Shown here piece after piece: positions 1-29,796 of a DNA stretch of 29,796 nt. The notes under the pieces are model-generated. The model was not told the DNA's origin and ran no database searches. It saw only the letters and a program-made list of their open reading frames with translations. The first letter of the stretch is position 1. Each line of letters begins with the position of its first letter. The DNA comes from a virus. The DNA is taken from IMG/VR virus record IMGVR_UViG_3300031857_000975, positions 1 to 29,796 of that record; one strand, written 5' to 3'. The translations under genes and the position numbers were made by a program.

Positions 1-2666
1 GCTCTAGTTCCTCCAGCCCAGTCAGCAACGACCATGTCGAAGCCTCTCTCGCCAGCAATCTTAGTTACGTAAGCGATCTGAGAGTTTGTGTCGAATGCTT
101 TCCCAGGATTCTCTGCTTCATGTCTCTGTCTAGCCTCGTCAATTAAGTTTAGCTTGTCAGTGTTGAAGTCGTAGACCTTGTTCTTAGGAACCTTTACAGC
201 GTACTTAGCACCATCAGCACTTTGTCTTTCTGTCTGCTCTGGAGCGGTGTAGTACATTGCTAGACCGCCAACCTTAGATAAGGCAGATGCCTCTTCTCTT
301 GAAGTTACTTGAGATGCTCCAGTTCCTTTCTTAATGGTGTCATAACCCTTCTTACCAACATGGAAGAACACGAAGTTACCCTCGTTATCTTCTGTCATGT
401 TTGCGTAGTTTGAAGACGTTTCAGGGGTCACTGTGACCTCAGTTTGTTTTGGCTTAGACAATCTATCCTGAATAGCTAAAAACTCTTTAGGGGTCAAAAC
501 TTTAGGGTTCTTGCCGTCAGCACCAGTCTTGACATTCTCGAATGTATCTAGGTCAAAAATTGACTCCTGACCAAGCTCTCTTGCAATTTCAATAGCTTCA
601 TCTCTTCTTGATCTGTCGGCTACGATGTTAATGTCTATAGAAGCCTGATCGCTATTTGGGAACTTATAGATACCAACCTTAACCATGTCAGATCCAATAG
701 ACTCTGAGTTCTCTTTTACAAACTCGTTTATTTTCTCAGGCGTAAGTTCTGATACAGCCATGTTTCTTGAAGCCAATGGAATAACTACTCCACCTTTCTC
801 GTACTTGGTTCCATCCAAGTTCATGGTAGCACCGTCCTCATTTTCGATTGGAAGGGTTTTAACTCTCTCCACTTCATCAGCAGTGTACTTGTCTGCGACA
901 TTTATTGTCACTGGCTGTGTCTCTGAGACAGCCTCAACAGTTGTTTCTGGCGTCTCTACAGCAGTTGGCTGTATCTCTGGCTGTACCTCTCCAGTCAACT
1001 GAGCTCTCTTAGCATTAATTACTTTCTGAACTTCTGGGTCAGTAGTCTCAAGTTCGTTGAGAGCTTCTTCATTCTTAGCCTCTTCTACGGCAGCAACAAA
1101 TCTAGCTCGGTCCATATTAGAACCGTCTATCTTATATTGTACTCCTTTAGGTGCCTCCTCTAGTGTGTACTTACCAGTAATAGAGTCAATCTCTTCATCG
1201 ATAGCCTTAACTCTGTTCTGAGCAGACTTAGTGTCGTTACCTTTTAGCTTTGCTCTTTCTTTCTCTAGCTTAACTAGTCTAGACTTATCTGCCTCTTCAG
1301 TTACTGCTGGGTCTATTTGACCAGCAAGCATAGCCTCCTTCTTCTTGTCTTCAGCAACAGCCAACACATCGTTGTCATCTGTTACTTCTATATTTGTTTT
1401 AGCAACTTCATCTGGAGTAGCGGTGCTAAGGAATCTATTCAATCTGTTCTTAGATACCTCTTCTCCATTTATCTTGTACCTTCCAACTTTTTCTCCACCG
1501 ATTATGGTTTCAACACCTACGTTGAATACGCCTCCACCGATACCTCCCAACATTTCAAGAGCAATCTCTTCTCCAGAAACTTCTTGACCAGAAACAACTT
1601 GAGCAGCTCCTTCCCCAAGACCTTCACCAACAGATTCTACACCAAGTGCAGCTCCAGTTCCCAATGCCTTACCAGCTGTTCCTTTTACAGCAGCCTTAGT
1701 AGCTCCTAATGCTCTACCTGCAAGACCAGATGTTACAGCGTCCACCAAACCAATAGTAGCACCTCTAGATAGTGCTCTATTTGTAGCACCGTCTATAACA
1801 GTCTGATCCTCTAATAATTTTTTAACATTTTCTTCGTTAAACTCAAGACCTCTCTTCTGGGCTTCTTCTTGAAGGTATTGGCCATAAGATAATGCAACCT
1901 CAGTTGTTGCTGACATGCCAGCCATCAAACCTCTAAGCCCTCCAGCAACAGCACCAGCTGTAGCACTTATTGGGGCTAAAGGACCTCCAAGGGCACCTAA
2001 TCCAGCTCCAACTCCAGCTCCAGTTCCAACCCCAGCGGCTGCTCCTCCTAGACCATAAGTACTAACTCCTTCACCAGTTACTGGTACAAGCATTGAAAAT
2101 GAATCCACAGTAAGCTGAGGGATAATAGCAGGATTCTTGATGGCCTCAATTATTGAGTTCATAAATCCGCCTCCAGCATTCTCTACACTTTTGTAGTACT
2201 CTTTCAGCTCATCAGTGACTGGTACATTTTTTAGCTTATTTGTATAATCTATGAATTCTTTTAAGGAATTATCATCTATCTCAGATGCCTTCTTCCCAAA
2301 GATATTCATAGTTGGATCAACAACATCTACTTTAGCAGCACCACCTTCGTATGCTCTATAAATGTCTCCAAAAAAGTTAGTTACTACATTCTTACCAAAT
2401 GTTCTTTCTAAAGCAGTATCCTTTTCATCGCTTGACAAAGCCAATGTACCATCGACCGTAGATGAACCTGTAACGTCTTTTTTTTTTCCAACTAAACCAT
2501 TAAAATCTTCAATTCCCTTCTGATATCCTTTTGACTGAACGTACGAGTACATATCGTTTAGTACCGCATCATTTGTGTGCAAGAGGTTAACAAATTCTTC
2601 TCTGCTTTTCTTGTATCCCTTAGATACCGCCTGATTGAAAAGGTCGTCTATTACTTGTTCGTTCAT
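1..2666 (-). CDS. Giant ejection/internal virion protein, partial, with ADP-ribosyltransferase-like domain
   Basis: An open frame starts at the ATG at 2666 and has no stop before the left edge, giving 888 residues with the C-terminus missing. Residues 1-60 hold two related segments (SKGYKKSREEF and SKGYQKGIEDF), a pattern I associate with large structural proteins of Bacteroidota phages. Residues about 204-245 and 305-362 are Gly/Ala-rich and hydrophobic, suggesting membrane insertion as in T7 gp16-type ejection proteins. The middle is charged and helical. From about residue 765 the sequence looks like an ART-fold 'polyvalent protein' domain: FFHVGKKGYDTI (H769), GGLAMYYT (Y805/Y806), then KYAVKVP and GFDMVV near 875-880. 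It follows the 270-aa and 556-aa genes, as gp16 follows gp14 and gp15 in T7. The ejection role is inferred from context and composition. The ART assignment is pattern recognition, and its third motif would lie outside the window. Confidence 0.8.
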   Translation of the reverse strand, partial: MNEQVIDDLFNQAVSKGYKKSREEFVNLLHTNDAVLNDMYSYVQSKGYQKGIEDFNGLVGKKKDVTGSSTVDGTLALSSDEKDTALERTFGKNVVTNFFGDIYRAYEGGAAKVDVVDPTMNIFGKKASEIDDNSLKEFIDYTNKLKNVPVTDELKEYYKSVENAGGGFMNSIIEAIKNPAIIPQLTVDSFSMLVPVTGEGVSTYGLGGAAAGVGTGAGVGAGLGALGGPLAPISATAGAVAGGLRGLMAGMSATTEVALSYGQYLQEEAQKRGLEFNEENVKKLLEDQTVIDGATNRALSRGATIGLVDAVTSGLAGRALGATKAAVKGTAGKALGTGAALGVESVGEGLGEGAAQVVSGQEVSGEEIALEMLGGIGGGVFNVGVETIIGGEKVGRYKINGEEVSKNRLNRFLSTATPDEVAKTNIEVTDDNDVLAVAEDKKKEAMLAGQIDPAVTEEADKSRLVKLEKERAKLKGNDTKSAQNRVKAIDEEIDSITGKYTLEEAPKGVQYKIDGSNMDRARFVAAVEEAKNEEALNELETTDPEVQKVINAKRAQLTGEVQPEIQPTAVETPETTVEAVSETQPVTINVADKYTADEVERVKTLPIENEDGATMNLDGTKYEKGGVVIPLASRNMAVSELTPEKINEFVKENSESIGSDMVKVGIYKFPNSDQASIDINIVADRSRRDEAIEIARELGQESIFDLDTFENVKTGADGKNPKVLTPKEFLAIQDRLSKPKQTEVTVTPETSSNYANMTEDNEGNFVFFHVGKKGYDTIKKGTGASQVTSREEASALSKVGGLAMYYTAPEQTERQSADGAKYAVKVPKNKVYDFNTDKLNLIDEARQRHEAENPGKAFDTNSQIAYVTKIAGERGFDMVVADWAGGTR

Positions 2667-2669
2667 ATT

Positions 2670-4340
2670 TTATAGATCTGAATAATTTACTGGACCGCCC
2701 TGAACAGGTGCGGCTTGTTGTTGATTACCTTGAACTCTAGTTTGATTAATCAAATCAATTAATAACATCTGATCTCCATCGTCATCAAAATTAACTGTTC
2801 CTACCTTAACTCCATTCTTGAATAGATCTACTCGATCTTGAGTTGATAAGAATCCTGAAGGAGATGGTTTAACTGATAGTGTTGGATCTATAGACATCAA
2901 AGCTCTGTTTACATCATTTACATTATCTTCATCTGGAGATATGTTCATAATTATATCAGAAGCAGTAGCTGGAGCACCTTCATACATAATCATTGTTTCT
3001 GCTAGAGGTAATACCTGCGGTGCTGGTGCATATCCAATAGCTGTTGTAGCCATCTGAAGACCTGGTGTAATTCCTCCAGATCGTATAACTCTGTCTACGT
3101 TAGATATTGATTTTGGCATCAAGAAGCCAACCAAACCTCTTGCAACAAGTTCGGCATTCATCCCTTGCTGATTTTGATCAAAAGATTGAGAAGGACTTCC
3201 GTCATTAAAGTTAATAGTTATTACACCATTAGCTCTGTCAATTGATCTAATGTTAGGATTTTGACTTGCAAAGAATTGAGCTGAAATTTTGGATCTTGTA
3301 GGGTCTCCAGATATTAAATCTCTAAGATTACTTCCAAGTTGAGCTTCTGTAGGGGCTCCAGATCCGCCTCCACCACCACCAGTAGAAATAGGCATAGCTG
3401 TCGCTTTCTTGGATACTCTAGCATCAAACATTGAGGTAAGTTTGTCTTTAACTTCTTTTACCTGCTCGTCTGTTGGAATAAAGTTTCCGTTAACGTCTCT
3501 ATATATGTTCTTACCTCCAGCCTTTGACTGATCGTCTACAGCATTGTATCCTCCAAGATAGTCACCCATGATAGAGATTACATTTTTTGGATTGGTAATC
3601 ATGGAGTCTATATAAAGATCTCTGGTCTTTTTGTATTCTGGGTTGTTCATTGCAGAATCAGTAGCCAAAACTCCATTTTTTCTAAGTATTTCAACCACTG
3701 AACCTATTGACTCAACTCCTTTGTCTAGCTGTCCGTTAACATCGTACTTAACCATCTCCTGTCCTAATCCCTGAGCTAGAACACCAGTGTTCATCATCTT
3801 TCTTGGATCAGCAACAGGGTTTCCGTTCTCATCAATACTTGTAATATACATAGACCCATCAGGAGCTACATACAAAGTCTTGTCCTTAAGGTTTCCGTAC
3901 TTAAAAAGTTCTTCCTTTTGCTGCTGCTCTTCCCAAGGCATCTCTCCTTTAGCCAATCTTTCCATTGACTTTTTGTAAGAAGCATCAAACTCTTTTGCGG
4001 CCTTGTCTAAGTTAGTAACGCCAGCACTCATGTTCTCCATAGCCATTCTATACTGAGCTGGTGTAATTACACCTCTCTTTAATAGATTGTTGTTTGTAAG
4101 AGCTAGGTTTTTCATCTCGTTAGTTCCATTCAAAACTAAGTTTCTAACGTACTCCTGCTCTGGAGAAGTAACCTCTGATGCTGATCTAATTAGATCAGTG
4201 TTTAGTTTATCGAGTTCAGTTCTCTTGGCTTCTCTGTCTTGAGATATTCTAGTGATCTCGTCAGATAATCCTTTTCCTATCTTCTCCCAGTCTACCTGAG
4301 ACTCGGTTCCTCTCCTTACGTAATTATAGTATGTTGACAT
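2670..4340 (-). CDS. Internal virion (T7 gp15-like position) structural protein
   Basis: This 556-aa protein has no membrane segment. Residues about 1-150 are helical and charged, beginning MSTYYNYVRRGTESQVDW, a start I recognise from virion proteins of Bacteroidota podoviruses. The middle has short beta-type stretches (TLYVAPDGSMYITSIDENG), and a Gly-rich linker (GGGGGGSGAP, near residue 325) separates it from the C-terminal part. The start overlaps the stop of the upstream 270-aa gene by one base (TAATG), and the stop lies three bases before the giant protein, so the three genes are probably co-translated. Position between a membrane-anchored coiled-coil protein and a giant protein matches the T7 gp14-gp15-gp16 ejection set, so an internal or ejected role is likely. 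No enzymatic motif is visible. Confidence 0.75.
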   Translation of the reverse strand: MSTYYNYVRRGTESQVDWEKIGKGLSDEITRISQDREAKRTELDKLNTDLIRSASEVTSPEQEYVRNLVLNGTNEMKNLALTNNNLLKRGVITPAQYRMAMENMSAGVTNLDKAAKEFDASYKKSMERLAKGEMPWEEQQQKEELFKYGNLKDKTLYVAPDGSMYITSIDENGNPVADPRKMMNTGVLAQGLGQEMVKYDVNGQLDKGVESIGSVVEILRKNGVLATDSAMNNPEYKKTRDLYIDSMITNPKNVISIMGDYLGGYNAVDDQSKAGGKNIYRDVNGNFIPTDEQVKEVKDKLTSMFDARVSKKATAMPISTGGGGGGSGAPTEAQLGSNLRDLISGDPTRSKISAQFFASQNPNIRSIDRANGVITINFNDGSPSQSFDQNQQGMNAELVARGLVGFLMPKSISNVDRVIRSGGITPGLQMATTAIGYAPAPQVLPLAETMIMYEGAPATASDIIMNISPDEDNVNDVNRALMSIDPTLSVKPSPSGFLSTQDRVDLFKNGVKVGTVNFDDDGDQMLLIDLINQTRVQGNQQQAAPVQGGPVNYSDL

Positions 4341-5152
4341 TATCTTCCAATGATTTTAGGGAATGGAACTGTAGGAAGTGCTGGAGTTTTCTTTGGTGCT
4401 GGTACTCCATAAGTACGAGCTGGTCCTATATTTATATTAGGAGCAACTCCAAAGTCAGCAGTAAGCTTAAATCCAGATGGAGCTTTTTTATAAAGATCTT
4501 TTAATAAATTTTGATCCATCCCTTGAAGTCTAGATCCTACTGCACTCATTTCAGCTGGAGTAAGATCTGCACCATATTTACCCAAAACTTTATCACTTAA
4601 ACCTCCTTTATACAATTGAGATCCTTCATATAAAGATGTTGCCCCTGAAGCTAATGATCCTAAACCAGATTGAATACTTTGAGCTTTCATCATTTGAGCA
4701 TCAGCAGCAGCTTGTTGTGCACCAGCAGCCTCACCTAGATCGATCTCTCCTTGAATATCTCTAAGTCTAGATTCCTCAGCTGCAATTGCTTTATCTCTTT
4801 CGTATAGGTCTTGCTGCATGTTCATTCTAAGTTGCTCTGCTCCAATTTGAGCTTGTTTCTGAAGACCAGCCACACCTCCAAGTATTGCTCTCTGACCAGA
4901 CTCTCTCAAGGCTTCTATATTTTGAGCTACTGCCTCTCTGTTTAAATCAGAAGCCATTTCATACCCTTCTAGTGGCACCTGAAGTTGTTCAGCAAAGTTT
5001 ACGCTAAACTTTTTTCTAGCGTCATCCATGTACTTTGCTGCTGATTCCTCAGCCTCTCTCATTTGTCTTTGTTGCTTTGCTGCCTGAGCAAATGAAGCAC
5101 CTGCCGATATTACACTTGTTGCTCCTAAAGCTATTGCTGTTGCTGCTGCCAT
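4340..5152 (-). CDS. Internal virion (T7 gp14-like) membrane/coiled-coil protein
   Basis: The protein is 270 aa. Residues 1-22 (MAAATAIALGATSVISAGAS) form an Ala-rich hydrophobic segment, followed by a long helical, Gln/Ala/Glu-rich region (about 23-165) likely to be coiled coil. A Pro-rich tail (about 240-270) ends PFPKIIGR. This layout is typical of gp14-like ejection proteins of podoviruses, which enter the cell envelope with the DNA. The start lies inside the GNAT gene, and the 22-base overlap reads a CAG/GCA run in both frames (poly-Gln in one product, poly-Ala in the other). Assignment rests on layout and gene order. Confidence 0.7.
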   Translation of the reverse strand: MAAATAIALGATSVISAGASFAQAAKQQRQMREAEESAAKYMDDARKKFSVNFAEQLQVPLEGYEMASDLNREAVAQNIEALRESGQRAILGGVAGLQKQAQIGAEQLRMNMQQDLYERDKAIAAEESRLRDIQGEIDLGEAAGAQQAAADAQMMKAQSIQSGLGSLASGATSLYEGSQLYKGGLSDKVLGKYGADLTPAEMSAVGSRLQGMDQNLLKDLYKKAPSGFKLTADFGVAPNINIGPARTYGVPAPKKTPALPTVPFPKIIGR

Positions 5153-5556
5153 ATTACTTTTATCATTTCTTGTGAGTTACTTGTTCCCTTTACAAATCCA
5201 CACTCTAAATAAGAGTTTATTAGCGGTTCATTTTTAAGGGTTGAGTAAATATATTTCTTACCATTTATTTTAGCTAACTCCTCTAGAGTTAGTATTAGCA
5301 ATCCTATAGCTTTCTTTCTATTCTCCTTGTGCTTATAATCCATGTTAGACACAATGAACTCTAGCCAAGCTACACTAGAGTTAGTAACGTATAGAAACCC
5401 AGCCACAACTGGATAGTCCTCGTCACACACCATAAACCCTCCCTCTCCATTCTCTGGTAGAAAATCTGCTGGAGGAGGTGTCCATCTCCAGTCTTTCCAC
5501 CACTTAACTAAGTTCTCTTCGTAATCCTGACTATTCAATTTTCTGACGTGCAGCAT
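5131..5556 (-). CDS. GNAT-fold N-acetyltransferase
   Basis: A 141-aa protein with the shape of a compact GNAT enzyme, which moves an acetyl group from acetyl-CoA to an amine. Visible features are the central strand AWLEFIVSN (63-71), the acceptor loop and helix KENRKKAIGLLILTLEELAK (77-96) where the CoA pyrophosphate would bind, and the motif NEPLINSYLECGF (109-121), matching the usual N...Y...GF ending of the fold. The N-terminus is rich in Trp (WWKDWRW, 19-25). It sits between tail and ejection genes and overlaps the next gene by 22 bases, so it is expressed with virion proteins. The substrate is unknown. A virion protein, a host protein or an antibiotic-like small molecule are all possible. 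Confidence 0.75.
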   Translation of the reverse strand: MLHVRKLNSQDYEENLVKWWKDWRWTPPPADFLPENGEGGFMVCDEDYPVVAGFLYVTNSSVAWLEFIVSNMDYKHKENRKKAIGLLILTLEELAKINGKKYIYSTLKNEPLINSYLECGFVKGTSNSQEMIKVIWQQQQQ

Positions 5557-5565
5557 AATGCAAAT

Positions 5566-6324
5566 TTACGGAAAGGATTTGAATACATCAGACCTAATTG
5601 CAAATAATTCAACAGCAAATGTGTCATCATTTGTTACGGTATAATCTAGATAGTCACCCCTTAATCCGTGTGATTCAGCAATTTGATTTTTAACGTATAT
5701 TAAATATCTGCCTGAAGTTGGTATTGTTTTACCTGATCCAGAGCAATTTATTGTTATCGTATTGTTTGTTCTTGATATCACTGGTCCACAAAAAACAAGT
5801 TGATTTAGCGAACTATTAAATTCATAAACTAAATCGTCAATACTAATCATTGAGTCTATTACAAAAGAAAAGCTAACCACAGTAGCCGATGGAGTTGACG
5901 AATTAACTGATGTAGAAGACCCAATACCTTGAGTCGATCTTAGGCTTAAGTTTGGATTAGCACCAACAACACCTCTAATAAAAGAGAAGAAGGTAGCCTC
6001 TTTATTTTCGAAGTAAGACTTTTCAATAAATCCAGACTCTAGGTCAGTAAATAGTGTCGCAGCCCAAGCAGCATTAGATTCAAGAGCTATTGTTTTAAAC
6101 ACCTTCTTTTCTATAGGGGATTGATTTATAATGCCTCTAACCATTGATGGTGTAAATGTGCCATAGAAAGTGTTTCTACTCTCGTTCACATTATGACGAT
6201 AAAGATTACCTCCCTTAAATGTATATAGGAACTGATTCATTCCTATCATGAATTCTGGATAGTATGAATAGAATGAAGGCCATCCTTCTACTCCTGGGCT
6301 ATATGTTAGTGTGTAATTTGCCAT
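5566..6324 (-). CDS. Tail-associated structural protein
   Basis: A 252-aa, mostly beta-type protein. Residues about 14-45 contain GWPSFYSYYPEFMIGMN and GGNLYRHN, a signature I recognise from structural proteins next to the muzzle-like gene in Bacteroidota phages. The middle has Ser/Thr-rich segments (about 130-150) and the C-terminal half reads as short strands (NNTITINCSG). There is no signal peptide or membrane segment. It follows the 239-aa gene by three bases in one block with the 1415-aa tail protein, so a part of the tail tip or a tail accessory protein is the best reading. The exact role is unknown. Confidence 0.65.
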   Translation of the reverse strand: MANYTLTYSPGVEGWPSFYSYYPEFMIGMNQFLYTFKGGNLYRHNVNESRNTFYGTFTPSMVRGIINQSPIEKKVFKTIALESNAAWAATLFTDLESGFIEKSYFENKEATFFSFIRGVVGANPNLSLRSTQGIGSSTSVNSSTPSATVVSFSFVIDSMISIDDLVYEFNSSLNQLVFCGPVISRTNNTITINCSGSGKTIPTSGRYLIYVKNQIAESHGLRGDYLDYTVTNDDTFAVELFAIRSDVFKSFP

Positions 6325-6327
6325 AGT

Positions 6328-7047
6328 TTAACAAGGTCCTCCCCATACTGATGTGTCTCCTGATGTGCCTACTTGAAAAGACTCTCCACTTGCAGGCGAA
6401 GACAAGGTTTTATACCATGTATTATTGCCATTCAGTAGGGTTGTTCTTCCTACATTTATGTAAAGAGACTTACCTTCTGTTACAACTGCATCGTACAATG
6501 ATGCTGCTGTTCCAGTAATGTAAACTGTAAGTGGTGTTCCAGTTCCAGCGCAAGCTAAAGACTCAGAAGACCAACCATAAGTGTTAGGTGTGGTAGATGA
6601 ATCAAAATAAATTGTAAACTGATCCTCATCAGATGGGCACATTGACTTGTCAATAACCTCGCCAGATGAATCTACTTCTATGTAATTTCCAGAAACAACT
6701 TTATAGAATCCAGCAGCTAAAGGAGTGGTTCCCTCACTATCACTAAATACTAAATCTCCAATCTCTGGCTCTGTCTCTCCAACACCACCATCAACATTTT
6801 GAAAGTAATATGTTTCCGTTATATTTGATGCGCAAGCAGTTGCTTCAGATCCAGCAGATAAACTTCCATCAAATGGGTAGAAACATTCTGGGCAATTAGC
6901 AACAGGCAAGAGTTCCCCTCCAGACATCTGTCTGTAGACACCATCTTTTTGATAAAACCCATTAGGTGCCTTAACTGTTAAGTTAGCGTTAGTCCATATA
7001 CTAGTCGCTGTTGCAAAGTTATTTGTATCTGTATAGTACGTTGCCAT
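6328..7047 (-). CDS. Cysteine-containing tail-associated protein
   Basis: A 239-aa protein that is Ser/Thr/Gly-rich and beta-type throughout. The N-terminal part (TATSIWTNANLTVKAPNGFY, then QKDGVYRQMSGG) recurs in tail proteins of Bacteroidota phages and may bind or cap neighbouring tail subunits. Cysteines are unusually frequent for a phage structural protein (NCPECFYP near residue 52, then further Cys in the body), and the last residue is Cys (SVWGGPC). It lies between the 1415-aa and 252-aa tail genes with gaps of three bases on each side. No enzymatic motif is seen. A tail-tip or receptor-contact protein is my inference. Confidence 0.6.
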   Translation of the reverse strand: MATYYTDTNNFATATSIWTNANLTVKAPNGFYQKDGVYRQMSGGELLPVANCPECFYPFDGSLSAGSEATACASNITETYYFQNVDGGVGETEPEIGDLVFSDSEGTTPLAAGFYKVVSGNYIEVDSSGEVIDKSMCPSDEDQFTIYFDSSTTPNTYGWSSESLACAGTGTPLTVYITGTAASLYDAVVTEGKSLYINVGRTTLLNGNNTWYKTLSSPASGESFQVGTSGDTSVWGGPC

Positions 7048-7050
7048 ATT

Positions 7051-10000
7051 TTATGAAGGTTCTTCTTCGCATTCACAGCAAGCTTCTTCTGCTGACACAC
7101 TGCTGTAACACAAATCAGTACTGTAAATATTTCTGTAATCGTGTATAATGTAAAGGTAATCTGATCCGCTGCTATAAGTAAAGCTTGCTGTATAAACACC
7201 AGTTGAAGGGTTTAGTACTGGAGTAGCCACCGTTGAAGCGTTCAGTAAAGATAACACGTTTGTATTTGTGTACAAGGTGTTTGAGATTAAATACCTTAAC
7301 TTATGGGTTGCTGGATTAAACTGCATTGTTCCAGAGGTTCCTTTTACAGATCTAATTATAACAGTATCTCCACCTTCAGGTATTGCTCCAAATCCCTCTG
7401 GACCAGTTACGCTAGAGTAGTTAGAAACTATTGGTGTAGTTGTACCTCCTAGCATACTAACAATCTTTCCAGATGTTGATGTTCCTACAGAGTATTCATC
7501 TGTTATAACCTTGCCTTCAAAAGATTTATCATTTACCGTAACGCTGATTACTGTAATCTCGGTTACTCCAGGGCATCCAACAATTATTCTGTATGATGCA
7601 ACTCCACCAGATTGAGACACGCTAAGTACTCCACTATCTTTGCTACCCTTATTAAATGAAAACGTGTCTGAAGTGCTAGTATTACCAGTACTATATGTTA
7701 CACCATCATATACAAATGATACATTAATTGTTTGTCCAGTAGTTATTTGGTCAACAACTAATGTCACAGTAGATTCTCCTGTATATTCTCCAAGATCAAT
7801 AGTTGTGTTTGATAAACCATCTTCACCAGAGTTGATTTGTATTTCTGTTCCACAACCTAACTCAGGCTGATCTTGAATAACATCAACGCTATTTGAGCTA
7901 AGAACGTATTCACCCATGTACGGATCAAATCCACCCAATTTCTGAGTATTTCCATCATTGATGAATAGATCTCTAAACCAAGACCTCATTCCTTCATTAG
8001 AAATAACAGATAGGTCTTCACTTGTTCCTGCTCCAGCCAAATGTATTACAGCTCCTCTCTTTTGATCTGTAAAGTACTTATCAAATCCCCACTCTACATA
8101 GCTCTCTGGGTTTAGACTGATTCCATACTCCTCAATTCTAGCAATCTGATTGCCTAGAACTTCTGGTATAGCAGCAATAGCTCCAGTTCCTGCGGCAGCG
8201 TCTGATAGTACGTTCTTACCTGCAAGCACATAAGAGATCTTGTCTTCTTGTAAGACAAGAATATCTGTCTGTCTTCCAGACATCTTCTGGATAGAACCAA
8301 ATCTTCTCTCAAGATCCTTGAAATTTGCTAGACCAAGGTTGAATTCGTTCAGCTTGTTTACGTTATTTTCTGGGTTAAATACACCACTATATGTAATAGA
8401 TGAAAATCTATTTGCAAGCTGGAAATCTTGACCAGCAACAGATGAAACTCTTTCTCCAAGTCTAAAATATGGAGCCGCTAAAGAGTCTTCAATCTTGTAA
8501 CTCTCTACTCCATTTGCGAATGTAAAGCAATCAGAGAAGTTTAGAATTATGCTTGTCTGATCATGCTCTCCATTAACAATATCAAATGTCTCATTACCTT
8601 CATAATAAATTGCAGGAGCTGGTTCAGTTGGTTCTGTTTCGAATACTATGTATGCATTCTGACTTACCACTCTTACAGTACCAGTTATTGTAGACTTTGA
8701 TTTGAAAAACAAGTTCCCCTGAGATGGAGTGCCAGATCTTATAGAGAATTGCAAGTTAGATCCAGTTTCTCCAGATTCAAGAGGCTTTTCAAAAAACTGA
8801 TATTTATTTATACCGCCAGTTGCAGATGGATAAGTTGTTCCTAAAGCTGAAATAAAAACATTCTCATTAGGCAACTCATCTCCAGTTTCAAAGCTTTCAC
8901 CAGTGTCAAATTTTATGTCTTGACCTATAACAAATTCATATACACTGTTGTAGCTTGAAGTAGCAAAAAATTTCTTTTTAAATGTATATTTTCTTTGACC
9001 AGTGTCATTATTACCATCAGGTCTATTTAATACAAAATCAAATTCAACTATACTGCCTTCAGTAACTTTAAACGGAACCCATTCATTTGTAGCTGTCTTA
9101 TAACAAACAGGTATAGATAAGAATGGATATACTGGATCATCTGAAGGAAGAATATTACTAGAAAACGTTCTACCTCCCCAAACACTTGGTTCAACTGTTT
9201 CTATAGAAAATCCTACTGGATTAACTTTCATGTAAAGACCAGCTGGTTCTTCTTGGCCTCCCTCTATAAAGTTAAGAGGTTGAGCAACAATATCTAAAAC
9301 GTCACACTTAATTAAATCAAGTACTGGACCCTCGCTATCTCTTTTAACAATTAATTTATCGCCTATCTTAGCTTTATTTTGATTGTTTCCCTCTAGATTA
9401 AGGTATATAGCTCCATCATCAGTATTTAAAAAGTACAAAGTACTATAAATAGTTTCATAATCTAATCCAGATGGAAGTAATGCAAACTTGTATTTCTTAG
9501 CCCAAAAAGGAGGATTTGATAATATGTCAACCTTTATAGAATTTTTTGTTATAGAATTTTTTGCTGGGACGTGAATTGAGTTATTCTCTGAAGTTAACAC
9601 AGTTGTTGATCTATTGAACTCATCCATGTAAATTATACCTAGAGAGAAATCTCTGTTGCTGTGTAGACTGCTTGAATCAGATTGACTGATAAATTCAGCA
9701 GATGCAAAAGTTATTGCAAAATGTTCGTAATTAAATACTGTTGGGTTAGAATTATTTTGATAAACCATTACAATCATCTGCAAAGAGAATGATGAAGATC
9801 CTGGTGTTGCAGTAATTTTAATTCCTTCTCCCAAAGCATTTATACCATATCCATAGCTACTAAATCCAGATGGAGGAGTCGCTTGACATGATATCTTATC
9901 AGTTAAAGATGTTCCTTCATCTTCAGTAGCACAGTCATCAACGGTGGCATGAAATGTTTCTGAACCAATTGCTTTTTTAAATTCTTCACTTGTAACTAAC

Positions 10001-11298
10001 TCATATACAGATGAATAATCTTTTTGCAACTGAATATAAAATGACTGTATAATATTTGAATTTAAACTTCCATTTAAACTCAAGTCTATCTGTAAAGCTG
10101 AGTTTTCTTTTAAGTTTAATCCACTTAAATTTACAGTAACTAAGGTGTCATTGTATGTTTGAGGAGGGCTAGGAACAATATTGTATTGTGATGAACCTGT
10201 TGTAGTTGTAAGTTCTTCATATCCTAATTCTTCAGTAACTAATGATGCGACAAAGTTTACATCAATTTGCTTTCCATCAGAATCTATTATATCGTATCCA
10301 TCATTATAATTTCCGTAAAACAATCTATTAGACATGATTGTCTGGGACTTAGCAATTAAAGGAACATTATCAAATAGTCTTACTAACTCAGATTCTGGAA
10401 GAGTAGTTAGTATTTTTTTAGAACTAAACTGTATGGTGTGATTTGAATCATTTGGGAGTTCAAGAAGTCTTTTATCATACTTCTCTATAACATTTATTAC
10501 GTTAGATACAGAGTTTTTAAATAAAAGATCAATTCCAACTACAGAATCATCTCCTGTATTAAATGTAACATTAACAGCGTTAAATGAATTTTTCATTCCG
10601 CTATTTTGAAACGTACTAAAGTCAAAATTGAAAAAACCTGGCTCAAAAGCTATCTCACTAAATTGAGATATTGCACTATACTCTCCGTCAAGGTACTTGT
10701 ATCTGTAAGCAAAAGACAAGAACTTATCTTCAATATAATTTGCGTCATCTTTAGCAATATTAATAAGCTCTATTGATGGAGCTTCATGAGGTGGAGCTAC
10801 AATTACAGATATGTCTGATTCTTTTAGATCAGGCTCAGTAGGGTATGATCTCTTTACGTTTATCTTTCGTGGAGGATTATATCCATCAGTAAAGAAGAGT
10901 AAATCCTCTACCTTATTTACACCATTGATTAGATGCTGTCTGCTAAAATTTAAAATAGACGTGCTAACCACATGGTATACAGTAAATCCACTCTCAACAT
11001 TCATTGACACGATCATGTCAACACCATCTGCTGGAGAGTGTATAAACCAATAAATAGTGTCGTTTACACCGTCTTGAAATGCGCCAATACAAGTTGCACT
11101 AGCATCTAATGGTTCATCGTTGTAAAGTATGTTAGAAATCTTTACATTACCCTTTGTATTTTCTAAAGAACCAACATCAGTCAATTCAGTAGAGCCAACA
11201 CGAACATTCATGGCGTCAATATATTCGCCATCAGGTATAAGCCTCTCATCAAGGCTTTTATTCATCCTGCCCTTTACGAAGGTTTTTACTAAATCCAT
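7051..11298 (-). CDS. Muzzle/stabilization-like tail protein
   Basis: At 1415 aa this is the largest complete protein here. The N-terminus (KGRMNKSLDERLIPDGEYI, about 10-27, followed by DAMNVRV) is a signature I recognise from tail stabilization or muzzle proteins of crAss-like and other podoviruses. The first ~450 residues have WFIHSP, LLFFTDGYNPPRKINV and RLFYGNYNDGYDI, which look like blades of a propeller-type domain. The remainder is a long series of beta-sandwich-like segments rich in Ser, Thr and Asn. The C-terminus ends in a Cys/Glu cluster (ACCECEEEPS). Placed just after the two ring-like genes, it probably closes the distal end of the short tail. The fold is inferred, and no host-binding domain can be named. 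Confidence 0.75.
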   Translation of the reverse strand: MDLVKTFVKGRMNKSLDERLIPDGEYIDAMNVRVGSTELTDVGSLENTKGNVKISNILYNDEPLDASATCIGAFQDGVNDTIYWFIHSPADGVDMIVSMNVESGFTVYHVVSTSILNFSRQHLINGVNKVEDLLFFTDGYNPPRKINVKRSYPTEPDLKESDISVIVAPPHEAPSIELINIAKDDANYIEDKFLSFAYRYKYLDGEYSAISQFSEIAFEPGFFNFDFSTFQNSGMKNSFNAVNVTFNTGDDSVVGIDLLFKNSVSNVINVIEKYDKRLLELPNDSNHTIQFSSKKILTTLPESELVRLFDNVPLIAKSQTIMSNRLFYGNYNDGYDIIDSDGKQIDVNFVASLVTEELGYEELTTTTGSSQYNIVPSPPQTYNDTLVTVNLSGLNLKENSALQIDLSLNGSLNSNIIQSFYIQLQKDYSSVYELVTSEEFKKAIGSETFHATVDDCATEDEGTSLTDKISCQATPPSGFSSYGYGINALGEGIKITATPGSSSFSLQMIVMVYQNNSNPTVFNYEHFAITFASAEFISQSDSSSLHSNRDFSLGIIYMDEFNRSTTVLTSENNSIHVPAKNSITKNSIKVDILSNPPFWAKKYKFALLPSGLDYETIYSTLYFLNTDDGAIYLNLEGNNQNKAKIGDKLIVKRDSEGPVLDLIKCDVLDIVAQPLNFIEGGQEEPAGLYMKVNPVGFSIETVEPSVWGGRTFSSNILPSDDPVYPFLSIPVCYKTATNEWVPFKVTEGSIVEFDFVLNRPDGNNDTGQRKYTFKKKFFATSSYNSVYEFVIGQDIKFDTGESFETGDELPNENVFISALGTTYPSATGGINKYQFFEKPLESGETGSNLQFSIRSGTPSQGNLFFKSKSTITGTVRVVSQNAYIVFETEPTEPAPAIYYEGNETFDIVNGEHDQTSIILNFSDCFTFANGVESYKIEDSLAAPYFRLGERVSSVAGQDFQLANRFSSITYSGVFNPENNVNKLNEFNLGLANFKDLERRFGSIQKMSGRQTDILVLQEDKISYVLAGKNVLSDAAAGTGAIAAIPEVLGNQIARIEEYGISLNPESYVEWGFDKYFTDQKRGAVIHLAGAGTSEDLSVISNEGMRSWFRDLFINDGNTQKLGGFDPYMGEYVLSSNSVDVIQDQPELGCGTEIQINSGEDGLSNTTIDLGEYTGESTVTLVVDQITTGQTINVSFVYDGVTYSTGNTSTSDTFSFNKGSKDSGVLSVSQSGGVASYRIIVGCPGVTEITVISVTVNDKSFEGKVITDEYSVGTSTSGKIVSMLGGTTTPIVSNYSSVTGPEGFGAIPEGGDTVIIRSVKGTSGTMQFNPATHKLRYLISNTLYTNTNVLSLLNASTVATPVLNPSTGVYTASFTYSSGSDYLYIIHDYRNIYSTDLCYSSVSAEEACCECEEEPS

Positions 11299-11300
11299 GC

Positions 11301-12275
11301 TTACTTAATCATCTTGTTTTGACCTCTCATATTCATGAGTAGTCTTCCTGGGTGAATATTGCTAATTCTGATTCTCGCATTTCTCAATAAAGCCGTCATC
11401 TCTTTTTTAGCTCTAGCAACGATGTACTCTTGAACATTAAGCTTGTTGCTAAGTATTGAATACTTTATGAATGAGTATATGTAGTTTTCAAACATCTTGT
11501 TAACGCTAATTGCAGAGTCATTTCTAGATGCAACTGGAGTCCCAGGCAAGTTAGCAACAGATGTGTACTCCATACCGTCTGAAATGTACTCAAGTATGCA
11601 TGACTCGTTAGCCATATCATTACTAAAGTTAATAACTCCAGACTTCTTGTCAATCTTAAATGTAGGGTTTTGGTTAGCAGTCTCAGTATTTAAACCATAT
11701 CTGCTGCCAACAGCGTAATCAAAGTACCAGTTTCCTCCGTACTCCCAACCCCACATATTGTGGTAAGGGCTAGAAGGGTTTAGGTAAATACTTTTTTGAA
11801 TGTTGTTCAATCTATCAAAGTCCAAATCAGATGTTTGAGCGTCAATAACTACTCCATTCTCATCTACCACAACCTTAAAGTTGTTGTCTTGAACGTACTC
11901 TCTAGCAAAGTTTACTTGAATATTTTCAGTTAATGGCAATATTAGACCATCTTTGTATAAAGATATTCTAACCCAGTTAACATAGTCAGAAGGTAAAATA
12001 AACTTCAAGTTAGGACCAACCTTCTGCTGAAGGACTTTAATCTCCTTCATGGCATCGTAGTTCAACTCCTGAATACCTCTCTTCGCATAGAACAACACCT
12101 TGTATCTATTCAAGTTATTCATCAACTCGTGGTCTCCCTGATACATCAACATAAAGTTGTTGACAATATCTTCTAGAGATATGTACTGATAAGATCCCCA
12201 GTTAGCATCCTCTGGAATGTTTCCATTGTTGCTATAGTACTGAAGATCAGATAGATATTTATTATATAGTCCCAT
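11301..12275 (-). CDS. Tail ring/connector-like protein
   Basis: A 324-aa protein. The segments SLEDIVNNFMLMYQGDHELM (about 33-52), FYAKRGIQELNYDAMKEIK (about 67-85) and LPSDYVNWVRISLYKDG (about 114-130) match a conserved pattern I know from head-tail connector or ring proteins of Bacteroidota podoviruses. The C-terminus is basic and helical (KKEMTALLRNARIRIS). It overlaps the upstream 233-aa gene by one base and is followed after two bases by the muzzle-like gene, a common order in these phages. A ring stacked under the portal is the likely role. It has no catalytic motif. Confidence 0.7.
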   Translation of the reverse strand: MGLYNKYLSDLQYYSNNGNIPEDANWGSYQYISLEDIVNNFMLMYQGDHELMNNLNRYKVLFYAKRGIQELNYDAMKEIKVLQQKVGPNLKFILPSDYVNWVRISLYKDGLILPLTENIQVNFAREYVQDNNFKVVVDENGVVIDAQTSDLDFDRLNNIQKSIYLNPSSPYHNMWGWEYGGNWYFDYAVGSRYGLNTETANQNPTFKIDKKSGVINFSNDMANESCILEYISDGMEYTSVANLPGTPVASRNDSAISVNKMFENYIYSFIKYSILSNKLNVQEYIVARAKKEMTALLRNARIRISNIHPGRLLMNMRGQNKMIK

Positions 12276-12976
12276 TATTTCTCAATAACAATTTCTGTTT
12301 GTTCTTGCTGGCTTGCAAAATTAAGAGCTTCAATTTCTCTGATAGACATTCCAGCAAATTGCAAAATCTTAGCTACCAGTGTAGGCTCATCAGTTAATGG
12401 TAACTCAAAGTCCTGATAATCATTAGCACTTTGATTAAACAAAGGTTCGCCTTGAAACATATTGTATGTCCACTTAGGATCTTCAGGATATCTAACGTAG
12501 TAACAGCTCACACCAGTTGAAATTGTATCTGGATAAATTGTAACCTTGTCCTCTGACTGGATATACGCAGGGAATAAATCAATAGGTTGTGTAAGGTTTG
12601 ACATTAAAAGCTGTTGAGCTCTTGCCAATGGAACCTTCTCTGCCTCAACCATCTTTCCAGCACCGTTAGTGTATATTATCCTAACAATAGTATAGTAGTC
12701 AGCTGGAAGATCGAAAACCCCTGCTGTCTTAGTAAGTGAAACTATTTTTGAGAATGAGTCAATAACTTCCTCGTATTGCTTCTTAATGTCAGCATACCCA
12801 ATTCCAGACTCTCTTGCGTTCTCTTTCAAGATCTGATAATTGTATCTGTAAAAGTAATTTTCAAATATGTCTAGCTGTGCTTGCTTGGCAAATAGGTTGA
12901 AATCATTAGGGCTAATGTACCCATAATTATTCTTGTTCAAAACAGACAGTACCGTATTTCTTACTGAATTTATCAT
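12275..12976 (-). CDS. Head-tail connector/ring-like protein
   Basis: A 233-aa protein from the ATG at 12976 (MINSVRNTVLSVL). An in-frame TTG at 12994 would add six residues, but it falls inside the candidate -7 promoter element, so I prefer the ATG. The N-terminal half is helical (NLFAKQAQLDIFENYFYRYN), followed by a beta segment (AGVFDLPADYYTIVRIIYT) and a C-terminal helical part (VAKILQFAGMSIREIEALNF). This mixed helix/beta layout resembles the tail-tube gatekeeper or adaptor proteins that dock on portals (P22 gp4-like position). It is the first gene of the tail block after a strong terminator, overlapping the 324-aa gene by one base. Confidence 0.65.
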   Translation of the reverse strand: MINSVRNTVLSVLNKNNYGYISPNDFNLFAKQAQLDIFENYFYRYNYQILKENARESGIGYADIKKQYEEVIDSFSKIVSLTKTAGVFDLPADYYTIVRIIYTNGAGKMVEAEKVPLARAQQLLMSNLTQPIDLFPAYIQSEDKVTIYPDTISTGVSCYYVRYPEDPKWTYNMFQGEPLFNQSANDYQDFELPLTDEPTLVAKILQFAGMSIREIEALNFASQQEQTEIVIEK

Positions 12977-12991
12977 CCCATTCTTTTTGTA

Positions 12992-12999
12992 CAAAGATA
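12992..12999 (-). promoter_or_regulatory. Candidate Bacteroidota -7 promoter element
   Basis: On the minus strand the sequence reads TATCTTTG, an exact fit to the -7 consensus TAnnTTTG known for Bacteroidota. It lies just past the terminator at 13002-13030 and about 15 bases before the ATG at 12976, so it would start the tail block. No TTTG is seen at -33, which lowers confidence. Confidence 0.4.
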
Positions 13000-13001
13000 G
13001 T

Positions 13002-13030
13002 AAAAAAAAAGAGAGGTATTACCCTCTCTT
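13002..13030 (-). terminator. Rho-independent terminator after the 243-aa gene
   Basis: On the minus strand a perfect 8-bp stem, AAGAGAGG paired with CCTCTCTT (13009-13016 with 13023-13030, loop of six bases), runs straight into a tract of nine T. It lies 9 bases after the stop of the 243-aa gene and ends that unit before the tail block. Confidence 0.85.
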
Positions 13031-13038
13031 AATTTAGA

Positions 13039-13770
13039 CTATTCAACATTTCTTTCGAGTAACTTCAGGGTTTCAATACCGTCATCTGTTTGAAGATATT
13101 TTGATACCGTTGAGATTCTATGCTCTCCGAATGGGATAGTCATAAACTTGCTCTTGTTATCTGAAAGATTGAAATAAATGTCTCTTCCTTTGTTTCTCAT
13201 CTTAAGGATTTGCTGCTCAAATGCTCTAGCAACGATGTCCTGAACTCTTAGCATTGGATCATTCAAGATCTCCATAAATCTAATTGGATACTGCTTAGCA
13301 AAAACAATAACGTCTCTCTTTAGCTCTGAAGAAGTTTTCTTGTCTGCCTGAATACCAAGGCCAATTCTAGCAACTGTTTCCATCATTGAAAGCTCCATTG
13401 ACTTAGCTGCAATAAGTGCATTCACCTCAATATCTAGATCGATAAGATCATTCTGAGCGTCTTTCTCTGGATCTAGTTCTTCAAAAATTTTACCATTTCC
13501 TGGGTGGTAATAAAGAAACTGCTGTAGTACTGGGTTGCTTTCTGGTACGTGTAACATTCCATCCTCAAATACAATTGGCTCAAGGACTACGTTACCGTCC
13601 TGTTCGTCCATGAATGGGCTTGGTTGATTCGCTGAATATCTCAGCTGTCTGTTTGCTTTACCATCAAAGTAAAGTAGCGGTCTTCTAGCTGTTCCCTTGG
13701 ACGGGATCATCAAGCTAAGTGGTGCGTCTGATCTTAGGAGAACATAAGTTCTCGATTTTAATTGTTCCAT
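13039..13770 (-). CDS. Conserved structural-type protein of unknown role
   Basis: A 243-aa protein with segments I recognise from a family conserved in Bacteroidota podoviruses: RPLLYFDGKANRQLRYSANQ (about 30-49), then SPFMDEQDG and FLYYHPGNGKIFEELDPEKD (about 86-105). The second half is helical (NALIAAKSMELSMMETVARI; YPIRFMEILNDPMLRVQDIV) and the end is basic. It has no membrane segment or catalytic motif. It sits alone between two terminators, so its dose may be set separately from the capsid protein upstream and the tail genes downstream. A capsid-associated or head-completion role is possible but unproven. Confidence 0.6.
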   Translation of the reverse strand: MEQLKSRTYVLLRSDAPLSLMIPSKGTARRPLLYFDGKANRQLRYSANQPSPFMDEQDGNVVLEPIVFEDGMLHVPESNPVLQQFLYYHPGNGKIFEELDPEKDAQNDLIDLDIEVNALIAAKSMELSMMETVARIGLGIQADKKTSSELKRDVIVFAKQYPIRFMEILNDPMLRVQDIVARAFEQQILKMRNKGRDIYFNLSDNKSKFMTIPFGEHRISTVSKYLQTDDGIETLKLLERNVE

Positions 13771-13787
13771 TTGATTTTAAATTTAAT

Positions 13788-13818
13788 TGAAAATAGAGGG
13801 AGTCACAGCGACCCCCTC
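13788..13818 (-). terminator. Probable rho-independent terminator after the basic-protein trio
   Basis: On the minus strand a 9-bp stem with one mismatch (13810-13818 with 13796-13804, loop of five bases) is followed by the T-rich stretch TATTTTCAATT. It lies 14 bases after the stop of the 136-aa gene and before the 243-aa gene. Confidence 0.65.
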
Positions 13819-13831
13819 ATTGATTTACTTT

Positions 13832-14242
13832 TTAATAACAAGACTTGCCAGTTCTTTTAGATCTAGCCTTTTTTTGTCGTGTACTGATAAACGGCTTATT
13901 ACCTCCACTAGAAGTTACCGCATCTTTTACATTTCTAATAGCCTTTCCTACAGCACTAGGCCCCTTCTTCTTTGCAGGAGCAGCAGCTGCTTTACCTCCA
14001 GGGGTAACTGGCTTTGGGCCAATTATACCTTGTTTAACAGTAAAACTAGCAGAAGCAGGTCCTTCACCCATTGTATACTTCTTGGTTGGTTCCTTCATGT
14101 CTTTCTGATTCCTAATTAGACCCATTTTGTAACCAGGAGCAGCAATTGTCTGTCCAGATTTAGGATCTATTCCAACCTTAGAAGTAGGCATTGTATTCTT
14201 ATTTTTTTTCTTAGGCCCTGGGGCTTTTCCTAAAATAGCCAT
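13832..14242 (-). CDS. Small, very basic protein (third of trio)
   Basis: A 136-aa protein rich in Lys, Pro, Gly and Ala, with basic clusters at both ends (GPKKKNKN near the start; RQKKARSKRTGK near the end) and an Ala/Lys block in the middle (GKAAAAPAKKKGPSAVGKAI). It is likely disordered and able to bind nucleic acid. The start is an ATG behind the A-rich leader TAAACAAACAAAAA. It is the last gene of a three-gene group directly after the capsid gene, ended by a terminator. A capsid-internal, DNA-compacting cargo protein is the simplest guess. I recognise no domain. Confidence 0.55.
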   Translation of the reverse strand: MAILGKAPGPKKKNKNTMPTSKVGIDPKSGQTIAAPGYKMGLIRNQKDMKEPTKKYTMGEGPASASFTVKQGIIGPKPVTPGGKAAAAPAKKKGPSAVGKAIRNVKDAVTSSGGNKPFISTRQKKARSKRTGKSCY

Positions 14243-14257
14243 TTTTTGTTTGTTTAA
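14243..14257 (-). promoter_or_regulatory. A-rich translation leader of the 136-aa gene
   Basis: The minus-strand leader reads TTAAACAAACAAAAA directly before ATG, with no Shine-Dalgarno sequence. The same TAAACAAA core occurs before the 84-aa and 102-aa genes, and a related A/C-only leader precedes the capsid gene. Confidence 0.4.
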
Positions 14258-14508
14258 CGCTTTTTTCTCATTCCGAGAATGTTGGTATTTTTTGCTGCAC
14301 CAGCTCCAGATCTTTTCAAGGCTGCTTTATTAACTCTTGAAACTTTTCTAGTCCAATCTTTTGCTTTTGCAGGTTTTTGAGGTTTATCAACAATTCTAGT
14401 AGCTGTTTTTGTGAACTCAGGAAGTGTGTATCCTTCTTTAACTGAACCACCTCCACCACCATTTTGAGATTGTTTTTTACCTGGGTCTGCTTGTTTTCTA
14501 ATTGCCAT
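14254..14508 (-). CDS. Small, very basic protein (second of trio)
   Basis: An 84-aa protein starting MAIRKQADPGKKQSQ, with a Gly run (NGGGGGS, about 16-22) and a Lys/Arg-rich C-terminal half (KPQKPAKAKDWTRKVSRVNK; ending GMRKKR). It appears disordered and strongly positively charged. It shares its opening (MAI) and closing basic motif style with the 136-aa neighbour, so the two may be distant duplicates. Its stop overlaps the leader of that gene. Function is unknown. Packaging with the genome or binding to the inner capsid face is plausible. Confidence 0.55.
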   Translation of the reverse strand: MAIRKQADPGKKQSQNGGGGGSVKEGYTLPEFTKTATRIVDKPQKPAKAKDWTRKVSRVNKAALKRSGAGAAKNTNILGMRKKR

Positions 14509-14523
14509 TGTCTTGTTTGTTTA
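14509..14523 (-). promoter_or_regulatory. A-rich translation leader of the 84-aa gene
   Basis: The minus strand reads TAAACAAACAAGACA just before ATG. Its first three bases are the stop codon of the preceding gene. The core matches the leaders of the 136-aa and 102-aa genes. Confidence 0.4.
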
Positions 14524-15081
14524 TTTTTTACGAATTCTTTGAATCTTACGCTGAGCAGAAGCTTTCATGGTCCCATTCTTTTTCTTACCAGTCATAAGTA
14601 AAGCGTTGATCTGCTTTTCTTTGTCTGTATAAGTTCTAGAAGGAGTTACATTGATTGCCTTTGGAGCAGCCTTAGCAAGTCCAGCTACACCCATTCCACT
14701 GACACTAGGCTTAGTAGCCTTAGCTTGAATAGGAGCATTTGCAGCTGCAAAGGAAGCTCTTCTCTGAGCAATTGAAGGAGATTTTGGAGTAGAAGATTTC
14801 TTAGAGGCTGATGTTTTAAAAGACTCACTTCTAACAGTCTTCATATAGTCAGAATAACCATCAGGCTTAGAAACTGATGCAGTCCTTGTTGTAGATGGAG
14901 AATAAGAAGTAGGTATAGAAACAGGACTTTTACTTCCTGATTTAGCATCATATGCAGCTTGCATTTCAGCATTTTTTTTATAGAGATTTTCTCTATAAGA
15001 TACTTTTTTTGCATCTGAAGCAGCCTGAATATCTGCTCTTCTTTTTCTTTGAGCCGCAAGGGCTTTTTGTACATTATCCAT
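14521..15081 (-). CDS. Small basic Ser/Lys/Ala-rich protein (first of trio)
   Basis: A 186-aa protein from the ATG at 15081 (MDNVQKALAAQRKRRADIQA). A TTG at 15114 is in frame, but it lies within the terminator hairpin, so the ATG is the better start. The N-terminal 50 residues are helical and basic. The rest is low-complexity Ser/Thr/Lys/Pro (KTSASKKSSTPKSPSIAQRR) and ends GTMKASAQRKIQRIRKK. It is the first gene after the capsid protein. The protein is probably disordered and could bind DNA or the capsid. No domain is recognised. Confidence 0.55.
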   Translation of the reverse strand: MDNVQKALAAQRKRRADIQAASDAKKVSYRENLYKKNAEMQAAYDAKSGSKSPVSIPTSYSPSTTRTASVSKPDGYSDYMKTVRSESFKTSASKKSSTPKSPSIAQRRASFAAANAPIQAKATKPSVSGMGVAGLAKAAPKAINVTPSRTYTDKEKQINALLMTGKKKNGTMKASAQRKIQRIRKK

Positions 15082-15096
15082 GTCTCTGTATTTTAT

Positions 15097-15125
15097 AAGT
15101 AAAGGAAGGGCCAATCGGCCCTCCC
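15097..15125 (-). terminator. Rho-independent terminator after the capsid gene
   Basis: On the minus strand GGGAGGGCC pairs with GGCCCTTCC over 9 bp (one G-T pair, loop GATT; 15117-15125 with 15104-15112), followed by TTTACTTATAAAA. It lies 10 bases after the capsid stop codon. The T tract is short, so some read-through to the next genes is likely. Confidence 0.75.
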
Positions 15126-15135
15126 TAATTTACTA

Positions 15136-16554
15136 TTACTTCTCGAACAAAAAGAAGTTGTTAGCACCCATGGTGCACAACGCTCTTTCAGACAAGAAGT
15201 GAACCTCCATTGCATCCAAGCTTGAAGTCTGAGCTCCACCTGCGGAACCAGTTACCCAAGTCTTGTACTTACGATCTTCAGTCTCAGAAGCTCTGTAACG
15301 AACGTGCAAGAATGGACGCTTAGCGTTCTTACCAAGTACGTTATCGTAAACGGTAGTAGTTCCAGCTGGAACAAGAACACCACTGATAGCACCACCTACT
15401 AGACCACCACGCATGGTTGGATCGTTCAAGTACTTCCAGTCAGACTTGTAGAAGTCATAACCTCTACGGAAGCCAGTGAAACCAAGAGTAAGAGCCATCT
15501 TCTCATCGTTGTCGAATAGACCGTAAGAAGTACCTCCAGCTCCGTAGCTGTTCTGAGCTGCCAACATATCATCAATGTCGAAACCAAACTGACGATCCAA
15601 GAAGATTACGTTCTCTTCGATAGATCCTTGCTTGTCAAGACGAGATACGATGCTGTCGAAATCATCCAAAGTAGATGGGTTACCACCTGCCCATACGTTA
15701 CCTCTCTTACCGATTGCGTCAAATAGACCTTCAGATCCTTTGAATCCCAATACCTTAGCAGATCCAGCAGCAGAACCTGCGGCAGGGATAGCTTCGATCA
15801 TTGCAGTCTCAAGATAATCTTCGAAACGAAGACGGGTCTCGTGCTGAGACTTTAGGTACCACAAGAAACCTGGGCCATTGTCACCTTCAACCTCTACCCA
15901 TCCGATCTGAGCCATGTCAGAACCAGATACTGCGTAGTGATCTTTGATGATGATTGGAGAGTTCTCAAAGATCTCACCATCAGACTCAAGAGACTCAACC
16001 ATTCCAAGAGTTCCTTTCTTAAACTCAGAGCCGTAAACAAACACAGAAACAGTCTTAGTTGCTGCGAAAGTTTGTCCAGCTGCTTCGTAGTAAGCTACGT
16101 CAAAAGTTCTTGCTGCATAGTCAACAGCGGTAACAATACCTTTGTTTAGACCTTGAGCACCAGCTCCTTCTTCAGAGATAAGGACAGTTTGTCCAACACG
16201 GATAGCGATGCTACCGTTAACAAATCCTTTGCCAGTCAATTGAGCAAGTGGAACTGTGAAAGTTGCATTAGAGTCACCAGCGGCTCCATCTTGAGTTACG
16301 TTTACATACTTAGTATGAAGACGTCCTTGCTCAGTCCACTTGATCAAGTCAGAAGTAGAAGGCAATTCTGCGCTCACCAATCTCAAGAAAGATGCTACGC
16401 TTCGGTTACCGTAACGCTCAAATTCTTTCTCATAAGTATCAGGTAGATACTGGTTCAAGAAGTTGAAGTCGGTGATGTAGTTAGTTGCGAGGGCTACTCG
16501 CTCTGCACTTGGCTGTAATTGAAAGCCAGGTACAGTTTGTACTGATCCTGCCAT
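15136..16554 (-). CDS. Major capsid protein
   Basis: A 472-aa protein, the size of crAss-like and related HK97-fold capsid proteins. Residues about 85-185 form a beta-rich insertion (FTVPLAQLTGKGFVNGSIAI; GQTVLISEEGAG) that may project from the shell. The C-terminal part contains FYKSDWKYLNDPTMRGG, RPFLHVRYRASETEDRKYK and TMGANNFFLFEK, which I recognise from capsid proteins of Bacteroidota podoviruses. It follows a scaffold-like gene and portal, the usual order, and ends at a terminator, as expected for a highly expressed gene. Its DNA looks richer in G+C and more codon-biased than its neighbours by eye. No maturation cleavage site is obvious. Confidence 0.88.
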   Translation of the reverse strand: MAGSVQTVPGFQLQPSAERVALATNYITDFNFLNQYLPDTYEKEFERYGNRSVASFLRLVSAELPSTSDLIKWTEQGRLHTKYVNVTQDGAAGDSNATFTVPLAQLTGKGFVNGSIAIRVGQTVLISEEGAGAQGLNKGIVTAVDYAARTFDVAYYEAAGQTFAATKTVSVFVYGSEFKKGTLGMVESLESDGEIFENSPIIIKDHYAVSGSDMAQIGWVEVEGDNGPGFLWYLKSQHETRLRFEDYLETAMIEAIPAAGSAAGSAKVLGFKGSEGLFDAIGKRGNVWAGGNPSTLDDFDSIVSRLDKQGSIEENVIFLDRQFGFDIDDMLAAQNSYGAGGTSYGLFDNDEKMALTLGFTGFRRGYDFYKSDWKYLNDPTMRGGLVGGAISGVLVPAGTTTVYDNVLGKNAKRPFLHVRYRASETEDRKYKTWVTGSAGGAQTSSLDAMEVHFLSERALCTMGANNFFLFEK

Positions 16555-16568
16555 TGTTTTGTTTTTTT
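16555..16568 (-). promoter_or_regulatory. A-rich translation leader of the capsid gene
   Basis: The minus strand reads AAAAAAACAAAACA directly before ATG, with no Shine-Dalgarno sequence. This is typical of strongly translated Bacteroidota genes and like the other A/C-only leaders in this window. Confidence 0.4.
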
Positions 16569-17613
16569 ATTTTTTAAACCTAATTCGAAGACCTCGACCA
16601 TCGGTGTCTCCTACGCTAGTAACCTTAAAGCTTCCCTTGTTCATCACTTCAGGGGATCTTCTAACTTCGAAGTTTATGTTCTTGCTTGATTTAGCTTCCT
16701 TTTCGACAGCGTCAGCAATCCCCTGCTCATAGAAAAACTTAGCAAATTTTTCTGGGTTCATAGCAACAGCTAATGACTTGTGGTAACCTTTCGCATCTTC
16801 GATCAATCCATCATTATTTACGAATTTCGCAATGAAGTTATTGATGTTGGATTGAACCTTCTTCAGTTCATTATGGTCTCCTGGTGAAAACTTCAGTTCT
16901 TTGTCTCCAATCTTGAAATCAAAACCTTTGAAATCGTTGTTGAAAACTTCATCTGTCTTCTTAAGAAACCACTCTGCCTGACGTTGTTCTAGCTCCTGGC
17001 CACTACTAGCTTTCGCTGAGTATTCCTTGTAAGCTTTAAGTGCCTCTTGATCCTCGGCAGAAAGGCCACCATAGCTTGACTCAAGCGGTGCCTTGTACTT
17101 CTGCTTTTGTTCCTCAAGGAACTTCTTAGCTTTCGCAAGTTCTTTTTTCTTTTCAATCTGTTTTTTCTTGATATCCTTCTCGTCATCTAAGTCCTCGTCA
17201 TAGCTAAACTTGTCAGCTATCAAGTACTCGATTTCTTCAAGGTCAAGATCACTCTCCTTCTGAGAGTAATATTCTTTAAGTAGCTGATCTGGGTTCATTG
17301 AATCCAAGTCAGTGTTGATCTTAATAAAGTCGTTAAGCCCTCTTCCTGTTTCCTTCTTGAAGTTCAAGAATGCAGAAACATCTTCTGGTAGCTCTTCTTT
17401 CTGTGGTGCGAACAGATCCTCTACACTTGAGAGTTTCTTTCCGTACTTCTTGTCAATAAAGTCGAGGACTTTATCCTCACTTAAATCTTCTTGAGTTACA
17501 ACTACAGTTTCAGTAGCAGCAACCTGCTCTTCATGCTTTTTAAGCAACTCTTCTTCAACTTGCTGAGCAGATTTCTGTTCAACATCGTCTAACGCTCTTA
17601 CTTTTAATTCCAT
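16567..17613 (-). CDS. Capsid scaffold-like protein
   Basis: A 348-aa protein that is highly charged and helical. Residues about 1-35 (DVEQKSAQQVEEELLKKHEE) and 140-175 (DIKKKQIEKKKELAKAKKFL) are probable coiled coils, with acidic stretches between them. The C-terminal region contains NPEKFAKFFYEQGIADAVEK (about 286-305) and a basic end (GRGLRIRFKK), as expected for a scaffold that binds the inner capsid face. It lies between portal and capsid genes, the standard scaffold position. No protease motif is seen. The role is inferred from composition and place. Confidence 0.7.
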   Translation of the reverse strand: MELKVRALDDVEQKSAQQVEEELLKKHEEQVAATETVVVTQEDLSEDKVLDFIDKKYGKKLSSVEDLFAPQKEELPEDVSAFLNFKKETGRGLNDFIKINTDLDSMNPDQLLKEYYSQKESDLDLEEIEYLIADKFSYDEDLDDEKDIKKKQIEKKKELAKAKKFLEEQKQKYKAPLESSYGGLSAEDQEALKAYKEYSAKASSGQELEQRQAEWFLKKTDEVFNNDFKGFDFKIGDKELKFSPGDHNELKKVQSNINNFIAKFVNNDGLIEDAKGYHKSLAVAMNPEKFAKFFYEQGIADAVEKEAKSSKNINFEVRRSPEVMNKGSFKVTSVGDTDGRGLRIRFKK

Positions 17614-17620
17614 TAGATTA

Positions 17621-17628
17621 CAAATTTA
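17621..17628 (-). promoter_or_regulatory. Candidate -7 promoter element for scaffold and capsid genes
   Basis: The minus strand reads TAAATTTG, an exact TAnnTTTG match, in the 28-base gap between portal and scaffold genes, seven bases before the scaffold ATG. No -33 TTTG is visible, so this is tentative. A start here would give the capsid unit its own very short-leader transcript. Confidence 0.38.
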
Positions 17629-17641
17629 GTTATTATTTAAT

Positions 17642-20080
17642 TTATTTTGGTTCGAATGAAGCTAGATCAAATCCGTCCATGCTGTCCTCGTTTGATTCAA
17701 ACTTCATTGGAGGTAAGTTATTTTTTCTCTGAGTAATTAACTTTGACTGCTGAGTGTTCTGCTTGCTGATTCTCTCGTCCTTTCTGTCCTCTTTCATCTC
17801 CTCTCTATTCTTTAGCAACTGAGTCTGCATACCGTTGATCTGCATGTTGTACTGGAACTCTCGCTCCATCAACTGTAGCTTCAACATAGCCTCACCTTTA
17901 AGCTTCTCTAGATCCATTGCGGCCTCAGCCTGCTTAAGCTGGATCTTGCTTTCTGTCTCAAGTTGAATCTTCTGAACTGCAAGTTGAGCAGCGGCTTCTT
18001 GAGACTGCATGTTGATCTGAGCCTGCATCTGCTGCTTCATCATCTCATTCTTCTGATCTAGCTCCATCTTCTTAGTTCTCTTAACCTTAAGAAGCTGGTT
18101 AGCCATCTTAATGTTCTTGATCTCTCTGATGTCGATAGCGTCCTCAAGGTTGATATCGTTTCTGGATAGCGCAATCTGAATGTTCTGCTCAAGTCTCTCC
18201 TTCTGCTCCTCGTCTGGAGAAAGCTCAATAAAGATTCCAAAGTCATGCAAGTACAAGTCTTTAATATCTCTTAGGATACCAACATTGTACTTACCAATCT
18301 GCATCGCAAACTCTTCTGCAAAGTCAGCGTACTCCAAGATGTCAGAAACCCTAACACTAAGTGCCTCAGCAAATGTCTTGGTCATAAACAAACTTGCGTC
18401 AAGAATATGTCTTGTAGCAGTGTTTGAATTAAGTGCTGCAAGCTTCTGTACACCAACTAAAGCACGTGGATCTGGATCGCTTCCGTCACGAGCCTCATTT
18501 AGCCCCGTCACGCCACGCAACATCTCTAGGTAGTGATTATAGTTGTTGATCAGTGCAGCCATCTTAGACTGTCCCGTAGTGCCTGTGAGAGGCTGTACAG
18601 GAACCCTTGCGTTATTAAAGTCACCGTCTCCAGTGTAGCTACGTCCAACAACACTACCAGTCTGGAAGTATAGTCTTAGAGCGTCCTCTGGATTGTATGC
18701 GTTACCGTTGCCAAGGTCAACCTCGTTTAGACCATCAGCGTCAATAAATACACCATCTGGCACCATTCTGGAAATAACCTGCTGCAACTTAAGGTGAGTG
18801 ATCTGGATAAGATCTGCAAAAGGGATCATGCGTCTAGTCAAAGACTCGATCGTTCCCTTGTACATTCTTGGAGCAACAGCAACGTAGTTTGGCATAGCCA
18901 TCTGAGATGCAGACTTTGGTCTTACCATGTTTTCCATCAACTGCCACTTAAGAACAATCTGAGTACCAGCAACCATTACACCTTCGTACCACACGTCAAT
19001 AGTCTTCTCAATTCTTTCGAATCTACCTTCCTCCATCATTTCTACTGGAGGGTTAAATGTATCGTCCTTCTCAATTACTCTAGAAGCATTACCCTCTAGA
19101 ATTTTCTTCTTATAAACGTAAGTCTTTGTGGTCTTGTAGTTGAAATACAATAGAGTGCATGTATCTCTTGAAAATACATTGTCAGAATAAAACCTTGACA
19201 CAGAGTAGTACTCACCCCAAGATTGATTAGTCTTTGAAATCTCTTCTAGCTCCTCTTTAGTAAGTCTAGGATTAATCTTAATAAGTTCAGTAATTGGAAC
19301 TGTCTTTACCTCTCCCCAGTAGAAGCAATCTCTAAAGTATGGATCTTCTGTGTAGCTGTAGATCACGTTAGCTGGATCTACGTAGTTAATCTTTACTCCC
19401 TCTCCAGCAAGGAACTCGTGCTTACCAACAGCGATACCAATTGTTGTTAGGTCGTAATCAAAACGTCTCTTAGTATCATCGTAGTGATTCTCTAATAGAA
19501 TCGTGTTGATAGCCTCCTCTTCCGCAATCTCTACTGCTGGCTTATAGTTAAGCTGCATAAATAGAGCCAGCTCCTCATCATCGTTTGGCAAGTCTTCTGG
19601 ACTCACCATGAATGGATCTACGCCAAACTTATCTTGAACTTGTAGGAGAACTTCTTTAGCAGCCATCTCTCCTTCAATCATGTCCTGATACTGATTTCTT
19701 TTATCAGCTGAAAGAGCGTCCTGAGCGTAGGCTTTAATAGTGAATAGTCTGTCAGACATACCGTTAACAACGATGTCTACAAACTTAGGGATAATAGGAA
19801 CTGGAGTCCAGTCAATGTTTAAATAAGAAAGATCCCCGTCAATAGCTAGTTCATTCTTATACTTCTGAATAGGCTGCTCTCCACGAGCGTACAACCTAAG
19901 ACGGTTAAAGTCTTTCCATTGGTTATAATACCTTGCAGACCCACTGTCTCTGCGAAACCATTCGTACTGTATGGCTTGTCCAACTCTCAATCCAAACTCC
20001 TCGCTCGCCTTCTCCGCATCTGTTGCAAGTTGGCTTGGAAATTGAATTGGAGATATGTCTATATTTGACTCTTTACGCAT
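17642..20080 (-). CDS. Portal protein
   Basis: An 812-aa protein, in the size range of crAss-like portals. It lies directly after TerL with a one-base overlap (TAATG). The N-terminal half carries segments typical of portals (YYNQWKDFNRLRLYARGEQP; FDYDLTTIGIAVGKHEFLAG; VDPANVIYSYTEDPYFRDCF), and the middle has SLTRRMIPFADLIQITHLKL near the stem and clip region. Residues about 670-790 are a Gln/Lys/Glu-rich helix (MKQQMQAQINMQSQEAAAQL) that would form the barrel above the ring inside the capsid. The portal is the dodecameric gate at one capsid vertex through which DNA enters and leaves. The family is clear from context and size, and exact subdomain limits are approximate. Confidence 0.88.
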   Translation of the reverse strand: MRKESNIDISPIQFPSQLATDAEKASEEFGLRVGQAIQYEWFRRDSGSARYYNQWKDFNRLRLYARGEQPIQKYKNELAIDGDLSYLNIDWTPVPIIPKFVDIVVNGMSDRLFTIKAYAQDALSADKRNQYQDMIEGEMAAKEVLLQVQDKFGVDPFMVSPEDLPNDDEELALFMQLNYKPAVEIAEEEAINTILLENHYDDTKRRFDYDLTTIGIAVGKHEFLAGEGVKINYVDPANVIYSYTEDPYFRDCFYWGEVKTVPITELIKINPRLTKEELEEISKTNQSWGEYYSVSRFYSDNVFSRDTCTLLYFNYKTTKTYVYKKKILEGNASRVIEKDDTFNPPVEMMEEGRFERIEKTIDVWYEGVMVAGTQIVLKWQLMENMVRPKSASQMAMPNYVAVAPRMYKGTIESLTRRMIPFADLIQITHLKLQQVISRMVPDGVFIDADGLNEVDLGNGNAYNPEDALRLYFQTGSVVGRSYTGDGDFNNARVPVQPLTGTTGQSKMAALINNYNHYLEMLRGVTGLNEARDGSDPDPRALVGVQKLAALNSNTATRHILDASLFMTKTFAEALSVRVSDILEYADFAEEFAMQIGKYNVGILRDIKDLYLHDFGIFIELSPDEEQKERLEQNIQIALSRNDINLEDAIDIREIKNIKMANQLLKVKRTKKMELDQKNEMMKQQMQAQINMQSQEAAAQLAVQKIQLETESKIQLKQAEAAMDLEKLKGEAMLKLQLMEREFQYNMQINGMQTQLLKNREEMKEDRKDERISKQNTQQSKLITQRKNNLPPMKFESNEDSMDGFDLASFEPK

Positions 20081-22362
20081 TAGCTAATTATTTGACTGGT
20101 TGTCCCATTGTTCTTGTATCTTGCAAATTTAATGCTTATTTTTGACTCTTTTCTTTCAGGCTGATACATGTGCTTTTGATTAGCCATAATGGCTAAACCA
20201 GAGCTAATAGATGCATCGTACTTTGTTCTATTACTAATATCAAACTTAGCCCAATCATTTAAAGTTCTGTTAAAGTACATCGAACCCATCTCTGACGAAT
20301 CTCTGTACGTAGCCTCCATGTCAAGGCCAACATTTTTCTCTATATAAGTCTCAATAGCAGATGCGTGAGCCTGTCTTACGTCCTCGCTTGAGTTAGGTAT
20401 ACCACCAAGTTCTCTCTCTGTCGTTGATAACTTAAACAAAGGCTTGTCTGGTCTATTCAAACAGAAGTGTCTATACCCTCTGTTCTTGAAGTGATACAGC
20501 AATCTTGGCTTGTTGTTTTCTGCTAAAACTGGCATACCATAAAAGAAGCAGGCCATCAACACCTCCTCAAAAAATATCTCTGCCGTTTGAGGTCTTGCAA
20601 CGTACTCTAGGAAGAACTCATTACTTGGAGCATCCTCCATGTTGAACTTAGTCAAACCATGTAGGGCTCCGTTAGATCCAAAACCATCTACAGTTCCAGA
20701 AATATCGTAGGAGTCACAACCGAATGCACCTATGTGCTCGTTCATTGGATAGAACAAGTCTCCCTTCCTATCAACCCTGTTCTGTAGACCACGTGGAGGC
20801 ACCCAGGATATATTGAACCTTCCCCTTGGATCTGGAGTCCAAACAACCTCACCGTCCTTCTTACCATCTCTCCAACTAAAAAATCCTCTAGTTGTAAAAC
20901 TGCCAGCTATAAGACTGTCATTAAAGTCAATCTGAGTATAGATCTTGGTAAGATTAAATATCGACTGCTTACTCTCATCTCTGAATGCGTGGGACTCCGT
21001 TCTAGGGTACTGACGATAGAACTCGTTAAGGGCATCAGGATCGCTTTTAAGAGACTTTACTTCATTCTCCCAATAGTCTATAGCTCCAAGATTTATAACC
21101 TCACCATCGACACCCATGATAGGTTTCTCAGGCTTTCTAAATACTGGCATGCCGTACTTATCTATGAATCCTTCCATGTTCCACTCCATTGGTATAAACA
21201 GAGCATACAGACCACTCTTAGTCTGATCGTTCTCAGATCTCTTGTTTGGCCTTGAGTCCTCGTATAGCTTCTTGAAGTTTTCACCACCCTTGTCAAGTGC
21301 GTTTGATGTAGATCCCATCATACACTTTCCAATGATCTTTCTACCTAGACGCAAACATGTTTTTGTTACACGCCAGTTATTCAGAATATTATTTGGTTGT
21401 GACCACTTACCGCTTTCGTCATGTACCAACAGCTGTAGTTTTTCACCATCGTAGCTGTTGTCTGCGGTGTTCTTCCAGTCAATTGTGGTGTTAAGACCCT
21501 CCTCTGGCTCCTCCTCATCGTGCATCGTCTTAAAGTTCTTTGCAGTGATCTTGGATGAAGGTATTCTAAATGCCAGCTCAGTTCTTGGATTATCCATACC
21601 ATCCTGAATAGGCTTGAAAAAAAATGGGTAATTCCTAAACGTAGGTACAACCTTATCCGTAAACATCGTCTTCGCATCTGGACCAGTCTTTGATAATATC
21701 CCTATACGTCCGTTGTGGATGTTTGTTCCGATGTTAACAATCTCACCGTCTGCCATGTACGAGAAACCAGAACGTCTGATCTTTAAGTACACCATGCCAA
21801 ACGATCTTGGGTCAGCCTTGCAAGCCTCCCAGTAAATGTAAAGTATTCTGTTTGCCTCTCTGAAGTCTGGGAAACCAACGTCAATGCTGGACCACTGCAA
21901 ATACATATAATGACCACCAGTGATGTAGGTTGAGATCCCGTTGTTCTTAAACCAGAAACCATTATCTCTCCTGTCAAACTCAGCGTCAATGTAATCCACC
22001 CAGTTGCTTCTAAATTGAAGAGGCATCTTGTTCCACTGAAAGATTGACTTTATCTTTGATAGTGCTGATGGAAACTCAGCCCTTTCCCAGTGCTGCTCCT
22101 CTTTCTTTGCAGATCTATTGTAAACCTTCTTAGGCTCCTCTGGTAGTGCTACCTTTAAACCATTGATCTGATATATCTCACCAATGGTACCGTCCTTAGA
22201 TATAACCACAAGGTCATACTCAGAATTATACCCATACTGGTATATCTTCTTGGTATTACCCTTGATCCTATCCTTTTCTGGGATAACATCAATAATAGTG
22301 TACAGGGACTTACCCGTGTCTTTTTGCTCTTCGTTCAGCAAACCCACCTTTTCCAGTTTCAT
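20080..22362 (-). CDS. Terminase large subunit (TerL)
   Basis: A 760-aa protein. The ATPase half shows a variant Walker A (KIRRSGFS, 194-201, lacking the classical GKT/S), Walker B (LLVHDE, 311-316) and a coupling motif (GSTSN, 350-354). The nuclease half starts with FGCDSYD (547-553, probable metal ligand D550), followed by AEIFFEE (594-600) and MPVLAENN (610-617). It cuts concatemeric DNA and pumps it into the prohead through the portal, which is encoded immediately downstream. The long form with about 110 residues before the ATPase region is usual in crAss-like phages. Its start codon is within the preceding gene, a 53-base overlap, and no later ATG gives a complete ATPase domain. Confidence 0.9.
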   Translation of the reverse strand: MKLEKVGLLNEEQKDTGKSLYTIIDVIPEKDRIKGNTKKIYQYGYNSEYDLVVISKDGTIGEIYQINGLKVALPEEPKKVYNRSAKKEEQHWERAEFPSALSKIKSIFQWNKMPLQFRSNWVDYIDAEFDRRDNGFWFKNNGISTYITGGHYMYLQWSSIDVGFPDFREANRILYIYWEACKADPRSFGMVYLKIRRSGFSYMADGEIVNIGTNIHNGRIGILSKTGPDAKTMFTDKVVPTFRNYPFFFKPIQDGMDNPRTELAFRIPSSKITAKNFKTMHDEEEPEEGLNTTIDWKNTADNSYDGEKLQLLVHDESGKWSQPNNILNNWRVTKTCLRLGRKIIGKCMMGSTSNALDKGGENFKKLYEDSRPNKRSENDQTKSGLYALFIPMEWNMEGFIDKYGMPVFRKPEKPIMGVDGEVINLGAIDYWENEVKSLKSDPDALNEFYRQYPRTESHAFRDESKQSIFNLTKIYTQIDFNDSLIAGSFTTRGFFSWRDGKKDGEVVWTPDPRGRFNISWVPPRGLQNRVDRKGDLFYPMNEHIGAFGCDSYDISGTVDGFGSNGALHGLTKFNMEDAPSNEFFLEYVARPQTAEIFFEEVLMACFFYGMPVLAENNKPRLLYHFKNRGYRHFCLNRPDKPLFKLSTTERELGGIPNSSEDVRQAHASAIETYIEKNVGLDMEATYRDSSEMGSMYFNRTLNDWAKFDISNRTKYDASISSGLAIMANQKHMYQPERKESKISIKFARYKNNGTTSQIIS

Positions 22363-22588
22363 CCTTGTCTGTTTTATTTAGCAGTTCTTCCTCCGCCTCA
22401 ACTCGATCAAGTATCTCAAACGCATCAAATATAGCCAGCTTCTTAGTGGCAGCAGCGTTCTTAAGCTTGTCAGCAGAAAGGTCTTCCTCCCCTCCAGAGA
22501 TAATTCTCTCCTCAGCAACCTCTATCAAGTGCATCACTGCCTTTCGGCCAGCACTGATAATCTTTCTCTTTGTTTCATTTAACTCCAT
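22310..22588 (-). CDS. Candidate terminase small subunit
   Basis: A 92-aa, almost wholly helical and charged protein (MELNETKRKIISAGRKAVMH at the start; KKLAIFDAFEILDRVEAEEE in the middle). It ends in a basic tail (AERRAKRHG) read in a second frame over the first 53 bases of TerL. Small size, helical content and placement just before TerL suit a small terminase subunit that recognises DNA and assists TerL, but no helix-turn-helix is clear. It overlaps the GroES-like gene by 14 bases. An alternative is an unrelated small packaging-region protein. Confidence 0.55.
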   Translation of the reverse strand: MELNETKRKIISAGRKAVMHLIEVAEERIISGGEEDLSADKLKNAAATKKLAIFDAFEILDRVEAEEELLNKTDKDETGKGGFAERRAKRHG

Positions 22589-23153
22589 TCAGTTCTATGC
22601 AAACATTTTTAGAATACATTCTGTAGAGGGTAACTCCATCTATCTCAAACTCATACTCACTCTCTGGAGTAAAAGCAACCTTGTCACCGCTCTTTAGTCC
22701 TTTGTCAATAAGATCTTGGTTAGGGTATATAAGAGTTCCTCTTAGATACTCCTCATTACCTATCTTTGAAAGAATGTAGTTGTCCATTCTTTTCTCTGGC
22801 TTAACAAAGCAATACCGTGAGTGAGCCTTCCATTCCTTGTCTCTCTTGTATAGGTAGAACTGATCATCGTCAATCAAGAAAATGTTTTCAAATAGATATG
22901 ATCTACCACTACGTTCGTTACCATTGACATCGTTGTAATATTTAAACACGTTATGGTGAACGATCACAGTGTCTCCTGGCATAACATCTCCAGTATACCC
23001 GATTGGTGTAGCAAGAACCTTAGCGTGTCTATTAGATGCCTTATGATCTTCCTTAGAAGAGCTAGTTATAAAGTCTATACCTCCAATGCTCTTCACGTTA
23101 TCATACCTAGAACCACCTAACGGCTCTACAATAAAGTGAAATGGTGACCTCAT
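22575..23153 (-). CDS. GroES-like co-chaperonin, apparently duplicated
   Basis: A 192-aa protein. The first half looks like GroES: a mobile-loop-like SIGGIDF (22-28; GroES has SAGGIVL), then AKVLATP (44-50) and PGDTVIVHHN (59-68, the GroES GD-V-I/L motif). The second half repeats the pattern: RGTLIYPN (138-145), GLKSGDKVAF (152-161), EYEFEIDGVTLYRM (166-179) and VCIEL (184-188), like the GroES ending. GroES caps GroEL. Phage versions such as T4 gp31 help fold the capsid protein. The gene sits just before the terminase genes and the head block, which fits that role. About twice the GroES length suggests tandem duplication or fusion. The resemblance was found by eye. Confidence 0.6.
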   Translation of the reverse strand: MRSPFHFIVEPLGGSRYDNVKSIGGIDFITSSSKEDHKASNRHAKVLATPIGYTGDVMPGDTVIVHHNVFKYYNDVNGNERSGRSYLFENIFLIDDDQFYLYKRDKEWKAHSRYCFVKPEKRMDNYILSKIGNEEYLRGTLIYPNQDLIDKGLKSGDKVAFTPESEYEFEIDGVTLYRMYSKNVCIELNGVK

Positions 23154-23383
23154 TCAAAGTCTAAGTTAAACTCTAAAGTTGCTGGCATGTTCTCGTTAAA
23201 GGTCTTCCATAAGTAAATCTCACCCTTACCTTCTTCACCGTGAATAACAAATATCTCAATGCGTCTGTTGACTTCTCTGATAAGATGTATTCTATAGGTG
23301 TCGTTAAATACAGGCTGACCTATAACGTAGTGCATAGAACTACCCTTGTAGTCTGCACCAATAGATACCTTACGAATTACCAT
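23150..23383 (-). CDS. Small conserved phage protein, unknown function
   Basis: A 77-aa protein, mostly beta-type (MVIRKVSIGADYKGSSMHYV; IYLWKTFNENMPATLEFNLD). It overlaps the upstream gene by 14 bases and the GroES-like gene by four (ATGA), so it is translationally coupled to both. It has no membrane segment or catalytic motif. I have a sense of having seen the family in Bacteroidota phage packaging regions but cannot name a function. Confidence 0.55.
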   Translation of the reverse strand: MVIRKVSIGADYKGSSMHYVIGQPVFNDTYRIHLIREVNRRIEIFVIHGEEGKGEIYLWKTFNENMPATLEFNLDFE

Positions 23384-23600
23384 TGGTCACCTCGCCTGTC
23401 TTAAGATCGATAACTGCATCATCTCCAAACTGAGCTTTGATAGCCTCCTCTTCTTCAGCAATCTTTTCAGATACCTTTGAAAGTTGAATAAAAAGTCCTT
23501 GCTTCTCAATCTCGATCTCAGCAATTCTTAGCTTAGCTGTTGCATAAGCTCTTCTCAGGTTGTGAATCTGTGTTAGTTGTGTTTGTTCGATTTGTGCCAT
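23370..23600 (-). CDS. Small coiled-coil protein
   Basis: A 76-aa protein. Residues about 5-58 form one long helix with heptad-like spacing (YATAKLRIAEIEIEKQGLFI and QLSKVSEKIAEEEEAIKAQF), followed by a short turn and tail (DDAVIDLKTGEVTNGNS). It is the first gene of the packaging block and has a candidate promoter just upstream. A scaffold, adaptor or regulatory role cannot be told apart from sequence alone. Confidence 0.55.
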   Translation of the reverse strand: MAQIEQTQLTQIHNLRRAYATAKLRIAEIEIEKQGLFIQLSKVSEKIAEEEEAIKAQFGDDAVIDLKTGEVTNGNS

Positions 23601-23617
23601 TTGATTATAATTAAATA

Positions 23618-23649
23618 CAAATATGAGTTTTTTTATCTAATATCGCAAA
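23618..23649 (-). promoter_or_regulatory. Candidate Bacteroidota promoter for the packaging block
   Basis: In the 49-base gap after the spanin-like gene, the minus strand has TTTG (23646-23649), a 20-base spacer, then CATATTTG (23618-23625). This fits TTTG/N19-21/TAnnTTTG with one mismatch, the best two-part promoter match in the window. It would drive the genes from 23600 leftward. Confidence 0.5.
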
Positions 23650-24183
23650 TTAAAACAATTTTTTACTAATACCAATTTGATGCGTTTTGCTAAATGGTTG
23701 GTACTGGTAACTAAATAAATACTTGTTGTCCAAATAAGAAACTAATGCGCTTGGCTCAATCAATGAATTAACTGCGGCACCAACATAAATACCCTTTGGC
23801 TTTTTGACTATTGTCTCTGTTTTTGTTTCAGTTATGGTGTTGGTTACCACAGGTATTTTATAATCGTTCGTAGCGGTCATTTTAAGCACCTCTCCGAGGA
23901 CTTCTCCGCTTACCTTAGTACTTCCATACTCAAATGGAAATGTAGTCTCAAAACTATTAATTTGAGGCTTATAATCAACCAATACTGTGTCCCTTAAAAC
24001 TTGAGTTTTTATTTCTTTTTTAGTGACATTAATAGTATCAATTTGATGAATGAATACAGTGTCAGTCCTAACCTCAGTTACAACTTCAAAAGTACTTTCC
24101 TGTTCTTCGTGCGGATAAATTATAATAGTAACAATACATCCGAAAATAAACCAAGCTAATACTTCTAGAATATTCTTATTCAT
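23650..24183 (-). CDS. Spanin-like membrane-anchored protein
   Basis: A 177-aa protein with one N-terminal membrane segment (about 7-23, LAWFIFGCIVTIIIY) and few positive charges before it. A polar, Thr/Val-rich strand region follows (EVRTDTVFIHQIDTINVT) and then a C-terminal part with alternating hydrophobic residues (GIYVGAAVNSL; KYLFSYQYQPFSKTHQIGIS) that resembles outer-membrane beta strands. Following the endolysin by one base, it could link inner and outer membranes in the last step of lysis, as spanins do. No lipobox is seen. The C-terminal outer-membrane contact is my inference. Confidence 0.5.
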   Translation of the reverse strand: MNKNILEVLAWFIFGCIVTIIIYPHEEQESTFEVVTEVRTDTVFIHQIDTINVTKKEIKTQVLRDTVLVDYKPQINSFETTFPFEYGSTKVSGEVLGEVLKMTATNDYKIPVVTNTITETKTETIVKKPKGIYVGAAVNSLIEPSALVSYLDNKYLFSYQYQPFSKTHQIGISKKLF

Positions 24184-24184
24184 T

Positions 24185-24790
24185 TTAAGCTTGTTCTAGA
24201 AGTGAATAGTACAGTTTAAACTTTGCAATTCGATCTGCTAAACCATGTGTTCCACCGTTAACTCTTTTAGTAACCGCAGTTACGGTATCGTCACCAGATC
24301 CTTTAGAACAAATGTCCCAAAGTTTGTTTTTATCAAAGAACCAGATTGCTGAATCCATAGGGTACTTTGTTGCTACTAGATCTGGGTTTGCAACACAGTC
24401 TTCTTTAATGAAATCAGAAAAAGCCTTGTAGTTGCTCTTACCTGTCAATTGGATATATCCCCTACCTCTAAACTTAAATCCTTCCTTTGAAGCCTCGTCA
24501 CCGTTGCCCATTCTATTGGCGTACACTCGTGAACCAATTGCCTCACTTTTCCTTGCGTACTTCATAGCTGTAATATTATCCGCAAAGTACTTAGGGAATA
24601 CCTTTCTAAGACCTTCAGCAGAATAATTTAGATTCTCAGTAACAAACTGAAAGTTACCTGACTCATGTGCAATTTGTGCCAGAAAGTGAGCAAGGTGCAA
24701 AGGGTTTTTAATGTCGTACTTATCTACAACCTGAAGCATGTAAGATGCTGCCGCCTTTGGTAGTTTTGGTGCTAGATTTGCTGTGTTCAT
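24185..24790 (-). CDS. GH19-family endolysin
   Basis: A 201-aa protein covering a single glycoside hydrolase family 19 domain, which cuts glycan chains of peptidoglycan (or chitin). Diagnostic parts are HFLAQIAHESGNF (35-47; catalytic Glu E43), ENLNYSAEGLRKVFPKYF (52-69) and FRGRGYIQLTGKSNY (107-121), with the closing VNGG (177-180). No signal peptide is seen, so it needs a holin to reach its substrate, and holin-like genes lie just upstream. It overlaps the PAS gene by four bases (ATGA). The length is normal for phage GH19 lysins. Confidence 0.9.
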   Translation of the reverse strand: MNTANLAPKLPKAAASYMLQVVDKYDIKNPLHLAHFLAQIAHESGNFQFVTENLNYSAEGLRKVFPKYFADNITAMKYARKSEAIGSRVYANRMGNGDEASKEGFKFRGRGYIQLTGKSNYKAFSDFIKEDCVANPDLVATKYPMDSAIWFFDKNKLWDICSKGSGDDTVTAVTKRVNGGTHGLADRIAKFKLYYSLLEQA

Positions 24791-25524
24791 TTTTTTTCAG
24801 TTGCGTATTTAACTCCCATAATTGTTCCTACTATCGAAAAGGCATTTGTCAACAATATGCCAAACATGTTAGACCAGGTAGATCCAATAATTTGAGTGTC
24901 TTTGCTTGTGTATATCGCAACAGCGTATAAACCTGTTGTAATTACACCTACACCCATAATTACTACCAATGCCACTTTAACTACCGTACTAATCAACTCT
25001 GACTGGCTCCGTTTAATCAAAACATCCAAGTCGTTTAATGCAGCATTTTTTTCTATCTCAATAGAGTTTTTTAATTTTTCAGATTTCTCTAACTCTTGTT
25101 CAAGATTTGCTTTTAATACTTCAATTTCTTTTTGGTGTTTTACCGTCTGAGTAATGTCAGAAGCAATCTTCATTATCTTGTATACCTTCCCAGTATCATC
25201 AATAATAGGGTTATACGTGGCTTGCAAGAATATAGTGCTTCCGTCTCTCTTCACCCTTTCAAATTCACCAGAGTAAAACTCACCCTTCCCAAGTGTGTCC
25301 CAAAACTTTCTGTATTCTTCAGAGTCTGCGTAACTAGGCTTAACAAATATACTGTGGTGTCTTCCGACAATCTTTGAAGACTGACCTGCCTTATATCCTA
25401 CCGCCTCTAAAAAAATATCATTTACTCTTAGTATGTTGCCATCTAAATCAAAGTCAATAATCGCATTACTTCGATTAATTGCCTCTAATTTGCTGATCAA
25501 CTCTTCTTTACTCAACGTCCGCAT
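24787..25524 (-). CDS. PAS-domain protein with two C-terminal membrane segments, in lysis cassette
   Basis: A 245-aa protein from the ATG at 25524. An in-frame GTG at 25563 would add 13 residues but would lengthen the overlap with the upstream gene from 17 to 56 bases, so I prefer the ATG. Numbering here starts at the ATG. Residues about 20-124 are a PAS domain close to those of bacterial chemoreceptors (IIDFDLDGNILRVND; GRHHSIFVKPSYAD; GEFYSGEFERVKRDGS; QATYNPIIDDTGKVYK; IASDIT). A coiled coil follows (126-172), then two membrane segments (about 181-205 and 217-237), ending KYATEKK. It has no kinase, methyl-accepting or nucleotide-cyclase domain. It lies between the holin-like genes and the endolysin, so it may be a holin, antiholin or timing regulator that senses a ligand or redox state. 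The PAS call is strong and the lysis role is inferred. Confidence 0.8.
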   Translation of the reverse strand: MRTLSKEELISKLEAINRSNAIIDFDLDGNILRVNDIFLEAVGYKAGQSSKIVGRHHSIFVKPSYADSEEYRKFWDTLGKGEFYSGEFERVKRDGSTIFLQATYNPIIDDTGKVYKIMKIASDITQTVKHQKEIEVLKANLEQELEKSEKLKNSIEIEKNAALNDLDVLIKRSQSELISTVVKVALVVIMGVGVITTGLYAVAIYTSKDTQIIGSTWSNMFGILLTNAFSIVGTIMGVKYATEKK

Positions 25525-25756
25525 TATTATTTGTAGGCTTCTTAAATATCTTTTCAGCAGCACTAATTCCTAGCGCAGCAGCAGACAAAGCCGCTACTGA
25601 ATATACTAATGCTTCAGAAGGCTCATTAACTGCATCGTGGTTAGCGTAAAGCGTGTAGCAAAGAGCAACAGCACTAAATACACCTACAAATCTTTTGCTT
25701 GACGCCTCTCCATTCTCAGAGAGAAAACCCTTTGACCAAATAAAAAACTGTTTCAT
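25508..25756 (-). CDS. Holin-like protein with two membrane segments
   Basis: An 82-aa protein with hydrophobic segments at about 23-39 (RFVGVFSAVALCYTLY) and 49-66 (ALVYSVAALSAAALGIS), a short polar loop between them, and a basic then acidic C-terminus (EKIFKKPTNNNADVE). Small size, two membrane spans and position before the endolysin fit a class II holin, which opens the inner membrane for lysin release. It overlaps the previous gene by one base (TAATG) and the PAS gene by 17 bases, and is therefore translationally coupled to it. Function is inferred. Confidence 0.65.
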   Translation of the reverse strand: MKQFFIWSKGFLSENGEASSKRFVGVFSAVALCYTLYANHDAVNEPSEALVYSVAALSAAALGISAAEKIFKKPTNNNADVE

Positions 25757-25965
25757 TACTTCCTAAATATTTTGCGCCAGATATTTTTGACATCGTTTAA
25801 AAAAAACTCACTTTTTTTAATTTGCTCCCACAATTTTATTATCAAACCTAGAAACGTCAAAATTAAAATCAGGAATTTAAGGGTTTCATTCATGTTCATT
25901 ACCGAGGTAACTGCCCCTATAACGCCTAAACCAAGTACTTGCTCAAATGGTGGAATATTACTCAT
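25756..25965 (-). CDS. Small membrane protein, holin or antiholin candidate
   Basis: A 69-aa protein with a weakly hydrophobic N-terminal stretch (about 10-22, VLGLGVIGAVTSV), a strong membrane segment (about 29-45, LKFLILILTFLGLIIKL) and a basic amphipathic tail (NDVKNIWRKIFRK). It is the first gene of the lysis cassette, just after a terminator and a candidate promoter. With the 82-aa protein it may form a holin/antiholin pair. The sequence does not tell which is which. Confidence 0.6.
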   Translation of the reverse strand: MSNIPPFEQVLGLGVIGAVTSVMNMNETLKFLILILTFLGLIIKLWEQIKKSEFFLNDVKNIWRKIFRK

Positions 25966-25985
25966 TTACGTAATTGTTTTTGTCC

Positions 25986-25993
25986 CAAAAATA
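25986..25993 (-). promoter_or_regulatory. Candidate -7 promoter element for the lysis cassette
   Basis: The minus strand reads TATTTTTG, an exact TAnnTTTG match, 20 bases before the ATG of the 69-aa gene and just past the terminator. A weak -33 (TTTC) lies 22 bases upstream. The placement after a terminator supports it. Confidence 0.4.
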
Positions 25994-26009
25994 GTAATTT
26001 TTTGTGACA

Positions 26010-26047
26010 TAAAAAGAAATCCCACCACAGCTTATGCTGAAGTGGGA
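26010..26047 (-). terminator. Rho-independent terminator upstream of the lysis cassette
   Basis: On the minus strand TCCCAC pairs with GTGGGA (26042-26047 with 26020-26025), with an inner AGC/GCT stem separated by mismatches. A T-rich tract (TTTCTTTTTATG) follows. It lies 28 bases after the stop of the 131-aa gene and separates it from the lysis genes. Confidence 0.7.
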
Positions 26048-26075
26048 CTCTATTGCCCTAGTTAATATTGTGATA

Positions 26076-26471
26076 TTATTTCAGGAACAGCTCAATAAAT
26101 GTTGAGTATGACTCACTTGATTTAAAATCAAAGTCATCTATTGAAAAAGAAAAATCCTTGAATTCAATCTCTTCTTCAAAAAACTCAGATCTATCAGCAT
26201 TATAATTCATAAATGCATCACTTTCAAAGAATTCTTTTGTTTGCTCTGGCTCTGTCTCTCCAAAGTGCTTTTTAAATAACTCCTTCTCAGATTCAGTAAG
26301 CTGTTCAATTTCTTTTTCAATTTCCTTGGAAAGTTTTGAAAGATGATACTTAGCCTTAAAGTGAATGTCTTGTACAAGTAGTCCCTTGTAAAAAACTTGT
26401 CCAGTTGTCCGATCAGACAACCCGTTTAGCTCTTGTCTTAAGAGCACGAGGTCTTTTAATTTTAGTTTCAT
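26076..26471 (-). CDS. Acidic small protein of unknown function
   Basis: A 131-aa protein. The N-terminal half is helical (MKLKLKDLVLLRQELNGLSD; LSKLSKEIEKEIEQLTESEK) and the C-terminal half is very acidic with aromatic residues (EFFEEEIEFKDFSFSIDDFD). It has no membrane segment. It is preceded by a candidate promoter and followed by a terminator, so it may be a single-gene unit. The N-terminal pattern recalls small proteins near lysis genes in other phages, but I cannot name a function. Confidence 0.55.
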   Translation of the reverse strand: MKLKLKDLVLLRQELNGLSDRTTGQVFYKGLLVQDIHFKAKYHLSKLSKEIEKEIEQLTESEKELFKKHFGETEPEQTKEFFESDAFMNYNADRSEFFEEEIEFKDFSFSIDDFDFKSSESYSTFIELFLK

Positions 26472-26488
26472 AAAGATTAAATTTTTGA

Positions 26489-26496
26489 CAAATATA
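26489..26496 (-). promoter_or_regulatory. Candidate -7 promoter element for the 131-aa gene
   Basis: The minus strand reads TATATTTG, an exact TAnnTTTG match, in the 35-base gap before the 131-aa gene and about 17 bases from its ATG. No -33 TTTG is visible. Confidence 0.38.
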
Positions 26497-26506
26497 ACAC
26501 TATTTT

Positions 26507-26815
26507 TTAAGCTGCACTAACTTCCTCAGTGGACTCAGGAGCTACATAGTCACCTGTGATGGTTAGGTTAAGCTGTTCTGCTACCCAGTCCCAAGCAAAT
26601 TCATCTTGATTCCATTCTTGATAAGCTTCACCTGTCATGCTCAAGTTCCCTTGTGCCACTTGTGAGCCTACATTACCTTCTGCTGTTTCAGCTAGTAAAG
26701 AATAATAGAATGTTGCACTTGTTCCTAGTGTAACATTTACAGCGTAAGCGTTTAAGATTTTAGCTTCTACTGTTTGTCCGTTGTCCCAAATTTGGACGCT
26801 TTCAATTTGTTTCAT
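26507..26815 (-). CDS. Conserved phage protein with its start displaced by a homing endonuclease
   Basis: A 102-aa protein, beta-type in its first two thirds (QIWDNGQTVEAKILNAYAVN; SATFYYSLLAE), followed by EWNQDEFAWDWVAEQLNLTI and an acidic tail. I recognise the family as a small protein often found beside tail-fibre genes in Bacteroidota phages, with unknown function. The start region overlaps the 3' end of the GIY-YIG gene by 14 bases. A near copy of its first seven codons (MKTIESV against MKQIESV) lies just upstream of that endonuclease gene. This suggests the endonuclease inserted near codon 7 and the full gene was regenerated after it. Confidence 0.65.
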   Translation of the reverse strand: MKQIESVQIWDNGQTVEAKILNAYAVNVTLGTSATFYYSLLAETAEGNVGSQVAQGNLSMTGEAYQEWNQDEFAWDWVAEQLNLTITGDYVAPESTEEVSAA

Positions 26816-27482
26816 GCGTTTTTTGTTTATTTTCCCAATACTTTTTTTGTGATATACTCATTGTTAATTTAATCTCATCTGACAGTTTAACTCCTTTTCT
26901 GTTAGACGTTTTACCCTTTTTGGCCATACTCATTTTAGCCTTAGTTTCATCTGATAGATTTTGTTTTGCTGCTTTCATTCTGGCTTTAGTCTCATCAGAT
27001 ATATTTTTCTTTGATAATTTTAACTTTTCTTTATGCTCTTCTGAAAGGGGTTTGCCTTTTTTTGCTAAACTTAATTTTGTTTTAGTTTCATCAGAAACAG
27101 TTCTTCCAATTCCAGCTAATGCAATTTTAGCTTTAGACTCTTCTGAATGCTTTCTTCCTTTAAAAGCAATCTTCATTCTTTGTCTTTCTTTTTCAGAAAC
27201 AATTCTTCCAACTATTCCTTCACCTCCATTTGTTAAATTAACTAAAGGTCCTGTTCCTAAATCTGCTCTCCCATATTCTGAAATAAGCAACTGTTCTAAT
27301 TCACAACAATCTTTCCAATTTTCAAGTATAGAAATTATCTCTACTTCATATCCTGCTTTTGCAACTACGTTTTTCCAAAATGGATTTCTGCTATATTTAG
27401 AATATGGTCTTCTTTTTGATTTTGCAATCCCAACGTAAAACACCTCATAAGTATCAAGCCTTCTATGTCTATAAACTATCAT
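26802..27482 (-). CDS. GIY-YIG homing endonuclease with NUMOD3 repeats
   Basis: A 226-aa protein. The N-terminal GIY-YIG nuclease shows VYRH (3-6), FYVGIAKSKRRPY (15-27) and ELEQLLISEYG (61-71; catalytic Glu candidates here), followed by VNLTNGGEG (81-89). Residues about 97-215 contain several NUMOD3-type DNA-binding repeats (SEESKAKIALAGIGR; SDETKAKMSMAKKGK). Such enzymes make a specific double-strand break and spread by repair. The start overlaps a short stub frame in ATGA, and the TGA stop lies inside the start region of the 102-aa gene. The gene thus fits exactly between a stub and its regenerated target. Confidence 0.88.
   Translation of the reverse strand: MIVYRHRRLDTYEVFYVGIAKSKRRPYSKYSRNPFWKNVVAKAGYEVEIISILENWKDCCELEQLLISEYGRADLGTGPLVNLTNGGEGIVGRIVSEKERQRMKIAFKGRKHSEESKAKIALAGIGRTVSDETKTKLSLAKKGKPLSEEHKEKLKLSKKNISDETKARMKAAKQNLSDETKAKMSMAKKGKTSNRKGVKLSDEIKLTMSISQKKYWENKQKTHETN
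26816..26830 (-). promoter_or_regulatory. A-rich leader of the 102-aa gene
   Basis: The minus strand reads ATAAACAAAAAACGC before ATG, with the same TAAACAAA core as the 84-aa and 136-aa genes. Here it lies inside the endonuclease coding sequence, so the leader has been rebuilt within the inserted gene or came with it. Confidence 0.4.
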
Positions 27483-27505
27483 AAGACTGATTCGATTGTT
27501 TTCAT
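27479..27505 (-). pseudogene. Stub of a gene start, eight codons then stop
   Basis: From the ATG at 27505 the minus strand encodes MKTIESVL and then TGA, which overlaps the endonuclease start (ATGA). Six of its first seven residues match MKQIESV at the start of the 102-aa gene on the other side of the endonuclease, and the preceding leader (TTAAACAATAAA) is also similar. I read it as the original 5' end cut off by the insertion. A chance match or a tiny translational-coupling ORF remains possible. Confidence 0.5.
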
Positions 27506-27529
27506 TTTATTGTTTAATTGAAGGTTTAA

Positions 27530-29796
27530 TCATACAGGACAAGTTTCTAAAGCGTTTGCAATTATAATCCAGTTAGACCCATTGGATTGAATCATTACAG
27601 AGCTATAATCACAATATCCTAATAGGTTATAAGTTGTAAGACCATTAATTGTCTGTGAACCATTACCATCTAAGGTGACAGACCTTGCCCCTAGATTGGT
27701 GTTATATTGGTAAATCACATAAATACGACCTGCACAAGTTGTTGCATCTGGAAGTGTTGCCGTTCTGTTGCTCGCACAATCAAATCCAACAGTGTAGTCC
27801 GTTTCAGTTAATGTATAGTTAGCAGTTTTGGTACTATGTGGAGTAGAAACTGAGCCTGAGAAGGTAGCTGCGCCTGTGGAGGCTAGGGTTAATGATGTAC
27901 TTCCTGCATTTACAAATTGTGTAATATTTGGAGTGGTAGCATGACTTGCACCAAACACTCTAATGTAACTTTGCCCTCCAATATTAGATAATCCTAGACT
28001 ACCAGAAGCATTACCTCCGTAAAGAAAAGGATTGGCGTTTGATAAAGTTAAATCACCTACGACATTTAATCCAAAATTAAAAGTTGATGCTCCTGATGAT
28101 GGAATAACTAAATCTGCTGACGCTCCTGTTTGTAAAATTAGACTTCCACCTGACTCGTATATAAAGCTATTATCGGTAGCACCAATTGTCAAGGTATCTG
28201 TAATTTTAGCCGTACCTGTTACCTGCAACATCTGACCTGAGTTGGTGGAATTTCCAACCAACAAGTTTCCAAACCACCTGCCGAAGGTTGTAGATGTGTT
28301 GCCAAGCACAGTTGTGTTTGAGCCTAAGCCAATAGCAGAGTTACCTATTACGATTTGATTGGTTTGATTGTCTGCCGCTGCACGACTATCAACTCCAATA
28401 AAAATTGAGTTGTTTGCAATTGTAAGGTTTGTTCCTGCTCCAATAAATCTGCCTGCTCTAAATCCAATAAAACAATTATTGCTTCCTGTGGTATTATTTA
28501 AACCTGCATTTTGACCAAACGAAATGTTAGTTCCTCCTGTGGTGTTTGCTTGTCCTGAACCTTGTCCAAAGAAAGAGTTAGATGCACCTGTTGTATTAGC
28601 AACTCCTGAATTTTGACCAAAGAAAGAGTTGCTTGCTCCTGTTGTATTTGCTTGTCCTGAAGCTACACCAAAGAAAGAATTGTTTGATGCTGTGGTATTT
28701 GCAAATCCAGAAGCGTTTCCAAAAAAAGCATTGGAACTTCCTGTTGTATTATTTCCTCCAGAAGCTTGTCCAAAGAAATTATTGCTTCCTCCTGTTGTGT
28801 TTGCTGTTCCTGCGCTTGTACCAAAGAAAGAGTTATTTGCTCCTGTTGTATTATTTTGTCCTGCAATTGTACCGAAGAAAGAGTTATTTGCTCCTGTTGT
28901 GTTTGCTGCGCCTGAACTTGCACCAAAGAAAGCATTAGAGCCTCCTGTTATATTTGCTGTACCAGAACCGAAACCAAAGAAAGAATTTGAACCTCCTGTG
29001 GTGTTAACATTTCCTGCCCCTCTTCCAAAGAAAGAATTGCCTCCTCCTGTTGTATTATTTACTCCACAATCTCTTCCATAAAAAGAATTATTAGTTCCTA
29101 TTGTATTATTTCTACCTGAGTTTAATCCAATAAAGGTGTTACTATCAAGACTACTTATTCTTATCTGATTAGTAACTGTCCCTGCACTATTGTTAAATGT
29201 AACTGATGCACTTGACCCAGAAATAGTGCGAATCGAAAGTACAATCGTTCCATTGAAGTCAGATGTTGGAGTAATTACCAAAGTTCCTGTTGTAGTCGCT
29301 CTTGGCCCAATAGTATTTGAAGCAGTTAATGCAGAAGATGTAAAGCCTCCAAAGTCAATGACAAACGAACCTGCCGTTCTTCCAGTTACTGTATAAGCAA
29401 TCTGATAGAATGTATTTACCACCCCTGCAAGTGTACTCGTCAAGGTAGTAGTAGACCCTGCAACGTGAGTATATCCTGTCGCAAAGCTAGTTCCTGTCCA
29501 AGAAGCATCGCCTGTGCCTGTGGTTAGCAGTTCAGCACCTAGCTGCCCTGAGTCGGAAGCCGTAGTTCCTTGGATGGTTGATAAGCCGTTAAGCAAGGAT
29601 GTGCCTGTAACCTGCAACATCTGCCCTGAGTTGGTTGATGAGCCTACAAGTAGGTTACCGAACCACCGCCCGAAGGTAGTGGAGGAGTTGCCGATTACTG
29701 TGGTGTTGCTGCCAAGACCGATGGCGGAGTGACCAATTACGATTTGGTTGGTTTGAGAGTTTGCGTTTGCTCTAGTATCTGCTCCTAAGAATACAG
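27530..29796 (-). CDS. Tail-fibre/adhesin protein, partial at its N-terminus
   Basis: The frame is open through the right edge; the ATG at 29620 is internal (preceded in frame by FGRWFGNLLVGSSTNSGQ), so the true start lies outside. About 755 residues are visible. The order is: a collar module at the edge, a beta domain (about 29600-29160), 14 copies of a 17-residue repeat of the type NSFFGxxxGxxNTTGxx (28427-29140), and a second copy of the collar module (28222-28407). Further beta segments follow, then a C-terminal domain (YTLTETDYTVGFDCASNRTA; VTLDGNGSQTINGLTTYNLL) typical of Bacteroidota phage fibres. The repeats resemble the beta-roll heads of trimeric adhesins. It probably binds the host surface. 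No endosialidase-type chaperone domain is seen. Confidence 0.8.
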   Translation of the reverse strand, partial: VFLGADTRANANSQTNQIVIGHSAIGLGSNTTVIGNSSTTFGRWFGNLLVGSSTNSGQMLQVTGTSLLNGLSTIQGTTASDSGQLGAELLTTGTGDASWTGTSFATGYTHVAGSTTTLTSTLAGVVNTFYQIAYTVTGRTAGSFVIDFGGFTSSALTASNTIGPRATTTGTLVITPTSDFNGTIVLSIRTISGSSASVTFNNSAGTVTNQIRISSLDSNTFIGLNSGRNNTIGTNNSFYGRDCGVNNTTGGGNSFFGRGAGNVNTTGGSNSFFGFGSGTANITGGSNAFFGASSGAANTTGANNSFFGTIAGQNNTTGANNSFFGTSAGTANTTGGSNNFFGQASGGNNTTGSSNAFFGNASGFANTTASNNSFFGVASGQANTTGASNSFFGQNSGVANTTGASNSFFGQGSGQANTTGGTNISFGQNAGLNNTTGSNNCFIGFRAGRFIGAGTNLTIANNSIFIGVDSRAAADNQTNQIVIGNSAIGLGSNTTVLGNTSTTFGRWFGNLLVGNSTNSGQMLQVTGTAKITDTLTIGATDNSFIYESGGSLILQTGASADLVIPSSGASTFNFGLNVVGDLTLSNANPFLYGGNASGSLGLSNIGGQSYIRVFGASHATTPNITQFVNAGSTSLTLASTGAATFSGSVSTPHSTKTANYTLTETDYTVGFDCASNRTATLPDATTCAGRIYVIYQYNTNLGARSVTLDGNGSQTINGLTTYNLLGYCDYSSVMIQSNGSNWIIIANALETCPV
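28222..28407 (-). repeat. Duplicated fibre collar module, inner copy
   Basis: This 186-bp segment encodes NQTNQIVIGNSAIGLG, then TTFGRWFGNLLVGNSTNSGQ and MLQVTG. It is closely matched in the same frame 1389 bp upstream at 29611-29796. The spacing equals 463 codons, so a whole block (beta domain, repeat array and collar) may have been duplicated. Confidence 0.8.
28427..29140 (-). repeat. 14 tandem copies of a 51-bp coding repeat
   Basis: The 17-residue units (for example NSFFGTSAGTANTTG plus two residues) repeat at exactly 51-bp spacing from 29140 to 28427 with no length change. Positions for Asn, Phe-Phe-Gly, the central Gly and NTTG are nearly constant, while the three residues after FFG vary. 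This suggests a beta-roll or beta-helix with one turn per repeat. Confidence 0.9.
29611..29796 (-). repeat. Duplicated fibre collar module, outer copy at window edge
   Basis: This encodes SQTNQIVIGHSAIGLG, then TTFGRWFGNLLVGSSTNSGQ and MLQVTG, matching the copy at 28222-28407. Its DNA looks clearly richer in G and C than the inner copy although the proteins are almost the same, which points to synonymous divergence or a different source. Confidence 0.75.

Follow-up and report, generated by a model that had tools for sequence, protein, structure and literature searches.

For a lytic phage, when to lyse the host is a decision of central importance, and the timing is usually ascribed to a clock inside the holin. 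T4 lysis inhibition involves the holin T together with the antiholin RI, the latter sensing periplasmic superinfection signals. Among bacteria, the LytST-LrgAB system of S. mutans places holin-like proteins under a two-component system that is tied to oxygen and metabolic state (PMC3507848). A PAS-gated or two-component-gated holin was not found in a search of mainly openly accessible literature. Here we describe a phage gene, located between holin-like genes and an endolysin gene, whose product joins a PAS domain to a membrane hairpin.

The PAS-hairpin gene and its surroundings

The window, i.e., the whole stretch of 29,796 nucleotides analyzed here, is a fragment of the genome of a podovirus of Bacteroidota-type bacteria, and every member of the family described below likewise comes from metagenomic contigs. 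The terminase of the virus matches that of MW202828.1 (Manatee Spring) at 70% and that of Flavobacterium phage elemo at 45%, with Cellulophaga phages also being related. The gene in question (P0001) lies at 24787–25524 on the minus strand, with an ATG start at 25524 and a stop at 24787, and encodes a protein of 245 aa. The plus strand over the same interval contains 11 stops, the start Met aligns with that of a relative (L006) and dN/dS against a 98%-identical relative is 0.05.

All of its neighbours are also encoded on the minus strand. Upstream lie an 82-aa holin-like membrane protein (25508–25756), the family of which recurs beside related genes in other loci, and an ORF for a 69-aa small membrane protein, the second holin candidate (25756–25965). 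Downstream are a GH19 endolysin without an N-terminal membrane segment (24185–24790; PF00182 2e-8, phrog_181 endolysin 6e-66) and a 177-aa protein with an N-terminal membrane segment (23650–24183), which is a spanin candidate by position only. The overlaps of 17 bases with the 82-aa gene and 4 bases with the endolysin gene, given in a preliminary description made from the sequence alone, agree with the ORF coordinates. The equivalent stretch of the near relative MW202828.1 has no hairpin protein and contains genes for a PF05105 holin, a spanin-like protein and an M15 endolysin; a gene resembling the 177-aa spanin candidate adjoins the endolysin there.

Three other genes of the window, again on the minus strand, may be recorded. 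A probable homing endonuclease with three NUMOD3 motifs (5e-15) and a GIY-YIG-like start (26802–27482) is found between the fibre and lysis genes, the fibre-like protein (27530–29620) possesses many short 'TTGxNNxFFGxxSG' repeats, and a GroES-like co-chaperonin (22575–23153; phrog_13932 2e-22) is encoded shortly before the terminase gene.

The PAS domain proposed in the preliminary description (residues 21–126; 25147–25464) was confirmed by profile (PF08447 2e-11 over residues 32–120, PF13426 9e-11 over residues 26–126 and NCBIfam sensory_box 1e-14) and by structure comparison of the predicted model, the closest solved relatives being the FAD-PAS domains of MmoS and NifL. The FAD sensor MmoS is the best PDB sequence match (3ewk, 1.6e-12), while NifL ranks high in the Foldseek results for the model. 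Residues W75, H57, Y71, R90 and Y104 are invariant in 43 phage PAS domains, W75 being the F-alpha Trp. It has been reported that FAD binding in NifL, MmoS, AerC and Aer depends first on Trp at this position and second on His, and that F-alpha His goes with heme and F-alpha Trp with FAD (PMC10468136). Heme and flavin had both been put forward as the bound ligand; by this rule, and with the Trp and His invariant, flavin is favoured and heme was dropped as first-choice cofactor. Counting against FAD is the Asn conserved in some FAD-PAS clusters, which is Arg90 here in our own alignment to NifL. Judged from these residues and matches, the domain probably holds FAD, and because of the invariant F-alpha Trp and His and the resemblance to MmoS and NifL, we would first look to a redox or respiratory signal as its input.

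The remainder of the protein consists of a coiled coil (residues 125–176; 24997–25152), TM helix 1 (residues 177–206; 24907–24996), which is continuous with it, and TM helix 2 (residues 211–243; 24796–24894), which carries the near-invariant 'DTQIIGSTWSNMFGILLTNAFSIVGTIMGVKYA' and a stripe of polar and small residues. AlphaFold2 modeling (mean pLDDT 87), for which an 85-row alignment of matched segments was used, returned the PAS fold, an unbroken helix over residues 125–205 comprising coiled coil and TM1, and a second helix over residues 211–243; with full effectors in the alignment, their N-terminal module was aligned against the PAS domain and the pLDDT was 64. The coiled coil and C-terminal hairpin of the preliminary description were thus recovered, and its statement that the output domain of a normal sensor is missing was correct; a Pfam search detected no kinase core, receiver or methyl-accepting signalling domain, the last of which defines a chemoreceptor (MCP). 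The hairpin itself is likely to be the output. TM2 is the most conserved part of the protein, being nearly invariant over 49 rows, and its polar and small residues are grouped on one face (p 0.004). Holins are usually far less conserved than this, and such conservation could mean that there is a specific protein target.

Fusion and two-component forms of the effector

The same layout was found in 12 further IMG/VR loci at 66–100% identity, and the resulting 13 fusion loci (window included) form four groups at 90% identity. A chance fusion by misassembly was rejected because the layout occurs in four diverged groups from different samples. The next gene downstream is an endolysin in all 13 loci, at a spacing of −4 to +24 bases, and these endolysins belong to three unrelated families (GH19, M15 peptidase and GH24 lysozyme). 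The coiled coil has a constant length in all fusion groups, the conserved TM1 region beginning 48 residues after the PAS 'DIT' motif in each. No receiver was detected in any fusion contig tested, including the 47-kb contig of L008, and neither kinase nor receiver is present in the fragment of the window's phage.

Most relatives of the C-terminal half are separate proteins of 190–228 aa, here termed effectors, which are encoded by the last gene of a three-gene operon in the order histidine kinase, stand-alone receiver (~143 aa) and effector. The kinase combines a PAS, PAS-PAS or other sensor with HATPase_c, while the effector carries the same hairpin behind an N-terminal module of its own (~60 aa) and a coiled coil. 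When IMG/VR was scanned with the effector alignment, at least 579 stretches were confirmed to encode it. The 149 loci analyzed (65 groups) comprise 136 operon-type loci and the 13 PAS fusions. A receiver was identified in 132 of the 149, directly upstream of the effector in 121 and with one or two genes between in 11, and the operon loci without one sit at contig ends, except L113. A kinase with an H-box accompanies 124 of the 132 receivers, the remaining loci being cut by contig ends or truncated, and the effector is present in all 78 loci that were fetched by receiver. Residues of the phosphorelay are intact (kinase H-box in 124/124; receiver acidic pair, phospho-Asp and Ser in 132/132 and Lys in 131/132), and on this basis the relay looks active. 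The elements expected of a two-component system (kinase H-box and ATPase; receiver DD, D, S/T and K) are found in the related operons and not in the window, whose protein represents a one-component version of a two-component system that is widespread in phages. L014-type operons contain a soluble PAS-PAS kinase with an N-terminus similar to the fusion. An origin of the fusion by a single deletion in such an operon is attractive, but it was not retained as the PAS tree does not settle the branch concerned (support 58/81).

Some departures from the common operon were noted. The effector at L113:3150–3806 has no kinase or receiver nearby despite its flanks, and is possibly an orphan using a partner elsewhere. 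L017 and L060 have two histidine kinase-like genes upstream of the receiver, one with a PAS domain and one with a signal-peptide N-terminus. In about ten loci, among them L127, L128, L130, L137, L139 and L149, a gene inserted after the receiver and before the effector encodes a multi-TM protein of 162–167 aa ('LTYHDSEPTEVLQGLIWLIFAP'), and marine-type loci (L126:8259–9371 and relatives) repeatedly encode a 370-aa membrane/coiled-coil protein at the fourth or fifth gene past the effector.

Heptad-dependent linker lengths are a known mark of the signalling helices, or coiled coils, of PAS and LOV proteins (PMC6798134). In the two-component effectors, the conserved ends of the coiled coil lie 57, 64, 71, 78, 85 or 92 residues apart, a spacing that equals 1 modulo 7 in all 55 measurable cases (the search motifs could not be matched in six more group representatives). 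The chance of such a pattern is about 6 in 100,000, assuming an independent 1-in-7 for each of the five other lengths. These lengths, as read from the sequences, would mark a signalling helix in the effectors.

Three input forms share the coiled coil and hairpin, namely the receiver-linked module, PAS and GAF. The forms with PAS input make up one clade (support 100/100). The GAF forms, L194 and L218 (PF01590 2e-17 and 6e-18), have no receiver in the stretch and lie in lysis surroundings, beside a GH19 gene or a holin-like gene. As the input is swapped to PAS or GAF while the hairpin stays, the hairpin appears as the constant output. The reverse exchange is seen in a Bacteroidetes MAG (L339:5432–6481), where the effector-type N-terminal module and coiled coil are joined to HisKA/HATPase in place of the hairpin, in a gene following a 71%-identical receiver. 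Since module and coiled coil drive HisKA/HATPase in this protein, the N-terminal module of the effector is an input domain. Input and output are thus separate modules, the hairpin occupying the place of an output domain. The module-kinase protein was found in one of 345 Bacteroidota genomes, this being the seed genome itself. In L149:7412–7990 (marine-type; same contig as L184), a 192-aa microbial rhodopsin (PF01036 3.8e-12; RYFDW in helix C and 'DIAAKLG' with Lys in helix G) is encoded between receiver and effector, pointing tentatively to light as a further input.

No NCBIfam model fits the effector. Searches of 50,697 phage records by tblastn yielded no effector and no receiver, and for the PAS fusion only PAS-level matches. 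No effector was found in 84,980 species genomes by exact short patterns, an approximate absence given that the divergent effector of L338, a phage-like contig in a MAG, was missed by them; a profile search, for which the L338 genome served as a working control, found the effector in 0 of 345 Bacteroidota genomes. Probable members in BFVD are an uncultured Caudovirales protein named 'histidine kinase' (45% identity, 136 columns) and an 'uncharacterized protein' (57%, 120 columns). Sequences are hence on record, yet the system is unnamed in the database records examined, and no family or isolated-phage record describing it was found. Without a Pfam, PHROG, NCBIfam or PADLOC model or a match in those phage records, the effector is invisible to present annotation.

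Association with lysis and proposed function

With each group represented by a single locus, endolysin-type genes account for 56 of 697 positions within six genes of the effector and for two of 446 farther away (OR 19; Fisher p 1e-10, an optimistic value as the groups share ancestry). Fifteen of the 56 are phrog_3000-like or DUF5675 genes with a less certain role in lysis, and their exclusion leaves 41 vs. 2. The conserved linkage to lysis genes, which the preliminary description had made a check of its proposal, therefore holds both for the fusions and for the wider family. That the endolysins vary in family and in position speaks for a repeated association with the effector. In groups having at least five genes on each side, an endolysin-type gene lies within six genes in 33 of 45; in the other 12 no recognized endolysin was found over that distance, and for this reason the link to lysis is graded as likely and lysis may not be the target everywhere.

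The GH19 endolysin of the window, having no N-terminal membrane segment, needs a hole in the membrane. The 245-aa protein resembles a holin in being a phage membrane protein of a lysis cassette with at least one TM helix, and it is large for one. Counting against a holin role, the hairpin matched no holin family in Pfam or PHROGs, the cassette already encodes two small membrane proteins that could be the holin, and MW202828.1 manages without a hairpin protein. By analogy, the protein may work like a sensor-gated holin or antiholin, which does not imply membership of a holin family.

We consider, with moderate confidence, that the 245-aa protein is a signal-gated membrane effector (holin or antiholin) which sets the timing of lysis in a one-component, probably redox-sensing form. 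In the mechanism that we infer, the cytoplasmic PAS domain, probably with FAD, would respond to the infected cell's redox or respiratory state, and the signal would travel down a parallel dimeric coiled coil that runs unbroken into TM1. The packing of the hairpins would then be altered via the conserved polar/small face of TM2, so that they would either open the membrane (holin) or restrain or free the adjacent small holins (antiholin), and host physiology would determine when the cytosolic GH19 endolysin gains access to the wall. In the two-component form, the histidine kinase would phosphorylate the stand-alone receiver, which would act on the N-terminal module of the effector. This suggests that these viruses time the burst of the host by reading its internal state.

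A hairpin gated in this way could have a target other than lysis, such as membrane potential, ion flow, a conserved host membrane protein or superinfection exclusion. A single specific partner is suggested by the near invariance of TM2 in widely differing phages, many genomes with the system are those of large phages with rich takeover gene sets, and the 12 groups without a recognized endolysin nearby also fit. We nevertheless hold such a target to be unlikely in view of the enrichment near endolysins of six kinds and the endolysin as next gene in all fusion groups. A defence or exclusion system was specifically tried as an explanation; no PADLOC model matched, which sets the effector apart from known anti-phage defence.

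It is also conceivable that the hairpin is merely the anchor of a membrane receptor with its output in another protein (host kinase, chemotaxis machinery or a small membrane protein), as PAS and coiled coil resemble the sensory half of chemoreceptors and kinases and Foldseek aligns the model with LOV-histidine kinases over 240 columns. A mere anchor need not be near-invariant, however, yet TM2 is conserved above all else; the receiver-, PAS- and GAF-driven forms have only coiled coil and hairpin in common, and the Pfam search found none of the signalling domains of such receptors, so that this explanation appears quite doubtful. The fusion, having neither kinase nor receiver, might lastly be taken for a decaying, functionless remnant of a two-component operon, which is scarcely credible and was rejected given the dN/dS of 0.05, the constant length and the retention of the layout by four diverged groups beside three endolysin types.

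The signal-gated effector may be extended to the whole family in a proposal which we regard as evenly balanced, i.e., that many uncultured Bacteroidota-type phages possess their own phosphorelay, the output of which triggers or delays lysis from the membrane and not through DNA, with interchangeable inputs (PAS redox, GAF, two-component and, in one phage, rhodopsin) tying lysis time to host redox, energy or light. If true, many environmental phages would read host physiology before lysis via a swappable sensor wired to a membrane effector, which would give a soluble, testable handle on lysis timing. It would also provide a two-component system with a phage membrane effector as output instead of transcription, and natural modular sensor-to-membrane switches.

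Comparison with described systems

The T4 T/RI system is similar in that a phage senses a condition that alters holin triggering; RI is periplasmic, whereas a cytoplasmic PAS domain, a GAF domain or a full two-component system is used here, and we know of no sequence relation between the two. The S21 pinholin resembles the hairpin in having two TM segments, and the glycine zipper of its TMD2 is comparable to the small and polar residues of TM2, but it has no sensor domain and serves SAR endolysins (PMC9025707), whereas the endolysin of the window has no N-terminal membrane segment. On the sensory side, the redox chemoreceptors Aer, AerC and BdlA share a PAS domain with an FAD-type sequence signature and differ in carrying a methyl-accepting signalling domain. 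YF1, NifL and MmoS, PAS/LOV kinases with coiled-coil linkers, are alike in PAS domain, continuous signalling helix and heptad-periodic lengths (PMC6798134), but their output is a DHp/ATPase kinase core where the window's protein has a membrane hairpin. LytST-LrgAB is alike in pairing a two-component system with holin-like proteins. That system is bacterial and acts on expression, whereas the present one is phage-encoded, with a receiver free of any DNA-binding domain and the effector in the same operon.
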